From positions 124,001 to 188,000 of the forward strand of contig NZ_SMBZ01000001.1 of the NCBI RefSeq assembly GCF_004342685.1: a DNA stretch of 64,000 nucleotides. Reading direction: 5' to 3'. The notes below the pieces were generated by a model that was not told the origin of the DNA, did no database searches, and saw only the letters and a program-made list of their open reading frames with translations. Origin of the DNA: Sphingobacterium alimentarium. GTDB taxonomy: Bacteria > Bacteroidota > Bacteroidia > Sphingobacteriales > Sphingobacteriaceae. How positions within the stretch are numbered: position 1 is the stretch's first letter; every line of letters starts with the position of its first letter. Below, piece by piece: positions 1 to 64,000 of the stretch. The position numbers and the translations under genes are program-made.

Positions 1-93
1 TATGTTGAACTATTTAAAGAAATTACAGTGAATACTAAAAATGAAAACATGAAGAGAATAGACATTTATGAAATTTCTCTGGTCGAGGATTGA
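1..93 (+). CDS. 3' end of an unidentified gene (truncated by window edge)
   Basis: An open frame runs from base 1 to a TGA at 91-93, giving the last 30 residues of a protein that begins outside the window and ends in the acidic sequence SLVED. A bidirectional terminator follows 37 bases later. The fragment is too short to assign a family. Confidence 0.5.
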   Translation, partial: YVELFKEITVNTKNENMKRIDIYEISLVED

Positions 94-130
94 TAATATT
101 TCCCAATCTTCGAAAGACTTAAATCAATTA

Positions 131-155
131 AAAAAGCCGCTTTAAGCGGCTTTTT
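131..155. terminator. bidirectional Rho-independent terminator
   Basis: AAAAAGCCGC at 131-140 pairs with GCGGCTTTTT at 146-155 around a 5-base loop, with A and T runs on both sides. It lies between the convergent truncated gene and the telA-like gene and can serve both. Confidence 0.85.
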
Positions 156-1259
156 CTAGTTTATCAATTTCGTATCATCTGAAGATTTTAGCAGATTTTG
201 TTTCAATTCGTTTTCAGATTGCAAGAGTTCTTGCTCTACAACCTTACGTTTCTCTCGACCGTCACGTTGGATCTGCAACACCTGTTCGATAGTATGGATA
301 ATATCGCTATTTGCTTTCTTGATTGTTTCGATATCCACGATACCACGTTCCGTTTCACGTGCTACACTAATCGTAGATTCTTTCAACATTTCCGAATTCT
401 TACGTAATAATTCATTTGTCGCATCAGTAACTGCCTTTTGCGCTTCCAAAGCACGTTGCGAATGCGCAATACCCAAAGTCAACACCATCTGATTTTTCCA
501 AAGTGGCAATGTGTTTACAATACTGGATTGGATTTTTTCCATCAAAGAAGAACTATTACTCTGAATCATACGAATCTGAGGTGCTGTTTGTAATACGACC
601 ATACGGGTCAATTTCAAATCATGCACTTTACGCTCAAAACGAACAACATGCTGCTCCATATCCTTGTAGGCCTGAATCTTGTGTTGATCGCCGGATTCTT
701 CCGCCTCTCTCTTCAATTGAGGAAGTGTAACTGTGTGTACTTCTTGTAGCTTTTCCTCTCCCGCAGCGATATGCAGGGACAATTCTTTGAAATAATTCTG
801 ATTCTCCTGAAAAAGTTTATCAAAAATATTGACATCTTTCAACAGCGTTTTGTAATGCCCTTCGAGCTTGAGTTCGATTTGATGGATATTTTTTTCGACC
901 GAAGCATATTCGGTACGTAGACGCGCTACTTTTTTCTTCAGGTTGTCAAAAAATGGAATCAACGGCTTTTTGTTCAGATTTTCATCAAAAGATTTGATAT
1001 CCGAACGTAAGTTCAGCAAAATATCTTCAGCACCGCCCATGTCTTTGGTACGCACCTGCTTGAGGATTTCATTCGAAAAATTACTCACCTTAGTCTGACT
1101 CGCCACACCAAACTGAATGATGTCGGTTGTGGAATTCAGATTTATTTTATCCTTATATTGTTGGATCAAAGCCTTCTCTTCAGGTGAAAAATTCACTTGC
1201 ATATCTTGACTCTTATCCGAATTATTATCATCGTAAGTAGTTAGGTCTATTGTACTCAT
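156..1259 (-). CDS. TelA-family toxic anion resistance protein
   Basis: This 367-residue, largely helical protein without signal peptide or membrane segment matches the TelA family (first linked to tellurite resistance, molecular role poorly known). Visible features are an acidic N-terminus, long charged coiled-coil-like helices over about residues 70-260 and a conserved C-terminal stretch around QRALEAQKAVTDATNELL. It is preceded, only 3 bases away, by the XpaC-like membrane gene, and this pairing is common for TelA homologues, so the two are probably co-transcribed. The ATG at 1259 is well placed. Family assignment is fairly sure; involvement in anion resistance in this organism is not shown by the sequence. 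Confidence 0.8.
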   Translation of the reverse strand: MSTIDLTTYDDNNSDKSQDMQVNFSPEEKALIQQYKDKINLNSTTDIIQFGVASQTKVSNFSNEILKQVRTKDMGGAEDILLNLRSDIKSFDENLNKKPLIPFFDNLKKKVARLRTEYASVEKNIHQIELKLEGHYKTLLKDVNIFDKLFQENQNYFKELSLHIAAGEEKLQEVHTVTLPQLKREAEESGDQHKIQAYKDMEQHVVRFERKVHDLKLTRMVVLQTAPQIRMIQSNSSSLMEKIQSSIVNTLPLWKNQMVLTLGIAHSQRALEAQKAVTDATNELLRKNSEMLKESTISVARETERGIVDIETIKKANSDIIHTIEQVLQIQRDGREKRKVVEQELLQSENELKQNLLKSSDDTKLIN

Positions 1260-1262
1260 AGT

Positions 1263-2039
1263 TTAGTCATTAAGTAATTTTTTATTTTTGAGGGTTTGTA
1301 GATAGACGTCCGACTCAGCAGACACATCCAACAACCGGTATTTAATCAAATTGGTAACATCTAATTCTATTGCCGAAGAAGCTTGTACAAGCACCGCTTC
1401 CAGCTTATTCTTTGATTCTAGTGTAATGGCATTATTCAAGCGCGTCTGCTCCAGATCATAATACTCGCGCAGTACATTCACTACGGTACCATGTCTTACC
1501 AAAAATTTTTCCGCCTCTTGAAGGTCCCTTTGCTCCAGCAGATGAAACAAACGAACTATCTTTTCTATATGTGTTTGCAGATTTCTATTTTGAATAGATT
1601 TCTTATAAAACATCAATTTTGTAACAAAAGATTGAGGAGTTTCAATCTCTGCCATCGCCAATTCGAGTTGTCGCTGATGTGAAATGCTATTGACCCAAGT
1701 AAGCTGACGTACTTCTGATAATTCTAAGCGCTGTAAATAATCTTTGGATTGACTCAATAGTAATCCATTACCAGCGATATAAGAAGCAATATACCCACAC
1801 ACGGTAGCCAACATACCCGATGACATGGCGCCCGCAAAATAATAGAAGGAATAAAATAAGCCAAATTGGATAAATAACATTATCCAGGCTAGAATATACC
1901 ATGAACGCACTTTACTCTTGGAAGCCTGCGACATCATCACTAAGGGATGAATAGGTGGAATAAACAATAAAATGGAAAAAAATGTCCATTTTAATTGACC
2001 AAATTCCCAACGTTTACTTTTCTTTGTCGCAAAACCCAT
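1263..2039 (-). CDS. XpaC-like membrane protein paired with TelA
   Basis: This is a 258-residue protein. Two hydrophobic regions lie in the N-terminal half (about residues 18-36 and 47-95, probably three to four membrane segments), followed by a cytoplasmic helical C-terminal domain of about 150 residues. That domain (RLNNAITLESKNKLEAVL, then a DVSAESDVYLQTLK end) resembles XpaC-type proteins, annotated as 5-bromo-4-chloroindolyl phosphate hydrolysis proteins although their true role is unknown. It is the first gene of a two-gene unit with the TelA-like gene, separated by 3 bases. A plausible reading is a membrane anchor and soluble partner complex. The C-terminal similarity is moderate, so the name is tentative. 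Confidence 0.6.
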   Translation of the reverse strand: MGFATKKSKRWEFGQLKWTFFSILLFIPPIHPLVMMSQASKSKVRSWYILAWIMLFIQFGLFYSFYYFAGAMSSGMLATVCGYIASYIAGNGLLLSQSKDYLQRLELSEVRQLTWVNSISHQRQLELAMAEIETPQSFVTKLMFYKKSIQNRNLQTHIEKIVRLFHLLEQRDLQEAEKFLVRHGTVVNVLREYYDLEQTRLNNAITLESKNKLEAVLVQASSAIELDVTNLIKYRLLDVSAESDVYLQTLKNKKLLND

Positions 2040-2160
2040 TGTCCTTTATTCGTTATAATGTTTAAATATACTTATTTTTTTTATCGCTATAATATATCAA
2101 ATTCACAGCAACATTAATAAAACGTTCAATTCCTATTCCAATAATCAATATTTTTACACA

Positions 2161-3174
2161 ATGGCAACAAAAAACAACTATATCAGCTACTTACGTGTCA
2201 TTGCGACAGTCTTTGTTATATTGATTCATGCCAGCACCGGATTTTTGAATCGGTTTGATGCTGATGGCTTTGGTTGGAATTATGCCAATTGGATTAATTC
2301 GGCGACACGTTGCTCAGTGCCTATTTTTGTGATGCTTTCAGGGGCTTTACTCCTTCGAAAAGATGAAGACACATTTGTGTTTTATAAAAAAAGGATTACC
2401 AAATTACTGTATCCCTTTGCGTTTTGGACGATTATTTATCTGACTTATTACTTCTATCGATACACCAATTTTAATGCTTTATCCACGGACAAAATAGTTA
2501 GTATTACTCAAGATAAAATATTGCATGGGTCTAATGCACATCTTTGGTACCTGTACATGATTATTGGAATGTACTTAGCCATCCCCTATTTGCGTAAAAT
2601 TATTAACCAAGTTAGTATTCGGGAGATTGAGATATTTTTAATGCTGTGGTTTGCATCGATGATTTTGTTGAACAAGCACTATTATCCTGTTGTACCAAAA
2701 TTCGATTTATCCTTTTTCTCGGGATATTTGGGTTATTTGGTATTCGGGTACTATTTATCCATCAAATCTTTCAATTGGAACAAATATCTGCCCCTGATTG
2801 GTTACATAGTAGTATCCATTTTCACCGTATATATGACATACAATTGGAGCCTAGAGTCTAACAAATACATCCCACATTGGTATAATTATGTTTTTCCGAA
2901 CACAGCATTAGCCGCGGGATTCATATTCTTATTTATAAAAAATATTACGCCCCAAGACACCGAACTACCAAGTTGGCTTCGCGTAATAGATGAATACAGT
3001 TTTGGTATTTATCTCGTTCATATATTACCGCTCAATTATCTACATCCTCATGTATCTAAATATATGAGTACTCTGTGGGTGGTCCCAGTAGCTACGCTAT
3101 TGACATTGATTAGTTCGATTGGAATTATATATGTATTGAGAAAGATTCCTTATGGAAAATATGTGAGTGGATAA
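2161..3174 (+). CDS. membrane acyltransferase (acyltransferase-3 family)
   Basis: A 337-residue integral membrane protein with about ten hydrophobic segments. The N-terminus has the acyltransferase-3 signature, a cytoplasmic-side YLRVIATVFVILIHA stretch with the family's conserved Arg and His. Members transfer acyl groups (often acetyl or succinyl) to cell-surface sugars or other envelope molecules; the acceptor cannot be predicted here. A strong terminator follows at 3219-3248, so the gene is probably monocistronic. No polysaccharide cluster surrounds it. Confidence 0.8.
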   Translation: MATKNNYISYLRVIATVFVILIHASTGFLNRFDADGFGWNYANWINSATRCSVPIFVMLSGALLLRKDEDTFVFYKKRITKLLYPFAFWTIIYLTYYFYRYTNFNALSTDKIVSITQDKILHGSNAHLWYLYMIIGMYLAIPYLRKIINQVSIREIEIFLMLWFASMILLNKHYYPVVPKFDLSFFSGYLGYLVFGYYLSIKSFNWNKYLPLIGYIVVSIFTVYMTYNWSLESNKYIPHWYNYVFPNTALAAGFIFLFIKNITPQDTELPSWLRVIDEYSFGIYLVHILPLNYLHPHVSKYMSTLWVVPVATLLTLISSIGIIYVLRKIPYGKYVSG

Positions 3175-3218
3175 TTGCCCCCTATATCGGACGGGGGAAT
3201 CATCCTTTTCACAGCAAA

Positions 3219-3248
3219 AAAAAGCTATCTCATTGGAGATAGCTTTTT
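3219..3248. terminator. bidirectional Rho-independent terminator
   Basis: AAAAAGCTATCTC (3219-3231) and GAGATAGCTTTTT (3236-3248) form a perfect 13-bp stem with a 4-base loop. It separates the convergent acyltransferase and DUF3127 genes. Confidence 0.9.
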
Positions 3249-3281
3249 ATAAGTATGTGTTATACGGTTATTTTCTAAAGA

Positions 3282-3656
3282 TTAGAACGGCAAATCGTCA
3301 TCGTCAGCACCTGAAGATGAAATATCTACTGGAGCAGGCATATCATTGTATGATGGTGCAGAAGCTGCAGCCGTATTTGCCAATTTAGTCACTCTCCAAG
3401 CTACTAATGAGTTGAAATACGTTGTTACACCTTGTGCATTCGTCCAAGGACGACCACGTAAATTGAAAGAAATTTCAATCTCTTCGCCTACAGACAAATT
3501 ATCAAAAATATTAACTCTATCTTGTGTCGCTTCAAAACGAATATACTCCACAAATTGTGGGTTTTCTGCGTATGCAACGATCAAATCTCTCTTTTTAAAA
3601 GATTCAGTAACCTGTTGTACAGCACCTACTTCGTGAACTTTTCCTCTGATTTCCAT
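3282..3656 (-). CDS. DUF3127 domain protein (small OB-fold-like, SSB-like)
   Basis: A 124-residue soluble protein matching DUF3127, a Bacteroidota family. It has a beta-rich core of about 90 residues (VAYAENPQFVEYIRFEATQD, then GEEIEISFNLRGRPWT) and a flexible tail ending in the acidic DDDDLPF. Acidic tails of this kind, ending in hydrophobic residues, are typical of single-stranded DNA-binding proteins that recruit partners, and the family has been compared to SSB. DNA binding is inference. It is divergent from the rRNA methyltransferase gene and shares a 69-base promoter region with it. Confidence 0.8.
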   Translation of the reverse strand: MEIRGKVHEVGAVQQVTESFKKRDLIVAYAENPQFVEYIRFEATQDRVNIFDNLSVGEEIEISFNLRGRPWTNAQGVTTYFNSLVAWRVTKLANTAAASAPSYNDMPAPVDISSSGADDDDLPF

Positions 3657-3710
3657 ATCATTAATTGTATTAAACCGTAAAATTACACATTTTTTGCGTC
3701 GAAGATTAAT

Positions 3711-3718
3711 TAACTTTG
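3711..3718 (+). promoter_or_regulatory. -7 promoter element for the rRNA methyltransferase gene
   Basis: TAACTTTG matches the Bacteroidota -7 consensus TAnnTTTG and lies 7 bases before the ATG at 3726, so the leader must be very short. A TTTTTG at 3691-3696 could be the -33 element, although the spacing is shorter than usual. Confidence 0.55.
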
Positions 3719-3725
3719 CACAAAT

Positions 3726-4895
3726 ATGAAAGAAGTTTTCAACACAGCAAGCAAAGTGATAATAACTTGTAACAAAAGATTATCACCATACCTTCAAGAG
3801 GAAGTTACAGCATTAGGATACGAAATAAAGAGAGCATTCAATACGGGTGTAGAATTACACGCATCCATCAACGAATGTATTCGACTGAATCTGAACTTGC
3901 GCACAGCAAGTCAGGTTTTATATGAATTAGGTTCATTTCGTGCCAATGACCCCAAAGAATTATACGATGCATTAGTGAAAATCGAGTGGGAAACCATTAT
4001 CCCTTTTGATGGATATTTCACCGTGACATCCAACGTGCACAACGACACGATTACTACGCCACTTTTTGCAAATGTAAAAGTGAAAGATGCTATCGTAGAT
4101 AGAATCAAAGATAAGAAAGGGGTTCGTCCAGATACAGGTCCCGATGCGCACAAATGTGTGATTCACTTACACTGGATGGAAGATCGCGCAGAAATTTTCT
4201 TGGACACATCCGGCGAAACATTGGCGAAGCATGGCTACCGTAAACACCCGGGAAAAGCACCAATGCTAGAAGCATTAGCTACTTCAACCATCATGGCTAC
4301 CAAATGGGACGGTAAATCTCCTTTTATTAATCCGATGTGTGGTTCAGGAACATTGGCTATTGAGGCAGCTTTGCTAGCACAAAAGAGAATGCCCGGTTTG
4401 TATCGTATGAACTATTCATTTATGCACTTCATTGGGTACGACGAAGAAGTTTTCTTCCAAGAAAGAAGATTGCTAAAAGATAAAACCGAGAAGACCAATC
4501 TTCCGCCTATCATCGCATCTGATATTTCGAAAGAAGCGATTGAAATCGCCAAGATCAATGCACAGACCGCTGGTGTAGAGCATTTGATTACCTTTGAAGT
4601 TTGTGATTTTGCGGACACGACAGTTCCAGCTGAGCCGGGAGTTATCATGTTCAATCCTGAATATGGAGAAAGACTAGGTGTGCACAGCAAATTAGAATTG
4701 ACTTACAAACGCGTCGGAGACTTCATGAAGCAGGAATGCAAAGGCTACCGGGGATATGTGTTTACGGGTAATCCTGACCTTGCCAAAAAGATTGGACTCA
4801 AAGCTTCGCGAAGATTTGAATTTTTCAATGGCAAATTAGATTGTAGACTCCTGCAATATGAGCTCTACGATGGTACCAAAGAAGATCAAAAGTAA
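3726..4895 (+). CDS. THUMP-domain class I SAM-dependent RNA methyltransferase (RlmL-like)
   Basis: A 389-residue protein with an N-terminal THUMP RNA-binding region (about residues 40-155) followed by a Rossmann methyltransferase domain. The SAM-binding loop is NPMCGSGTLAIEAA, and the catalytic motif reads NPEYGERLG, a variant of the NPPYG motif of N2-guanine methyltransferases. The family modifies 23S rRNA (RlmL methylates G2445 in E. coli); the exact target base here is inferred. Length fits the stand-alone Bacteroidota enzyme, which lacks the RlmK half found in E. coli. It is the last chromosomal gene before the mobile element and is intact. Confidence 0.88.
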   Translation: MKEVFNTASKVIITCNKRLSPYLQEEVTALGYEIKRAFNTGVELHASINECIRLNLNLRTASQVLYELGSFRANDPKELYDALVKIEWETIIPFDGYFTVTSNVHNDTITTPLFANVKVKDAIVDRIKDKKGVRPDTGPDAHKCVIHLHWMEDRAEIFLDTSGETLAKHGYRKHPGKAPMLEALATSTIMATKWDGKSPFINPMCGSGTLAIEAALLAQKRMPGLYRMNYSFMHFIGYDEEVFFQERRLLKDKTEKTNLPPIIASDISKEAIEIAKINAQTAGVEHLITFEVCDFADTTVPAEPGVIMFNPEYGERLGVHSKLELTYKRVGDFMKQECKGYRGYVFTGNPDLAKKIGLKASRRFEFFNGKLDCRLLQYELYDGTKEDQK

Positions 4896-4996
4896 TTCAA
4901 AATACCGTACTGCGGAATACCGTAGATACCCTACTGAGAAATACTGTTTTTTAAAATAAATTTTCAGTAAATATACATCAAAGATTGAAAACAGGA

Positions 4997-5031
4997 AAAA
5001 CGGTTGTAAATAAAGGCTTTACAGCCGTTTT
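4997..5031. terminator. hairpin terminator downstream of the rRNA methyltransferase
   Basis: AAAACGGTTGTAAA (4997-5010) pairs with TTTACAGCCGTTTT (5018-5031), with a single G-U wobble and a 7-base loop. Apart from this hairpin and the left repeat at 5089, the 322 bases between 4896 and 5217 hold no gene that I can support. Confidence 0.7.
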
Positions 5032-5088
5032 ATGATTTTTTGGTAATGTGGTAAAAAGCAGGAAAAAGCAACGATTGGCAAAAGTAAG

Positions 5089-5106
5089 GTTACTAAAACG
5101 TTACTT
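5089..5106 (+). repeat. candidate left attachment site (attL) of the mobile element
   Basis: GTTACTAAAACGTTACTT here matches GTTACCAAATCGTTACTT at 29659-29676 at 16 of 18 positions, in the same orientation. The copies flank everything of mobile character, and this one lies 112 bases before the integrase ATG. Each copy itself holds two GTTAC units 11 bases apart, so they could instead be integrase-binding sites near the real crossover point. Confidence 0.5.
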
Positions 5107-5217
5107 TTAAACATCGGAAACAATCAATTCAAAATACTGTATTTCAGCTTTTTGCGCAATTTTTCATATTGTTCCGTGGCTCACATAAGTTTAATTTTAT
5201 CATTAAGAATTCTGAGT

Positions 5218-6468
5218 ATGGAAACGACAAAAAAATCAACATTTAAGGTGCTTTTCTACCTTAAAAAGAACGCCCCGAAGAAGAACGGAAAAGTTACGGT
5301 TATGTGCAGGGTTACCGTAAACGGTAAACAGTCTGCATTCAGTACCAAGCTGGATATTTCCGCAACAAATTGGGATTTGAAGTACGGCAGGGTTTTAGGT
5401 AAAAGCCGAGAAGCCCAAGACACAAACAGCAAACTTGACAAAATTCGTTCGGGTATCGAGGAATGTTATTCCAAAATCCTGAAAAACGAGGGGGCTGTAA
5501 ACAGTGCTAAACTTAAAAATGCTTTTCTTGGTATGGAAAGCGGAGAGCTTACCTTTTTCAAATTCTATGAACAGTTCCTGTCTGACTATGAAAAAAAGGT
5601 AAACAGCGGACTTCGGGTAAATGGCACACGCAGTAAATACAAAATACTTTTGAAACATCTTCGAAATTTTGCACTTACAAAATACGGCTATTCCGATGTG
5701 TACTTTAACGACCTTACACCTGACTTTGTGCAGGACTTTGATTACTACCTGCGTGACGACCAAAGTTTAACACACAACACCATTTGGCTGTATATGATTG
5801 GATTTACTACGCTTTGCCGATTGGCAATGAGCAGAAAGCATCTTGCTTTTAATCCGTTCAGCGAGTACAAGAATACCAAAAAGGATAAAGACCGTGGTTA
5901 TCTATTGCGTAATGAATTGGAACAGCTCGTAACGTTCAACTGCGATAAAAAGAAAGACGAATTAGTTAAAGACTTGTTTGTTTTCAGTTGCTTTACAGGT
6001 CTTTCCTATTCAGATATGAAAGGACTTAGAAACAGTAATATTCAAGACTTTTTTGATGGCAACCAATGGATAATCGTACGCAGAAAGAAAACGGCTACAT
6101 CGTCAAACGTGATGCTCTTGGATATACCGAAAATGATTATCGAAAAATATGCAGGATTCTCAAAGGATGGAAAGGTCTTTCCTGTCCCATCAAATACGAT
6201 TTGTAATGACAGTTTAAAGAGAATATCCCAACTGATTAAATGCCTTGTAGAAAAGAAAGTAACCTTTCATTTGGCACGTCATACCTTTGCAACACTATTT
6301 TTAAGCGAAGGTGTTCCATTGGAGAGTTTGAGCAAGATGTTAGGGCATAAAAATATTGCTACCACACAGATTTACGCCAAGATACTCAACGAGAAAGTTG
6401 GTAAGGATATGCAAAAAGTATCGCATAAATTCAAGGGTATGGAGCAGTCTTTTGGTTCGCAACTTTGA
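5218..6468 (+). CDS. tyrosine recombinase / integrase of IntDOT-like type
   Basis: The enzyme that would insert and excise the element. I choose the ATG at 5218 (416 residues) because the 22 extra codons back to a TTG at 5152 are hydrophobic and unlike the family start. An arm-binding domain (about residues 5-90) and a SAM-like core-binding domain (about 105-205) precede the catalytic domain. Catalytic residues visible are H351, R354, H377 and the nucleophile Y386 (in TTQIYAKI). The position of the first catalytic Arg is Ser263 (TGLSYSDM). The same substitution is known in IntDOT of the Bacteroides element CTnDOT, so it marks the subfamily and is not inactivation. Confidence 0.9.
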   Translation: METTKKSTFKVLFYLKKNAPKKNGKVTVMCRVTVNGKQSAFSTKLDISATNWDLKYGRVLGKSREAQDTNSKLDKIRSGIEECYSKILKNEGAVNSAKLKNAFLGMESGELTFFKFYEQFLSDYEKKVNSGLRVNGTRSKYKILLKHLRNFALTKYGYSDVYFNDLTPDFVQDFDYYLRDDQSLTHNTIWLYMIGFTTLCRLAMSRKHLAFNPFSEYKNTKKDKDRGYLLRNELEQLVTFNCDKKKDELVKDLFVFSCFTGLSYSDMKGLRNSNIQDFFDGNQWIIVRRKKTATSSNVMLLDIPKMIIEKYAGFSKDGKVFPVPSNTICNDSLKRISQLIKCLVEKKVTFHLARHTFATLFLSEGVPLESLSKMLGHKNIATTQIYAKILNEKVGKDMQKVSHKFKGMEQSFGSQL

Positions 6469-6672
6469 AACTAATAAAACAATTAAAAGGATAACATCCG
6501 CTATTTTTTGAGTTGGACGCAAATGTTATGAACGAACGTCCCAAAATCCCACTGATAAACAAAATGGAGTGAATGAGTAATAATGTTTCAAACGTATGGT
6601 CAAGCACATTTGTCTTTTTTGATACTCAATGCTAAAAAACAGCTTTACCTTTCACTATAATATTGTGACATT

Positions 6673-6708
6673 TTACACTATTGGACAGTGTAATTTGACT
6701 ATCTTTGA
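6673..6708 (+). promoter_or_regulatory. promoter of the defence operon with an embedded 21-bp operator
   Basis: A -7 element TATCTTTG (6700-6707) lies 19 bases after a TTGG at 6681 that can act as the -33 element. Between and over them is a perfect inverted repeat, TTACACT (6673-6679), a 7-base spacer, and AGTGTAA (6687-6693). The Xre gene starts 27 bases downstream. The layout is that of an autoregulated controller promoter in which the bound repressor would block RNA polymerase. The rest of 6469-6733 holds nothing else I recognise. Confidence 0.65.
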
Positions 6709-6733
6709 ACAGGTAAAAATTAATTAGGCTTCA

Positions 6734-6922
6734 ATGAACCGAATTAAAGACGTTTTAAAAGAGAAAGGAATCTCACAAGCTTGGCTTGCTAAGAAGTTGG
6801 ACAAAAGTTACAACACCGTTAACGAGTACGCTCGAAACGTGAGGCAACCAAGCATTGAGGATTTGTATCGAATTGCTAAAGTTTTAGGCGTTAATGCAAA
6901 AGATTTATTGATAGAAGAATGA
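6734..6922 (+). CDS. Xre-family HTH regulator of the restriction operon
   Basis: A 62-residue protein consisting of one helix-turn-helix domain of the Cro/Xre type: GISQAWLAKKLDKSYNTVNE is the helix-turn-helix, followed by QPSIEDLYRIAKVLGV. Its last codon overlaps the hsdR start (ATGA, 4 bases), so the two are translationally coupled. Size and position resemble controller (C) proteins of restriction systems, which delay nuclease expression after entry into a new host. The palindrome in the promoter just upstream is the likely binding site. The regulatory role is inferred. Confidence 0.8.
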   Translation: MNRIKDVLKEKGISQAWLAKKLDKSYNTVNEYARNVRQPSIEDLYRIAKVLGVNAKDLLIEE

Positions 6923-9900
6923 GTAAAGAAAACCAAATAGAAGAACAACTAATTGAGCAACTAAAAGGGCTGAAATATATTCATCGTCCAGATATTTTTG
7001 ACAGAAAAACACTGGAGCAAAACTTCAAGACTAAATTTGAAGAATTGAACCGTGTTCGGCTTTCTGACAGTGAATTTTTAAGACTTCGGGAACAAATCAT
7101 TAATCCTGATGTATTTGCTGCTTCTAAAGTTTTGCGTGAAAGACAGTATTTTCAACGTGAAGACGGAACACCTTTACATTATACATTGGTCAATATCAAA
7201 GACTGGTGCAAAAATGAGTATGAAGTAGTTAGCCAATTACGTATTAATACGGAAAACAGCCATCAACGATTCGATGTGATTTTGCTTATCAACGGTTTGC
7301 CTATGGTGCAAATTGAATTGAAAAAATTGGACATTTCGCCACGAAAAGCAATGCAGCAAATTGTGGATTATAAAAACGAAGCAGGCAATGGTTTCGGAAA
7401 TTCACTGCTTTGCTTTATGCAGTTGTTTATTGTAAGTAACAGAACAAACACCTTCTATTTTGCAAACAATATAAAACAACATTTCCAATTTAATGCCGAT
7501 GAGCAATTTTTACCTGCTTACCATTTGGCAGATGAAAAAAACAGGAAAATCAAGCATCTTGAAGACTTTACGGATAAATTTCTGAAGAAATGCACATTGG
7601 GCGAGATGATTAGCAAATATATGGTATTGGTGCAAAGTGAGCAGAAAATGCTCGTGATGCGACCTTATCAAATTTATGCTGTAAAAGCTATTGAAGAATG
7701 TGTCAATCAAAATCGTGGAAATGGCTATATCTGGCACACTACGGGAAGCGGTAAAACACTGACTTCTTTTAAAGCATCTACACTTTTAAAGGATAATCCC
7801 GAAATTGAAAAATGCTTGTTTGTAGTAGATCGGAAAGATTTGGACAGACAAACTCGTGAGGAGTTTAATAAATTTCAGGAAGGCAGTGTGGAGGAAAACA
7901 CCAATACTGAAACGTTGGTAAGGCGTTTACTCTCTACTGACTATGCGGATAAAGTAATTGTTACCACCATTCAAAAATTAGGTTTGGCTTTAGATGGTAC
8001 CCAAAAGAAAAACTACAAAGAACGTTTAGAGCCGTTGAGCAAACAACGTATTGTTTTTATTTTTGACGAGTGTCACCGTTCGCAGTTTGGTGAAAATCAT
8101 AAAGCTATCAAAGAATTTTTTCCTAATGCACAATTATTTGGTTTTACGGGAACACCTATTTTTCCTGATAATGCTACTTATAAAATACGTGAAGGAGAAT
8201 ATGAGTCTTATAAAACCACACAAGATATTTTTGAAAAAGAATTACACGCTTACACTATAACACACGCCATAGACGATAGAAATGTATTGAAGTTCCATAT
8301 TGATTATTTCAAAGGCGAAGGCTCAAAGAGTGCCAAACCTGGCGAAGCGATTGCCCAACAAGCCGTAGTGGAGGCTATTCTGGAAAAACACGATGCAGCA
8401 ACTAACGAGCGTAAATTTAATGCGGTATTGGCAACAGCCTCTATCAATAACGCTATTGAATATTATCAAATTTTCAAGGAATTACAAAAGATAAAGCAAA
8501 ATGATAATCCAAACTTTGTTCCGCTAAATATCGCTTGCGTATTTTCTCCACCTGCTCAATTAATGACAAAAGATGGAGATCAAAGAAGTCAAAAGAATGC
8601 TGCTGACATCAAGCAACTTCAAGAAGATTTAACACAAGAAAGAGAGGATAATCAGCAAAATCCCAAAGAAAAGAAAAAGGCATTAATGCAAATTATTGCC
8701 GATTACAATACACAATATAAAACCAATCATAATATCAACGAATTTGATTTGTATTATCAAGATGTACAAAGACGTATCAAAGACCAAAAATACAGCAACA
8801 AAGACGTACCTCACAAAGAAAAAATAGATATAACTATTGTGGTAGATATGTTACTCACGGGGTTTGATAGTAAATTCTTGAATACTTTGTATGTGGACAA
8901 AAACCTGAAATATCACGGATTGATTCAGGCATTTTCCAGAACCAACCGTGTGTTGAACGACACTAAACCGTATGGAAATATTCTCGATTTTCGTTCACAA
9001 CAAGAAGCCGTAAACCAAGCTATTGCTTTATTCTCGGGAGAAGATAATAAAGAAAAATCAAGAGAAATTTGGTTGGTTGAACCTGCACCTGTGATGATTA
9101 ACAAGTATAAAGAAGCTGTTGAAAAATTAGGTGTATTTATGCAGGAAAACAATTTACTCAGAGAACCAGAAGAAGTATACAACCTAAAAGGTGATGCAGC
9201 TCGGATTGCCTTTGTTAAAAATTTCAAAGAAGTACAGCGACTTAAAACACAGCTTGACCAATATACAGATTTAGACGACAGACAAAAGGAAAAAATTGAA
9301 TCCATATTATCTAAAGAAACTTTACAGGAGTTCCGCAGTTCATATATAGAAACGGCAAAACAATTGCAGGAAATACAGAAAAAAGAAGGTAATGATGCGC
9401 CTGATGATATTCAGCAATTGGATTTTGAATTTGTGTTGTTTGCTTCTGCTGTAATTGATTATGACTACATAATGAGATTAACTGCGGAAAATCTTGGAAT
9501 GAAACCAGGTAAGCAGAAAATGAGCAAAGAACAAGTAAAAAGTTTATTAAAGTCCAACTCCAATTTAATGGATGAGGAAGAAGACTTATCTGAATATATT
9601 GATAGTTTAGATTGGAATAAAGGATTAAGTGAAGAGGAGCTTCGAAAAGGTTACGATACATTTAAAGATGAAAAATATAATAAGGAAATTACAACTCTTG
9701 CCAACAAGTACGGCTTACAAACCACAGTCTTAAAAATTTTTGTAGATACGATTATGAGCCGTATGATTTTTGACGGAGAAAAATTAACGGATTTGTTGGA
9801 GCCTTTAGATTTAAGCTGGAAAGAACGTAGAGCAAAAGAATTGTCATTAATGGAAGACCTTGTTCCGCAATTAAAAAAATTAGCTCAAGGTAGAGAAATA

Positions 9901-9930
9901 AGTGGTTTAGCTGCTTATGATAATAAATAA
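6919..9930 (+). CDS. hsdR: type I restriction enzyme, HsdR subunit
   Basis: The motor and nuclease subunit of a type I restriction system, 1003 residues and full length. The N-terminal PD-(D/E)xK nuclease is visible as D119 with E133-L-K135. Next come superfamily 2 translocase motifs: GSGKT with K279, DECH at 383-386, GFTGTP (motif III), and QAFSRTNR (motif VI). The remaining C-terminal 300 or so residues are helical and would bind the methylase core. It cuts unmodified DNA far from the target after ATP-driven translocation, in complex with HsdM and HsdS. Start overlaps the regulator by 4 bases; the DUF1016 gene follows after 6 bases. Confidence 0.95.
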   Translation: MSKENQIEEQLIEQLKGLKYIHRPDIFDRKTLEQNFKTKFEELNRVRLSDSEFLRLREQIINPDVFAASKVLRERQYFQREDGTPLHYTLVNIKDWCKNEYEVVSQLRINTENSHQRFDVILLINGLPMVQIELKKLDISPRKAMQQIVDYKNEAGNGFGNSLLCFMQLFIVSNRTNTFYFANNIKQHFQFNADEQFLPAYHLADEKNRKIKHLEDFTDKFLKKCTLGEMISKYMVLVQSEQKMLVMRPYQIYAVKAIEECVNQNRGNGYIWHTTGSGKTLTSFKASTLLKDNPEIEKCLFVVDRKDLDRQTREEFNKFQEGSVEENTNTETLVRRLLSTDYADKVIVTTIQKLGLALDGTQKKNYKERLEPLSKQRIVFIFDECHRSQFGENHKAIKEFFPNAQLFGFTGTPIFPDNATYKIREGEYESYKTTQDIFEKELHAYTITHAIDDRNVLKFHIDYFKGEGSKSAKPGEAIAQQAVVEAILEKHDAATNERKFNAVLATASINNAIEYYQIFKELQKIKQNDNPNFVPLNIACVFSPPAQLMTKDGDQRSQKNAADIKQLQEDLTQEREDNQQNPKEKKKALMQIIADYNTQYKTNHNINEFDLYYQDVQRRIKDQKYSNKDVPHKEKIDITIVVDMLLTGFDSKFLNTLYVDKNLKYHGLIQAFSRTNRVLNDTKPYGNILDFRSQQEAVNQAIALFSGEDNKEKSREIWLVEPAPVMINKYKEAVEKLGVFMQENNLLREPEEVYNLKGDAARIAFVKNFKEVQRLKTQLDQYTDLDDRQKEKIESILSKETLQEFRSSYIETAKQLQEIQKKEGNDAPDDIQQLDFEFVLFASAVIDYDYIMRLTAENLGMKPGKQKMSKEQVKSLLKSNSNLMDEEEDLSEYIDSLDWNKGLSEEELRKGYDTFKDEKYNKEITTLANKYGLQTTVLKIFVDTIMSRMIFDGEKLTDLLEPLDLSWKERRAKELSLMEDLVPQLKKLAQGREISGLAAYDNK

Positions 9931-9936
9931 AATGAA

Positions 9937-10974
9937 ATGAGTAATCAACCTCAAATAAATATAAATGTTTCGGAGTATCGGGAGATTTTACATCAAGCGA
10001 TAAGCCAAATTAATACCGCCCGAACGCTAATTGCAAAGCAGGTAAACAGTACTGCAAATTCCGTGTATTGGAATTTGGGAAAACTACTGTTTGAAAAACA
10101 GTTAGAAGAAGGTTACGGTAGTGGTGTTGTAAAGCAATTATCTATTGACCTCAAAAATGAATTTCCAGATATGGGTTTATCGCCACGCAACTTGTGGAAT
10201 ATGAAACGCTTTTATGAACGTTATTATCAAGTAGATACAAAACTGCTACAGGGTGTAGCAGTTTTACCGTGGGGGCATAATTTGTTGCTTTTAGACAAAG
10301 TCCAATCGCTTTCTGCTGTTGCGTTTTATGCCAATGAAGTAGCTACAAAAGGCTGGTCAAGAGATTTATTGCTCAACGCCATCAAAATGGACAGCTATAG
10401 CAGTGCCGACAATCAACTAAAAACCAATAATTTCGGGAATACATTACCCGAAATAAGTGCCGAATATGCCAACGAAGTATTTAAAAGCTCGTACAATCTC
10501 GGATTTTTGGGTATTACAGAACCTGTAAAAGAATTGGAATTAGAAAACAGGTTGATAACCAAAATCAGGGCTTTTGTATTGGAATTAGGCAAAGGTTTTT
10601 CATTTATAGGTAACCAATACCGATTGGAATACAACAACAAAGAATACTTTGTAGATATGCTTTTCTTCCACAGAGGATTACAATCGTTGGTGGCTATAGA
10701 ATTAAAGATTGGCAGTTTTAAAGCCGAATACGTAGGCAAAATGAACTTGTATCTTTCCTTATTGGATAAATTGGAGAAAGGCGAAAACGAGAATCCATCT
10801 ATTGGCATTATTCTCTGTGCCGATAAAGATCATTTGGATGTAGAAATTGCTTTGCAGGACATTAATAAGCCTATTGGTGTAGCCGAATACCAGTTGCTAT
10901 TACCTAAAGAAGAACTGCAAGCGCTAGTATTGAACGAAATAAACGCAACAGAAGGAGATAATGAGCAAGAATAA
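9937..10974 (+). CDS. DUF1016 (YhcG-type) PD-(D/E)xK nuclease-like protein
   Basis: A 345-residue protein with the N-terminal DUF1016 helical domain (about residues 12-165, VYWNLGKLLFE and GLSPRNLWNMKRFYE) and the C-terminal YhcG nuclease-like domain (about 180-335). The putative catalytic residues D240 and E255-L-K257 are present and in the expected order, followed by the conserved GSFKAEYVGKMNLYLS stretch. Family members are widespread in defence and mobile regions, and their biochemical role is not settled. Here it is locked inside the restriction operon, and its 3' end overlaps hsdS by 14 bases, which argues for a joint function. Confidence 0.88.
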   Translation: MSNQPQININVSEYREILHQAISQINTARTLIAKQVNSTANSVYWNLGKLLFEKQLEEGYGSGVVKQLSIDLKNEFPDMGLSPRNLWNMKRFYERYYQVDTKLLQGVAVLPWGHNLLLLDKVQSLSAVAFYANEVATKGWSRDLLLNAIKMDSYSSADNQLKTNNFGNTLPEISAEYANEVFKSSYNLGFLGITEPVKELELENRLITKIRAFVLELGKGFSFIGNQYRLEYNNKEYFVDMLFFHRGLQSLVAIELKIGSFKAEYVGKMNLYLSLLDKLEKGENENPSIGIILCADKDHLDVEIALQDINKPIGVAEYQLLLPKEELQALVLNEINATEGDNEQE

Positions 10975-12229
10975 AAAATTGATACCCGAATTGCGTTTCC
11001 CTGAGTTTGAGAAGAATGAAACTTGGGCTGAGAGAAAACTTTCAGATGTACTCTTTGAACACAAAGAAAAAAGTACTGGAAAAGAAGAGGTTTATTCAGT
11101 GTCAGTACATAAAGGTGTAGTTAATCAAATTGAACATTTGGGGCGTGTCTTTGCCGCAAGTAATACGAGTAATTACAAAAAAGTATTGCCAGGTGATATT
11201 ATATATACTAAAAGTCCCACTGGAGATTTTCCATTTGGAATTATAAAGCAAAGTAAAGTTTCAACACCAGTTATTGTTTCACCGTTATATGGTGTCTTTA
11301 GACCTGAAACTAACGACATTGGTATTATACTGGATGCATATTTTGAATATCCAGAAAGAACAATTAATTATTTATCTTCTATCATCCAAAAGGGAGCTAA
11401 AAATACCATAAACATTCATAATGATACATTTCTTTCTAAATCTCTAATTCTACCAGTCGATAAAAAAGAACAACAAAAGATAGCGTCTTGCATTTCATCT
11501 TTAGAAGAAATGATTACAGCTCACAGCCAAAAGTTAGATTTACTTAAATCCCACAAAAAAGGATTGATGCAAAATCTTTTTCCGCAAGAGGGGGAGAAAG
11601 TACCTAGATATAGGTTTAAGGAGTTTGAGAATGATGGGGAGTGGAAGAAAAAACCTGTAAAGCAATTGTTTTCAATATTTCAAGGATATGCATTTGCAAG
11701 TAATGATAATGTCACTAGCGGAACAAGATGGATAAAAATAGCTGATGTTGGTATCCAAGAAATGAAAAATGATACGCAGTCTTTTTTACCTATGGAGTTT
11801 AAAGAAAAATATAAGAAGTTCTTAGTAAAGAAAGGTGATTATGTATTAGCTTTAACTCGTCCCATTTTAAATATGAAGCTGAAAATCGCTCGAATTGATG
11901 AAGCTTTTAATGACTCATTATTAAATCAACGTGTCGGAAAAATAGTAACTTCCAATGACAGTAGTTTTGTTTATTATCTTCTTCAAACAACAAAAATGAT
12001 TGAGAATATTAATAAAAATATTGCAGGGAATGAACCTCCGAATTTGTCTTTCCAACAAATTGAAGATATAGAAGTTTTTTTGCCTTCGAAAATGATAGAA
12101 CAACAAAAAATCGCATCTTGTCTTTCTGCATTAGATGAACTCATCACATCACAAACCGAGCAAATAGAACAATTGAAACAGCATAAAAAAGGCTTGATGC
12201 AGGGTTTGTTTCCTAAAATGAATGATTAG
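10961..12229 (+). CDS. hsdS: type I restriction enzyme, HsdS specificity subunit
   Basis: Determines the DNA target for both methylation and restriction. The 422 residues hold two target recognition domains (about 15-165 and 210-380), each followed by a conserved coiled-coil spacer. The spacers, near residues 170-207 and 381-418, are close copies of each other: QQKIASC, then an ISSLEEMIT or LSALDELIT segment, then HKKGLMQ(N/G)LFP. The start has a good ribosome site (AAGGAG at 10952-10957) although it lies within the preceding gene. The two recognition domains differ, so the target should be a bipartite, asymmetric sequence that cannot be read from the protein alone. Confidence 0.93.
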   Translation: MSKNKKLIPELRFPEFEKNETWAERKLSDVLFEHKEKSTGKEEVYSVSVHKGVVNQIEHLGRVFAASNTSNYKKVLPGDIIYTKSPTGDFPFGIIKQSKVSTPVIVSPLYGVFRPETNDIGIILDAYFEYPERTINYLSSIIQKGAKNTINIHNDTFLSKSLILPVDKKEQQKIASCISSLEEMITAHSQKLDLLKSHKKGLMQNLFPQEGEKVPRYRFKEFENDGEWKKKPVKQLFSIFQGYAFASNDNVTSGTRWIKIADVGIQEMKNDTQSFLPMEFKEKYKKFLVKKGDYVLALTRPILNMKLKIARIDEAFNDSLLNQRVGKIVTSNDSSFVYYLLQTTKMIENINKNIAGNEPPNLSFQQIEDIEVFLPSKMIEQQKIASCLSALDELITSQTEQIEQLKQHKKGLMQGLFPKMND

Positions 12230-12232
12230 AAG

Positions 12233-13417
12233 ATGAGTGGTCAAAAAAAAATATATAAGTACAAGACATTGAGAAATGTTGCAGTAAGATTAAGGGACGA
12301 TTTAAACGACCATAACTTTGTATTGTTATATGCTCATAATGGGACAGGTAAAACTCGTCTTTCTGTTGAGTTTAAAAATATTAGTAAAAGAAGAAAGAAA
12401 AGCCCAGAAATTGATACACTATACTTTAATGCATTCACTGAAGATTTATTTACTTGGGATAATGATTTAGATAATGATGAACACAGAGTTCTTTTTTTAA
12501 ACAAACATTCTAAGTTTTTTGGTGGTATTGAGGATTTAGATATCGAGAATAAAATTAGACCTATACTCCATAATTATAGTAATTTCAATTTTAGAATTGA
12601 TTTTAATTATATTAAACCTAGTGAAGAGAATATGCCTAATCCAGAAATTCATTGGGCAGTAAGATTTATTAGAGAAGAATTAGTAAATGGAGTTACGCAG
12701 AATGTCGAAAAAATAAAAGTATCTCGAGGTGAAGAGAATCTTTTTATTTGGTGTTTTTTTCTTGCAATTTATCAATTGGCAATCGATGGTGCTGAAGGTT
12801 ACGATTGGGTGAAATATGTTTATATAGACGACCCTATTTCCTCTTTGGACGAAAACAATGCTATTGCTCTAGCCTGTGGTTTAGCAACTATGATAGAAGG
12901 TGGGATATATAATGAAATTGAAGATGCTGGAGAGAAAAGAAAAGAAGAAAAAGATCGAAAAGTAAAAGTGGTAATATCCACACATCACAGTCTTTTTTTT
13001 AACGTGATGCACAATGAGCTAAAAATGAAAGGGAAAACCTATTTTCTTCATTCAATTAGCCCTCAAAATTATAGTCTTCAAAATACGGATGATACCCCAT
13101 TTTTTCATCACATCGCTTTACTGAGTGAATTGCAAAAAGTAGCAAAATCGGGAATTATTCATACGTATCACTTTAATGGTTTAAGAACAGTTATGGAAAA
13201 AGCTGTGAGTTTTTTTGGATACAATAAAATTGATGAAGTTATCCATGGATTAGAAGATGAAGTGCTTTATCACAGAGCAGTACAGTTACTTAGTCACGGA
13301 AGGCACTCCATATTTACTCCTTCAACTATGAATGATGACAATAAGGATTTATTCAAAAAAATTCTTAAAGGATTTATTGATAAATATCAATTTAAACTCC
13401 CAGATATTTTTAATTAA
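12233..13417 (+). CDS. prrC: PrrC-like anticodon nuclease with ABC-type NTPase domain
   Basis: A 394-residue protein, nearly the length of E. coli PrrC (396). The NTPase half shows a Walker A loop with G37, G39, K40 and T41, an ABC signature-like SRGEEN (164-169), Walker B and D-loop IDDPISSLDENN (D199, D200, D206) and a switch His in STHHS (H251). The PrrC/RloC-type DDP(I/V)SSLD block is diagnostic. The C-terminal domain carries R318, E322 and H355, which line up in order and spacing with R320, E324 and H356 of E. coli PrrC, the tRNA-cleaving triad. In E. coli the enzyme is held silent by its type I restriction partner and, when phage antagonises restriction, cuts tRNA-Lys in the anticodon loop. 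The gene lies between hsdS (3-base gap) and hsdM (17-base gap), which supports the same role. The tRNA target here is not predictable. Confidence 0.85.
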   Translation: MSGQKKIYKYKTLRNVAVRLRDDLNDHNFVLLYAHNGTGKTRLSVEFKNISKRRKKSPEIDTLYFNAFTEDLFTWDNDLDNDEHRVLFLNKHSKFFGGIEDLDIENKIRPILHNYSNFNFRIDFNYIKPSEENMPNPEIHWAVRFIREELVNGVTQNVEKIKVSRGEENLFIWCFFLAIYQLAIDGAEGYDWVKYVYIDDPISSLDENNAIALACGLATMIEGGIYNEIEDAGEKRKEEKDRKVKVVISTHHSLFFNVMHNELKMKGKTYFLHSISPQNYSLQNTDDTPFFHHIALLSELQKVAKSGIIHTYHFNGLRTVMEKAVSFFGYNKIDEVIHGLEDEVLYHRAVQLLSHGRHSIFTPSTMNDDNKDLFKKILKGFIDKYQFKLPDIFN

Positions 13418-13434
13418 AGAAATAATAGAAAAGA

Positions 13435-15066
13435 ATGACACAAAAACAACAACATAAAAAATTAGGCGATACACTTTGGAACATTGCGAATGACTTACGG
13501 GGAGCAATGAATGCGGATGATTTTCGTGACTATATGCTTTCGTTTCTCTTTCTTCGGTATCTATCGTTTAATTACGAGGAAGCTGCTAAAAAAGAATTGG
13601 GAAAAGATTATCCTGAAATTAAGTCAAAAGATTTAAGACCCGATTTTGTAATTCCGCCACCGTTAGAAGAATGGTACAAAAATAATGAGGGAGATGTAGA
13701 AGAGTTTGAAGAACAGATGCGTAGAAAAGTGCATTATGTTATAGAGCCTAAATATCTGTGGAGTAACATTACCGAATTGGCTCGTACGCAAAATGCTGAT
13801 TTATTAGAAACACTTGAAAATGGATTTCGCTATATTGAAAACGAATCGTTTGGTACTACCTTTAAAGGACTTTTTTCTGAAATTAATCTCAACTCGGAGA
13901 AGCTAGGAAAAACACCAAAAGAAAGAAATGACAAACTTTGTAAGATTATTGGAAAGATTGCCGAAGGGATTGCCGATTTTTCAACGGATACCGATACACT
14001 TGGAAATGCTTATGAATATTTGATTGGTAAATTTGCAGCAGGTTCAGGAAAAAAAGCAGGAGAATTTTATACACCACAAGAAGTTTCAACTATTCTTTCC
14101 GAAATCGTTACTTTAGACAGCCAAGACCCTGCAACAGGTTTGAAACCAAAGTTGGATAAAGTGCTGGATATGGCTTGCGGTTCGGGATCTTTACTTTTAA
14201 ATGTTCGTAATCAATTAAAAAACGCTAAGGGAAGTATTGGCAAAATTTACGGTCAGGAAAAGAATATTACTACCTACAACCTCGCCCGAATGAATATGTT
14301 ATTGCACGGAATGAAAGATACCGAGTTTGAGATATTCCACGGAGATACTTTGCTCAATCAATGGGATTTACTCAATGAAATGAACCCAAGCAAAAAAACA
14401 GAGTTTGATGCCATTGTTGCCAATCCACCATTTAGTTTGCGTTGGGAACCCAACGAAACAATGGGTGAAGATTTTCGTTTCAAAAGCTACGGCTTAGCTC
14501 CCAAATCGGCAGCCGATTTTGCATTTTTATTGCACGGCTTTCACTTTCTTGGTAAAGAAGGTACAATGGCGATTATTTTGCCACACGGAGTACTGTTTCG
14601 TGGCGGAGCAGAAGAGCGTATAAGAACCAAATTACTGAAAGACAACCATATTGATACGGTTATTGGTCTGCCTCCTAATTTATTTTATTCTACGGGTATT
14701 CCTGTTTGTATTTTAGTGTTGAAAAAGTGTAAAAAACAAGAGGATGTATTATTTATCAATGCAGCAGAACATTACGAAAAAGAGAAACGACAAAATTCAC
14801 TTAGTGAGAAACACATTAAAAACATTGTAGAAACGTACCAATTCCGAACTGAAAGAGAGCGGTATTCCCGTAAAGTCTCGATGGATGAAATCGAAAAGAA
14901 TGGTTATAATTTGAATATTTCCCGTTATGTAAGTACAGCAACAGAGGAAGTGATTATTGATTTAAAAGAGGTGCATAGGGAATTGGAAATAATTGAACGA
15001 AAAATCAATAGCAGTACAAACAAACACAATGAATTTTTAATAGAATTAGGTTTGAAAACAATATAA
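13435..15066 (+). CDS. hsdM: type I restriction-modification methyltransferase, HsdM subunit
   Basis: Adenine N6-methyltransferase of the complex, 543 residues. An N-terminal helical HsdM domain (about residues 8-130, LWNIANDLRGAMNADDFRDY) precedes the catalytic domain: GEFYTPQEV, the SAM loop DMACGSGSL starting at D245, and the catalytic NPPF at 330-333. A C-terminal helical extension probably contacts HsdS. It is the last gene of the operon. A terminator lies about 110 bases further on, and 15067-15174 shows no gene. Placing hsdM last, behind the anticodon nuclease, is unusual; in most type I loci hsdM precedes hsdS. Confidence 0.95.
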   Translation: MTQKQQHKKLGDTLWNIANDLRGAMNADDFRDYMLSFLFLRYLSFNYEEAAKKELGKDYPEIKSKDLRPDFVIPPPLEEWYKNNEGDVEEFEEQMRRKVHYVIEPKYLWSNITELARTQNADLLETLENGFRYIENESFGTTFKGLFSEINLNSEKLGKTPKERNDKLCKIIGKIAEGIADFSTDTDTLGNAYEYLIGKFAAGSGKKAGEFYTPQEVSTILSEIVTLDSQDPATGLKPKLDKVLDMACGSGSLLLNVRNQLKNAKGSIGKIYGQEKNITTYNLARMNMLLHGMKDTEFEIFHGDTLLNQWDLLNEMNPSKKTEFDAIVANPPFSLRWEPNETMGEDFRFKSYGLAPKSAADFAFLLHGFHFLGKEGTMAIILPHGVLFRGGAEERIRTKLLKDNHIDTVIGLPPNLFYSTGIPVCILVLKKCKKQEDVLFINAAEHYEKEKRQNSLSEKHIKNIVETYQFRTERERYSRKVSMDEIEKNGYNLNISRYVSTATEEVIIDLKEVHRELEIIERKINSSTNKHNEFLIELGLKTI

Positions 15067-15174
15067 AAGTCCTTGTACAATTGGTCTTAAATGTAAAATG
15101 AGACAGAATTTACGGAAAGAACATTGTAACCTACAAATTCGAAAAATAATTAATATTAGTTCCACAAAAACACC

Positions 15175-15210
15175 ACAGCCCACTGCTTAAATAGGTGGGC
15201 TGTTTCTTTA
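15175..15210. terminator. terminator between the defence operon and the HTH genes
   Basis: ACAGCCCAC (15175-15183) pairs with GTGGGCTGT (15195-15203), followed on the + strand by TTTCTTTA. It lies between convergent genes and ends the hsdM transcript. Confidence 0.8.
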
Positions 15211-15242
15211 ATTGACCGATACGGATAAGGCTCTTTAGTCGG

Positions 15243-15524
15243 CTACCGCTGATAGTTATCTTCCAATACCTTGATAATATCGCTTTCACGAAACAAGATT
15301 TTCCGTTCGAGTTTGATAAAAGGTATCAGTCCGTCATCCCTGTACTGTTGCAACGTTCGTTTACTGATGTGTAGCATCTCGCAAACCTGTTCGCCTGACA
15401 GGTAGATTTCCCCTTTTAAGAGTGGATGAAAATATTCTCTGATATACAGCAGTTCATTTTTGATACCTTCCACAGCTTCGAGCAGGACAAGCATATCTTC
15501 GTTTGAATTTCCAATCTGTTTCAT
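15243..15524 (-). CDS. excisionase-type HTH protein (helix-turn-helix 17), second of a pair
   Basis: A 93-residue protein with a C-terminal MerR/excisionase-like winged helix-turn-helix (VCEMLHISKRTLQQYRDDG, then IPFIKLERKILFRESDI) behind a short helical N-terminus. Such pairs accompany Bacteroidota integrative elements, where relatives (the Xis2 proteins of CTnDOT) help control excision and the transfer genes. Its ATG overlaps the stop of the upstream HTH gene by 4 bases. The role in excision or copy control is inferred from family and context. Confidence 0.75.
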   Translation of the reverse strand: MKQIGNSNEDMLVLLEAVEGIKNELLYIREYFHPLLKGEIYLSGEQVCEMLHISKRTLQQYRDDGLIPFIKLERKILFRESDIIKVLEDNYQR

Positions 15525-15817
15525 TTCTTTTGCTTTTTTAATGGTTGCTCTCCCTGCATAAGTAATTCCACTTCAGATAATCTGAAATATGTTTTCCGAT
15601 TGATTTGCGTTGCCCCAAGAATGCCTTTTGCTCTATACGTCTGCAACGTTCTTTTGCTGATATTAAGCAATTGGCAGGCTTCCTGTTGGTCGAGCCATTT
15701 CGTTGCCTGTTGCAATGCTTTATAGGGTGCAGTCATTTCCGAAATCAATAGAGAAACTTTCTTTACTTCCCTATGCAATGCCTTTAAAATCTGAATGTCT
15801 AAAACTGTTATTTCCAT
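15521..15817 (-). CDS. excisionase-type HTH protein, first of a pair
   Basis: A 98-residue protein built like its downstream neighbour: a helical N-terminus, then a winged helix-turn-helix (ACQLLNISKRTLQTYRAKG) with QINRKTYFRLSEVELLM. The two proteins share the ISKRTLQ(Q/T)YR core, suggesting ancient duplication. It is the first gene of a two-gene minus-strand unit whose probable -7 element is at 15959-15966 and whose leader is about 140 bases long. Confidence 0.75.
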   Translation of the reverse strand: MEITVLDIQILKALHREVKKVSLLISEMTAPYKALQQATKWLDQQEACQLLNISKRTLQTYRAKGILGATQINRKTYFRLSEVELLMQGEQPLKKQKK

Positions 15818-15880
15818 ATCTACATCATTAAACCTCGAAAATATAAGGTAATTATACAGAGCTTTCTAATGTTGTATCCA

Positions 15881-15902
15881 TTGGCGTTTAGTGGCGTTGT
15901 TT
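15881..15902 (+). repeat. 22-bp repeat, copy 1 (in leader of the HTH pair)
   Basis: TTGGCGTTTAGTGGCGTTGTTT matches 16935-16956 at 20 of 22 positions, same orientation. Each copy contains two or more (T)TGGC units, like iterated protein-binding sites. It sits 64 bases upstream of the first HTH gene. Confidence 0.55.
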
Positions 15903-15958
15903 TGCCAAATACTATCAAAGAAATATTAAAAAAAATCTAAAAAAGAATAAAAAGGTAG

Positions 15959-15966
15959 CAAAGATA
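15959..15966 (-). promoter_or_regulatory. -7 promoter element for the HTH gene pair
   Basis: Read on the minus strand this is TATCTTTG, a match to TAnnTTTG. A TTGG lies 22 bases upstream as a possible -33 element. That upstream part coincides with the outer arm of the structured region at 15969-16108. Confidence 0.45.
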
Positions 15967-15968
15967 AA

Positions 15969-16108
15969 GCGGACATCCACCGCACCACCCAACCAAAAGC
16001 TTACGGCATAATGGCAGGGCAAATATGGTGGCTTCGCCGAATAGTTGTGCTTGCCCTGCCACCCTTCGGGACTTATTCCGTTTCCTTTTGGTTTTTCCAC
16101 CTGTCCGC
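15969..16108. other. 140-base nested inverted-repeat region (structured RNA, or DNA site)
   Basis: Four nested pairs of arms converge on one centre. They are GCGGACA (15969-15975) with TGTCCGC (16102-16108); AACCAAAAG (15991-15999) with CTTTTGGTT (16085-16093); GGCATAA (16005-16011) with TTATTCC (16073-16079, one mismatch); and TGGCAGGGCAA (16012-16022) with TTGCCCTGCCA (16051-16061). Two small hairpins fit inside: GGCTTCGCC, and CCCTTCGGG at 16062-16070. An 87-codon frame crosses it on the minus strand but looks like by-product sequence. The region lies between DUF3408 and the HTH genes. Confidence 0.6.
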
Positions 16109-16197
16109 CTTGTTTGAATAGCTTTCTTTTTTTTCTGTTTTTTTCTTTTGGAAACAATTTTAACAGGGACTTATACATCCTGACTAAAGGACGGTTA

Positions 16198-16656
16198 TCA
16201 AAACAACGGCTTGTGCTTATCGTTATAGATTTCCTTAATCAGTTCTCCGAACTCGTGAAAATGGTATTCGATAATATTGTCCAGATACGCATAAATCGTG
16301 AGCTTATCAATCCCCATAACGTTTGTAAGCCTGTTAAACGTTTCGTGGTGTTCCTGCCGTACATAGACCGATTTGCCTTTGCTTGCATTCCTTTTAGGAA
16401 TTTTAAAGAACTGTTCGCAATAATCTTCTTTCGTCAGCTTCTTTGGTTTTGAAACATTTCTTTTGGTAATACCTGCAACCGACTTTTCATCTTCTGTTTC
16501 TACAGATTTTTCGCTTGTTTCTATTGCAGTAAGGTCATCACTATGCGGTAAGGTGTTCTGCTCATGTGCAGGTTGTTTCTTTTCATTGCCAAGAAAATTT
16601 TCTAAAGAAAAATCTTGTGCTTCGGATTGCTGTTTTTTGTTTTCTTCATCTATCAT
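16198..16656 (-). CDS. DUF3408 protein of Bacteroidota conjugative elements
   Basis: A 152-residue protein with a low-complexity, charged first half (about residues 1-75) and a conserved C-terminal domain of about 75 residues (KSVYVRQEHHETFNRLTNVM, then TIYAYLDNIIEYHFHEFG), typical of DUF3408. The C-terminal domain resembles a ribbon-helix-helix fold, suggesting DNA binding. The family is nearly always encoded beside mobilization or transfer genes; its function is unknown. Here it is divergent from the mob genes across about 540 bases of repeat-rich DNA. Confidence 0.75.
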   Translation of the reverse strand: MIDEENKKQQSEAQDFSLENFLGNEKKQPAHEQNTLPHSDDLTAIETSEKSVETEDEKSVAGITKRNVSKPKKLTKEDYCEQFFKIPKRNASKGKSVYVRQEHHETFNRLTNVMGIDKLTIYAYLDNIIEYHFHEFGELIKEIYNDKHKPLF

Positions 16657-17015
16657 ATCTATTGTTTTTAATATTATATCCCATTAGCTATTTAGTTAGC
16701 TGAACAGTCAGTTGTAAATATCATAGCACGTATGTAAGTTGCTATGCACCTATATACTCTTAATTAGCTGTTTCATTAACTGAAAAATCTGTAATCCGCC
16801 TGCAATCATTCACACTTATTTGCTGTCGGGATTTTTTGCTGTTCAGTGATTTAATTAAGGGCATAACCAATCAGCCAGCTAACCAGATACAAAGGAAATA
16901 AAAGCAATTCCAATCCACATAAAGGTGGCAGTATTTGGCGTTTATTGGCTTTGTTTGGCGTGATTGTAAGTCGTTGTTATTCAAATGGTCTTATCGAACT
17001 TTGTAACGAAAGCGA
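16657..17015. other. repeat-rich intergenic region left of mobA
   Basis: No gene is supported here. The hexamer TTAGCT or its complement recurs (near 16683, 16695, 16760 and 16874, and again at 17016 and 17027), often close to CTGAA or CAGT. Together with the 22-bp repeat at 16935, this gives an iteron-like look. It separates DUF3408 (minus) from the mobilization genes (plus) and probably holds both promoters. Confidence 0.4.
16935..16956 (+). repeat. 22-bp repeat, copy 2
   Basis: TTGGCGTTTATTGGCTTTGTTT, 20 of 22 identical to 15881-15902. It is followed at once by another TTGGCG-like unit (TTTGGCGTG). Confidence 0.55.
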
Positions 17016-17076
17016 TTAGCTTTTTCAGCTAACTCCAATCCGTTTGCAAAACGGATTTTTCTGAACTCCTGTTCAG
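17016..17076 (+). other. candidate origin of transfer (oriT): three consecutive hairpins
   Basis: Three perfect inverted repeats follow one another: TTAGCT/AGCTAA (17016-17032), AATCCGTTT/AAACGGATT (17037-17057) and CTGAAC/GTTCAG (17061-17076). They lie 120 bases upstream of mobA, where oriT is usually found in Bacteroides mobilizable elements. The nick site cannot be placed. The middle hairpin has a T run after it and could also be a terminator. Confidence 0.45.
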
Positions 17077-17196
17077 AGCAAGTTATCTTTTGAGGTACTC
17101 GAAATGAATTTCGGCACTCAAAAGCACTTGCCCTTGCAGGGAGCTGAAAACCGCTCCGAAGTCGCAGTTTTGTTTAACATTAGAAATGGATTTATT

Positions 17197-17631
17197 ATGG
17201 AAGAAAAGAACAGTAAACAAATTAGGAAAACAGGGAGAAAACCGAAGAATGACCCTGCCGTACATCGGTATTCTATTAACCTGAATGCAGAGGAAAACGC
17301 CAAGTTCCTTGCCCTCTTTGACCAATCGGGGATAAGTGTAAAGGCACATTTCATTACGGCTTGCATCTTTCAAAAGACCGTAAAGACCGTAAAAATTGAT
17401 ATGAATGCGGTAGAATACCACGCAGGACTGACCAAATTTTTCAGTCAGTTTCGAGGAATAGCAACCAATTACAATCAGATTGTAAGGCTATTGAACGCCA
17501 ATTTTTCGGAGAAAAAAGCATCTGCATATCTCTATAAATTGGAAAAACAGACCGCAAAAATGAAAGAACTGTTGCTAAAGGTTTTAATTCTTACCGACAG
17601 ATTTGAAAAGCAATATCTACATAAAGAGTAA
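17197..17631 (+). CDS. mobA: MobA-like mobilization accessory protein
   Basis: A 144-residue protein when started at the ATG at 17197. An in-frame ATG at 17104 would add 31 residues from the oriT-like region, which do not resemble the family. A basic N-terminus (KQIRKTGRKPKND) precedes a ribbon-helix-helix-like segment (HRYSINLNAEENAKFLALFD) and a helical C-terminus typical of MobA/MobC relaxosome proteins of Bacteroidota. Such proteins bind oriT and help the relaxase. It stops 4 bases before the relaxase ATG, forming a two-gene operon. Confidence 0.78.
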   Translation: MEEKNSKQIRKTGRKPKNDPAVHRYSINLNAEENAKFLALFDQSGISVKAHFITACIFQKTVKTVKIDMNAVEYHAGLTKFFSQFRGIATNYNQIVRLLNANFSEKKASAYLYKLEKQTAKMKELLLKVLILTDRFEKQYLHKE

Positions 17632-17635
17632 AATT

Positions 17636-18895
17636 ATGATTGCAAAAATCGGAAAGGGAAGCAATATGTACGGAGCGATTTTGTACAATCAGCAGAAAGT
17701 GGACAGGGAAAACGGAGCGGTTTTGTTGCTGAACAAAATACCCGACACAATGGACGGCAGGTATTCCGTAGCGTATTTCAATAAATGTTTTGAGCCGTAT
17801 TTGTCTGCAAACATCAAAACAGAAAAAACGGTACGGCATATTTCATTGAACCCAGACCCGAAAGACGAGGTAAGCGATGAGCAGTTTACGGAAATGGCAC
17901 AGGAATATATGGAACGTATGGGCTACGGAAATCAGCCTTATATTGTTTTCAAACATACGGACATTGACCGAATGCATATCCATATCGTTTCGACCTGTGT
18001 AGGCATTGACGGTAAGAAAATCCCCGATGATTACGACCACCCACGTTCAATGGCAATCTGTCGGGATTTTGAAACGAAATACAACCTGCACAAAGCAACC
18101 GAGCAGGAGCAGAAACAAGCCAACAAAGTTTTCAAACCTGTGGATTACCACAAAGGCGACATCAAAAGTCAGATTGCTTCGGTAGTACGGCATTTGCCGA
18201 AGTATTACAGCTTTCCGACTATGGGAAGCTATAATGCTTTATTGTCGCTGTTCAACATCACAGCGGAAGAAGTCAAAGGCGAGCGGAACGGTCAGCCGGT
18301 AAACGGATTGGTCTATGTGGCAGTGGACGAAAACGGAAACAAGGCAAGCAATCCGTTTAAGGCATCGCTTTTCGGAAAAGACGCAGGAGTTGCACAACTA
18401 CAAAAGCATTTTGAACAGTCAAAAGAGAAAATGAAAACCAATCCTGTAAGGTCAGTTTTAAAGAATACTGTTGAATTGGCTATGCACACGACAAGCAACG
18501 AAATAGAATTTAGAAAACAATTGACCGAACACGGTATTAATACGATTGTTCGCAGAAACGACAACGGACGGATTTACGGAGTAACTTTCATTGACCACGA
18601 GAGCCGTAGTGTATGGAATGGTTCACAGTTAGACAGAAACCTGTCTGCAAATGTTTTTAACGATTGGTGGAACAACGGCAACAAACCCGAACTGAAAACA
18701 CAGGATAACCCTCTTTCCAAAACGAATACAATAGACAACCAACCAACGAAAGACCTTTTTGAGTTTATCCCACAGGAACATTCTCAGAATTTCGATATAG
18801 GATTATTCAGCCTTTTACCTGATGCACAAGGCGTGGATTATAAAGAAGAAACATTTGCTAAACGGATGAAGAAGAAAAAGAGACGATTGCAATAA
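17636..18895 (+). CDS. mobB: MobB-family relaxase
   Basis: A 419-residue relaxase that would nick oriT and lead the strand into a recipient. The ATG at 17636 is preferred over an upstream TTG inside mobA. The relaxase fold covers about residues 1-240. Visible features are an N-terminal GSNMYGAILYN with candidate catalytic Tyr, FKHTD, and the metal-binding HIH (H114, H116). A helical, basic C-terminus ends in KKKKRRL. No coupling protein or secretion genes follow, so another element must provide the transfer channel. Confidence 0.88.
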   Translation: MIAKIGKGSNMYGAILYNQQKVDRENGAVLLLNKIPDTMDGRYSVAYFNKCFEPYLSANIKTEKTVRHISLNPDPKDEVSDEQFTEMAQEYMERMGYGNQPYIVFKHTDIDRMHIHIVSTCVGIDGKKIPDDYDHPRSMAICRDFETKYNLHKATEQEQKQANKVFKPVDYHKGDIKSQIASVVRHLPKYYSFPTMGSYNALLSLFNITAEEVKGERNGQPVNGLVYVAVDENGNKASNPFKASLFGKDAGVAQLQKHFEQSKEKMKTNPVRSVLKNTVELAMHTTSNEIEFRKQLTEHGINTIVRRNDNGRIYGVTFIDHESRSVWNGSQLDRNLSANVFNDWWNNGNKPELKTQDNPLSKTNTIDNQPTKDLFEFIPQEHSQNFDIGLFSLLPDAQGVDYKEETFAKRMKKKKRRLQ

Positions 18896-18897
18896 AC

Positions 18898-18934
18898 AAT
18901 GCAATGCCATTGCATTACTTTTTTACTAACTTTG
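18898..18934 (+). promoter_or_regulatory. operator and promoter of the metal-efflux operon
   Basis: A perfect 19-bp palindrome AATGCAATG-C-CATTGCATT (18898-18916) is followed by the -7 element TAACTTTG (18927-18934), 10 bases before the ATG of the DUF6660 gene. The core TGCAAT-N3-ATTGCA recurs at 25482-25496 with the same distance to another TAACTTTG. It occupies the -33 region, so a bound repressor would block the promoter. The Fur-family protein at 25067 is the obvious candidate. Confidence 0.65.
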
Positions 18935-18943
18935 CAAAAGAAT

Positions 18944-19282
18944 ATGAAAGTCTTTTACTCCATATTGGCAATTTATATGATGACGGTATTTTTAATGCCG
19001 TGTACCGATATGTATGAAAAGGACAACTTTCAAAACCATAACCATTCGGAAGAATTAACCCATCAAGGAAGCCACGACCATCAGGAAACAACTGATATGT
19101 GCAGTCCATTTTGTTTATGCGGTTGTTGTGGAATAGTTTCAGGTATAGTGCTTCAATGGAATGTATACAGCTTAGTTAAGGCGAAGACTTTTGACCTTTC
19201 TAAGCCTAAAGTTTATTATAAATGTACCTTTATATCCCACTATCTGGGGGGAATTTGGCAACCGCCAAAGATTAATGCATAA
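18944..19282 (+). CDS. DUF6660 small Cys/His-rich protein of a metal-efflux operon
   Basis: A 112-residue protein when started at the ATG at 18944, which fits the promoter. A hydrophobic signal-like N-terminus (FYSILAIYMMTVFLMPC) is followed by a His-rich stretch (NHNHSEELTHQGSHDHQE) and a Cys cluster (CSPFCLCGCCG). It probably sits in the envelope and binds metal, though this is inferred only from composition. DUF6660 proteins regularly precede CzcA/CusA-type pumps in Bacteroidota. It is the first gene of the operon, 132 bases ahead of the pump. Confidence 0.65.
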   Translation: MKVFYSILAIYMMTVFLMPCTDMYEKDNFQNHNHSEELTHQGSHDHQETTDMCSPFCLCGCCGIVSGIVLQWNVYSLVKAKTFDLSKPKVYYKCTFISHYLGGIWQPPKINA

Positions 19283-19414
19283 TTTTTAATGTTTTAATGA
19301 TTATAGCTTTTTGCGTACAGCAACAAGCTGAATGTTTTGGGTCATACTTCGTATTTCTCGTATTCATAATCATTGCAATTTATCATTAATTATTCATCAT
19401 TAATCACAATAGAA

Positions 19415-22400
19415 GTGTTAAATAGTATTATAAAATTCTCTATAAAGAATAAGTTCATTATAGGATTGATGACCTTGTTTCTCATCATTTGGGGGGTATG
19501 GAGTGCCAACCAAATCCCCATTGATGCCCAACCTGACATTACAAACAATCAGGTTCAGATTATTACCCTGTCGCCTACATTGGCAGGACAAGAAGTAGAA
19601 CAATTAGTAACATTTCCCGTAGAGCAAAGTATCGTTAATCTTCCAAAAGTAGAAGAGATAAGAAGTGTTTCAAGATTTGGATTATCTGTTGTAACCGTTG
19701 TCTTTCAAGATAATGTCGATATTTATTTTGCACGACAGTTAGTAAGCCAACAGCTGAAAGAAGCACAAGACCAGATACCTGACGGGATTGGAACACCTGA
19801 ACTTGCTCCTGTCAGTACAGGTCTTGGCGAAGTGTACCAATATATTCTTCATCCCAAAGAAGGCAGTGAAGACAAATATTCCGCAATGGATTTGCGGACA
19901 ATGCAGGACTGGATTGTTGCCAGACAACTTTACGGTACTCCGGGAATTGCAGAAGTCAATAGTTTCGGTGGTTTGCTTAAACAGTACGAAGTTTCTATCG
20001 ACCCAAACCGCATCAAGGCAATGGACGTTAGTATTTCCGATATTTTTACCGCCCTCGAAAACAACAACCAAAATACCGGAGGTGCATATATCGATAAGAA
20101 GCCCAATGCTTACTTTATTCGCGGGATTGGTCTGGTTACTTCATTGGAAGATGTAGGAAATATCGTCGTTAAAAATACAGGTAGCGTTCCGGTATTTATC
20201 AAAGATGTGGCAGAAGTACAATTTGGTCACGCAACCCGGTACGGAGCATTGACCTATAATGGCGAAGTAGATGCTGTGGGTGGGATTGTAATGATGTTGA
20301 AGGGAGAAAACACCTCTGAAGTTGTAAAAAGTATCAAAGAAAAAATACCGGTTATCCAACAATCTCTACCCGAAGACGTGGTCATAGAACCATTTTTAGA
20401 CAGAATGGATTTGGTTGATAGAGCGATAAGTACGGTTCAAAAGAACCTCATTGAGGGCGCACTGATTGTTATTTTTGTATTAATTCTATTCCTGGGGAAT
20501 TTCAGAGCAGGACTGATTGTAGCCTCAGCCATACCGCTATCTATGCTTTTTGCGTTGGGAATGATGCGGCTGTTTGGTGTAAGTGCCAACCTGATGAGTA
20601 TGGGGGCTATTGATTTCGGATTGGTAATAGATGGTTCCCTGATTGTTGTTGAAGCGACAATGCATCATTTGGGCTTGCGGAAATCCACACAAAGACTTAC
20701 GCAGGCAGAAATGGATGAAGAGGTATATGAATCTGCACGGAAAATTCGTACGAGTGCCGCATTTGGCGAAGTTATCATCCTCATTGTCTATATCCCTATC
20801 CTTACTTTGGTGGGTATAGAGGGTAAAATGTTTACGCCAATGGCACAGACTGTAAGTTTTGCCATTTTGGGAGCATTGATTTTGTCCTTTACCTATATCC
20901 CGATGATGAGTGCTTTGTGTTTGTCTAAAAAGCCGATTACCAAAAAGAATTTTTCAGACAAAATGATGGACTATCTTCAAGGGGTTTATAAACCATTGTT
21001 AGAAAAAGCCATTCGGATGAAATATGTGGTTATTGCGGTTGCCGTTGGGCTGTTTACCATAAGTATATTCTTTTTTTCACGGATGGGCGGAGAGTTCCTG
21101 CCAAAATTGGGCGAGGGCGATTTTGCTTTCCACTGTATCCTGCCACAAGGAACATCGTTAAGCCAAAGTCTGGAAACCTCTATGCAGGCATCAAGGATAA
21201 TCAAGGAATTTGACGAAGTGAGAATGGTCGTAGGCAAGACTGGTGCTGCCGAAGTACCGACAGACCCGATGCCTCCCGAAGCCACTGACCTGATGATTAT
21301 CCTAAAACCGCAGGACGAATGGAAAACAAAAAAATCCTATGACGAGCTTTCCAATGAAATGATGGAGAAACTTGAAGTTATTCCCGGTGTATTCTTTGAA
21401 GCCAATCAGCCGATACAGATGCGGTTTAATGAACTGATGACAGGTATCAGGCAGGATGTAGCCGTTAAGATATTCGGAGAAGACCTCGACAGTTTGTTGG
21501 TTTATGCCAATAAAGCGAATGCTATTATTCAAACAGTAGAAGGTGCGACTGCTCCGCAGGTAGAACGGGTAGCAGGTCTTCCCCAAATCAATATCGAATA
21601 TGACCGTACCCGAATAGCCAATTACGGCTTGAATGTACAGGAAATAAACGATATTGTCAGCACTGCGTTCGCAGGTAAATCAGCAGGTGTGATTTATGAA
21701 AACGAACGAAGATTTGATTTGGTGGTACGGCTTGATGAAGCCCACCGCAGTTCCATTGAGGATGTGAGCAATCTGTTTATCCCACTACCAAACGGCGACC
21801 AAATACCGCTTTCACAGGTTGCAAACATTGATTACAAATTAGGGCCCGCACAAATCAGCCGTGAAGGCGGTAAACGCAGGATATATGTCGGCTTCAACGT
21901 ACAGGGGCGGGATGTAGCCAGCGTTGTCAATGAAATTCAGGATAAATTGGCTGAACAGATTAAGCTACCGACAGGTTATTATTTTACTTATGGTGGTCAG
22001 TTTGAGAACCTCCAAAAAGCTACCGACAGATTACTCATAGCAGTACCTATCGCCCTGCTTTTGATTTTTATCCTGTTATACTTCACGTTCCATTCGTTCA
22101 AGGAAGCCGTTTTGGTCTATACGGCTATCCCGATGAGTGCCATTGGAGGCGTATTTGCCCTTTTATTGCGGGATATGCCATTCAGCATATCGGCAGGTGT
22201 CGGATTTATTGCTCTGTTCGGTGTTGCTGTTCTGAACGGGATTGTACTGATTGCCACGTTCAATAGACTGGAGAAAGAGGGTTGGAACGAGATTGTTCCG
22301 AGAATTATCGAGGGAGCTAAAACAAGGCTTAGGCCTGTATTGATGACAGCATCTGTGGCAAGTTTAGGTTTTTTACCAATGGCATTGAGTACAAGTGCAG

Positions 22401-23773
22401 GTGCAGAAGTACAAAAACCGTTGGCAACGGTCGTTATCGGAGGATTGATTTCAGCAACTGCATTGACGTTGTTCGTGCTGCCCTTGCTGTACCTCGTATT
22501 TATGAGAAACCAAAAACCTCCGAAAAATAATAAAACGAAAGCCATAGCACCCGTGTTGTTCCTGTTTATGTTCTTGGGATTTTCTCAAAACGGTAAGGCA
22601 CAAACTCCGATAAATGTAGATAAGGCTATCGAGATTGCTGTGGAGAATAACCCTCAGCTACGTTCCAAAAATATGGATATTCAATCTGCCCAAAGCCTTA
22701 GCAAGACGGCGTATGAACTGCCGAAGACCGGTGTAGATTTCCAATATGGGAATATTAACAGTTTCGAATTTGATAACGGCTTCCAGATTTCGCAGACCAT
22801 ACCCTTTCCAACGCTCTTTGGGGCAAAGAAAAACTTGGTCAAAGAGCAAGTCAAAGGTCGGCAATGGTCAAAGGCTCTGACAGAAAATGAACTTAGAAAA
22901 CAGGTAAGAACCTATTATTACCAGTTGGAATATTTGGAGCATAATGCTTCGGTTTTAAAGTATCTTGATACTATTTATGCAGACTTTATCCGCGTAGCAG
23001 AACTGCGGTACAAAACCGGAGATATAGGCAAACTGGACGTTAATACTGCGACTACCAAGAAAGGGGAAATAAGTCTTTTGTATCAACAGAACGAGGTTTT
23101 AAGGCAGAACGCCTATCAAAGCCTTAAAAATCTGATGCAGACACAGGAAGACTTCTTAATAGAACCGCAACCGGATTATACACCATTGCTGTTAAGTTCT
23201 TTCATTGACAGTTCGGCTGTTGCAAATCATCCGAGCATCCAGTTATTGTATCAAGAGGCGAAAATTGCCGAGCAGAACAAGAAATTGGAAAGAGCAAACA
23301 GCTTGCCTGATTTTACATTCGGTTATAATAACATATCGCTGATAGGAATGCACAGTAAAAATGGTGTAGAGCAATTTTATGGCAAAGGACAGCGGTTTAG
23401 TTTTGTTGATTTAGGTATTACAATCCCAATTTTTACCACCACCAAAGCAAAAATTCGCTCGCTTGATTACAAGAAACAATCATTGGAATTAAATGCGCAA
23501 TGGCAGGAACAACAGCTTAAAACGGAATTGGCAAACGCCTTGAAACAATACGAACAATATGTAGCGCAGTTTACCTATTTCAAGGAGCAGGCACTTCCCA
23601 ATGCTGATGAGATTATCAATGCTGCAAAGCTGGGGTACAGTACCGGAGATATTTCTTATGTGGAGTACCTATTTGCCTTGCAGACAACAGCAGACATTCA
23701 GCTTAATTATTTAAATAGCATTCAGCAAATCAATGAGGCTGTAACGCTTATCCATTCATTAATCAGTAAATAA
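19415..23773 (+). CDS. czcA: CzcA/CusA-type heavy-metal RND pump fused to an outer-membrane efflux protein
   Basis: Inner-membrane proton/metal antiporter fused to its own exit duct. I start it at the GTG at 19415 (1452 residues), because VLNSIIKFSIKNKF matches the family N-terminus. Residues 1 to about 1030 form the RND pump (12 membrane segments, two periplasmic loops). The heavy-metal motif in segment 4 reads DFGLVIDGSLIVVEA, starting at D400; CzcA proteins usually have VEN where this has VEA. A short linker with a signal-peptide-like stretch (APVLFLFMFLGFS, then GKAQ) leads into a TolC-like domain of about 400 residues. Fusions of this type occur in Bacteroidota. Substrate is likely Zn, Co or Cd; copper or silver are less likely. 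Confidence 0.9.
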   Translation: MLNSIIKFSIKNKFIIGLMTLFLIIWGVWSANQIPIDAQPDITNNQVQIITLSPTLAGQEVEQLVTFPVEQSIVNLPKVEEIRSVSRFGLSVVTVVFQDNVDIYFARQLVSQQLKEAQDQIPDGIGTPELAPVSTGLGEVYQYILHPKEGSEDKYSAMDLRTMQDWIVARQLYGTPGIAEVNSFGGLLKQYEVSIDPNRIKAMDVSISDIFTALENNNQNTGGAYIDKKPNAYFIRGIGLVTSLEDVGNIVVKNTGSVPVFIKDVAEVQFGHATRYGALTYNGEVDAVGGIVMMLKGENTSEVVKSIKEKIPVIQQSLPEDVVIEPFLDRMDLVDRAISTVQKNLIEGALIVIFVLILFLGNFRAGLIVASAIPLSMLFALGMMRLFGVSANLMSMGAIDFGLVIDGSLIVVEATMHHLGLRKSTQRLTQAEMDEEVYESARKIRTSAAFGEVIILIVYIPILTLVGIEGKMFTPMAQTVSFAILGALILSFTYIPMMSALCLSKKPITKKNFSDKMMDYLQGVYKPLLEKAIRMKYVVIAVAVGLFTISIFFFSRMGGEFLPKLGEGDFAFHCILPQGTSLSQSLETSMQASRIIKEFDEVRMVVGKTGAAEVPTDPMPPEATDLMIILKPQDEWKTKKSYDELSNEMMEKLEVIPGVFFEANQPIQMRFNELMTGIRQDVAVKIFGEDLDSLLVYANKANAIIQTVEGATAPQVERVAGLPQINIEYDRTRIANYGLNVQEINDIVSTAFAGKSAGVIYENERRFDLVVRLDEAHRSSIEDVSNLFIPLPNGDQIPLSQVANIDYKLGPAQISREGGKRRIYVGFNVQGRDVASVVNEIQDKLAEQIKLPTGYYFTYGGQFENLQKATDRLLIAVPIALLLIFILLYFTFHSFKEAVLVYTAIPMSAIGGVFALLLRDMPFSISAGVGFIALFGVAVLNGIVLIATFNRLEKEGWNEIVPRIIEGAKTRLRPVLMTASVASLGFLPMALSTSAGAEVQKPLATVVIGGLISATALTLFVLPLLYLVFMRNQKPPKNNKTKAIAPVLFLFMFLGFSQNGKAQTPINVDKAIEIAVENNPQLRSKNMDIQSAQSLSKTAYELPKTGVDFQYGNINSFEFDNGFQISQTIPFPTLFGAKKNLVKEQVKGRQWSKALTENELRKQVRTYYYQLEYLEHNASVLKYLDTIYADFIRVAELRYKTGDIGKLDVNTATTKKGEISLLYQQNEVLRQNAYQSLKNLMQTQEDFLIEPQPDYTPLLLSSFIDSSAVANHPSIQLLYQEAKIAEQNKKLERANSLPDFTFGYNNISLIGMHSKNGVEQFYGKGQRFSFVDLGITIPIFTTTKAKIRSLDYKKQSLELNAQWQEQQLKTELANALKQYEQYVAQFTYFKEQALPNADEIINAAKLGYSTGDISYVEYLFALQTTADIQLNYLNSIQQINEAVTLIHSLISK

Positions 23774-23781
23774 TACAATAT

Positions 23782-25053
23782 ATGAAACGTATCATAAATA
23801 ATATAGTTTTTAGCGTTCTTGTCCTCGTTGCATTCTTTGCTTTCAACGCCTGTACAAATAATCATAAAGAGGGCGATGGGCATAATCACGGAACGGAAGC
23901 AGAAACAACAACGGACGAACACGAAGAAGAAGAAGAAAATGTTGCAGTGCTGACCGATGAGCAGATGAAAGCGGTGGGTATTGAAATCGGTTCAATTGAA
24001 CAGAAGCAATTATCCGCAACATTGAAAGCCAATGGAGCATTAAGAGTTCCCAACAGCAACAAGGCGAATGCAACCTCGTTGTTTGGTGGTGTTATCAAAT
24101 CCCTTAATGTGGAGATAGGCGATTTCGTAAGGAAAGGTCAGGTTATCGCTACTATTTCCAATCCGCAATTCATACAATTGCAGGAAGAATACCTAAGCAT
24201 CAATAGCCGGATAGAGTTTGCCGAACAGGAACTTGTAAGACAAAGAGAGCTGAACGACGGAAATGTCGGAGCAAAGAAAAACCTGCAAAGTGCCACTACT
24301 GAACTGAACACGTTGAGAACACGGAAGTCTTCTTTGAACCAGCAAATTCAAATGATGGGGATTAATCCGGCTTCCTTGTCAAATTCGAGCCTTAAATCCT
24401 CATTGGTCGTTACAAGTCCGATAAGCGGTACTATCAGCAATGTTTTTGCCAAAATCGGAAGCTATGTAGATGTGTCATCGCCTATTGCTGAAATCATAGA
24501 AAACACAGCCCTGCACTTGGACTTACAGGTGTATGAAAAGGATATTCCTTTAATCAAAATAGGTCAGAAAATAGATTTTGTCGTAACCAACAATCCCAAT
24601 AAGACTTATTCTGCCGAAGTTTATAGTATCGGCTCATCCTTTAGCGGAGAGAGTAAAACTATTGCTGTTCACAGCAAGATTACAGGAGATAAAGCAGGAT
24701 TGATTGACGGAATGAGTATAACCGGAATGGTAAGTTTAGATGATGTATTAAGTACGGCTGTACCCAACGATGCTATTGTCAATGCAGACGGAAAGTATTA
24801 CATCTTTTTGGTCAAGGAGCGGGAAGAAGAAGCTCACGACCATAAAGAGGGCGAAGCTCACGACCATAACCACGGTTCTGAAAAAGGAACTCAATTTGTA
24901 AGAATGGAAGTCGTTAAAGGTGCTACGCAATTGGGTTATACGGCAATTACACCTGTAAGTGAAATTCCGCACGGTGCGCATATCGTGGTAAAAGGCGCGT
25001 TTTTTGTGAATGCAAAAATGGATGATTCGGGAGAACACGCCCACGCTCACTAA
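23782..25053 (+). CDS. czcB: CzcB-type periplasmic adaptor lipoprotein
   Basis: Membrane-fusion subunit linking the pump to the outer-membrane duct, 423 residues. It has a lipoprotein signal with lipobox FNAC (Cys24), then a His/acid-rich metal-binding-like segment (DGHNHG, then a poly-Glu run), a barrel-sandwich/hairpin core (about residues 80-240) and C-terminal beta-barrel domains. A second His-rich loop (EEAHDHKEGEAHDHNHG) and an AHAH tail near the C-terminus are additions suited to Zn or similar ions. It lies 8 bases after the pump gene, clearly in the same operon. Confidence 0.9.
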   Translation: MKRIINNIVFSVLVLVAFFAFNACTNNHKEGDGHNHGTEAETTTDEHEEEEENVAVLTDEQMKAVGIEIGSIEQKQLSATLKANGALRVPNSNKANATSLFGGVIKSLNVEIGDFVRKGQVIATISNPQFIQLQEEYLSINSRIEFAEQELVRQRELNDGNVGAKKNLQSATTELNTLRTRKSSLNQQIQMMGINPASLSNSSLKSSLVVTSPISGTISNVFAKIGSYVDVSSPIAEIIENTALHLDLQVYEKDIPLIKIGQKIDFVVTNNPNKTYSAEVYSIGSSFSGESKTIAVHSKITGDKAGLIDGMSITGMVSLDDVLSTAVPNDAIVNADGKYYIFLVKEREEEAHDHKEGEAHDHNHGSEKGTQFVRMEVVKGATQLGYTAITPVSEIPHGAHIVVKGAFFVNAKMDDSGEHAHAH

Positions 25054-25066
25054 AAAACATTGGATA

Positions 25067-25489
25067 ATGAAAAAAAACATTGAACAGAAGCTGTTGTCAA
25101 AGAACACCAATCCGACAAGTATGCGGATATTGGTGTACGACTTCTTGGAGCAACAGCAGACAGCAATGTCCTTATCTGAAATTGAGAGCCATTTTTATAA
25201 AGCAGACAGGGTTACGATTTACAGGACTTTGAAAACTTTTGAAGAAAAAGGCATTGTACACAGTATTCAGGAGAACACTACGGTCAAGTATATTCTGTGC
25301 CACGATGGGTGTGATGAAAATACACACAAGGATTGGCACTTACATTTCTATTGTAAGATTTGTAAGCAGACAACCTGTAAGGAGGATTTTATAATACCGC
25401 AGAATGGAAGTCAGAATTACCGTATCGACGAACTAAAATTATTTGGTAAGGGAATTTGTGAAAACTGTTTAAAGGAGAGTTTGCAATAG
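25067..25489 (+). CDS. Fur-family metalloregulator of the efflux island
   Basis: A 140-residue Fur/Zur/PerR-type repressor, started at the ATG at 25067, 13 bases after czcB. It has a winged-helix DNA-binding half (about residues 8-80, YKADRVTIYRTLKTFEEKG) and a metal-binding half with WHLHFYC, Cys96/Cys99 and Cys131/Cys134, the last four forming the structural zinc site of the family. Encoded within the operon whose promoter carries a palindrome, it most likely controls it and the downstream transcript through the TGCAAT-N3-ATTGCA sites. Which metal it senses is unknown, but Zn is a reasonable guess. Confidence 0.88.
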   Translation: MKKNIEQKLLSKNTNPTSMRILVYDFLEQQQTAMSLSEIESHFYKADRVTIYRTLKTFEEKGIVHSIQENTTVKYILCHDGCDENTHKDWHLHFYCKICKQTTCKEDFIIPQNGSQNYRIDELKLFGKGICENCLKESLQ

Positions 25490-25517
25490 CATTGCAGGCT
25501 CTCCCTGTGTAACTTTG
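25482..25517 (+). promoter_or_regulatory. second metal operator plus promoter, overlapping the fur stop
   Basis: TGCAAT (25482-25487), AGC, ATTGCA (25491-25496), then TAACTTTG (25510-25517). The palindrome centre is 21 bases from the -7 element, against 20 at 18907. It starts inside the last codons of the Fur-family gene and would drive the transglutaminase and P-type ATPase genes. Confidence 0.65.
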
Positions 25518-25536
25518 TTATAAATATAAATGTGTT

Positions 25537-26241
25537 ATGGACACCTATCTTAAAGAAACAAAAATCCTTGACTACTCCAATGCTTCCATACAAAAGCTAT
25601 TGGAGCAGAGAGGGTGGGAAAACTTGGACACCGTTGCCAAAGTTCAAGCCATTTACAATTTTGTACGGGACGAAATAAAGTTTGGCTATAATGTTTCTGA
25701 TTATATTTCCGCATCGCAGGTGCTGAATGACGGGTACGGACAATGCAACACAAAAGCCACTTTATTAATGGCTTTGTTAAGAGCAACAGATGTACCTAAC
25801 CGTATTCACGGCTTTACCATTGACAAGGCATTGCAGAAAGGAGCTATTACAGGTATTTGGTACAGACTATCGCCTAAGAATATCTTGCATAGCTGGGTTG
25901 AAGTTTGGGTAAACGAGCAATGGTATTTTTTGGAGGGCGTGATTTTGGATAAACCGTACCTCACTAAATTACAGGAACAGAACAGTGATTGCAAGACCAC
26001 TTTTTGCGGTTTCGGGGTTTATACCGATAATTTTGAGAACCCGCCGATTGAATGGAACCTCAATAATACATTTATTCAGGATAAAGGCATCAATCGGGAC
26101 TTTGGCGTTTTTGATACACCCGATGCGTTTTATGCAAAACATCAACAAGAACTGAACGCTTTCAAGAAGTTTATTTTTCAGCATATCGTGAGGCATATAA
26201 TGAATAATAATGTAGAAAGAATAAGAAATAAAAAAGTGTAA
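25537..26241 (+). CDS. transglutaminase-like cysteine protease-fold protein
   Basis: A 234-residue soluble protein without signal peptide. The transglutaminase-like core spans about residues 40-140 with Cys70 in GYGQCNTKA and His118 in LHSWVEVWV; an acidic residue in the following FLEGVILD would complete the triad. Its substrate is unknown. Relatives occur beside metal-efflux genes in Bacteroidota. It is the first gene after the second metal operator and precedes the ATPase by 22 bases, so it is probably induced by metal; how it contributes is unclear. Confidence 0.75.
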   Translation: MDTYLKETKILDYSNASIQKLLEQRGWENLDTVAKVQAIYNFVRDEIKFGYNVSDYISASQVLNDGYGQCNTKATLLMALLRATDVPNRIHGFTIDKALQKGAITGIWYRLSPKNILHSWVEVWVNEQWYFLEGVILDKPYLTKLQEQNSDCKTTFCGFGVYTDNFENPPIEWNLNNTFIQDKGINRDFGVFDTPDAFYAKHQQELNAFKKFIFQHIVRHIMNNNVERIRNKKV

Positions 26242-26263
26242 CGAACCTAAAAAATTAAAGGCT

Positions 26264-28318
26264 ATGATAAATACAGACAAAAATCACAAGCATACTTACG
26301 ATGCACAAGGCAAAATGACTTGTTGCACACAGGAAGAAAAAATCTACACCAAAGCAGGTGCTAAGGAATTGGTAAAAGGGCATCACAAAAATGACGGGCA
26401 TAATCACGACCACAGTGATGATGACGGACACGACCATTCGCATTCAGGAGATACTGACAATGTTTTCAAGATGTTTCTTCCCGCCATTATTTCCCTTGCG
26501 CTGTTGCTTGCAGGTATTGCAATGGATAATTGGTTTCCGCAGACGTGGTTTACCGATTGGGTACGGATTATTTGGTACGTGGTGGCTTATGCTCCTGTTG
26601 GACTGCCCGTACTCAAAGAAGCCGTTGAGAGTATTCGCAAAGGCGAGATTTTCTCGGAGTTCTTTTTGATGGGCATTGCAACTATCGGGGCATTTGCCAT
26701 TGGCGAATATCCCGAGGGCGTTGCGGTAATGTTGTTCTATGCCGTTGGCGAAGTTTTTCAGACAATGGCTGTTTCGAGGGCAAAATCAAACATCAAATCT
26801 TTGCTTGACCAAAGACCCGATGAAGTAACCGTTTTAAAAAACAATGAACCGCAAACCGTAAAGGCAGAAACTGTTGCCGTTGGCGAAATTATACAGCTTA
26901 AACCGGGAGAAAAATTAGGCTTAGACGGAGAACTGTTGTCCGAAACGGCATCTTTCAATACATCGGCTTTAACAGGCGAAAGCAAACCAGATACAAAAAA
27001 CAAAGGCGAAACCGTTTTGGCAGGGATGATAAATCTCAACACCGTATCGCAGGTAAAAGTTACGACCGCATACACCGACAGTAAGTTGAGCAAGATTTTA
27101 GAATTGGTGCAAAACGCCACTGCACAAAAAGCACCAACGGAATTATTTATCCGGAAATTTGCAAAAATCTATACGCCTATTGTAGTGCTGTTAGCCATAG
27201 CCATTTGCCTACTGCCTTATTTCTTTGTGGAAAATTATGAGTTTAGAGATTGGCTGTACAGGGCTTTGGTATTCCTGGTTATTTCCTGCCCTTGTGCGTT
27301 GGTTATTTCCATTCCCTTAGGTTATTTCGGTGGTATTGGTGCTGCGAGCAAAAATGGAATACTGTTCAAAGGAAGTAACTTTTTAGATGCTCTTTCCGAT
27401 ATTCAAAACGTAGTGATGGATAAGACAGGTACAATGACAGAGGGCGTTTTTAAGGTTCAGGATATCAACTTCAATCCCGAATTTGATAAAGCTGAAATTC
27501 TGGAATTAGTCAACATTTTGGAAAGCCATAGCACACACCCCGTAGCAACCGCTATTCACGAATACGTGGGGAGACCGAATAATGAAATTCGATTGGAAAA
27601 TACGGAGGAAATCGCCGGACACGGTTTGAAATCAACGGTAAACGGTAAGGATTTATTGGTCGGGAATTTCAAACTGATGGGTAAGTTCGGCATATCATAC
27701 GACTTAGACCCGAACAGCATCGTTTATACAACTATTGCCGTTGCATACGACAGCAAATTTGTTGGTTACATCACGATTGCCGACAGTATCAAAGAAGATG
27801 CACAAGAAACCATAACCCTATTGCATAAGCTCAATGTTAAAGCAACGATGCTTAGCGGAGATAAAAGTACCGTTGTGAAATATGTAGCGGAGCAGTTGGG
27901 GATAGACAATGCCTTTGGAGATTTATTGCCCGAAGACAAAGTAAACAGAGTTAAAGACATCAAAGCCAAAGGCGAAAGCGTTGCTTTTGTGGGCGATGGT
28001 GTAAACGATGCTCCTGTTGTGGCATTGAGCGACGTAGGTATCGCAATGGGTGGATTAGGGAGTGATGCCACTATCGAAACCGCAGATGTGGTCATACAGG
28101 ACGATAAGCCAAGTAAAATACCTATGGCAATCAACATCGGTAAACAGACAAAGAAAATCGTTTGGCAAAATATCGGTTTGGCTTTCGGTGTCAAAGCTAT
28201 TGTACTCGTACTTGGAGCAGGTGGATTGGCGACAATGTGGGAAGCTGTTTTTGCGGATGTTGGCGTAGCGTTATTGGCAATTTTAAATGCGGTAAGAATA
28301 CAGCGAATGAAATTTTAA
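26264..28318 (+). CDS. P1B-type heavy-metal-exporting ATPase (Zn/Cd/Pb type)
   Basis: A 684-residue metal pump with TGES (237-240) in the actuator domain, the ion-binding CPC (342-344) in segment 6, and the phosphorylated D386 in DKTGTMTEG. The end of the protein has VKAIVLVLGAGGLATMW and the DVGVALLA stretch, with the Lys and Asp-x-Gly pattern of the P1B-2 group (Zn, Cd, Pb; ZntA/CadA). There is no ferredoxin-like HMA domain. Instead the first 65 residues carry CC and a His/Asp-rich block (DGHNHDHSDDDGHDHSHSG). It moves metal from cytoplasm to periplasm, from where the RND pump can expel it. Confidence 0.92.
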   Translation: MINTDKNHKHTYDAQGKMTCCTQEEKIYTKAGAKELVKGHHKNDGHNHDHSDDDGHDHSHSGDTDNVFKMFLPAIISLALLLAGIAMDNWFPQTWFTDWVRIIWYVVAYAPVGLPVLKEAVESIRKGEIFSEFFLMGIATIGAFAIGEYPEGVAVMLFYAVGEVFQTMAVSRAKSNIKSLLDQRPDEVTVLKNNEPQTVKAETVAVGEIIQLKPGEKLGLDGELLSETASFNTSALTGESKPDTKNKGETVLAGMINLNTVSQVKVTTAYTDSKLSKILELVQNATAQKAPTELFIRKFAKIYTPIVVLLAIAICLLPYFFVENYEFRDWLYRALVFLVISCPCALVISIPLGYFGGIGAASKNGILFKGSNFLDALSDIQNVVMDKTGTMTEGVFKVQDINFNPEFDKAEILELVNILESHSTHPVATAIHEYVGRPNNEIRLENTEEIAGHGLKSTVNGKDLLVGNFKLMGKFGISYDLDPNSIVYTTIAVAYDSKFVGYITIADSIKEDAQETITLLHKLNVKATMLSGDKSTVVKYVAEQLGIDNAFGDLLPEDKVNRVKDIKAKGESVAFVGDGVNDAPVVALSDVGIAMGGLGSDATIETADVVIQDDKPSKIPMAINIGKQTKKIVWQNIGLAFGVKAIVLVLGAGGLATMWEAVFADVGVALLAILNAVRIQRMKF

Positions 28319-28338
28319 ACCCCTTCAATTTATGAGTT

Positions 28339-28575
28339 TTGAAAAGGAAAAAGAAAATACGCAAAAAGAAATATATCCCCAATCGGCATATTTCTCAATC
28401 AAGAAAGCCTGTAAAAAGGGTAGAAAGATTGCATCACCGAATACTTAATTGGACAATGCTGATTTTCCTCTCTGCCATATTGATATTCCTAATTTTTGCT
28501 ATTGTCCGTCATATTTATCATCATTATATAGGTAATTTTCAGCACCATCAACACCAACATCATCATCATCGTTGA
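28339..28575 (+). CDS. small His-rich single-pass membrane protein (hypothetical)
   Basis: A 78-codon frame 20 bases after the ATPase gene: a strongly basic N-terminus (KRKKKIRKKK), one membrane segment (MLIFLSAILIFLIFAIV) and a tail rich in His (RHIYHHYIG, then HHQHQHHHHR). The charge bias puts the tail in the periplasm, which would suit metal binding beside a zinc exporter. The only start available is TTG. A competing 38-codon frame from an ATG at 28332 overlaps it in another frame and lacks such structure. I do not recognise a family. Confidence 0.4.
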   Translation: MKRKKKIRKKKYIPNRHISQSRKPVKRVERLHHRILNWTMLIFLSAILIFLIFAIVRHIYHHYIGNFQHHQHQHHHHR

Positions 28576-28657
28576 AATGACAGATGTTTTTGATGAGGGA
28601 ACAGCGCTGTTGGCAATTCACTACTCATAGTGCGCTTAAACATTTCAAAATAATCGA

Positions 28658-29481
28658 ATGAATAAATTTTACAACGAAACATTACATAGGTTAAAAACAA
28701 CAGTCAACGAATTGGAGGTTGAAGCTGATTGCTCCATACAACGGATAGAAGCTGTTATACTTCTTATTGTAGAATGCCTATCCGAATTAAAGGAATATGT
28801 GCTAAAAACAGGGTTCAGCGATGAAGACGAAGAAATCCGTTTTTTCAAACATCAGAAACCTACCATCGTTGCAAAGCTCATTTATTACAATGCTGTGTAT
28901 AAGATTGAAGCCAAAAGACCTTATGGCGGAAAAGAAGTTTTGGAAGAATATTTCAATAAAGAATTATCAAAGCTCAAAAGGTTTTTTGATAACAATATGG
29001 CGTTTTACAGCTATTACAGAACCGACAGCACTTATCTTGACCACACCTATTTTGTTCGTGGCAAGCACAATGTTCAATTGAGTTTGGACACATTCTATTT
29101 TTTGAAACCGACCACAGTTTTTCCACTTCCCACGATTACAAAGTAGCAAAGATTATTGCCAATGATTTGATACAGGACTACCTCGAAGACCAACTATCAA
29201 AAACAGCCACAAGCGACAAACCGACAACCCTGCATTGGACAGGTAGCAAGACCGCTTTAACCGAATTGATTTATCCACTACATTCACAAGGCATATTCAA
29301 TAACGCCAATGCAGATATTAAACCTATCGTCAAAGTCTTTGAAAGCACTTTTAATGTTGATTTGGGAGATTTCTATCACACGTTTTTAGAACTCAAATCC
29401 CGAAAAATGAACAGAACTAAATTCCTTGACAGCCTTAAAGAAAGCCTTATCAAAAAAATGGACGAGCAGGACGGTAGGTAG
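28658..29481 (+). pseudogene. rteC: rteC-like transfer regulator, broken by a -1 frameshift
   Basis: RteC in CTnDOT-type elements activates excision genes. The first frame (28658-29146, 162 residues) covers the N-terminal two thirds. After the T6 run at 29098-29103 the expected continuation (ETDHSFSTSHDYKVAKII) is found in the -1 frame, and the remainder runs to the stop at 29481 (RTKFLDSLKES near the end). One missing T would explain it. The sequence at the break, T TTT TTG, is also a canonical -1 slippery heptamer, so recoding cannot be excluded. Joined, the length of about 274 residues is normal for RteC. Confidence 0.75.
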
Positions 29482-29504
29482 GGTTTGCTATATCTGTACA
29501 GCGT

Positions 29505-29532
29505 AAAAAGGGTTTAATAAAAGCCCTTTTTT
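29505..29532 (+). terminator. terminator after rteC
   Basis: AAAGGGTTT, a 5-base loop, then AAGCCCTTT (one G-U pair) followed by further T residues. It is the last recognisable signal of the element before its right-end repeat. Confidence 0.75.
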
Positions 29533-29658
29533 CTTGTCCTGTTTTACCAAGTGTAATAATCGGATATTAAAATCCTTTGTATGGTTTTGAGAATAATAAA
29601 TTTTGTATATTTGCTGTGAGCTAACGGAAACGTGTTGAAAAGCAAAGCAATAAGCACC

Positions 29659-29676
29659 GTTACCAAATCGTTACTT
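29659..29676 (+). repeat. candidate right attachment site (attR)
   Basis: GTTACCAAATCGTTACTT, the partner of 5089-5106 (16 of 18 identical, same orientation). Everything to its right looks chromosomal. The remainder of the 321-base gap 29482-29802 holds the terminators listed separately and no gene. Confidence 0.5.
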
Positions 29677-29701
29677 GACTATCTTTGATAACCCACATAA
29701 G

Positions 29702-29731
29702 AGCCTTGTATTCAACCGAAAAGGCTTTTTC
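29702..29731 (+). terminator. Rho-independent terminator right of attR
   Basis: AGCCTT (29702-29707) pairs with AAGGCT (29721-29726), then TTTTT. It may originally have belonged to the chromosomal gene left of the insertion. Confidence 0.6.
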
Positions 29732-29755
29732 CTGAAAACTTTAAAATAAATGGAT

Positions 29756-29790
29756 AAAAAGCTAATAAAGAACTCTTATATTAGCTTTTT
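29756..29790. terminator. hairpin just upstream of the HD-domain gene
   Basis: AAAAAGCTAATA (29756-29767) and TATTAGCTTTTT (29779-29790) form a 12-bp stem with an 11-base loop and an A/T run on either side. It ends 12 bases before the ATG at 29803, so a transcript entering from the left would be stopped or attenuated here. Confidence 0.6.
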
Positions 29791-29802
29791 ATTCATTTAC
29801 AG

Positions 29803-30450
29803 ATGCAAAATATCATTGATCTTACTGTAGCTTTCGTACAAGATAGGCTTAAATTTGCTGAAGCAGGACACGACTGGTGGCACATCCAACGCGTGTGGAA
29901 CAATACAAAACTTATATTAGAGACCGAATCAGCAGATCGTTTGGTATGCGAATTAACCGCCTTATTACACGATATTGCAGATAGTAAATTTCATGATGGA
30001 GACGAGACCATTGGTCCGCGTGTAGCGGGCGAGTTTCTGGCCTCTATTGGTGTCGAGGAGCAGGTGATCGAGCAAGTGAAACTCATTATTCTGAATATGT
30101 CTTTCAAAGCATCACTCGGTGAAGTAACTTACCACTCCAAAGAGCTCGAGGTTGTACAAGATGCGGACAGATTGGACGCTATCGGCGCTATCGGTGTTGC
30201 GCGTGCCTTCAATTATGGCGGCTACAAAAACCGTGAGATGTACGATCCGAATATTGCCCCAAAACAAAATCTAAGCAAAGAAGAATACAAAAAGACTTCA
30301 GCTCCAACCATCAATCATTTTTATGAAAAATTGTTGTTATTAAAAGACAAAATGAATACCCCTACTGCCAAAGCAATTGCCGAGCAAAGACACCAATTTA
30401 TGGAAATGTTCTTGCAACAATTTTATGCAGAATGGGAAGGAAAGCGATAA
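29803..30450 (+). CDS. HD-domain phosphohydrolase
   Basis: A 215-residue cytoplasmic protein of the YedJ-like HD family. The metal-binding His/Asp motifs are present: HDWWHIQRVW, the central LLHDIADSKFHDGD, and the QDADRLDAIGAIGVARAF that is characteristic of this subgroup. Such enzymes hydrolyse phosphate esters of nucleotides or related compounds; the substrate is unknown. It is the first chromosomal gene to the right of the element. The following gene begins 44 bases on, with a terminator-like hairpin across its start. Confidence 0.85.
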   Translation: MQNIIDLTVAFVQDRLKFAEAGHDWWHIQRVWNNTKLILETESADRLVCELTALLHDIADSKFHDGDETIGPRVAGEFLASIGVEEQVIEQVKLIILNMSFKASLGEVTYHSKELEVVQDADRLDAIGAIGVARAFNYGGYKNREMYDPNIAPKQNLSKEEYKKTSAPTINHFYEKLLLLKDKMNTPTAKAIAEQRHQFMEMFLQQFYAEWEGKR

Positions 30451-30483
30451 ACACTCGTTTATTTATTTGAAATAATTTAAATT

Positions 30484-30513
30484 AGGCAGTAATTATGAAA
30501 AAAATTACTGCCT
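30484..30513 (+). terminator. terminator-like hairpin that encloses the start codon of the next gene
   Basis: AGGCAGTAATT (30484-30494) pairs perfectly with AATTACTGCCT (30503-30513), and five T residues follow. The loop contains the ATG at 30495 of the NAGPA-type gene. It can end the HD-gene transcript or hide the downstream translation start. Confidence 0.6.
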
Positions 30514-31313
30514 TTTTATTTGTCCTATTATTCCCTGTACTTGCTTATTGTCAAGCAGATTCGCTCACTTTTGTTCAGCAGCAATGGCAAACCCAAAAAC
30601 TCAGCAAAGGCGTCATCTGGAAAAGTACAGCATTCGCTTCCCTATTCAATAGTCAGCAGATTATTAATATCGTAGAGATTGACCTCAAAAAGTACCAGAA
30701 AAAATTAGGCATGAAAGCGCTGCCGAATAGTCGTGAACGCACTTCCACTCTCTCTCAGGAAGCCCAAGCTTTAGCAGCCATCAATGGCGGTTTTTTTGAC
30801 ATGAAAAATGGTGGAGCGGTAGATTTCATAAAAGTGAACAATCAGATTATTAACCCTACCCTTTCCAAGAGCGCACGTGCAAATGCCTATTTTGCATTCG
30901 ATAATAAACGTACGAAAATAGTCAGAGATTCAGCGACTATAGCCGTCTATCCCAATGTGATGTTGGCCGGCCCCATGCTAATCGAGCACAGCAATATACT
31001 ATCATTATCTAAAAATGCGTTTAATGATAATAGACACCCACGCACTGCTATAGGCATTAAAGATAACAAATTAATTTTCATGACTGTAGATGGTCGACGC
31101 AGCCAATCGCAAGGTGTCAGCCTACACGAGCTAACAGACATAATGAGATGGTACGGATGCCAACATGCCATGAATCTTGATGGTGGTGGAAGCACAGCCA
31201 TGTATATTCTAGGGCAGCCTTTTCAAGGAATAGTAAACTATCCTTCGGACAATCAAAAGTTTGACCACGAAGGCGAACGAAAAGTTTCTAATATAATTTA
31301 CATAAAAAAATAA
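30495..31313 (+). CDS. secreted phosphodiester glycosidase family protein (NAGPA/DUF2233)
   Basis: A 272-residue exported protein: signal peptide (AFLFVLLFPVLAYCQ) and then a phosphodiester glycosidase domain. The conserved AAINGGFFDM (about residues 94-103) and the catalytic-site MNLDGGGSTAM near residue 230 are intact. Family members include mammalian NAGPA, which removes GlcNAc from a phosphodiester, and bacterial proteins acting on wall or capsule phosphodiesters. The substrate here is unknown. It is followed by two further secreted phosphodiester-cleaving enzymes, which suggests a scavenging group. Confidence 0.85.
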   Translation: MKKITAFLFVLLFPVLAYCQADSLTFVQQQWQTQKLSKGVIWKSTAFASLFNSQQIINIVEIDLKKYQKKLGMKALPNSRERTSTLSQEAQALAAINGGFFDMKNGGAVDFIKVNNQIINPTLSKSARANAYFAFDNKRTKIVRDSATIAVYPNVMLAGPMLIEHSNILSLSKNAFNDNRHPRTAIGIKDNKLIFMTVDGRRSQSQGVSLHELTDIMRWYGCQHAMNLDGGGSTAMYILGQPFQGIVNYPSDNQKFDHEGERKVSNIIYIKK

Positions 31314-31329
31314 ACCGAATACCCCAATT

Positions 31330-32088
31330 ATGAAAAAAATCACCTTAGCCCTATTCCTTACCTTTACCATGCTCACTGCATTTGCGCAAACGAAAATAGT
31401 GGCGCACCGCGGCGCATGGAAAAACACCAATGTACCGCAAAATTCTATTGCGGCATTAAAACATGCTATTGACCAAAAAGTATGGGGTTCTGAATTTGAT
31501 GTATCGCTCACCAAAGATGATGTCCTCATAGTGAATCACGACAATGAGTATCAAGGTATCGATGTGGCCACAAACACGTACAAAACTTTAAGAAAAAAGC
31601 GTCTAGCCAACGGTGAAAAACTGCCAACAGCTAAAAAGTATATGCGTACAGGCTTGAAACAAAAACACACGACAATGGTCTTTGAAATCAAACCGAGCAC
31701 GCTAGGCAAAGAACGCTCCATCAAAGCGGCAGATATGGCCTACAAACTTGTCAAAAAAATGAATGGACTCGATCAAACCGTTTTTATTTCTTTCAGCTAT
31801 GACGCCTGCCTACACCTCAAACAACTGGACAAGGATGTTCGCATACAGTATCTGGGTGGGGACAAAAGTCCTATTCAATTGTATAATGACGGATTCGCGG
31901 AGATGGATCTGAATTATTATGTATTCAAAAATAATCCTGCCTATTTTAAAGATGCTAAAGATCGTGCTATGAAAATCAATGTTTGGACGGTCAATAATGA
32001 GGCAGACATGCAATATTTCATTGACAATAACGTAGATTATATCACCACTGACGAACCTGAATTGTTAAATAATATTTTGAACAAATAA
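31330..32088 (+). CDS. glycerophosphodiester phosphodiesterase family protein
   Basis: A 252-residue secreted enzyme. After a signal peptide (ALFLTFTMLTAFAQ) comes the GDPD TIM-barrel with HRG (AHRGAWKNTNVPQNS), metal ligands in EFDVSLTKD, and the NHD that carries the second catalytic His. It would hydrolyse glycerophosphodiesters to glycerol-3-phosphate and an alcohol in the periplasm. It begins 16 bases after the NAGPA-type gene and ends one base before the next start, so the three genes are one operon. Confidence 0.88.
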   Translation: MKKITLALFLTFTMLTAFAQTKIVAHRGAWKNTNVPQNSIAALKHAIDQKVWGSEFDVSLTKDDVLIVNHDNEYQGIDVATNTYKTLRKKRLANGEKLPTAKKYMRTGLKQKHTTMVFEIKPSTLGKERSIKAADMAYKLVKKMNGLDQTVFISFSYDACLHLKQLDKDVRIQYLGGDKSPIQLYNDGFAEMDLNYYVFKNNPAYFKDAKDRAMKINVWTVNNEADMQYFIDNNVDYITTDEPELLNNILNK

Positions 32089-32089
32089 T

Positions 32090-32923
32090 ATGAAAAAGAT
32101 AATAAGCTTATTGATTCTGCTATGTAGTATTGGCTCAATCTATGGACAGTCTTTTACAATAGCAAGCTATAATATCCGTCTACGCACACAGGTCGATACC
32201 GGCAATCTGTGGATGGACAGAAAGGATAAAGTGGGCAACCTAATAAAGTACCATGATTTCGATATCTTCGGTGTACAGGAAGCATTTAAAGATCAGATGA
32301 ATGATTTGCAAAAGATGCTTCCGAAATATGCTTATGTAGGCGTCGGCAGAGATGATGGTAAGGATAAGGGCGAACATTCAGCGATTTTTTATAAGAAAGA
32401 GCGCTATACTGTGAAGAAAAACGGGACATTCTGGCTTTCGGCGACCGATACAGAATCCCCAAACAAAGGATGGGACGCTGCCCTACCCCGCATCTGCACC
32501 TGGGCTGTCTTCCTAGATCAAAGCAATGGTAAGGAGTTTATTCTTATGAATACACATTTTGACCATATTGGACGAGTGGCACGTACTGAGAGTGCGAAAC
32601 TGATGCTGCAAAAAGCAAAAGAATTAGCTCAAGGATTACCATTAATAATCTGCGGTGACTTGAATGTCAATGAACAGGATGAAGCATACTTTACATTGGC
32701 AAATTCGCCTTCTATCCAAGACACATATGAGCTCGCAGAATTCGTGTACGAACCCAATTCCACCTTCAATGGCTGGGGAAAAAATATCCAAAAGAAAAGC
32801 AGAATAGATCATATTTTCGTATCACCGGCATTTCAGGTGAAAAAATATGCCGTATTGACGGACACCTATCTAGGCAAATATCCTTCGGATCATTTCCCGG
32901 TAGTCGCGCTCCTAGACTGGTAA
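32090..32923 (+). CDS. secreted endonuclease/exonuclease/phosphatase (EEP) family protein
   Basis: A 277-residue exported hydrolase. After the signal peptide (LILLCSIGSIYGQ) the EEP fold shows SYNIRLRT with the first Asn, VQEAF (Glu ligand), LMNTHFDH, GDLNVNEQD and the terminal SDHFPV His. This metal-dependent family includes nucleases, sphingomyelinases and inositol phosphatases; Bacteroidota versions of this length are generally unassigned. Third gene of the phosphodiesterase operon, one base after GDPD. Confidence 0.87.
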   Translation: MKKIISLLILLCSIGSIYGQSFTIASYNIRLRTQVDTGNLWMDRKDKVGNLIKYHDFDIFGVQEAFKDQMNDLQKMLPKYAYVGVGRDDGKDKGEHSAIFYKKERYTVKKNGTFWLSATDTESPNKGWDAALPRICTWAVFLDQSNGKEFILMNTHFDHIGRVARTESAKLMLQKAKELAQGLPLIICGDLNVNEQDEAYFTLANSPSIQDTYELAEFVYEPNSTFNGWGKNIQKKSRIDHIFVSPAFQVKKYAVLTDTYLGKYPSDHFPVVALLDW

Positions 32924-32962
32924 AATAAGTTTTTGTATTTTTGTATTTCAATAAATTAAAAT

Positions 32963-33729
32963 ATGAAATCATTCAGCTACTTAGCATTAAGCTTAGCCGT
33001 CCTTCCTCTACTGACGGGTTGCGAAACTATGAGTCAGATAGCAACCACTTTACCACAAGGTAACCCAGGCACGACAACATCCAGCACAGAAGCCAACACG
33101 ACTATTACGCAAGCGGAAGCCGTGACTGGCATCAAGCAAGCACTCAATAATGGTTTGCAAAATAGTATAAAAACTTTATCGGCAACAAACGGCTTCTATG
33201 GAGATGCGCTCGTAAAGTATTGATGCCGGAAGAAGCGCGCCGAGTAGAACAAACACTGCGCTCAGCAGGTATGGGAAAATTAGTTGATAATTTCATATTA
33301 AGTCTCAACAGAGCTGCTGAATCAGCCGTCAAAGAGGCTGCTCCTGTATTTGTAAATTCGCTTTCGCAAATGACCGTTACGGATGCCTTCAATATTCTAT
33401 TAGGCACGCAACAAGATGCCGCTACGCAATTTTTCAAACGTACTACTTCAGCGACTTTAACAGATAAATTTAGCCCTATAGTAGCTACGGCCCTAGGCAA
33501 ACATAACGTCAATACCTATTGGACACAGCTTACCACAGCCTATAATTCACTTCCATTATCTTCGAATAAAGTGCAAACAGATTTGAATGCCTATGTCACG
33601 CAGAAAGCGATACAAGGCCTTTTTGTCAAAGTAGCCGATGAAGAGTTGAAAATCAGACAGAATATCGGAGGATCCCGAAATACCAATATCTTGCAATCCG
33701 TATTTGGATGGGTTGACAAGCAAAAATAA
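32963..33729 (+). pseudogene. DUF4197 lipoprotein gene split by a frameshift
   Basis: The first part (32963-33223) has a lipoprotein signal with lipobox LLTGC (Cys20), and then a sequence ending GFYGDALVKY. The rest of the DUF4197 domain (PEEARRVEQTLR onward, to QSVFGWVDKQK) continues in the next frame from about 33217 to 33729. One base missing near 33214-33219, after the AAAG, would restore a protein of about 255 residues, normal for the family. It may be a real mutation or a sequencing error. The family is periplasmic, of unknown role. A -7 element TATTTTTG is at 32936-32943. Confidence 0.75.
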
Positions 33730-33957
33730 AAAAATGGGGAAAGCAATCTGAGGGCACTGAAAAACTATCCACTAAAAAAGGGCTTATGAATTTTTATACT
33801 CATAAGCCCTTATCCTTTGTTTATTTTAAAGCATTTATCAATAAATCTTCAAATAAGAGATTCTCAGTGGGTTAAATATGTGCTTTTTCCCTTTTTTTGA
33901 TACTCAAATTTTTGAAGAGGACTTTTTCAGTGCCCTTAGCAATCTTTCCCCATTTTT
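33730..33957. terminator. Rho-independent terminator split by an inserted element
   Basis: AAAAATGGGGAAAG (33730-33743) and CTTTCCCCATTTTT (33944-33957) are perfect 14-base complements, now 200 bases apart. Removing the 188-bp insert and one copy of its 8-bp target duplication restores a continuous stem of 14 bp with loop CAAT. It would have ended the DUF4197 transcript. Confidence 0.8.
33750..33937. mobile_element. 188-bp MITE-like non-autonomous element
   Basis: Terminal inverted repeats GAGGGCACTGAAAAA (33750-33764) and TTTTTCAGTGCCCTT (33923-33937) match at 14 of 15 positions and continue with weaker similarity. The element is flanked by the direct repeat AGCAATCT at 33742-33749 and 33938-33945, an 8-bp target duplication. 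It encodes nothing, but includes a 12-bp hairpin AAGGGCTTATGA/TCATAAGCCCTT (33778-33811). The transposase family that would mobilise it is not in the window and I cannot assign it. Confidence 0.75.
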
Positions 33958-34005
33958 CTTTTGCGTTCTTGACAATAAATATACCTTAAAACCTGCTTTC
34001 TTTGC

Positions 34006-34013
34006 TACATTTG
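34006..34013 (+). promoter_or_regulatory. -7 promoter element for pepT
   Basis: TACATTTG fits TAnnTTTG and lies 18 bases before the ATG of the peptidase gene. No clear -33 TTTG is seen at normal distance. Confidence 0.45.
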
Positions 34014-34031
34014 TATTAAAATAACGTCAAA

Positions 34032-35294
34032 ATGGATCATTCTATTATAAATAATCTATCGAATCTTTCTGTGGCAGACCGTTTTATGCGTTATGTGCAG
34101 ATAGATACACAATCGGACGCAAGTTCAGTAACCTTTCCATCGACAGTTAAGCAACTCAATCTAAGTAAACTGCTGGTAGAAGAATTGAAAGAAATGGGTG
34201 CGCAGGATGTAGAGTTGGATGAAAATGGCTATGTATATGCCACCATTCCGTCTAACACCAACAAAAATGTTCCTGTCATCTGCTTTTGTTCGCATGTCGA
34301 TACTTCTCCGGATTGCTCTGGCACGAATGTAAAACCAATTGTACACGCCAATTACCAAGGCCAAGACCTTGTATTGCCTGATGACAATGCAGTAGTTATT
34401 CGTTTTGGGGAGCATAAAGATTTGGCGGAGCAAATAGGAAACGACATCATCACCGCCTCAGGAACGACTTTATTGGGCGCGGATGACAAGGCCGGTGTGG
34501 CGGAAATCATGGAAGCAGCCAAATTATTGATAGCCCATCCTGAAATCAAACATGGTGACATCAAAATATTATTTACGCCAGATGAAGAAATTGGCCGTGG
34601 TGTAGATTTTGTGAATTTAGAGCGCTTAGGAGCCCAATTTGCATACACGATGGACGGTGAAAAGGCTGGCACCATTGAAGATGAAACATTTTCGGCAGAT
34701 GCTGCAACCATTACGATTCATGGTGTATCCGTACACCCAGGATTCGCTAAAGGCAAAATGCAATCGGCTATCAAAATAGCTTCAAAAATTATTGACGCTT
34801 TGCCTACAAACAGACTCTCACCTGAGAGTACTTCAGGAAAAGAAGGTTTTGTGCATCCCACAAATGTATCGGGTACCGTAGAAAAAGCAATTATAGGATT
34901 TATTGTTCGCGATCATGATACCGCAAATTTGGCGAAACATGAAGCGGAGCTCGAGTCACTTGCAAAAGATATCGTGGCTCAATATCCCGGCGCGACCTAT
35001 ACATTTGAGACCAAAGAGCAATACCGCAATATGAAAGAAGTATTGGATCAATATCCTCAAATTATGGCTATTGGCTTGGAAGCTATCGAACGTGCAGGAA
35101 TTAAAGCAGAACGTCGCAGCATCCGTGGTGGTACCGATGGTTCTAGATTATCATTCATGGGATTGCCGTGTCCGAATGTGTTTGCTGGTGGTCATGCATT
35201 CCACGGTAAAATGGAATGGGTCAGCAAGCAGGATATGGAGAAAGCAGTAAAAACAATTTTGCATATTGCTACTCTTTGGGAAGAAAAAGCTTAA
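34032..35294 (+). CDS. pepT: peptidase T (aminotripeptidase)
   Basis: A 420-residue cytosolic metallopeptidase of family M20B that removes the N-terminal residue from tripeptides. Two-zinc-site residues are visible in FCSHVDTSPD (His, Asp), the catalytic GADDKAGVAEIMEA, the general-base FTPDEEIGRG (Glu-Glu) and the late GGHAFHG His. The dimerisation domain is marked by ITIHGVSVHPGFAKGKM. Length and motif order are as in E. coli PepT. It appears monocistronic. Confidence 0.95.
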   Translation: MDHSIINNLSNLSVADRFMRYVQIDTQSDASSVTFPSTVKQLNLSKLLVEELKEMGAQDVELDENGYVYATIPSNTNKNVPVICFCSHVDTSPDCSGTNVKPIVHANYQGQDLVLPDDNAVVIRFGEHKDLAEQIGNDIITASGTTLLGADDKAGVAEIMEAAKLLIAHPEIKHGDIKILFTPDEEIGRGVDFVNLERLGAQFAYTMDGEKAGTIEDETFSADAATITIHGVSVHPGFAKGKMQSAIKIASKIIDALPTNRLSPESTSGKEGFVHPTNVSGTVEKAIIGFIVRDHDTANLAKHEAELESLAKDIVAQYPGATYTFETKEQYRNMKEVLDQYPQIMAIGLEAIERAGIKAERRSIRGGTDGSRLSFMGLPCPNVFAGGHAFHGKMEWVSKQDMEKAVKTILHIATLWEEKA

Positions 35295-35417
35295 ATCAAC
35301 ATAATTCGACAGCTAAAAACGTATCGAAGCCAAAGTTTTCAGCGACAACTTTTTGGTTGCTTTTTCTAAAAAAGTAACTGCCTGTCCGGCAATAGGACAT
35401 TACTTAAATATAATTTT

Positions 35418-35981
35418 ATGTCAAACGAAGTTTTAAACGCAATCAAATTCCGTAGAACAGTAAATCAAAACAGTTTTACAGATCAAGATATTTCAAAAGT
35501 AGATCTTTTAACCATTTTAGAAGCGGCAAATGCTGCTCCTACACACAAACGTACGCAACCTTGGCGTTTCGTCATCTTTCGCAAAGATGGTTTAGAAAGA
35601 TTGGGCAGCGAATTAGCACGCATATACAAAAACATTACACCATCAGAAAAATATACCGAACTAACGGAACAAAATATGGCGAAAAAAGCTACACAATCCA
35701 ATGTAGCTATCGCAATTGTTGTAAACTATACGGGTGATCTGCCTGAATGGGAAGAATTGGCAGCAACAGCATGTGCGGTTCAAAATTTATGGTTGGCAGC
35801 ACATTCATTAAATATTGGTGGTTACTGGGCTACTCCAGGATTAATCAATCATTTAGGTGAATTCTTAAATTTAGAAGAAAATCAAAAATGCGTTGGCTTA
35901 TTCTATTTAGGACATCACAATGCAGAACCTCGCGAACCCGTTCGCTCACCTATCGAAGATAAAATCCGTTGGGAAGAATAA
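35418..35981 (+). CDS. nitroreductase family protein
   Basis: A 187-residue flavoprotein of the NfsA/NfsB-like fold. The N-terminal IKFRRTVN supplies the FMN phosphate contacts; ANAAPTHKRTQPWRFVIF and the C-terminal FYLGHHNAEPREPVR are typical of the YdjA-like short nitroreductases. It probably reduces a quinone- or nitro-type substrate with NAD(P)H; the physiological substrate is unknown. A terminator follows directly. Confidence 0.88.
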   Translation: MSNEVLNAIKFRRTVNQNSFTDQDISKVDLLTILEAANAAPTHKRTQPWRFVIFRKDGLERLGSELARIYKNITPSEKYTELTEQNMAKKATQSNVAIAIVVNYTGDLPEWEELAATACAVQNLWLAAHSLNIGGYWATPGLINHLGEFLNLEENQKCVGLFYLGHHNAEPREPVRSPIEDKIRWEE

Positions 35982-35987
35982 TAAAAG

Positions 35988-36016
35988 ATAAAGGTTGGCA
36001 AATTGCCAACCTTTAT
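35988..36016 (+). terminator. terminator after the nitroreductase gene
   Basis: ATAAAGGTTGGCAA (35988-36001) is a perfect complement of TTGCCAACCTTTAT (36003-36016), with further T residues behind. Confidence 0.85.
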
Positions 36017-36019
36017 TAT

Positions 36020-36085
36020 TTAAAACCTATAGCCAATGCCAATGATCATATCCGTAGGAGCTACCGGGGTCAAATGTAAAATCTA
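36020..36085 (-). pseudogene. possible remnant: C-terminus of an outer-membrane barrel protein
   Basis: On the minus strand, codons reading HLTPVAPTDMIIGIGYRF end at TAA (36020-36022). A final amphipathic strand closing in aromatic Phe is the typical end of an outer-membrane beta-barrel. Upstream the frame is soon closed by a stop. The +1 frame over about 36080-36110 reads KIDFTF, as if a shift had broken a longer gene. The nearest expressed gene on this strand ends at 36142, so this is a leftover at best. Confidence 0.3.
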
Positions 36086-36141
36086 TTTTTGAATAATAAG
36101 TAAATCCGAATTAGCTCTAATTCAAAGAAAATTTTCTCTAT

Positions 36142-36789
36142 TTAGGGAATTTTCACTTTCGTTGCTTCCACATAGAAGTTTGCTTTACCGCCTTTCCATG
36201 ATATTTCATTCTGGATAATATTAGTCAACACATCTTTGGTGTCCTTGCTTCCTCCTTCAATCTTAATATCGCTAGCCTTACCATTCTCACCGACATTAAA
36301 AGAGACTTCAATGCGTTGTTCTTGATCTACAAGAATCTCCTTCTCCAACACTTCTTGAAAAGCCTTCCAGCCATCAACAGGTTCAACATCATTTCCAGAA
36401 ACAGGAAATATATTGAAATCAAAAACTTGGTCTTGCATAATCTGCACTTCCACCAAATCAGATTTTTTGGTATCCGTCAGATACCGCATCAACACCAATG
36501 TACATACAGCGACAAATAGCACACCTGCAGCCATTCCTATAGCTAATCTTTGCCAGCTGTAGAACTGTTTCTTGCGCGTATCCGCTTGTGCCTCCACGCG
36601 GGAAGCAAGACGTTGCTGTAGCAAACTCAATTGCTTGGTGTCAACCCCATTTTGTAATCTATAACCATCTATTGCATCTTGCAAAAATGGGTCTTCCAAT
36701 GCTTCACGTTCCAGCGCATGCATATCGTCAGGGTTCATTAACCCATGTACATAATTGTGAATGCGTGAGAGTTGGTAATTATTTTCCAT
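36142..36789 (-). CDS. anti-sigma-factor-like membrane protein with TonB-like C-terminus
   Basis: A 215-residue protein from the ATG at 36789. The cytoplasmic part (about residues 1-85) opens with YQLSRIHNYVHGLMNPDDMH and contains ALEREALEDPFLQDAIDGY, a pattern seen in Bacteroidota proteins partnering ECF sigma factors. One membrane segment follows (RLAIGMAAGVLFVAVCTLVLM), then a periplasmic domain resembling the TonB C-terminal fold (GWKAFQEVLEKEI, then IEVSFNVGENGKASDIKI). Its start overlaps the sigma factor gene by 11 bases, implying coupled translation. It probably holds the sigma factor inactive; direct proof is lacking. Confidence 0.65.
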   Translation of the reverse strand: MENNYQLSRIHNYVHGLMNPDDMHALEREALEDPFLQDAIDGYRLQNGVDTKQLSLLQQRLASRVEAQADTRKKQFYSWQRLAIGMAAGVLFVAVCTLVLMRYLTDTKKSDLVEVQIMQDQVFDFNIFPVSGNDVEPVDGWKAFQEVLEKEILVDQEQRIEVSFNVGENGKASDIKIEGGSKDTKDVLTNIIQNEISWKGGKANFYVEATKVKIP

Positions 36790-37327
36790 TTTTATTACTT
36801 TCCATACATATCCTAAGATTCCGCTTACCATTCTGGATAGCACTTTTAACCTTATTGAGGTCAAGTTGTGTTTTTTCAGCGATATCTTTATAACACATTT
36901 GTTCTAAATAAAATAAACGAACGCACTGTTCTTGCTCCTTATTCAGTGTCTGCAAACAATTCTCGAGCTTCTCATAATCTCCCTCTGTCCATTTTTCCTC
37001 CTCCACATTATTCAATTGCTGCTCACTTTCGATGATATTATCATCAATATCCACTTGCGGACGACGCTTATCCCTGCGCAATTGCATCAAACAATAATTC
37101 TTGGTGTACACGTGCAGCCAACTTTTAAAATTGTCTACCTCATGTGTACGCAATTTGGGAATCAGCTCTTCGAAAATTTGCATCACCGCGTCTTGACTCT
37201 GCTCCGCATCTTGCAAATACTTGTAGCATACACCATACAGCAAAGACATATACGGAGCATACAACTTGCCCAATACAGCTAGACTACCCGTAGCTTTATA
37301 TTGTGTGAGAAGCTCCTTTTCGTTCAT
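36779..37327 (-). CDS. ECF-type RNA polymerase sigma factor
   Basis: A 182-residue extracytoplasmic-function sigma factor. Region 2 (about residues 20-85: YGVCYKYLQDAEQSQDAVMQ, FKSWLHVYTKNYCLMQLRRDKR) and region 4 (about 125-175: LNKEQEQCVRLFYLEQMCYKDIAEKT, with the HTH in DLNKVKSAIQNGKRNL) are both complete. It is the first gene of a two-gene unit with the membrane partner gene. Its regulon is unknown; no starch/glycan-type susC-susD genes are next to it. Confidence 0.9.
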   Translation of the reverse strand: MNEKELLTQYKATGSLAVLGKLYAPYMSLLYGVCYKYLQDAEQSQDAVMQIFEELIPKLRTHEVDNFKSWLHVYTKNYCLMQLRRDKRRPQVDIDDNIIESEQQLNNVEEEKWTEGDYEKLENCLQTLNKEQEQCVRLFYLEQMCYKDIAEKTQLDLNKVKSAIQNGKRNLRICMESNKNGK

Positions 37328-37376
37328 GCACTTTATTTGTTATAATGATGCTTTAAAATCGATTTTTCCATAAATA

Positions 37377-38633
37377 TTATTGAAATAATAGCATGGCTAT
37401 TACTAAAGTAACAATTACATTAAATGTTTGTGCAATTAAAAATGCATATAAAGGTTTTTTGTTGCTGTGCTGAAATAAATCTTTGAAGTTGGTCTCTAAT
37501 CCAATAGAGGTAAATGCCAAAACAAACCATAGGGTTTGCAAGCATTTCAAAGAATCTTTTACATTATTATTTGTTTCTGGCGAAATAACAAAGGAAAAAA
37601 GAAGTGATGCCGCGACAAAACCCAGAACAAACTTAGGGAACCGCTCCCAAATAATTTTCAATGTAGGCTTTTCTCTTTTCGTTTCCTCGTCGACTGATTT
37701 GGCATACGTCCAATAAATACTAATCGCAAATGCAGCTATTCCGAGTAATACATTTTGTGAAAATTTTACGATTGTACTTATTTTTAACGCTTCCTCGCCT
37801 ACCAAAGATCCGGAAGCCACGACAGCGCCCGTGGTGTCTATAGAGCCGCCGAGCCATGCACCTGTTACGTCTTGCGAAAGGCCCATCCATTCAGCCAGAT
37901 AAGGCATGAAAATCATCATCGGAATAGCGGTGATGAGTACTAACGAAATGACATAAGACAATTTTTTGCTATCACCTTTTATTGCTCCAGAAGTCGCAAT
38001 AGCTGCCGAAACCCCACAAATGGAAACCGCACTGGCAAGCATGAGAGACATTTCTTTATCAATCTTCAATTTTTTACACAACCAAAAAGCAAAGTACCAA
38101 ACTGAAATCACAACCACCAACGCCTGTACTAAGCCACGGGTGCCGGCATTTAAAATTTCATTAAATAAAACGGTTGTCCCTAACAATACCAAACCAATCT
38201 TGACATATAGCTCCGTACTTAGCGCGTTTTTAAACCCTTCTGGCAATTTAATGGTATTGCTAATCAATAATCCAATGCCCAAAGCAAAGATTACGGCTTC
38301 GAGGTTATATTCTTTTACTCTCGCATTTCCAGCTAAAATTAATGCGAGCAACGTCAATAAGAAAACTACAGGAAATACAACCAACAGCGCTCGAATAGAT
38401 TTATTAAGGAGTAGAGCTGCAAGAATGGCTGTTATATACACCATAAGAAACTGGCTGCCCACTTTCGTTAAATTGGATAGCGAAAGAACCTTCTCCGCTA
38501 ATTCGGAAGAGGCAGACCAACTGAAGCTCGGCTTGGGTACCAGAAAGCCTAGTAAAGCCATCAAGATAAGTCCGAGGCCTAGGACAACTACGGTCCAATC
38601 CTCATTGAAGGGGATTTTTTTTGTCCACATCAT
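37377..38633 (-). CDS. YeiH-family putative sulfate exporter
   Basis: A 418-residue membrane protein with 10-12 segments of the YeiH/UPF0324 family. Conserved stretches include MLASAVSICGVSAAIATSGA and the GGSIDTTGAVVASG loop, both family hallmarks. The family is named as a putative sulfate exporter; transport has rarely been measured. A TauE/SafE-type transporter lies two genes further along on the same strand, so sulfur anion handling is plausible. The gene lies 10 bases downstream of the TIGR01777 gene and is probably co-transcribed with it. Confidence 0.85.
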   Translation of the reverse strand: MMWTKKIPFNEDWTVVVLGLGLILMALLGFLVPKPSFSWSASSELAEKVLSLSNLTKVGSQFLMVYITAILAALLLNKSIRALLVVFPVVFLLTLLALILAGNARVKEYNLEAVIFALGIGLLISNTIKLPEGFKNALSTELYVKIGLVLLGTTVLFNEILNAGTRGLVQALVVVISVWYFAFWLCKKLKIDKEMSLMLASAVSICGVSAAIATSGAIKGDSKKLSYVISLVLITAIPMMIFMPYLAEWMGLSQDVTGAWLGGSIDTTGAVVASGSLVGEEALKISTIVKFSQNVLLGIAAFAISIYWTYAKSVDEETKREKPTLKIIWERFPKFVLGFVAASLLFSFVISPETNNNVKDSLKCLQTLWFVLAFTSIGLETNFKDLFQHSNKKPLYAFLIAQTFNVIVTLVIAMLLFQ

Positions 38634-38643
38634 CGTAGTGGGA

Positions 38644-39564
38644 TTATTTTTGGGTTAGTTGTGAAAAAGCTATACTTGGATTAGGAAATTTATAATGAAA
38701 CCCTTGTTGCAAAGGTCGAGAAGATTGCACCGCATTGGTAAGCAACAGCATATCACTCTCTACATCTTTAAAATAAGCACCAATTTTGGCAAAAGGTGTG
38801 GGCAATGGCATACCCAGTGACATACCTACGGATTTGCGGAGTTCTTTCATGAATATTTTATTTTTCACCGGCTCTGGAGCACATGCATGATATAATGGAG
38901 AAGGCGCTGGATGGTCCATAATCCACTTCACCATTTGCACTAAATCCTGCTCATGTATCCAACAAACCTGCTGTTCACCATCCCCCACTTGTCCACCTAA
39001 GCCCAGCTTTGCCAACGGATATAACTCTTTGAACATACCAAAATCACGCGACAGCACAGGGCTCAGACGAAGGCAGACTTTCAGCGTCGAAGGGGTATGA
39101 TATTCGAAAAATGTATTCTCCCATTGCTGTACTAGATCCGCTAAAAAAGTATGTCCATACTGTGTAGAACCTTCATCATGGAGACCTTCTACACCTTCAA
39201 AAATAGAAACACCTGAGAAATTGATCCATAATCGCGGAGGATTATGCAGCTGTGCAATAGCCTGACCTAATACTTTAGTGGGAAGTATCCGGGATGCCAA
39301 AAGCACTTCCTTATTACGCGCTGTAAATCGACATTGAATAGATTTACCACTCAAATTGATCAACATATCTGCTCCATCAAGCACAAGCATCCAATCTCCC
39401 ATATGTTCACCATCCCATTGTACGTACTGTACGCGCTCAGGAGCGCCTTTTCTCTCACTTCTGGATAGAATAACCACCTGATATCCGAATGGCAAGAAAT
39501 AGTCTGTCAGCAATTGGCCGATATTACCAGTCCCTCCTGCCAACACAATTTTTTTTAAACTCAT
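38644..39564 (-). CDS. TIGR01777-family NAD(P)-dependent epimerase-like protein
   Basis: A 306-residue short-chain dehydrogenase fold protein. The nucleotide-binding loop is GGTGNIGQLL near the N-terminus, SGKSIQCRF is the family signature, and a DUF1731-like C-terminal region ends the protein (LPTPFAKIGAYFKDVESDML). Substrate unknown; some relatives act in cell division or plastid function. Its ATG shares one base with the stop of the upstream oxidoreductase (TAATG), so the two are coupled. Confidence 0.88.
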   Translation of the reverse strand: MSLKKIVLAGGTGNIGQLLTDYFLPFGYQVVILSRSERKGAPERVQYVQWDGEHMGDWMLVLDGADMLINLSGKSIQCRFTARNKEVLLASRILPTKVLGQAIAQLHNPPRLWINFSGVSIFEGVEGLHDEGSTQYGHTFLADLVQQWENTFFEYHTPSTLKVCLRLSPVLSRDFGMFKELYPLAKLGLGGQVGDGEQQVCWIHEQDLVQMVKWIMDHPAPSPLYHACAPEPVKNKIFMKELRKSVGMSLGMPLPTPFAKIGAYFKDVESDMLLLTNAVQSSRPLQQGFHYKFPNPSIAFSQLTQK

Positions 39565-40997
39565 TACAACTCTACTTTAATGTTAAAATGATCTTTCAGT
39601 GCGAGCCGAGCAGCATGATAGCCGCACATACCATGCACACCGCCACCCGGAGGCGTCGCAGAAGAACAGATATAAACCATTGGATCTGAAGTTCGGTGTG
39701 GATTCCGCGAAAATGTCGGACGGGTGTACAATTGTGTTATATCCATCAGTCCCCCATTGATATCACCACCGACATAATTGGGGTTATAATTTTCTAATTG
39801 AGCAGGACTAAAAGTATGTCTTGCTAGGATTGTATCCTTAAATCCCGGAGCAAACCGCTCTATCTGATTTTCTATAATATTCGTATAATCAACCGTACAA
39901 CCATGAGGCACATGACAATATGCCCAACCTGTATGTTTTCCTTCGGGTGCACGCGATTTATCAAATAGACTTTGTTGGGTGAATAATACAAAGGGCTTGT
40001 CTACCACACGGCCCATTTGCGCATCATGTTCGGCCAAAGCGATATCATTAAAAGAATTTCCGATATGAACTGTTGCTGCATGCCGTGCACGCTGATCAGA
40101 AAAAGGAGTTTCTTCGGACAATGCCCAATCAATCTTGAATACGCCCATGCCTTGCTTGTATCGAAGAAGTTGTTTGAGGTAAGGCGGGGCAAAGTTTAGA
40201 TTTTTGACTTCCAACAACTGCTTAGGTGTCATGTCCAACAAGAGCACCTTATGTGCAGGCAAGTCAAATTTATTTTTCAGCCAGAAATCAGTTTGAATCT
40301 TGCCTCCTATACTGCGGTAGTAGCGTTCCAAGGCTGTAGCGATGGATTGCGAACCACCTTCCGGAATGGCCCACCCATAGCGATGACCTACGCCCAACAA
40401 AACCATGGCTATCGCTGAGGTAGCCATATTGTCTAATGGCTGTATACCATGAGCGGCCATGCCAGCCCATAGTGCTTTGACTTTTTCACTTTTAAATGTA
40501 TGAGCGAGCCAAGAGGCAGGTTGAAGGGCTTTCATCCCAAATTTAGCGAGCTGAACGGGGTGCCGAGGTCGCCGCAGAGGTCCTAACGTATCTATCGCGA
40601 GTTTATCCCATTGTTGAACTACCGGAGCAATCAGGCGACTGTATCGGTCCCCATCCTCTCCCAAATCTTGAATAGTCTGCTGCAAGTCCCTAGATACCAC
40701 AGCCCCCTCTTCTTCCAACAGCGGATGAGCAGCTTCATATGGAGCGTATTGAAAATTCAAACCATATGCCTGCAGCGGAATCGCCCGCATAAAGGGAGAC
40801 GCCATTGCCATAGGGTGGATTGCTGAACATACATCATGCTTAAATCCAGGCAGCGTCAGCTCTTTCGTACGCATACCACCCCCAATCGTATCCGCGCCTT
40901 CGACTATCAATGTAGAAAGTCCTTGCTGTTGCAAAGTGATGGCAGCAGCAAAACCATTGGGACCAGAACCTACTATGATGGCATCGTATTTTTCCAA
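39564..40997 (-). CDS. FAD-dependent oxidoreductase, phytoene-dehydrogenase-like
   Basis: A 477-residue flavoprotein. The FAD-binding motif is at the N-terminus (DAIIVGSGPNGFAAAITL), followed by the GGGMRTKELTLPGF stretch and a C-terminal second FAD motif region (YICSSATPPGGGVHGMCGY). It resembles carotenoid desaturase/isomerase (CrtI/retinol saturase) relatives, but no carotenoid gene lies near it, so the substrate is open. The start is TTG at 40997; no in-frame ATG precedes it before a stop. It heads an operon with the epimerase-like gene. Confidence 0.85.
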   Translation of the reverse strand: MEKYDAIIVGSGPNGFAAAITLQQQGLSTLIVEGADTIGGGMRTKELTLPGFKHDVCSAIHPMAMASPFMRAIPLQAYGLNFQYAPYEAAHPLLEEEGAVVSRDLQQTIQDLGEDGDRYSRLIAPVVQQWDKLAIDTLGPLRRPRHPVQLAKFGMKALQPASWLAHTFKSEKVKALWAGMAAHGIQPLDNMATSAIAMVLLGVGHRYGWAIPEGGSQSIATALERYYRSIGGKIQTDFWLKNKFDLPAHKVLLLDMTPKQLLEVKNLNFAPPYLKQLLRYKQGMGVFKIDWALSEETPFSDQRARHAATVHIGNSFNDIALAEHDAQMGRVVDKPFVLFTQQSLFDKSRAPEGKHTGWAYCHVPHGCTVDYTNIIENQIERFAPGFKDTILARHTFSPAQLENYNPNYVGGDINGGLMDITQLYTRPTFSRNPHRTSDPMVYICSSATPPGGGVHGMCGYHAARLALKDHFNIKVEL

Positions 40998-41134
40998 GGA
41001 TAATTCGTTTTATAACCTAATTTAAAGGTAAAAACTGAAAATATGCACTCTTCTGCCACCTTTTTATTTATTATGAATCCAATTGGAATATTTTAGGCTA
41101 TCCAAAAAATAGACATTCCCGAATTGCCAGCAGC

Positions 41135-42034
41135 TTATAAGAGCTGAAATAAATTATATGAGGATGTCAGTACCACTAATACGCCAACCAAAATAAGCAA
41201 GGTTTTGGGATTAACTTTGGAAGCGATATACGCGCCTAAAGGCGCAGCTATAACACCACCTATTACTAATCCCAGCACAATATCTAAATGCTGAACCCCC
41301 AATATAAAAATGAAAACAACAGTAGCGAAGTAGGTAACAAAAAATTCCGCCGTATTTACTGTTCCAATTGTTTTGCGAGGATTATGCCCTTGGCTCAATA
41401 AATTAGAAGTAACAATTGGTCCCCAGCCACCGCCACCTACAGCGTCGAATAAGCCGCCAAATAGCGCCAAAAATGACGCATATTTTCTTTTTGGTTTCTT
41501 GTTTTCTTTTTTGCGAAAAGCCTTATAAATCAAATAAGCACCGAGAATAACCAGATAAGCAGATATATAGGGCTTGACCATAGAACCATCTAAAATATCA
41601 GCCAATAAGTATGCACCTGCTGTAGCTCCTATCACACCTGTAAATACAATGCTAAAGAATAGCTTTTTGTCTAAATTATTGAATCGTATATGTGAAAGTC
41701 CCGACACGCCGGTCGTGAATATTTCGGAAGTATGCACACTAGCAGAAGCCAATTTTGGCGGAATTCCCAGACTCAAGAGCAATGTAGTACAACTTATGCC
41801 ATAGGCCATGCCCAAAGCTCCGTCGATCAGCTGCGCAAAGAACCCGGCGATAATAAACAGGAAAAAAGTACGGTCAAACAGTACAGATCCCGCTTCGAAG
41901 GATTGATTAAACAAATAGATAAAATAGCCAATAATTACAATTTTTAAAAAGAGAATTACACAGACTATCGGTGATAATATTTTTTTCTTATTTGCTTTAG
42001 CAGGTATTTCTAAGGCTTCTACTTTATTGCTCAT
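41135..42034 (-). CDS. TauE/SafE (TSUP) family sulfite/sulfonate exporter-like protein
   Basis: A 299-residue membrane protein with 8 or so segments. The paired TSUP repeats are visible: FFAQLIDGALGMAYGISCTTLLLSLG and LFGGLFDAVGGGGWGPIVTSNLL, each carrying the family's Gly-rich signature. Members move sulfite, sulfonates or related organosulfur compounds. It lies 34 bases downstream of the TonB receptor gene, so the receptor and this transporter are probably one unit handling a sulfur compound. Confidence 0.87.
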   Translation of the reverse strand: MSNKVEALEIPAKANKKKILSPIVCVILFLKIVIIGYFIYLFNQSFEAGSVLFDRTFFLFIIAGFFAQLIDGALGMAYGISCTTLLLSLGIPPKLASASVHTSEIFTTGVSGLSHIRFNNLDKKLFFSIVFTGVIGATAGAYLLADILDGSMVKPYISAYLVILGAYLIYKAFRKKENKKPKRKYASFLALFGGLFDAVGGGGWGPIVTSNLLSQGHNPRKTIGTVNTAEFFVTYFATVVFIFILGVQHLDIVLGLVIGGVIAAPLGAYIASKVNPKTLLILVGVLVVLTSSYNLFQLL

Positions 42035-42068
42035 GTTCTGTATATTTTAGAAGGATGATATTCTGTTG

Positions 42069-44663
42069 CTATCTCCAATTGTAGCGCATAGTCACCCCAT
42101 ACGTGCGCTGATCACCCACTACGCCAGCATATTGTCCAAAGTTTCCGGGTGCGGCCAGCAATTGTTCATAATAATCTTTGTCAGCAATGTTTCTACCCCA
42201 CACGATAACGGATAGTCCATTGCTTCCGCGGAATCCAATACGGCTATTCAGTAAGGTATATGCATCAATATTCAAATAGGCAGATGGTGAAGGACTAGAG
42301 GAAAATCTGGAACGATAAAAAGCGTCTACCCCCAAGAAATAGGTGCCCGAAAGACTCAGGAAATTACCTTTTGTTGTCAATTCGGGCGCAAGGGTCCAAG
42401 AATATTTGGAAATACCCGGCAGCTGTCCACCCGACACATCCTTAAATGCCTGTGCACCCCCTACTTCTTCCAAGGGAACTGGCGCATTCGTAAAGGTATC
42501 ATAGCGCCCATCGGTATAAGCGAATGCTGCATTGATACGCAGGAAACTAGTCGCACGAAGACTTCCATCTAATTCTAGGCCTCTTACACTAACTTTTTCT
42601 GCATTTGCCAAGTAACCCCTGTTCACCCCTGGATCTGGAGTTTGTACTTGGGTTTGATAATCTTTAATATGTGTTTGGAAGAGTGTTACGTTGAAAAATG
42701 CATTTTGTATAGGATTCGTTTTCACACCGAGTTCGTAGTGATTTACAGATTCGGGTTTGACTTCCGCTAATGCAGTAGCTACCTCACCCTCGATTACTGG
42801 CAATCCTCCAACATTAATGCCGATGGGTTTATAGCTTTTTGAATACGTAGCAAACGCACTATAATTTGGTGTAAATCTATACTGTAAGGATAATTGACCC
42901 GATAAGTTTCCGGCATCGGCATCCACATCAAATTGTTGATTCGAATAAATACCTTTTACGGAGGCCAATTGTGCATCGGTATATGTTATTTGATTATCGA
43001 TGTAGTTGACGCGATCATAATGCGCGACTTTCTTATCGTAATTGTATCGAATACCGGGTAATAGGTGAAGCTGGTCTGTGATGGCCCAATCTAACTGACC
43101 GAATACTGCCAAGCTGGTGCTTTTGATTCCATACTTTGTGCGGATGCCCACTCTGTCAATTAAACCGGGGGCCCACTGTGTTGCTGTAGCCGCATTCTGC
43201 TGAAAACGCCACAATGCATCTCCTGCTTCTTCTGTATGCACAGGATCGGTTCGGAGATCTTGCCACAGGCCAAAAACACCCACGGTGGCGCTGATTTTCT
43301 CATTGATATCGCCCGAATACCTGAATTCTTGCGAATATTGATCATGTGTAGAATTACCAGATGAAATCGTATAAACCGGAATTCCTAGATAATCCCTATC
43401 ATTCAAAGGGATCCAATCCCAATAGCGCCAAGCCGTAGTCGAGGTCAATGTACCGTTCCCTAGTTTGTAATCTACGTTAAACGAAATTCCTCCCAATTCA
43501 TTATCTGCTTTAGAACGCGTATCCAAATCCACTTTACGCTCGAACGCACTCTTATACGGAATTTCATAGCCTAAGTCTTTAATTATACTTTTGAACTGTC
43601 TGTATTCCGCACGCTGATTTTGAACAACACCGGCGACCGCCCATCCATATCCGTCAGGCCTTTGTTTCGTCACATCCCCTGCCAAAGTAATCTTCAGGTT
43701 GTCATTCGGTGTGAACAGCAGTTGTCCGCGTACGCCTAAATTATTTATATCATTTATCGAGCGTTCTGAATTCACATTATATAATAACCCATCGCGTTGT
43801 GTTCCGGAGAATGAAATTCGCGCCGCCAATTTATCTTTTATAATTGGTCCGGTAATAGAAGCTTTGCCTTGTACATATCCGTAGTTACCATAACTTACCT
43901 CAAAATTTGCTCCGGGTATAAAAGAAGGAAGTCGGGAGGTAATATTGAAAGCTCCTGCCGTCGTATTTTTACCGAATAACGTTCCCTGCGGACCACGTAA
44001 CACTTCAATTTGCTCGATATCAATAAAGTCTAAAGCCGTAGCAGCCGGACGCGCTAGGTAAACGCCATCCAAATAAAAACCCACACCTGGATCAATACCA
44101 TCATTCGTCAACCCATACGTAGATCCCAGACCACGAATATTCAATGTAGTATTGCGCGCATTCGAAGCATATAACTGTACGGAGGGTACCACTTCTTTGA
44201 TACGATTTACGTTAAAAGCTCCTGCATCTTCTATTACATTTGCTTTAACTATCGATATGGGAATAGGCACTTCCTGGATTTTCTCTGTTCGACGGCGAGA
44301 AGTGACAAAGACTTGATCCAACGCATTGACGCTTGGGCGCAATGCTATAACTGTCGGAGAATTCTCCACCACAAGTTTTTGCGTTTCATAGCCCAGGTAA
44401 GATACAATCAAGGTAAATGGCAACTTTTGACCAGTTATGAATTGAAACTTACCATCCCTATCCGTTTTGACCTGATGTGTGACAGCGTCAAGCTGCACAG
44501 TGACGCCCGAAATAGGTTCTTGAGTTTCCGCATCAATCACGGTACCGACTAGTGATGCATTTATAATAGGTTTAGGATTTTTTTGTTGTGCTAGAGCGAT
44601 TGTGTGGGTGCTCAGAAAGAGAGATAATCCAAATGATATGCTGTAAATAGCTTTAAAATTCAT
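42069..44663 (-). CDS. TonB-dependent outer-membrane receptor with carboxypeptidase-like N-terminus
   Basis: An 864-residue receptor from the ATG at 44663, where a signal peptide begins (IYSISFGLSLFLSTHTIALA). A carboxypeptidase-like regulatory domain (about residues 35-120, GTVIDAETQEPISGVTVQLD) is followed by the plug (EVPIPISIVKANVIE, LNIRGLGSTYGLTNDGIDPG) and a 22-strand barrel ending in GVTMRYNWR. Without a SusD partner it is of siderophore/vitamin-type architecture. The adjacent TSUP gene suggests an organosulfur ligand. A long leader with a small ORF and hairpin precedes it. Confidence 0.92.
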   Translation of the reverse strand: MNFKAIYSISFGLSLFLSTHTIALAQQKNPKPIINASLVGTVIDAETQEPISGVTVQLDAVTHQVKTDRDGKFQFITGQKLPFTLIVSYLGYETQKLVVENSPTVIALRPSVNALDQVFVTSRRRTEKIQEVPIPISIVKANVIEDAGAFNVNRIKEVVPSVQLYASNARNTTLNIRGLGSTYGLTNDGIDPGVGFYLDGVYLARPAATALDFIDIEQIEVLRGPQGTLFGKNTTAGAFNITSRLPSFIPGANFEVSYGNYGYVQGKASITGPIIKDKLAARISFSGTQRDGLLYNVNSERSINDINNLGVRGQLLFTPNDNLKITLAGDVTKQRPDGYGWAVAGVVQNQRAEYRQFKSIIKDLGYEIPYKSAFERKVDLDTRSKADNELGGISFNVDYKLGNGTLTSTTAWRYWDWIPLNDRDYLGIPVYTISSGNSTHDQYSQEFRYSGDINEKISATVGVFGLWQDLRTDPVHTEEAGDALWRFQQNAATATQWAPGLIDRVGIRTKYGIKSTSLAVFGQLDWAITDQLHLLPGIRYNYDKKVAHYDRVNYIDNQITYTDAQLASVKGIYSNQQFDVDADAGNLSGQLSLQYRFTPNYSAFATYSKSYKPIGINVGGLPVIEGEVATALAEVKPESVNHYELGVKTNPIQNAFFNVTLFQTHIKDYQTQVQTPDPGVNRGYLANAEKVSVRGLELDGSLRATSFLRINAAFAYTDGRYDTFTNAPVPLEEVGGAQAFKDVSGGQLPGISKYSWTLAPELTTKGNFLSLSGTYFLGVDAFYRSRFSSSPSPSAYLNIDAYTLLNSRIGFRGSNGLSVIVWGRNIADKDYYEQLLAAPGNFGQYAGVVGDQRTYGVTMRYNWR

Positions 44664-44741
44664 AAATTTAAATCGTTTAATAGGAAAAATCAACAAGTGC
44701 CAACGCCAATTGAGAACTTGTTTTTTATTAGACAAAATCAA

Positions 44742-44762
44742 GGGGAAGCCTCACACTTCCCC
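44742..44762 (-). terminator. hairpin in the leader of the TonB receptor gene (attenuator candidate)
   Basis: On the minus strand GGGGAAG, a 7-base loop, CTTCCCC, then TTGATTTTGTCT. The T run is broken, so termination would be partial or conditional. It starts 21 bases after the stop of the leader ORF, the usual order for attenuators. Confidence 0.5.
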
Positions 44763-44783
44763 TATCTATTTATAAGGATTAGA

Positions 44784-44882
44784 CTATCTACACATTCGCA
44801 TTTTTCTATTCGAAAGTTCTGGAAGAAATTTTAGTAAGCTACTGTACTGAACATTACTTGGTGATTTGCTGCGTCTTTTCAT
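44784..44882 (-). CDS. 32-codon leader ORF ending MRMCR
   Basis: ATG at 44882, TAG at 44784, giving a basic peptide that begins MKRRSKSPSN and ends NRKMRMCR. It lies in the roughly 270-base leader between the promoter at 44940 and the TonB receptor start. A short peptide with Met and Cys codons just before its stop, followed by a hairpin, upstream of likely sulfur-uptake genes, fits ribosome-mediated attenuation sensing sulfur amino acids. That reading is inference; the frame itself is directly visible. Confidence 0.45.
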   Translation of the reverse strand: MKRRSKSPSNVQYSSLLKFLPELSNRKMRMCR

Positions 44883-44907
44883 AAGAAAATTTTAAAAATT
44901 AAGGAAG

Positions 44908-44920
44908 GGTCTTTAAGACC
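44908..44920 (-). promoter_or_regulatory. 13-bp palindrome at the start of the TonB receptor leader
   Basis: GGTCTT-T-AAGACC, a perfect palindrome just downstream of the predicted transcription start and 26 bases ahead of the leader ORF. It could be an operator or a 5' stabilising hairpin. Confidence 0.35.
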
Positions 44921-44939
44921 TTTCGTGATTTAACACCTG

Positions 44940-44947
44940 CAAATATA
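44940..44947 (-). promoter_or_regulatory. -7 promoter element for leader ORF and TonB receptor
   Basis: The minus strand reads TATATTTG, an exact TAnnTTTG match, 57 bases upstream of the leader ATG. The region behind it (44950-45050) is very A/T rich and shows no gene. Confidence 0.5.
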
Positions 44948-45051
44948 TAAACAAAAAATAAAAAGTCTACTAATTTTATAGATTTTATATACTATTTAAT
45001 TAAAAGTCTAGATTTTAGATAATGAACTTAACATCAGCATATTGATTAAAA

Positions 45052-45079
45052 ATAAAAAAACCCGCTAAATTAGCGGGTT
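45052..45079 (-). terminator. terminator of the beta-oxidation operon
   Basis: AACCCGCTAA (45059-45068) and TTAGCGGGTT (45070-45079) form a 10-bp stem, followed on the minus strand by a run of seven T residues. Confidence 0.9.
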
Positions 45080-45110
45080 CACGATAAATCAACCTTAAGT
45101 AAGCTACTAA

Positions 45111-46895
45111 TTAAAAGCAGTACTTATTTTCTTCTATAAGCTTGCGAGCAATTCGCTGACGCGCTTCTTTTACATTGAATGGATTAGCTTTGGTAAATCT
45201 TCGGATACCCACGAGCATCATATTCAATTCGTCACCTTCACCAAAAGAATATAAAGCTTCTTTCGCTGCAATATTTACTTTATCAATTGTAGAATATAAA
45301 TATACGCGTGCCATATCGGTAGCTAAGGCAGCTGCCTCCTCACCTTTCGTATGATACAATTTTTCTGCACGCAACAGTACTGACTCAGCCACATACACAT
45401 AGCCAATGATATCCGCGATATTCATCAATATTTCTTGTTCTTTCGCCAAAGACATCATCAGTTTTTGTACCGCAGCACCCGCTACTAGTAGCCCCGCCTT
45501 TTTGAGGTTAGCTAAAATTTTCTTTTCAGCAGCAAATGCTGCATCATCCTCTTCACCAAAATCAGGAATAGACATCAATTCACCGGCAACAGCTTGAGCC
45601 GGCCCCATAAGGTCTAACTCCCCTTTCATAGCGCGCTTCAACAGCATATCTACCACCAACAAACGATTAACCTCATTGGTACCTTCAAAAATTCGGTTAA
45701 TCCGTGAATCACGGTAAGCTCTTTCCATTGGTGCCTCAGCCGAGTATCCCATACCACCGTATATCTGTACCCCTTCATCCACAACATAATCTAACATCTC
45801 CGAGCACCACACTTTGATAATGGCACACTCAATCGCATACTGTTCTACCGATTTCAATTTGGCTTTTGCCTCATCCATGCCCTCTGCTATCAAAGTATCA
45901 TATGTATCATCTATATTTTGACCAGCACGATAAGCAGCAGATTCAGTAGCAAACAATCGGATCGCCATTTCGGCTAACTTGTAGCGCACAGCACCAAATT
46001 TGGAAATAGGAAGATTGAACTGAACACGCTCATTGGCATAATTCACTGCTCTAGAAATCACCGCACGTGCAGAACCAATCGTCGCAGCGCCCAACTTGAT
46101 ACGTCCAATATTTAATATATTAACCGCGATCTTGAAACCATTCTCCCGATCGGACAACATATTTTCTACCGGCACAGCACAGTCATTAAAGAATATCTGT
46201 CTTGTCGAAGATCCTTTAATCCCCAGCTTATGCTCCTCCGGATTCATGGTAATACCACCAAAATCTTTTTCTACGATAAAAGCTGTTAGATTCTTGTCGT
46301 CATCAATTTTGGCAAATACAATAAAAATATCTGCAAAGCCTCCATTGGTAATCCACATCTTCTGACCATTGATCAAATAATGTGTACCTTCTGCATTCAA
46401 TTTTGCGGATGTACGACCTGAATTCGCATCCGAACCAGAGTTAGGCTCTGTCAAACAATATGCAGCTTTCCACTCTCCTGTAGCCAATTTGGGAATATAT
46501 TTGGCTTTTTGTTCGGCATTTCCATAATACAGAATAGGCAATGTACCAATTCCTGTATGAGCAGATAACGCTACCGCAAAAGAAAACCCGCCGCCCACTG
46601 CATCTGCTACCAGCATGGAAGTGTTGAAACTTTTACCAAAACCGCCATACTCTTCTGGAATAGAAACTCCCAGCATACCCAACTCTCCCGATTTATCCAA
46701 AAGGCTTTCCATAAGACCTTCCTCTTGGGCATCGATAGCATCCAATTTATTCAAAACTTCTGTGTCCAAAAAATCCAAACAAGTCTGACGAATCATCTGT
46801 GCTTCTTCGTCAAATTCTTCCGGAATAAAAATATCGTTATAAGATGTTTCTTTAATTACAAACTCACCACCTTTTATTGTTTTGTTGTCGCTCAT
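45111..46895 (-). CDS. acyl-CoA dehydrogenase (long form, 594 residues)
   Basis: First oxidation step of fatty-acid beta-oxidation. Residues 30 to about 440 form the FAD-dependent acyl-CoA dehydrogenase core: AYCLTEPNSGSDANS and WITNGGFADIFIVFAK contact FAD and substrate, and QIYGGMGYSAEAPMERAYRDSR contains the C-terminal domain signature with IFEGTNEVNR. The catalytic base is expected near IFEGTNE in this class (Glu). The further 150 residues form a helical extension as in the very-long-chain enzymes of many Bacteroidota. Third structural gene of the beta-oxidation block. Confidence 0.93.
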   Translation of the reverse strand: MSDNKTIKGGEFVIKETSYNDIFIPEEFDEEAQMIRQTCLDFLDTEVLNKLDAIDAQEEGLMESLLDKSGELGMLGVSIPEEYGGFGKSFNTSMLVADAVGGGFSFAVALSAHTGIGTLPILYYGNAEQKAKYIPKLATGEWKAAYCLTEPNSGSDANSGRTSAKLNAEGTHYLINGQKMWITNGGFADIFIVFAKIDDDKNLTAFIVEKDFGGITMNPEEHKLGIKGSSTRQIFFNDCAVPVENMLSDRENGFKIAVNILNIGRIKLGAATIGSARAVISRAVNYANERVQFNLPISKFGAVRYKLAEMAIRLFATESAAYRAGQNIDDTYDTLIAEGMDEAKAKLKSVEQYAIECAIIKVWCSEMLDYVVDEGVQIYGGMGYSAEAPMERAYRDSRINRIFEGTNEVNRLLVVDMLLKRAMKGELDLMGPAQAVAGELMSIPDFGEEDDAAFAAEKKILANLKKAGLLVAGAAVQKLMMSLAKEQEILMNIADIIGYVYVAESVLLRAEKLYHTKGEEAAALATDMARVYLYSTIDKVNIAAKEALYSFGEGDELNMMLVGIRRFTKANPFNVKEARQRIARKLIEENKYCF

Positions 46896-46961
46896 AAGTT
46901 TATTATAGGTTTAAATGCAAGCTATAGCACCACGTCTATAGCTCGTTGATTATTAAATTTT

Positions 46962-48137
46962 TTAATCCAATAGTTCGAATATTCCTGCTGCACCTTGACC
47001 TGTACCCACACACATAGTCACCATACCATATTTTTTGTTTCTGCGCTTTAATTCACTGAGTAATTGCACAGTTAATTTTGCACCCGTACAACCTAGTGGA
47101 TGCCCCAACGCAATAGCTCCGCCATTTACGTTAATCTTTTCTTCATCCAATCCTAATTCGCGGATAACAGCTAAGGATTGAGAAGCAAATGCTTCATTCA
47201 ACTCATACAAGTCAATATCTTCCTTCTTTAGACCAGCCATTTCCAGCGCCTTAGGAATAGCTGCAATAGGACCAATACCCATAATGCGGGGTGGCACACC
47301 AGCCACAGCATATGAGATCAGCTTAGCAATAGGTTTTAGTCCCAGTTCTTTCACTTTGCGCTCCGACATAACCAATACAAATGCCGCTCCATCCGAAGTT
47401 TGGGATGAATTACCTGCCGTCACACAACCGTCTGCCGCAAACACAGGTCTCAACTTAGCTAAAGCCTCGATTGAGGAATCAGCACGCGGTCCTTCATCCG
47501 TGTCGACGACATACTCACGCGTAGCCATCTTGCCGTCTTTGATGAAATTTTCTTTAATCTTAATCGGCACTATTTCATCCTTAAAAACACCATTTTTGAT
47601 AGCTTGAACGGCTTTTTGATGCGATTTCAAAGCAAAAGCGTCTTGATCTTCACGTGAAACATTAAACTCCTGTGCTACCGCCTCAGCTGTCAGACCCATT
47701 CCCCAATATCTGTCCGGATGTTCCTTAGCTACCTGTGGATTAGGAACAATTTTCCATCCTCCAAAAGGCATACCCGACATGACCTCTGCACCACCGGCAA
47801 TAATAATATCCGCCATTCCTGTTTTGATTTTGGCCGTAGCGGTCGCGATGGTATCTAATCCCGACGCACAGTACCGATTTACAGTTACCCCGGGCACCTT
47901 ATCGGTATCCAGTCCCATTAGGGAGATAAACCGCGCCATATTCATCCCTTGCTCTGCTTCGGGCATGGCATTGCCGACGATGACATCGTCAATTTCTTCT
48001 TTATTTAAATTAGGCACTGAAGCCACTAAATGCTTTATAACTTCAGCGGCTAAATCGTCCGCACGCATGAAACGAAAACCACCTCTAGGTGCTTTTCCTA
48101 CTGCGGTCCGATATCCTGCTATTATATATGCTTCCAT
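46962..48137 (-). CDS. fadA: acetyl-CoA acyltransferase (thiolase)
   Basis: Last step of the beta-oxidation cycle, 391 residues. The acyl-accepting Cys is in [12 protein letters not shown], the His in NEAFASQS and [16 protein letters not shown], and the second Cys in [15 protein letters not shown], all as in degradative thiolases. It lies between the acyl-CoA dehydrogenase (66 bases downstream) and the multifunctional enzyme gene (237 bases upstream), all on one strand. Confidence 0.95.
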
Positions 48138-48300
48138 TTTTTTACTTTTTCTAGTGTGTAATAAGTAGTACTCCTATGGATTGCTTGATGAATTATAAAA
48201 TCACTCTCCATTCCGTTACTACACCATTACTTCGTTTATCTAAATATTGATTCTTCAATGAATTGGAACGGGAAGAAGTTATTCAAACTTAACGATCATA

Positions 48301-48346
48301 TGCTACGCCTTTGTTATTACCAAACCTATCGACTTAGGCGTAAGCA
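48301..48346. repeat. inverted repeat in the gap between the fadB-like and thiolase genes
   Basis: TACGCCT (48304-48310) pairs with AGGCGTA (48336-48342). The arms extend with GC and GC beyond one mismatched base, around a 25-base loop. There is no T run, so it is more likely an mRNA processing or stabilising structure than a terminator. The rest of the 237-base gap (48138-48374) shows nothing I recognise. Confidence 0.4.
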
Positions 48347-48374
48347 TACGAATACCTTCTAGTCCATCCTACTA

Positions 48375-50801
48375 TTAATTCCTCAACGGTTTACCTTTGG
48401 TCAACATATGCTGGATACGCTCGAGTGTCTTGCGCTCAGCACACAATTCTAAGAATGCTTTACGTTCCAAATCCAGCAAATACTGTTCAGAAACTTCGGT
48501 CGGTGCGGATAGATCGCCGCCACACATTACCCAGCCTAGTTTTTCCGAAATTTTCTTGTCATGATCGGAGATATATTTTCCGGCACGCATAGAATCGGCA
48601 CCTACATATACGATACCCAAACCTTGGTTACCCAGCACTTTAATATCTGTACGTGGAATAGGTTGTACATAACCTGCATCAGCTAGTTCAATAGCTTTCG
48701 CTTTTGCATCCGCCAACAATCTCCAACGATTCATGGTAATGGCATATTTTCCTTCACGCAGGTAGCCCAATTCGAATGCTTCAACAGCGGAGGTAGACAC
48801 TTTTGCCTGACCAATAGTCAAGAACCTGTCCTTCAACGTGCTTTGTACGATTTGCTCAGGTTTGTATTCATCCGAAGCGCGTAAAGCAAATTCTTTAGAA
48901 CCTCCACCGCCAGGAATAACGCCTACACCAAATTCTACCAGCCCCATGTACGTCTCGGCGTGCAATTGAACGAAATCTGCATGCATAGAGAATTCACATC
49001 CACCGCCTAGCGTAAGCTGGAATGGTGCCGCTACTACAGGAATAGATGAATAGCGAAGACGCATCGCTGTATTTTGGAACATACGTACTGCCATATTCAA
49101 CTCGTCATAATCCTGTTCTACAGCCATCATGAAGATCATGCCTATATTGGCTCCTGCTGAGAAATTTTTGCCATCATTGGAAATCACCAGACCTCGATAA
49201 TCTTTTTCAGCGATATCAATGGCTTTATTTATACCTTGAATCACATCTCCACCGATCGTATTCATCTTGGTATGGAACTCACAGTTGATAATGCCGTCCC
49301 CTAAATCAATGATAGACACACCGGAATTTTTCCAAATAGTCTTCGAATCACGGATATGGTCTAATACGATTAATTCTTCCGTGCCTGGAATAGGCTTGTA
49401 AGATTTGGAAGCGATATCATAATAGTGACGTACGCCATTTTCTACTTTATAGAAAGATTCTGCTCCGGATTCTAGCATCTCCAATACCCACTGTGCCACT
49501 TCGCCAGTTTGCCCAGGCAGTCTTTTTTCTTCTGATTGAATTTTTGAAATCGTCTCCCGCACACCTAAGGCATCCCATACTTCAAATGGACCTATCTCCC
49601 ATCCAAAACCTGCACGCATGGCATCATCTATACGGAAAAAATCATCCGTAATCTCGGGTACACGCTTAGACACATACTCAAAGAGCGGATAATGCATAGC
49701 ACGGAATAGCACTGCAGCCTTATCTGTACCCTGCTCATATACTTTCATGCGCTTACGAATATCCTCGACAAGCTTGGTCGCCTCTAAGGTCGATGACTTC
49801 ACCTTTTGCTGTGAACCATATTCTAAGGTTTTCAAATTCAAAGACAATATTTCCGAGCTACCATCCGCCGCTTTCACCTTTTCATAAAAGCCCTTCTTAG
49901 TCTTCTCTCCTAACCATTTGTTGTCCACCATTTTGGTGATATAGGCAGGTAATTTGAAAACACCTTCCGCCTCGTCATTTGGTGCATTTTGGTCCAAACC
50001 ATTTGCCACATTGACCAAAGTATCTAAACCAACTACATCTGCCGTACGGAACGTAGCAGATTTAGGGTGGCCCATAGCCGGACCTGTATATTTATCCACT
50101 TCTTCTACCGTCAAATCAAGCTCTTCGACAAGGTGAGTCAGCGCCAACATCGAGTATACCCCGATACGGTTGCCAATGAATGCTGGCGTATCTTTACATA
50201 ATACGACAGTCTTCCCTAGCATCTTGTCGCCAAAATGATTGAGAAAATCTATTACTTCCTGCTTGGTATCTGCTGTTGGGATGATCTCCAACAATTGCAA
50301 ATAACGTGGCGGATTGAAAAAGTGAGTACCACAAAAATGTGCCTTAAAGTCATCAGATCTGCCCTCATTCATCATGTGAATAGGAATTCCCGAAGTATTT
50401 GAAGTGATTAATGTTCCCGGTTTACGGTATTTTTCGACTTGATCGAAAACAGATTTTTTAATATCCAAACGCTCTACCACCACTTCTATTACCCAATCCA
50501 CTTGGCTTATTTTGGACATATCGTCATCAAAATTTCCGGTCTTAATGCGCGACGCATACGACTTACTAAACAGAGGTGCTGGATTTGACTTAATAGCCGT
50601 ATCCAACGAGCTATTAACGATCCTATTACGTACTGCACTATTTTCTAACGTTAGCCCTTTTGCCTCTTCGGCAGGAAGGAGTTCTCTCGGCACAATATCC
50701 AACAACAACACTTCCATACCAATATTAGCAAAGTGGCATGCGATACGTGAGCCCATAACCCCCGAACCTAACACAGCTACTTTTTTAATACTTCTCTTCA
50801 T
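48375..50801 (-). CDS. fadB: 3-hydroxyacyl-CoA dehydrogenase / enoyl-CoA hydratase fusion
   Basis: Hydration and second oxidation of beta-oxidation in one 808-residue protein. The dehydrogenase comes first (GSGVMGSRIACHFANIGM near residue 12, then NRIGVYSMLAL and the C-terminal helical domains to about 400), and the crotonase/hydratase half second (about 480-700, LVISNDGKNFSAGANIG and LTLGGGCEFSMHAD). This is the reverse of the domain order in E. coli FadB and fits the Bacteroidota/Bacillus FadN-like type. It is the first enzyme gene after the MarR regulator, 12 bases away. Confidence 0.93.
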   Translation of the reverse strand: MKRSIKKVAVLGSGVMGSRIACHFANIGMEVLLLDIVPRELLPAEEAKGLTLENSAVRNRIVNSSLDTAIKSNPAPLFSKSYASRIKTGNFDDDMSKISQVDWVIEVVVERLDIKKSVFDQVEKYRKPGTLITSNTSGIPIHMMNEGRSDDFKAHFCGTHFFNPPRYLQLLEIIPTADTKQEVIDFLNHFGDKMLGKTVVLCKDTPAFIGNRIGVYSMLALTHLVEELDLTVEEVDKYTGPAMGHPKSATFRTADVVGLDTLVNVANGLDQNAPNDEAEGVFKLPAYITKMVDNKWLGEKTKKGFYEKVKAADGSSEILSLNLKTLEYGSQQKVKSSTLEATKLVEDIRKRMKVYEQGTDKAAVLFRAMHYPLFEYVSKRVPEITDDFFRIDDAMRAGFGWEIGPFEVWDALGVRETISKIQSEEKRLPGQTGEVAQWVLEMLESGAESFYKVENGVRHYYDIASKSYKPIPGTEELIVLDHIRDSKTIWKNSGVSIIDLGDGIINCEFHTKMNTIGGDVIQGINKAIDIAEKDYRGLVISNDGKNFSAGANIGMIFMMAVEQDYDELNMAVRMFQNTAMRLRYSSIPVVAAPFQLTLGGGCEFSMHADFVQLHAETYMGLVEFGVGVIPGGGGSKEFALRASDEYKPEQIVQSTLKDRFLTIGQAKVSTSAVEAFELGYLREGKYAITMNRWRLLADAKAKAIELADAGYVQPIPRTDIKVLGNQGLGIVYVGADSMRAGKYISDHDKKISEKLGWVMCGGDLSAPTEVSEQYLLDLERKAFLELCAERKTLERIQHMLTKGKPLRN

Positions 50802-50813
50802 AAGTTTATATAG

Positions 50814-51266
50814 TTATCTTTTTTCTTCAATATCCACTTGAGGCTCATATGCATTAGCCAGATTATTAATCTTCAGCAACATATCACCCAATAGCTTGCG
50901 TTCTTTTTCCGAAAACTGGGTTTCCAGAAATTCGTTAAAACCTTTGACCACATCTTTGGCGATCTTGCGTTTCTCCATCCCAAGCGGGGTCAAGAACACC
51001 TTCACCGAACGCTTATCCACCGCACTGCTCTCCCGATAGATAAATCCTAAGCTTTCGAGATTAGTCAACACTCTGGATAGCGATGTAGTTTTGACGCCAG
51101 TAGAATTTGCGATTTGAGAAACAGGCGTACCTTCACGGTGTATATTTATCAGTATATATCCAGCAGCCTGGGTAAAGCCATATTGTGTAGCAATATTATT
51201 ATATTTATTCGCTACAGATTGCCATGCGGCTTTTAAGAAGTAGTCAATCGTTTTGTTCTGGCTCAT
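50814..51266 (-). CDS. MarR-family regulator of the beta-oxidation operon
   Basis: A 150-residue MarR-type repressor from the ATG at 51266 (a TTG two codons upstream is less likely). The winged helix-turn-helix is TPVSQIANSTGVKTTSLSRVL with the wing DKRSVKVFLTPLG, between N- and C-terminal dimerisation helices. It heads the operon and should control it, probably responding to an acyl-CoA or fatty acid. A 14-bp palindrome over its predicted transcription start (51300-51313) is the likely operator. Confidence 0.87.
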   Translation of the reverse strand: MSQNKTIDYFLKAAWQSVANKYNNIATQYGFTQAAGYILINIHREGTPVSQIANSTGVKTTSLSRVLTNLESLGFIYRESSAVDKRSVKVFLTPLGMEKRKIAKDVVKGFNEFLETQFSEKERKLLGDMLLKINNLANAYEPQVDIEEKR

Positions 51267-51299
51267 AGTCAATTTGACAAGTGGTTATACTTAAGTTTA

Positions 51300-51321
51300 T
51301 TATGCAAGCATAACAAATCTA
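51300..51321 (-). promoter_or_regulatory. promoter and MarR operator of the beta-oxidation operon
   Basis: The minus strand has TAGATTTG (51321 to 51314), a TAnnTTTG -7 element. Directly downstream, over the expected start point, is TTATGC-AA-GCATAA (51300-51313). The 279-base gap 51273-51551 also serves the divergent oxygenase gene; I see no other structure in it. Confidence 0.55.
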
Positions 51322-51551
51322 TAGAATTCAATTTAATATTTCAAGTAAATAGTTGTTTTTTTGATAAATATTTGACTGAAATTCGTTTGCGGGATATTTT
51401 TGAGCCGATCAAACCTTACAAGCTCGTCGATGTGGAAAACTTTTTGCCCTTGAATATCTGCAGTTTACCAAAAATAAATCCATTGTTATAAACAGTAAGA
51501 ATAGCTAATATTAGAAGAATCTTTTACATTTGTGAAAACAAAAACAAAACT

Positions 51552-52514
51552 ATGGCACTAGTAAATATCCCTCGCCTAGACTTGCAGCATTATACGCAAG
51601 GTACAGCCGAACAACGCGCTCAATTTGTAAAAGACATTGGTAAAGCATTCAACGAAACTGGATTCGTAACTATTGCTAATCACGGACTTAGTCCCGAATT
51701 AATTGAAGAATTGTATGCGGTAGTCAAAGCATTCTTTGATTTGCCACAAGATATAAAAGACCAATATGAATATCCTGAACTGGCAGGACAGCGTGGATAT
51801 ACCAGTAAAGGCAGAGAAAAAGCCAAAGATGCTAAGGTCCCAGACTTAAAAGAATTTTGGCAAAGAGGTCAAACCATAGTGGGTGAAGAATATTCTAAAG
51901 CCGATTTTCCTGATAACCCTGCAGTAGCTGAATTACCACGATTCAATGAAATCACAGCAGAAATCTATAAAAAGCTGGAAGATGCTGGCCGTAATCTATT
52001 AAAAGCTATCGCTTCGTACTTGGAATTGGATGAAGACTATTTTGAGAAATATGTGGTCAACGGCAACTCGATATTGCGAGCTATCCACTATTTCCCTATC
52101 GAAAATCCAGATGCTATCGCGCCTGATGCTGTGCGTGCAGGTGCACACGAAGACATTAACTTGATCACGCTTTTGATAGGAGCTAGTGCGGATGGACTAG
52201 AAGTATTGACCAAGGACAACGAGTGGTTCCCGATCAAGGCCCATGGCGAAGATGTCGTAGTCAATGTAGGTGACATGCTGCAACGTCTGACCAACAATAA
52301 GTTGAAGTCGACGACACACAGAGTCGTGAACCCACCACGCGAATTAATGAAAACGTCACGCTATTCAGTTCCTTTCTTCTTACATCCAAAAGCGAGCATG
52401 AGTTTAGCTTCTTTAGATAGCTGTATTTCAGAAGAGTACCCTAAAGTATACGAAGACTATACAGCAGGGCAATATCTAGATGAAAGATTAAGAGAGATCG
52501 GATTAAAAATGTAA
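51552..52514 (+). CDS. 2-oxoglutarate/Fe(II)-dependent dioxygenase (isopenicillin N synthase family)
   Basis: A 320-residue oxygenase. The N-terminal DIOX_N-like region (FVKDIGKAFNETGFVTIANHG) is followed by the double-stranded beta-helix with the iron ligands in GAHEDINLITLL (His, Asp) and STTHRVVNPP (His), and the oxoglutarate-binding Arg in RYSVPFFLHP. The sequence resembles many uncharacterised bacterial members; there is no beta-lactam gene nearby, so antibiotic synthesis is not implied. It is transcribed alone and followed by a terminator. Confidence 0.88.
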   Translation: MALVNIPRLDLQHYTQGTAEQRAQFVKDIGKAFNETGFVTIANHGLSPELIEELYAVVKAFFDLPQDIKDQYEYPELAGQRGYTSKGREKAKDAKVPDLKEFWQRGQTIVGEEYSKADFPDNPAVAELPRFNEITAEIYKKLEDAGRNLLKAIASYLELDEDYFEKYVVNGNSILRAIHYFPIENPDAIAPDAVRAGAHEDINLITLLIGASADGLEVLTKDNEWFPIKAHGEDVVVNVGDMLQRLTNNKLKSTTHRVVNPPRELMKTSRYSVPFFLHPKASMSLASLDSCISEEYPKVYEDYTAGQYLDERLREIGLKM

Positions 52515-52557
52515 ATAATTAAAAAGGCAATCAGTAAATGATTTCCTTTTTAATTAT
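52515..52557. terminator. bidirectional terminator between oxygenase and YjbR genes
   Basis: ATAATTAAAAAGG (52515-52527) pairs with CCTTTTTAATTAT (52545-52557). The right arm overlaps the stop codon of the convergent YjbR-like gene. Confidence 0.8.
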
Positions 52558-52913
52558 GATATACTTTCTCTTATTCCCTTCGGAAGAGAAGATTTGATTA
52601 ATTCATAACTATGATCTATCAGCTGTTGCAATTGGGTCGTTCCAAGTTCTCTTCCGATATAAACAGTATTCCAGTGCTTCTTATTCATATGATATCCCGG
52701 AATGACTGTTTGCTCAAATTGTTCTCTCAACTCAATAGCATATGCAGGGTCACATTTGACATTGAATCGTAAATCTGTAACCTGATCCAAACCAATCAAA
52801 AGAAATATCTTCCCTCCGATTTTAAAGACTAATGTATCCGGACCGAAAGGCATTTCTTCGGTCACCTGAGGATGTATAGCCAGGCAATAATTACGAATAT
52901 CTTCAATGTGCAT
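52554..52913 (-). CDS. MmcQ/YjbR family protein
   Basis: A 119-residue protein of the MmcQ/YjbR (DUF419) family with CyaY-like fold: IRNYCLAIHPQVTEEMPFGPDTLVFKIGGK at the start and GYHMNKKHWNTVYIG near residue 80. Some relatives bind DNA; function is unknown. It is 18 bases downstream of the thioredoxin-like gene and probably in one unit with it. Confidence 0.87.
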   Translation of the reverse strand: MHIEDIRNYCLAIHPQVTEEMPFGPDTLVFKIGGKIFLLIGLDQVTDLRFNVKCDPAYAIELREQFEQTVIPGYHMNKKHWNTVYIGRELGTTQLQQLIDHSYELIKSSLPKGIRESIS

Positions 52914-52931
52914 AATAGACTACTTATAGAT

Positions 52932-53483
52932 TTATGCCAGTAAATTTAAGATATCCTTCTGAATTTCAACACCCTTGTCTTCATTATACCACTTTTGAAC
53001 GACTTCTTTGATTTCATTCATATTAAGCCCCTGCTCTTTGAGGTGCAAGAAAACTTCTTGCAGCAGAGCTGGTCTTGGTCCCCAGACAGCGATATCTAGA
53101 TCGTTTGCATCACGAATTATAAGCTTCGGTATAGATTTACCCCCATTCGTCAGATAATTATCGATCAGGAAAGGAGCCTCATCACGTAATTGTATATCCA
53201 GAGTGATAAAAGGGTGGTCCTTCACGATATTATAAAGCTGAGGAACAGAATGCGCAGCATCGCCACACCAAGGCTCTGTGATGATTATCCATTTTTGTGG
53301 AGTAGTGATGGAAGCCATCAGCTCTCGAACAGCTGGCGAGGGTTCGAACTTTTTCAACCATCGGTTGGTTCTCGACCAATTCAGTTTTGTATAATTATAA
53401 TATTCCTCGTTTGTGTAAGTAGGATAGCTTGCTGGATCTAATAGGACCTGCTCGAAATATTTCAGATAATCATCAAAATTCAT
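52932..53483 (-). CDS. thioredoxin-fold protein with a single active-site Cys
   Basis: A 183-residue cytosolic protein from the ATG at 53483. A thioredoxin fold spans about residues 45-165, but the active site reads EPWCGDAAHSVP: the second Cys of CxxC is Ala. That rules out normal dithiol exchange; monothiol chemistry or a binding role is more likely. Proteins of this Bacteroidota/Firmicutes group are annotated as thioredoxin family without known partners. Confidence 0.83.
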   Translation of the reverse strand: MNFDDYLKYFEQVLLDPASYPTYTNEEYYNYTKLNWSRTNRWLKKFEPSPAVRELMASITTPQKWIIITEPWCGDAAHSVPQLYNIVKDHPFITLDIQLRDEAPFLIDNYLTNGGKSIPKLIIRDANDLDIAVWGPRPALLQEVFLHLKEQGLNMNEIKEVVQKWYNEDKGVEIQKDILNLLA

Positions 53484-53587
53484 AAAAACTTTTCTTTTAA
53501 AAAACTGCACAAAGTTAACCTAATAAAAATAATTTTATGTCATCATTTTGTTGCACATCGCGTAATCCTTTTAACCGATATAGTCTA

Positions 53588-53595
53588 TAACTTTG
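53588..53595 (+). promoter_or_regulatory. -7 promoter element for the outer-membrane receptor/GLPGLI pair
   Basis: TAACTTTG, 21 bases before the ATG at 53617. No convincing -33 element is seen at the usual distance. Confidence 0.45.
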
Positions 53596-53616
53596 GTAAC
53601 TGTAAACCTTTAGTTA

Positions 53617-56319
53617 ATGAAATATTTACTTCTCTCCCTTTTCGCGGTGCTAGTCAGCAGCATCAGCTACGCACAAAGCAATATAAATGGGAGAATATTA
53701 GATAAAGCAGATCGCACACCACTTACCAATGCTACTGTAATCTTGCTCAATCAAGATTCAATCTTGCAATACCATACCCGTGCCAATGAGGATGGCGCCT
53801 TTGAATTCAAAAAAATCAAAAACACAAACTATATACTCATCATCTCCTACCCCAAATTCGAGGTATATTCAAGACCGCTTCAGCTTGAAAAAAACATCGC
53901 CTTGGACGAAATATTGCTCAGCTCTCAAGCTAATCTGATCGAAGAAGTTGTCGTAACGGGCAAAATCCCTATTCGGATAAAAGGCGACACGATTGAATAC
54001 GATGCTGGAAGTTTTGAAACCGAAAAAAATGCCAAGCTCGAGGATTTACTTCGCCGACTGCCCGGGTTGACGGTATCGGGTGATGGCGCTATCACCGCAC
54101 ATGGAAAAGCTGTCTCGAAAGTATTAATCGATGGGGAAGAGTTTTTTGGCTACGACCCCAAAATTGCCATTCGCAATGTCCGCGCTGATGCAGTAGACAA
54201 AGTGCAAGTATACGAGCGCAAATCCGAGGAAGCAGAACTCACGGGTGTAGATGATGGACAGCGATTTCAGACCGTCAATGTCGTGCTCAAAGAAGAAGCC
54301 CGAGAAGGTATATTTGGAAATGTGGAAGCTAATATAGGCACCGAGGATCTGTATACGGCCAACCTATTTGCAGCAAAATTCAACCGTACAGAAAGATTCG
54401 GTGTGACCGCCAATACCAATAACATGGGTGCTTCAGCAGGTGGCCGCGAAGGAAGTTTACGCATGAATAGCCAGATTACAGGTGACCCACAAAACACATC
54501 ATTGGGTGCAAATTACGAAAATCAGGTTTTCAACAAAAAACTCAACATCAATGGAAATTATAATTTCAATGATGCGAGCAATAGAAACGAGACCCAACGC
54601 TATAATAAAGAGATATTGTCGACCAACGATGTCCAAGAGACAAACAGCAAAAGCAACCAAGAATCGGCCAACCAATCGCATAATATTCTTTCGCGCTTCA
54701 GGCTACGTATCGATTCTACCTCCAATTTGGATATAGAAATGAATGGACGAATAGCACAGTCCAATAGTGCTAACATTTCTGAAAATTATAGACTCCGAAA
54801 TGAAACCGATTCGATTCACAATTTTAATAGCACGAGCAACAATCGTGGGGAGAATCAATCCCATGAGTTTCGGTTGAATTATCGCAAACGTCTTAATAAA
54901 AATGGTAGGTCCATCAATGTAATGGTCAACAATAATTACGAAGAGTCGGACCAAGAAAGTCAGGTGTATCAACGTACATACTTCCATAAGCTGAATGACA
55001 CGAGCATTGTGGACCAAAATAGATATACGGATTCGCGTTCGAATAGAATTAACACGAATATTCAATTCTCAGATCGCATTACCAAAGCGCTCACTTATAC
55101 GATTGGTTATCAATTTGGCTATAATGACAGCAAAAACAAAATCGACGCATTCAATACGAATAATGGATTGGAAGAGTTAGACATATTGTACTCCCAAAAT
55201 CTGGTCAATCAAGCGACCAACCAAACGGTAGTAGCCAATATGTTTTACAATACCGAAAATATTACCTTAACATTCGCCAACCGGACCAATTACAGAAATC
55301 AGGAACTGAATGACTCCTATCGTGATGTGGATCTAAGCCGTAGTTTTTGGGATAATGACCTCAATTTCTCCGGCAATTATAAGATATCAAACCGCAAGAA
55401 CTTAAATGTTATGTACCAAAATAATTATGACATTCCTTCATTCTCGCAATTGCAACCCTTCCAGCCACAAACCTCCAATTTATTTTTGCAATTGGGTAAT
55501 CCAGATTTGAAACGCGCTTCTAATAATAGAGTACAGGTCAATTATAATACGATGAGCCTGATGAAAGGTACAAGTTTGAATATCAACTCCTCCATTAGCT
55601 TCAAAAACAATCCAATCGTTAATAAACGTACGGTCTCAGACACATTAACCACTAGTACGTACGTGAATGTCATGGGCAGAACCAGTTGGAACACGGGATT
55701 GTATGCTAATTTTAATAAACCGATTTTTGATCGAAGAATTCAGTTTAACATTTCTTCTGGAGCCAACTATGCCAATGGATTTAATTATACACGATTTGCA
55801 GAAGATGGCACAGACATCAATCTATGGCAATACGAATTAAATAACACACAGAACACCAGTGTATTCACAGGTTTTAGTTTCAATGAGCAAGACTCCAAAG
55901 GCCTTGACTATGATTTTAATTGGAGATTAACGGTCAATAATCAACGTAATAGTCTGCAAGAGAATCTAAATTACACCAATTTAAATACGGGAGGCTCTTC
56001 GTTCATCAAGTATTTCCTACCCAAACAGTTTAATATTTCAGCACAGATTTTCTACAATATCGAAGGTCCTACTGCCTTCTATAAGCAAAGTATACATCAA
56101 TTCTACACCAACCTCGAATTTAGCAAAAAGCTATTGAAGAGTGAGAGCTTGGTCGCGAGCGTCAAAGCTTTTGATATTTTCAAGTCCTACAATACGACAA
56201 ATAGAAATGTTTCGGAAAATGATTTTTCCGAATCTACACAATTGATGCTGACACGTTATGTATTATTTGGATTGAAATGGGATTTTAATAAAAATTTAGG
56301 CAAGAAAAAGAATGATTAA
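53617..56319 (+). CDS. TonB-receptor-like outer-membrane barrel protein with carboxypeptidase-like domain
   Basis: A 900-residue outer-membrane protein. After the signal peptide (LLSLFAVLVSSISYAQ) it has a carboxypeptidase-like regulatory domain (INGRILDKADRTPLTNATVI), a plug-like region (KLEDLLRRLPGLTVSGDGAI) and a large Asn-rich barrel of the outer-membrane beta-barrel type 3 family. Such proteins are typical partners of GLPGLI proteins, and here the next gene overlaps by 8 bases. A TonB box is not obvious. Ligand or function is unknown. Confidence 0.88.
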   Translation: MKYLLLSLFAVLVSSISYAQSNINGRILDKADRTPLTNATVILLNQDSILQYHTRANEDGAFEFKKIKNTNYILIISYPKFEVYSRPLQLEKNIALDEILLSSQANLIEEVVVTGKIPIRIKGDTIEYDAGSFETEKNAKLEDLLRRLPGLTVSGDGAITAHGKAVSKVLIDGEEFFGYDPKIAIRNVRADAVDKVQVYERKSEEAELTGVDDGQRFQTVNVVLKEEAREGIFGNVEANIGTEDLYTANLFAAKFNRTERFGVTANTNNMGASAGGREGSLRMNSQITGDPQNTSLGANYENQVFNKKLNINGNYNFNDASNRNETQRYNKEILSTNDVQETNSKSNQESANQSHNILSRFRLRIDSTSNLDIEMNGRIAQSNSANISENYRLRNETDSIHNFNSTSNNRGENQSHEFRLNYRKRLNKNGRSINVMVNNNYEESDQESQVYQRTYFHKLNDTSIVDQNRYTDSRSNRINTNIQFSDRITKALTYTIGYQFGYNDSKNKIDAFNTNNGLEELDILYSQNLVNQATNQTVVANMFYNTENITLTFANRTNYRNQELNDSYRDVDLSRSFWDNDLNFSGNYKISNRKNLNVMYQNNYDIPSFSQLQPFQPQTSNLFLQLGNPDLKRASNNRVQVNYNTMSLMKGTSLNINSSISFKNNPIVNKRTVSDTLTTSTYVNVMGRTSWNTGLYANFNKPIFDRRIQFNISSGANYANGFNYTRFAEDGTDINLWQYELNNTQNTSVFTGFSFNEQDSKGLDYDFNWRLTVNNQRNSLQENLNYTNLNTGGSSFIKYFLPKQFNISAQIFYNIEGPTAFYKQSIHQFYTNLEFSKKLLKSESLVASVKAFDIFKSYNTTNRNVSENDFSESTQLMLTRYVLFGLKWDFNKNLGKKKND

Positions 56320-57184
56320 GTTTATCACAACCCTATTAACACTACTCTGCATCACTGGTGTGCATGCACAATATGCTTATTTTGGCACGAGGGGAAAGAT
56401 TGCCTTCGATAAAATCACTTTCACTAAAGCCAGAATACGGAGTATGACCCAACAAATGGATCCTTCTCGGAGCATGCGTTTCGGCACGGGCAACCTTGAC
56501 AATATGCCAGAGTCCTCTACGCAAAAGCTGGTATTGCATTTTGATGAAAGCAGCACCCTACTCCTTCCCGAAGTTACTGCTGAAAACGCCACGAGCACAG
56601 GTCGAGGAAATCGAGGCGCTGGTGGAGGCAATATTCGCATCACCGGTGGACAGGGCAATATATCCGTTCGAGGTAATTCCGGTGGCGGAATGGTTGTCGC
56701 CAGGGGAGGCATGGGCTCCAATTCCAAAATTATGTACCAAGATCTCAAAAAGAATATCAGCAACCTGCAGCTTGAAATCGACCAGAAATACACCATTACA
56801 GACAGTTTAAACAACATTACTTGGCGGTTTACGGACGAGTACCGAGATATTGCGGGATTTGAATGTCGACGTGTCAATGGCGCCACTCCTGACTCCTTGT
56901 ACATCGTTGCCTTTTATACCGACCAGATTCCTGTCTCTGCGGGACCGGCATTGACGAGCGGCCTTCCCGGGATGATATTAGGATTAGCCATACCTGAAAT
57001 GCATATTCAATATTGGGCAACAAAAGTGGACTACACGAACGATACGATTCCTATGGATTGGAAAGATAAAAAAGCTACTCCCATCACCATGGATGAATTT
57101 GTGAAGAATATTGGCAGAATGTATCAGCGAGGACGTGACAGTGGTACAGCGCGTAGGCAGGTCTTGGAACAATTAATTTACTAA
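56312..57184 (+). CDS. GLPGLI family protein with a Gly-rich insert
   Basis: A 290-residue secreted protein (signal peptide FITTLLTLLCITGVHA). The name-giving motif is present as GLPGMILGL near residue 215, with DEYRDIAGFECRRVNG before it, as in the family. Between about residues 91 and 132 there is an unusual Gly-rich segment (GRGNRGAGGGN, then GGQGN and GGGMVVARGG) that most members lack. Function of the family is unknown, but it is routinely coupled with a barrel protein like the one just upstream. Confidence 0.85.
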   Translation: MIKFITTLLTLLCITGVHAQYAYFGTRGKIAFDKITFTKARIRSMTQQMDPSRSMRFGTGNLDNMPESSTQKLVLHFDESSTLLLPEVTAENATSTGRGNRGAGGGNIRITGGQGNISVRGNSGGGMVVARGGMGSNSKIMYQDLKKNISNLQLEIDQKYTITDSLNNITWRFTDEYRDIAGFECRRVNGATPDSLYIVAFYTDQIPVSAGPALTSGLPGMILGLAIPEMHIQYWATKVDYTNDTIPMDWKDKKATPITMDEFVKNIGRMYQRGRDSGTARRQVLEQLIY

Positions 57185-57189
57185 AAGAC

Positions 57190-57282
57190 GACAATTTGTC
57201 ACACTAATATGGCAGTATCAAGACATTTTAGGTATTTTTTTTAAAAATTCTAAGCAAATCAGCACTTGGCACACGGCTTGTT
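57190..57282 (+). promoter_or_regulatory. candidate sigma-54 promoter and upstream activator site of dnaK
   Basis: TTGGCAC (57266-57272), five bases, TTGTT (57278-57282) resembles the -24/-12 consensus TGGCAC-N5-TTGC with one deviation. About 66 bases upstream is the palindrome GACAA-T-TTGTC (57190-57200), where an enhancer-binding activator could sit. The start codon of dnaK is 49 bases downstream. No good TAnnTTTG element is present in this gap. Confidence 0.45.
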
Positions 57283-57330
57283 ATATAATTATCAAATTTT
57301 TAGTATTAAGTAAAAAACAATATTCATAAT

Positions 57331-59238
57331 ATGTCTAAAATAATAGGAATCGACTTAGGAACTACGAACTCATGTGTTGCTGTAATGGAGGGTAACGAGC
57401 CAGTAGTAATCCCGAACAACGAAGGTAAACGTACTACACCTTCAATTGTAGCATTTGTAGAGGGTGGTGAGCGTAAAGTAGGTGATCCTGCAAAACGTCA
57501 AGCTATTACAAACCCACACAAAACGATTTATTCGATCAAACGTTTCATGGGTACTTCTTTTGACGAAGCACAAAAAGAAATCTCTCATGTACCGTACACG
57601 GTAGTAAAAGGTGACAACAATACGCCACGTGTGGAAATTGATGACCGCAAATATACACCTCAAGAAATCTCAGCAATGATACTTCAAAAAATGAAGAAAA
57701 CAGCTGAAGATTATTTAGGTCAAGAAGTAACACGTGCCGTAATCACAGTACCTGCATATTTCAATGATGCTCAACGTCAAGCTACTAAAGAAGCTGGTGA
57801 AATCGCGGGTCTTAAAGTAGAACGTATTATCAATGAGCCTACTGCTGCTGCATTGGCTTACGGTCTTGACAAAGCAAACAAAGACATGAAAATCGTTGTG
57901 TTCGACTGTGGTGGTGGTACACATGACGTTTCTGTTCTTGAATTAGGTGACGGTGTATTTGAAGTTAAATCTACGGATGGTGACACACACTTAGGTGGTG
58001 ATGACTTTGATAATGCAATCATCAACTGGTTGAACGACGAGTTCAAAGCTGAAAACAACGGTTTTGATTTGAAAAAAGACGCTATGGCGTTGCAACGTTT
58101 GAAAGAAGCTGCTGAAAAAGCAAAAATCGAACTTTCAAGCACAACTTCAACAGAAATCAACTTACCATATATCACGGCTGACGCGACTGGTCCTAAACAC
58201 TTAGTACGTACATTATCTCGTGCTAAATTCGAGACCTTAGTAGCTGATTTAGTAAAACGTACAATCGATCCTTGTCGTACAGCATTGAAAAACGCTGGTT
58301 ACAGCACTTCGGATATCGACGAAATCATCTTAGTAGGTGGTTCTACACGTATCCCTGCGATCGTAGATGCAGTAAAAGAATTCTTCGGAAAAGAGCCTTC
58401 AAAAGGTGTTAACCCTGACGAAGTAGTAGCTTTAGGTGCTGCTATCCAAGGCGGTGTATTGACTGGTGAGGTGAAAGATGTATTATTATTAGACGTGACT
58501 CCACTTTCATTAGGTATCGAAACTATGGGTGGTGTGATGACTAAATTGATCGAAGCGAATACAACGATTCCTGCTAAGAAATCAGAAGTATTCTCTACAG
58601 CATCAGATAACCAACCTTCAGTGGAAATCCACGTATTACAAGGTGAACGCCCTATGGCTGCGCAAAACCGTACATTAGGTCGTTTCCAATTGGCGGACAT
58701 TCCTCCTGCTCCTCGTGGTATTCCTCAGATCGAAGTAATTTTTGACATCGACGCGAACGGTATCATCAAAGTATCAGCGAAGGATAAAGCGACTGGTAAA
58801 GAACAAAATATCCGTATCGAAGCTTCTTCAGGTCTTTCGGACGAAGAAATCCAAAAAATGAAACAAGAAGCAGAAGCAAATGCGGAAGCGGATAAAAAAT
58901 TAAAAGAAGAAGCAGATAAAATCAATGCTGCAGATGCATTAGTATTCTCAACAGAAAAACAATTGAAAGAATACGGTGACAAAATCTCAGCGGATAAAAA
59001 AGCACCTATCGAAGCTGGTCTTGAGAAATTGAAAGCAGCTTACGCAGCACGCAATTTCGCTGATATCGATACAGCTTCTGCTGAATTAAACAACGCTTGG
59101 ACAGCAGCATCTGAAGAGATGTATGCAGCTTCACAACAAGGTGGTGCACAACCACAAGGTGACGCTGGTCAATCTCAACAAGGCGGTAGCCAAGGTGGTG
59201 ATGACGTACAAGACGTAGAATTTGAAGAAGTTAAATAA
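57331..59238 (+). CDS. dnaK: molecular chaperone DnaK (Hsp70)
   Basis: ATP-dependent chaperone, 635 residues, complete. The actin-like ATPase starts at once ([18 protein letters not shown]) and shows [12 protein letters not shown], the phosphate-2 region as [18 protein letters not shown] (DLGGGTFD in most bacteria), and the [11 protein letters not shown] linker near residue 390. A substrate-binding beta domain and helical lid follow, and the end is the usual Gln/Gly-rich run closing in [11 protein letters not shown]. Synonymous codon use is strongly biased, as expected for high expression. No dnaJ or grpE is adjacent. Confidence 0.98.
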
Positions 59239-59258
59239 GTAACTTCTCTATAAATAAG

Positions 59259-59292
59259 AATCCCCTAAGAAATTTTCTTAGGGGATTTTTTA
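59259..59292 (+). terminator. dnaK terminator
   Basis: AATCCCCTAAGAA pairs with TTCTTAGGGGATT around a short T-rich loop, followed by TTTT. Confidence 0.9.
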
Positions 59293-59343
59293 TTTGTAGC
59301 ATGCTAACTTTTCCTTTCGTTATATATCCATAACCCTACAGCT

Positions 59344-59943
59344 ATGCATAGAATTTTATATTTTCTTTTCCTTACGGTAATACTATTTGGTTGTAGTAAA
59401 GATGAATTAGAATATCAAAATGAATTTGATAAAAGCTATAAAGCCTGGCTCCAATACAAACAGAATAACAAAAGCTATTCATACACCGCAAAAACCACAT
59501 CGTGGATTGGTACAACAACCCATACAACCATTACCATCGAAAACAATCAAGTTTCCAAAAGAGATTTTAAATACGTTAGAATAGGAAGCAAAGCAATTCC
59601 TGAAAACGGCTGGACAAAACAATTGGCAATAGAAGCACTCAAAGAAATAGGCTATACAGAAAATGAAATATCTTCTTCATTTGGCAACGAAATTATTGAC
59701 AAATTGCAATGGGTAGAGAATAAAGAAGATCTCGGTAATAATGGAAATGCAGAGCAACTGATGACCCTAGAGCAGATTTATGATAAAGCTAAAAATGATT
59801 GGATAACTAAGCGTCCAAATTCACAAATTTATTTTGAAGCAAAAAACAATGGTTTGATTTCAACTGCCGGTTATGTCCCAGACGGCTGTATGGATGATTG
59901 CTTTGTAGGAATAAAAATTATTAGTATTCAGAATATAAACTAA
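59344..59943 (+). CDS. hypothetical lipoprotein (DUF6174-like)
   Basis: A 199-residue protein with a lipoprotein signal (LFLTVILFGC, lipobox Cys17). The rest is soluble, with YKAWLQYKQNNKSYSYTAKT and a WITKRPNSQIYFEAKNNGLI stretch resembling DUF6174-type lipoproteins, plus a Cys pair near the end (GCMDDCF). Function unknown. The gene stands alone between dnaK and minus-strand genes. Confidence 0.65.
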   Translation: MHRILYFLFLTVILFGCSKDELEYQNEFDKSYKAWLQYKQNNKSYSYTAKTTSWIGTTTHTTITIENNQVSKRDFKYVRIGSKAIPENGWTKQLAIEALKEIGYTENEISSSFGNEIIDKLQWVENKEDLGNNGNAEQLMTLEQIYDKAKNDWITKRPNSQIYFEAKNNGLISTAGYVPDGCMDDCFVGIKIISIQNIN

Positions 59944-59968
59944 ACTTGAACAGAGAAAATGGATAACA

Positions 59969-60184
59969 CTAAGCTTCTATAGACAATATTAATTTATTAG
60001 AATGGAATGCCAATTTAACATCCATATCGTCTAACTGTAGTGAAATTTCTCCTTTTATTTCCTTCGCTATCTCTACGATCTTAATGTCTAACATGGTATC
60101 CTCCACATAATGAATGGCCGTAAAGAATAAGGCTACCGCCAATCCAAACCGGGCTATTCTTCCAAAAGTTCTATAAAAGTCCAT
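59969..60184 (-). CDS. small hypothetical protein with one N-terminal membrane segment
   Basis: 71 residues from the ATG at 60184 (a TTG seven codons upstream is the alternative). A hydrophobic segment (IARFGLAVALFFTAIHYV) is followed by a short domain with alternating residues (EISLQLDDMDVKLAFHSNKLILSIEA). I do not recognise a family. The clean start and lack of overlap make it plausible as a gene. Confidence 0.5.
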   Translation of the reverse strand: MDFYRTFGRIARFGLAVALFFTAIHYVEDTMLDIKIVEIAKEIKGEISLQLDDMDVKLAFHSNKLILSIEA

Positions 60185-60262
60185 AACGCTAGATTTACCT
60201 AACAAATATAAAATATAACTTTCTTGTTTTCAGTGAATTTAAGATAAAACTATTGTTACAAA

Positions 60263-60952
60263 TTACTGTTTTCTATATCCATAATGTCTCAAAATACCCT
60301 TATCAAAAACAGTCCAGATTCCTGATGGAAGCTTCGCTTTTTTTAGTGCTTCATTAGTCCATGTATTGCAGGAATAGAACATACTATACGAACCCATTGC
60401 CTCATAGAAAGCGTCTGAATCTCCATACTGTGCTGTTGTCTTGATTAGAATTGACTTCTTATCGTCTACAGTTTCCAGACTTTCTAACACATGCTGTATT
60501 AGTATACGGTATTGTTCTTCTGTCACTTCTACTTTATAACATAGGTTATCTTCTATCATTTGTGGATGATAAGTCACATGCAATGCCGTCTCGCCTATCC
60601 CTACAGCGGCCACAAAGGCCGTTTTGAAAGACAGATCTTTCCATTCCGGAGTATTCAGATAGAATCCTTTATCTCCCCAGCCTACGGCTATCCAATCATA
60701 GTCAGAATTTTTACCTAGGGTATTTTCTGGAGGAAAAACACTGCGCCAATCCATCAGGCTTGATGTAGTCGGAAAAACAATGTCTGTATGAACATCATTA
60801 GACAGTAGATATATGCTATAGGTTGCTCCTCCTTCGGAAGAATTCGTTGAGTCAGCTGGAATACGTGATAGCACCGCATCGGCCCCAAAGTAGACGACAA
60901 CAATTAGAAAGAATATACCTAAGATATACAGCAACATTTTTAGGAATTTCAT
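60263..60952 (-). CDS. TIGR02117/DUF2459 family protein
   Basis: A 229-residue protein with one N-terminal membrane segment (MLLYILGIFFLIVVVYFGAD) and a periplasmic domain of the DUF2459 type: LLSNDVHTDIVFPT with conserved His, YDWIAVGWGDKGFYLNTPEW, and SYSMFYSCNTWTNEALKKA containing the conserved Cys. The Cys/His pattern is reminiscent of NlpC/P60-like hydrolases, but no activity is established. Apparently monocistronic. Confidence 0.85.
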   Translation of the reverse strand: MKFLKMLLYILGIFFLIVVVYFGADAVLSRIPADSTNSSEGGATYSIYLLSNDVHTDIVFPTTSSLMDWRSVFPPENTLGKNSDYDWIAVGWGDKGFYLNTPEWKDLSFKTAFVAAVGIGETALHVTYHPQMIEDNLCYKVEVTEEQYRILIQHVLESLETVDDKKSILIKTTAQYGDSDAFYEAMGSYSMFYSCNTWTNEALKKAKLPSGIWTVFDKGILRHYGYRKQ

Positions 60953-60968
60953 AATTTAAGTCATAAAA

Positions 60969-60994
60969 AAAGTGCAAGATAAGTCTTGCACTTT
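60969..60994 (-). terminator. terminator after the nucleotidyltransferase gene
   Basis: AAAGTGCAAGA (60969-60979) pairs with TCTTGCACTTT (60984-60994); on the minus strand a T run follows the stem. Confidence 0.88.
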
Positions 60995-61020
60995 ATATTT
61001 TGTAGAAAAATAATTCCCGC

Positions 61021-61932
61021 TTAGAAAAGTTTTTCTGGATAAGTTCCTTGAGCAACAAGCGCGGAGATACTTTCCTGAACGATTGTCTTGTCTTCTGGAT
61101 AGGTAACACCAAACCATTTGGAAGAGGTAGGAATTACTTTAAAATCAGCCATATTATTTTTCACCATATAATCTGGTATAGAAGGAATAAAGAACTCCGC
61201 TTTTGGATTGTCTGCATTCTCTTCAACAAAAGCTGGGAATAAATCTAAACATACTTGAAAAACCTTTGGCGAAAAACCCCAAAAATTCATCGAAACACGC
61301 GTTTGTGGATCCAAGTCATGTTCTACATCGTCTTCTTTGTACACGATTTTGCGATCATCACCTTCTCCTGTATAGTATATATTTGTACGTTCGTTTACAG
61401 ACTCCATATTACCAGCAGGGCTTACTTCACATACGCCGCGTGATACGTAGCCATAATCGGACATGGTATTGCCGACTTCAAAACCCATCAATGACATGTG
61501 TGTATCGGAGACCTCCTCGGTAAGGAATTTTGCCATCTTTTCGAAAGCATCCGTACCATAAAAATCATCCGCATTAATCACGCAAAAGGGACCATCAATT
61601 TTATCTTTTGCACTCATTACCGCATGTGCAGTACCCCAAGGCTTCGTACGTTCTATTACGCGGTCTACACCAAATTTGGATAAGTCAAAATCTTGAAAAG
61701 CAAAATCAACTTCAATCTTGCCGGCCAATTTCTCCTCAAATTTGGAACGCATTACTTCTTCAAACTCTTCACGAATTATAAATACCACTTTTCCAAAGCC
61801 TGCCTGTATAGCATCATAAATAGAATAATCTATAATCGTCTCACCATGAGGACCGAAACCGTCCACTTGTTTCAAAGATCCATATCGACTAGCCATTCCC
61901 GCAGCAAGCACTAATAAAGTAGGTTTTCCCAT
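61021..61932 (-). CDS. sugar-phosphate nucleotidyltransferase
   Basis: 303 residues from the ATG at 61932; the ten codons before it start from TTG and do not fit the family. The nucleotidyltransferase signature LVLAAGMASRYGSLKQVDGFGPHG opens the protein, and CVINADDFYGTDAF provides the metal-binding Asp. Members make NDP-sugars or related activated compounds; the particular sugar cannot be told. It may be co-transcribed with the HerA-like gene (35-base gap). Confidence 0.85.
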   Translation of the reverse strand: MGKPTLLVLAAGMASRYGSLKQVDGFGPHGETIIDYSIYDAIQAGFGKVVFIIREEFEEVMRSKFEEKLAGKIEVDFAFQDFDLSKFGVDRVIERTKPWGTAHAVMSAKDKIDGPFCVINADDFYGTDAFEKMAKFLTEEVSDTHMSLMGFEVGNTMSDYGYVSRGVCEVSPAGNMESVNERTNIYYTGEGDDRKIVYKEDDVEHDLDPQTRVSMNFWGFSPKVFQVCLDLFPAFVEENADNPKAEFFIPSIPDYMVKNNMADFKVIPTSSKWFGVTYPEDKTIVQESISALVAQGTYPEKLF

Positions 61933-61967
61933 ATTGAAAGTAAATAATTTTATTTTTGGCAAATATA

Positions 61968-63515
61968 CTATTTCTTTTTAAAGAATGCATTTAATATTCC
62001 CGTTGCCAACTTGCCCAACAGCTTGACGCCTTCTCGCGCTAACGTTCGACTAGCTTGAGTTTGAGCCGCTTCCAGTGGTGTCTGCCGACGCGAACTACTA
62101 CTGCGCGTCCGTTGCGATTGCTTTTGCGCTTCAGCCAGCTCTTTTTCTTTGGCCGCCATTTGCTTGTCATGCGCCTCCTTTTCTTCGAGAATCTCCGAGG
62201 CTGTACGTCGCCCTACACGTTCCTGATATTTACCATAAAAGTCCGAAGAGCGCACCACCTGTTCATACAATGCTGGATTGCACGGTCCCATGATTGCGCG
62301 AGCAGGCACCAAATGCGTGGCCACCACCTCCGTCGGAATACCCTTGTCATTCAACACCGTGATTAAAGCCTGCCCCGTCCCCAGAGAAGTAAGAACTTTG
62401 TCAATCTCATAAAATTGAGATGTAGGATACGTCTTGACCGTTTTCCGTAGATTTTCAGCATCATTCGGAGTGAAAGCTCTCAGCGCATGCTGTACGCGAT
62501 TCCCCAATTGACTGAGCACACTTTCGGAAACATCCGTGGCAGCCTGCGTACAGAAAAATACACCCACGCCTTTGGAACGTATTAATCGAATAATTTGCTC
62601 GATTTGAGTTAAGAATGCTTTTGAAGCACCATTAAATAGCAAATGCGCTTCGTCTAGGAAAAACACCAATTTTGGTTTGTCGAGATCCCCCACTTCCGGA
62701 AGTTTCTTGAAAAGCTGAGACAACAAACTCAACAAAAAAGTAGAATATAATAAAGTCTGGTCTTGAATATCCGAAATATTCAATAGCGTAATCACCCCTT
62801 TACCATCTACACGACCAAATAAGTCTTGTATATCAAATTCTTTTTCTCCGAATATATCCGAAACACCTTGCTGCTCTAATGCGACGATCTTACGCAATAT
62901 AGCACCCGAGCTGGCAGTACTTATCTTTCCATAATCATCTTTAATTTCCTCCGCTCCCGCACCATCCGACAGGTAGGATAATAACCTTTTCAGATCGGCA
63001 AAATCTACTATCGGGAGATTATTATCTTGGCTGTATTTGAAAATCACACTCAATACGCCCGTCTGTGTATCATTGAGGTCTAAGATTCTGGCTAACATAA
63101 TCGGCCCGAAATCTTCTACCGTCAACCGCATCGATGACCCTAACTTGCCTGTCAACGAAAAGATTTCGACCGGGAAACTCGCTGGAACAAACGGAATACC
63201 TACCGCATTACCACGTTCGATCAATGCATCATTGGTTTTTCCTTCCTCGGCTAATCCAGACAAATCTCCTTTCACATCGAGCATAAACACCGGTACGCCC
63301 TTATCCGAGAGCTGCTCGGCGATAAGCTGCAGTGTACGGGTTTTACCAGTACCGGTTGCGCCCGCAATCAGGCCGTGGCGATTCATCATCTTCAGAGCGA
63401 GATTGACTTTTGCGTCTGTAACGACTTCACCATTTAATATTCCCGAACCCAGTTGGATATACTCCCCCTTTGGACTGTACGAAGTAGTGACTTTTTGGAT
63501 GAAGTCTTGTACCAT
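61968..63515 (-). CDS. HerA-like ATPase (DUF853)
   Basis: A 515-residue P-loop ATPase of the HerA/FtsK superfamily. Walker A is GATGTGKTRTLQL near residue 57, Walker B LVFFLDEAHLLF near 285, followed by RSKGVGVFFCTQAATD and an Arg finger region GNRVQHALRAFTP. The C-terminus is a charged coiled coil (about 425-475) and a basic tail ending FFKKK. Members are widespread and presumed to move DNA or remodel complexes; this one has no NurA neighbour, so an end-resection role is not supported. Confidence 0.9.
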   Translation of the reverse strand: MVQDFIQKVTTSYSPKGEYIQLGSGILNGEVVTDAKVNLALKMMNRHGLIAGATGTGKTRTLQLIAEQLSDKGVPVFMLDVKGDLSGLAEEGKTNDALIERGNAVGIPFVPASFPVEIFSLTGKLGSSMRLTVEDFGPIMLARILDLNDTQTGVLSVIFKYSQDNNLPIVDFADLKRLLSYLSDGAGAEEIKDDYGKISTASSGAILRKIVALEQQGVSDIFGEKEFDIQDLFGRVDGKGVITLLNISDIQDQTLLYSTFLLSLLSQLFKKLPEVGDLDKPKLVFFLDEAHLLFNGASKAFLTQIEQIIRLIRSKGVGVFFCTQAATDVSESVLSQLGNRVQHALRAFTPNDAENLRKTVKTYPTSQFYEIDKVLTSLGTGQALITVLNDKGIPTEVVATHLVPARAIMGPCNPALYEQVVRSSDFYGKYQERVGRRTASEILEEKEAHDKQMAAKEKELAEAQKQSQRTRSSSSRRQTPLEAAQTQASRTLAREGVKLLGKLATGILNAFFKKK

Positions 63516-63671
63516 AGTTATATAATTTTTTGACTCGTAAGAAGTAAAGATACAAAAATCCTTATTTCAAATAACTCCGTCGAAAGTGCAAAAATTTAAT
63601 TGCAAAAAAAGATTTTATTTAAAATTTAATCTTGTTTTTGTCATTTTTTCGCAACTTAATTTCCTTTTAAT

Positions 63672-63701
63672 TTGGTTTTTACTTTAAGATATGTATTTTT
63701 G
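63672..63701 (+). promoter_or_regulatory. promoter of the last gene
   Basis: TTTG (63672-63675), 18 bases, TATTTTTG (63694-63701): a good match to the Bacteroidota -33/-7 pattern. The first ATG is only 6 bases downstream, so the mRNA may be leaderless or use the second ATG at 63710. Confidence 0.5.
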
Positions 63702-63706
63702 ACACT

Positions 63707-64000
63707 ATGATGAGCAGATACTCTATGTTTGATAAAGCCAAAAGGATATTAGCAGCTAAGCTATGTTTCTTTGTGTTTTTCACAAAGATGCTCATTGCCA
63801 CTACCCCTATGTTTGTCGACATCCTTGACAAAGGAACAGTGCTTCAGGTCGTTATGCAGTTGGAGATTGAAACCGCTGCTAAAAACACAACAACCAACAA
63901 CGAAGATTTACACGAACATGGTATCAAAATATTCAAACCAGAAGCTATCGATTTGAGTTTCTATCCGACTGTAGAAAACAGCGGTAAGCAAAGAAATTAT
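63707..64000 (+). CDS. 5' end of a hypothetical exported or membrane protein (truncated by window edge)
   Basis: An open frame of 98 codons from ATG 63707 (or 63710) runs off the window. It starts with a basic stretch, followed by a hydrophobic segment (LCFFVFFTKMLIATTPMFV) and a mostly polar remainder. The promoter just upstream supports it. No family can be recognised from this part. Confidence 0.6.
   Translation, partial: MMSRYSMFDKAKRILAAKLCFFVFFTKMLIATTPMFVDILDKGTVLQVVMQLEIETAAKNTTTNNEDLHEHGIKIFKPEAIDLSFYPTVENSGKQRNY

Follow-up and report, generated by a model that had tools for sequence, protein, structure and literature searches.

A miniature element in the loop of a terminator hairpin in Sphingobacterium alimentarium and its likely mobiliser, an IS1182-family insertion sequence

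How does a 188-bp element come to lie inside the loop of a Rho-independent terminator, with both arms of the stem kept on either side of it? The question is raised by a locus in a 64,000-nucleotide stretch, called the window below, of the Sphingobacterium alimentarium genome (3.58 Mb in 107 contigs). The original prediction, made from the letters alone, was of an 8-bp target duplication, a 188-bp element within a terminator loop and a perfect 14-bp rebuilt stem, and all three are exact by sequence: with one copy of AGCAATCT removed, the arms pair at 14/14 positions around the loop CAAT. The element itself was said to have terminal repeats matching at 14 of 15 positions, a hairpin of its own and no gene. 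This is borne out, as the inner arms (33778-33789 and 33800-33811) form 12/12 pairs and no open reading frame of at least 60 aa lies inside 33750-33937. The rebuilt site has a hairpin score of 16.5, and scores of at least 15 were found at 6 of 3974 random window positions. In folding, the ends of the element pair and bridge the outer stem, which is why the 14-bp stem of the window copy can still form; the split terminator might thus still act. The coordinates are collected in Table 1.

Table 1. Features of the split terminator, the inserted element and the neighbouring genes, in window positions.
Feature	Position	Strand	Remarks
Miniature element (MITE of an IS1182-family IS)	33750..33937	+	188 bp; 12 full and 1 diverged genome copies
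Host terminator, left arm AAAAATGGGGAAAG	33730..33743	+	sequence
Target site duplication, left copy AGCAATCT, spans terminator loop CAAT	33742..33749	+	sequence
Target site duplication, right copy AGCAATCT	33938..33945	+	sequence
Host terminator, right arm and T-tract CTTTCCCCATTTTT	33944..33957	+	sequence; simple hairpins at orthologous loci
Left terminal inverted repeat GAGGGCACTGAAAAA	33750..33764	+	common to autonomous IS
Right terminal inverted repeat TTTTTCAGTGCCCTT	33923..33937	-	14/15 match to left
Inner hairpin of MITE, 12-bp stem, 10-nt loop	33778..33811	-	terminator-like on minus strand, stem then TTTTTT; covariation-supported
DUF4197 gene, 3' part, upstream of split terminator	33220..33729	+	ORF and domain search
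M20-family peptidase gene, downstream	34032..35294	+	ORF and domain search

The DUF4197 gene upstream (32963-33729) is broken into two frames near 33215-33225. It is one continuous frame in three of the four relatives examined (G009, G010 and G014), and the split is either a recent frameshift or a sequence error.

Is the insertion a solitary event? The genome carries 12 full-length copies of the element, the window copy included, that are 94-100% identical to it, and one diverged copy. All 12 full copies are flanked by an exact duplication, of 8 bp at ten sites and of 9 bp at the other two, and removal of one duplication copy rebuilds a hairpin with a score of at least 9 in every case; at most of the sites an A-tract lies on one side and a T-tract on the opposite one. 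The diverged copy sits in a similar site and has a duplication with one mismatch. Short, devoid of a transposase gene, dispersed in multiple copies and bordered by target duplications, the element has the characteristics of a MITE. Matches were also found in 14 of 92 other genomes of the genus that were searched, and a search of a plasmid collection with the element gave no match. Other copies were to be looked for, and their sites examined for hairpins; a location in hairpins holds for this genome, where all 13 copies are in rebuilt hairpins, but among MITE sites with a duplication in other species a strong hairpin is present in 6/11 and missing from 5/11. The window copy is nearer to two copies in a related genome (L085 and L099 in G009, 98%) than to the other 11 full copies of its own genome (94-97%), which hints at transfer or an old polymorphism.

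What moves the element? An element with the same ends was to be sought, and it exists as an IS1182-family insertion sequence (IS) of about 1.76 kb with matching duplication and targets. The 188-bp MITE and the IS have common AGGGCACTGAAAAA ends and occur in the same genome and genus. The longer elements with these ends in the window's genome measure 1738 and 1762 bp, together with a 703-bp deletion derivative; the transposase frames of both full-length copies in this draft assembly are interrupted. Copies of about 1.76 kb with intact transposases of 482-486 aa are found in three relatives (G017, G027 and G085), where a single transposase open reading frame lies between the terminal inverted repeats (486 aa in a G027 copy, 482 aa in one G085 and one G017 copy). 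The transposase scores 363.6 and 368 bits against NF033551 (NCBIfam IS1182; cut-off 270), and its DDE_Tnp_1_6, DDE_Tnp_1 and DUF772 domains exceed the Pfam cut-offs; a search of solved structures with the transposase gave no match at E 0.01. From these ends, duplications and targets, the IS1182-family IS is the likely mobiliser of the MITE. In the genome of the window (G000), all three longer relatives with both ends (L072, L073 and L074, at C31, C36 and C28) have interrupted or truncated transposase frames, and for this reason the MITE family of this genome may no longer have a driver. Two further fragments are present in G000, at C22 and C79.

The IS group reaches well beyond the genus. Its conserved ends read GAGG[GCT][CT]ACTGAAAAA. 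A scan of named genomes retained the best 80 of 520 related stretches, and in 69 of these 80 loci both ends were found with the pattern AGG[GCT][CT]ACTGAAAA at up to two substitutions, 11 being without one recognisable end. The genera among the best 80 are Sphingobacterium, Flavobacterium, Chryseobacterium, Mucilaginibacter, Pedobacter and Pontibacter; Bacteroides fragilis, other Bacteroidota, one Clostridium MAG and one Oceanobacillus are also included. A relative is encoded on eight viral contigs, and three of the six viral loci examined have similar ends flanked by an 8- or 9-bp duplication. In Flavobacterium sp. NK2020 (L158; CP051546, 1888-3664), the start of a second element follows the 8-bp duplication of the IS, and two tandem copies seem to share one duplication. 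In three genomes (G002, G009 and G031), many of the matches to the ends fall in roughly the first 250 bases of a contig, on several contigs; these assemblies are probably broken at IS copies, so that the number of copies counted in them is a lower bound.

Where do these elements land? Target sites were gathered from a genus set (76 loci, of which 61 yielded 63 rows and 15 yielded none, having either no end pair in the size classes or flanks repeating another locus) and from the named set (69 rows). Removal of five sites present in both sets reduced the 132 to 127 distinct rows, of which 97 have an exact duplication of 7-9 bp (70 of 8 bp, 26 of 9 bp and 1 of 7 bp); these are separate insertions and not separate lineages, many coming from the same few genomes. 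The 97 do not include L074, a locus whose duplication measures 6 bp under the fixed-end rule. Among the 29 rows without a duplication, two are spurious end pairings (L123 at 222 bp and L120 at 1735 bp); the 27 real ones have no exact duplication of at least 5 bp, and both tracts are present in 23 of them. At one site without a duplication, L129 in G092, the left flank resembles the reverse complement of the L130 site of the same genome, a likeness that hints that some duplications are missing because copies have recombined.

A strong gapless hairpin is centred within 5 bp at 77 of the 97 duplicated sites, compared with 36 of 3974 positions picked at random in the window and 14 of 1940 shuffled sites. 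In 39 of the 77, hairpin and duplication have the same centre; in none of the 77 do the two centres lie more than 2 bp apart. The proportion is much the same at MITE-size (18/23) and IS-size (59/74) insertions. The targeting of hairpins proposed for the window element is hence supported, but in a refined form, as the target is usually a pair of A- and T-tracts at a fixed spacing and not a hairpin alone.

When the sites are aligned on the duplication centre, A makes up 89-96% at -15 to -13 and T 92-95% at +13 to +16. A site usually has an A-tract some 12 bp to one side of the centre and a T-tract at a similar distance on the other. Both tracts are present at 71/77 target hairpins and at 31/64 background terminator-like hairpins, each of which has at least one tract by construction. 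The distance from dyad to tract has a standard deviation of 1.8 bp at targets and 3.65 bp in the background (Levene p 3e-11). Both observations indicate that the transposase does not take just any terminator. No strong gapless hairpin is present at 20 of the 97 sites, five of them MITEs in other species, and the tracts are instructive here: both are found at 8-15 bp in 13 of the 20 and at least one in 19, whereas among 4555 noncoding positions without a hairpin both occur at 113 (p 2e-16). By folding, L208 and L209, two of the 20, have bulged hairpins; the remaining 18 have fold z values above -2 relative to shuffles, three of them between -1.9 and -2, and both tracts are present in 11 of these 18. 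Conversely, given A4-N20-25-T4, a hairpin is present in 62/75 targets and in 33/119 noncoding controls, which rest on a crude ORF mask; this enrichment could partly reflect selection for harmless places. Tracts and hairpin both count in target choice, and the tract geometry is taken, with moderate confidence, as the primary signal, because the tracts persist where the hairpin is absent.

The elements also bring hairpins with them. In an alignment of 18 MITE sequences across species, the inner hairpin shows pairing in 95.3% of cells, and changes on both sides occur in 5 of 12 pairs, against 0.4 expected; none of 500 shuffles reaches this number, and the best slid control has 2 pairs. Three diverged sequences account for the five both-sides changes, and one of them (L123) for three, so that the covariation support, while good, is not deep. 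The same structure was also obtained by a separate structure prediction, and a terminator scan flags the hairpin as terminator-like on the minus strand, with TTTTTT after the stem. In the full-length elements, a strong hairpin lies between the left end and the transposase gene in 68 of 69 named ISs, compared with 17 of 345 shuffled left ends. Another follows the transposase gene in 54 of 69, a count without a shuffle control, and several of these have no T-tract. Counting distinct left ends only, 45/46 have the hairpin and all 45 of those a T-tract, and the stem sequences differ among genera. The terminator scan of L109 did not flag its left-end hairpin, a miss that is likely due to an interrupted stem. 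The T-tract is at least 14 bp from the dyad in 39 of 45 distinct left-end hairpins but in 14 of 75 target hairpins (p 1e-13). It is possible, from this correlation, that the left-end hairpins of an element fall outside its own preferred target geometry.

How might these parts fit together? It is highly probable that the window element is a MITE moved in trans by an IS1182-family transposase into symmetric, tract-flanked sites, with duplication of the loop, and that hairpins carried by the elements compensate for the split. The mobilisation of 33750-33937 in trans by this DDE transposase is deduced from the common ends, duplication and targets. The target read by the transposase complex would have two-fold symmetry, with A- and T-tracts on opposite sides of the centre, each some 12 bp from it, and usually with palindromic arms between the tracts, as in a bidirectional intrinsic terminator. 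A staggered cut of 8 or 9 bp centred on the dyad would account for what the sequences show, duplication of the loop and in most cases of up to three closing pairs as well. The host terminator is split, while a full-length IS brings a terminator-like hairpin just within its left end, frequently with a second hairpin beyond the transposase gene, and the MITE brings a single conserved one. The hairpin structures suggest that these act as terminators and that the elements re-supply terminators at the sites they split. Landing at gene 3' ends with a re-supplied terminator would make an insertion nearly neutral for the host, and the same terminator could shield the transposase gene from read-through. 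Such landing sites, together with the elements' own hairpins, may let the elements spread with little damage to the host. Group IIC introns likewise are mobile elements that use intrinsic terminators as safe landing sites; they differ in being retroelements, with no transposase and no duplication.

Could structure alone be the signal? What the transposase recognises might, as has been proposed for IS1272, be only the extruded cruciform or hairpin, with the tracts present because terminators have them. The high share of sites with a strong centred hairpin (77/97) speaks for this, and the model published for IS1272 depends on structure, with duplication of the loop alone drawn as an alternative route (PMC5678879). 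The cut geometry is also of interest here. In most cases the loop is duplicated together with up to three closing pairs; a few long loops are at least as long as the duplication. Within the genus set, the 9-bp duplications are all at hairpins with an odd loop (8/8), and the 8-bp ones are at 23 even and 11 odd loops (p 0.0006). In the named set alone, however, the association is not significant (p 0.23), and pooling gives p 0.007, so that a dependence of duplication length on loop parity is only suggestive; if real, both strands would be cut at equivalent positions relative to the dyad. The reading by structure alone also sits poorly with the hairpin-poor sites, most of which keep both tracts (13/20, or 11/18, all with z above -2, without the bulged L208 and L209), and with dyad-to-tract spacing that is tighter at targets than in other terminator-like hairpins. 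It is judged unlikely, and insertion guided by the tracts together with symmetry is preferred.

Might there be no target preference, the elements inserting anywhere and surviving under selection only at gene ends? Seven of the 13 copies in this genome lie between convergent open reading frames and six between tandem ones; none lies between divergent genes or within an open reading frame of at least 90 aa. All 13 thus adjoin at least one gene 3' end, where an insertion is least harmful, as such selection would have it. Selection alone, however, would not centre 77 of 97 sites within 2 bp of a hairpin dyad, when a window position chosen at random has only about a 1% chance of such a hairpin within 5 bp, and this explanation is very improbable beside a targeted insertion.

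Relatives offer a view of the locus without the element. The upstream gene was matched in 62 other genomes, and in the best 14 of these the element is absent from the 110-120 bases displayed after that gene. Six (G008, G009, G010, G014, G031 and G088, with G008 and G010 identical here) have a short, simple terminator-like hairpin, judged by eye and free of the element, in the interval from the 3' end of the same DUF4197 gene to conserved sequence further downstream; the other eight have different downstream contexts or no obvious hairpin. Orthologues with the same 230-base structure as an ancestral state, the finding that would have spoken against an insertion, were therefore not seen in these 14. 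A reading of the structure as an ancestral hairpin element, such as an RNA gene, is scarcely credible even though the whole region folds very stably (MFE -82 kcal/mol, z -9.95 by folding against shuffles), given the 14 loci without it, the six simple hairpins in its place, the 12 full copies with differing flanks and differing exact duplications, and no Rfam family at gathering score (six matches with E up to 1 in a search of 33500-34100 all fell far short of the gathering scores and were treated as chance).

Insertion into terminators by an IS1182 relative has been published before. IS1272 of Staphylococcus, a member of the family, targets inverted repeats, several of them confirmed terminators, with no primary sequence consensus, and its insertion is described as leaving no target duplication, with loss of part or all of the stem-loop (PMC4923244, PMC5678879). 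A route that duplicates only the loop is drawn as possible in PMC5678879, and the present elements look like that route. They resemble IS1272 and TnSha1 in the IS1182-family transposase and in the insertion into inverted repeats or terminators (here 77 of 97 duplicated sites). They differ in that both arms are kept and split at the loop, with an 8-9 bp duplication, that A- and T-tracts at fixed spacing are part of the target and that a MITE family is present. Replacement of a deleted stem-loop without duplication, the IS1272 type, is not what was found, as 97 of 127 rows have an exact 7-9 bp duplication. Loop duplication with retention of the stem is thus a new variant of a known behaviour. 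Some IS1182 members are said to target palindromes (PMC4923244 and PMC5678879, citing Siguier et al.), and relatives are described as acting with or without target duplication or deletion, on target sequence or structure (PMC12056078). The members described in PMC3281130 (ISPse1) and PMC3196728 (ISCaa15) have 4-bp duplications, whereas those of the present group are mostly 8-9 bp. In a large survey, IS1182 is among the families over-represented between convergent genes (PMC9208149), which fits the gene-end targets seen here.

Other elements show partial likeness. BrickBuilt, a MITE of Porphyromonas gingivalis (PMC4596501), is also from the Bacteroidota and intergenic, with predicted terminators around 10 of 19 copies, but in the example described there the terminator is beside the element and undisrupted, and its duplications vary in length. 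Insertion sequences that target REPs or other palindromes (PMC1525189; IS1111 in Coxiella, PMC5896051) also enter extragenic palindromes, but theirs are described as repeated sequence families. REP-type targeting was rejected for the present group, whose targets are without a common stem sequence and have only tract geometry and symmetry in common. SPRITE, BOX, RUP and other bacterial MITEs are short intergenic repeats with stable hairpins, some terminator-like, and insertion into terminator loops is not reported for them in the portions of PMC10969869 consulted. The open-licence literature, where an absence weighs little, gave nothing recognised that deals with these ends, with a duplication inside a terminator loop or with the tract rule; a text search for the end sequence returned only titles on liver, cytochrome P450 or nuclear receptor.

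What might the finding mean? A broader proposal is that an IS1182 group distributed across the Bacteroidota lives by terminator exchange: it would read the symmetric tracts that bidirectional terminators carry, split the hairpin in its loop, re-supply terminators and avoid insertion into itself by the longer arms of its own hairpins. This is put forward tentatively, as an idea with somewhat less in its favour than against it. The narrower rule is clear and testable, a DDE transposase that would find harmless sites by symmetry and A/T tracts, with no common sequence. Insertion sites of this kind could help to map intrinsic terminators, or serve as a tool for integration at safe sites. Terminators that are split, and perhaps re-supplied, by mobile DNA may also alter read-through between neighbouring genes.
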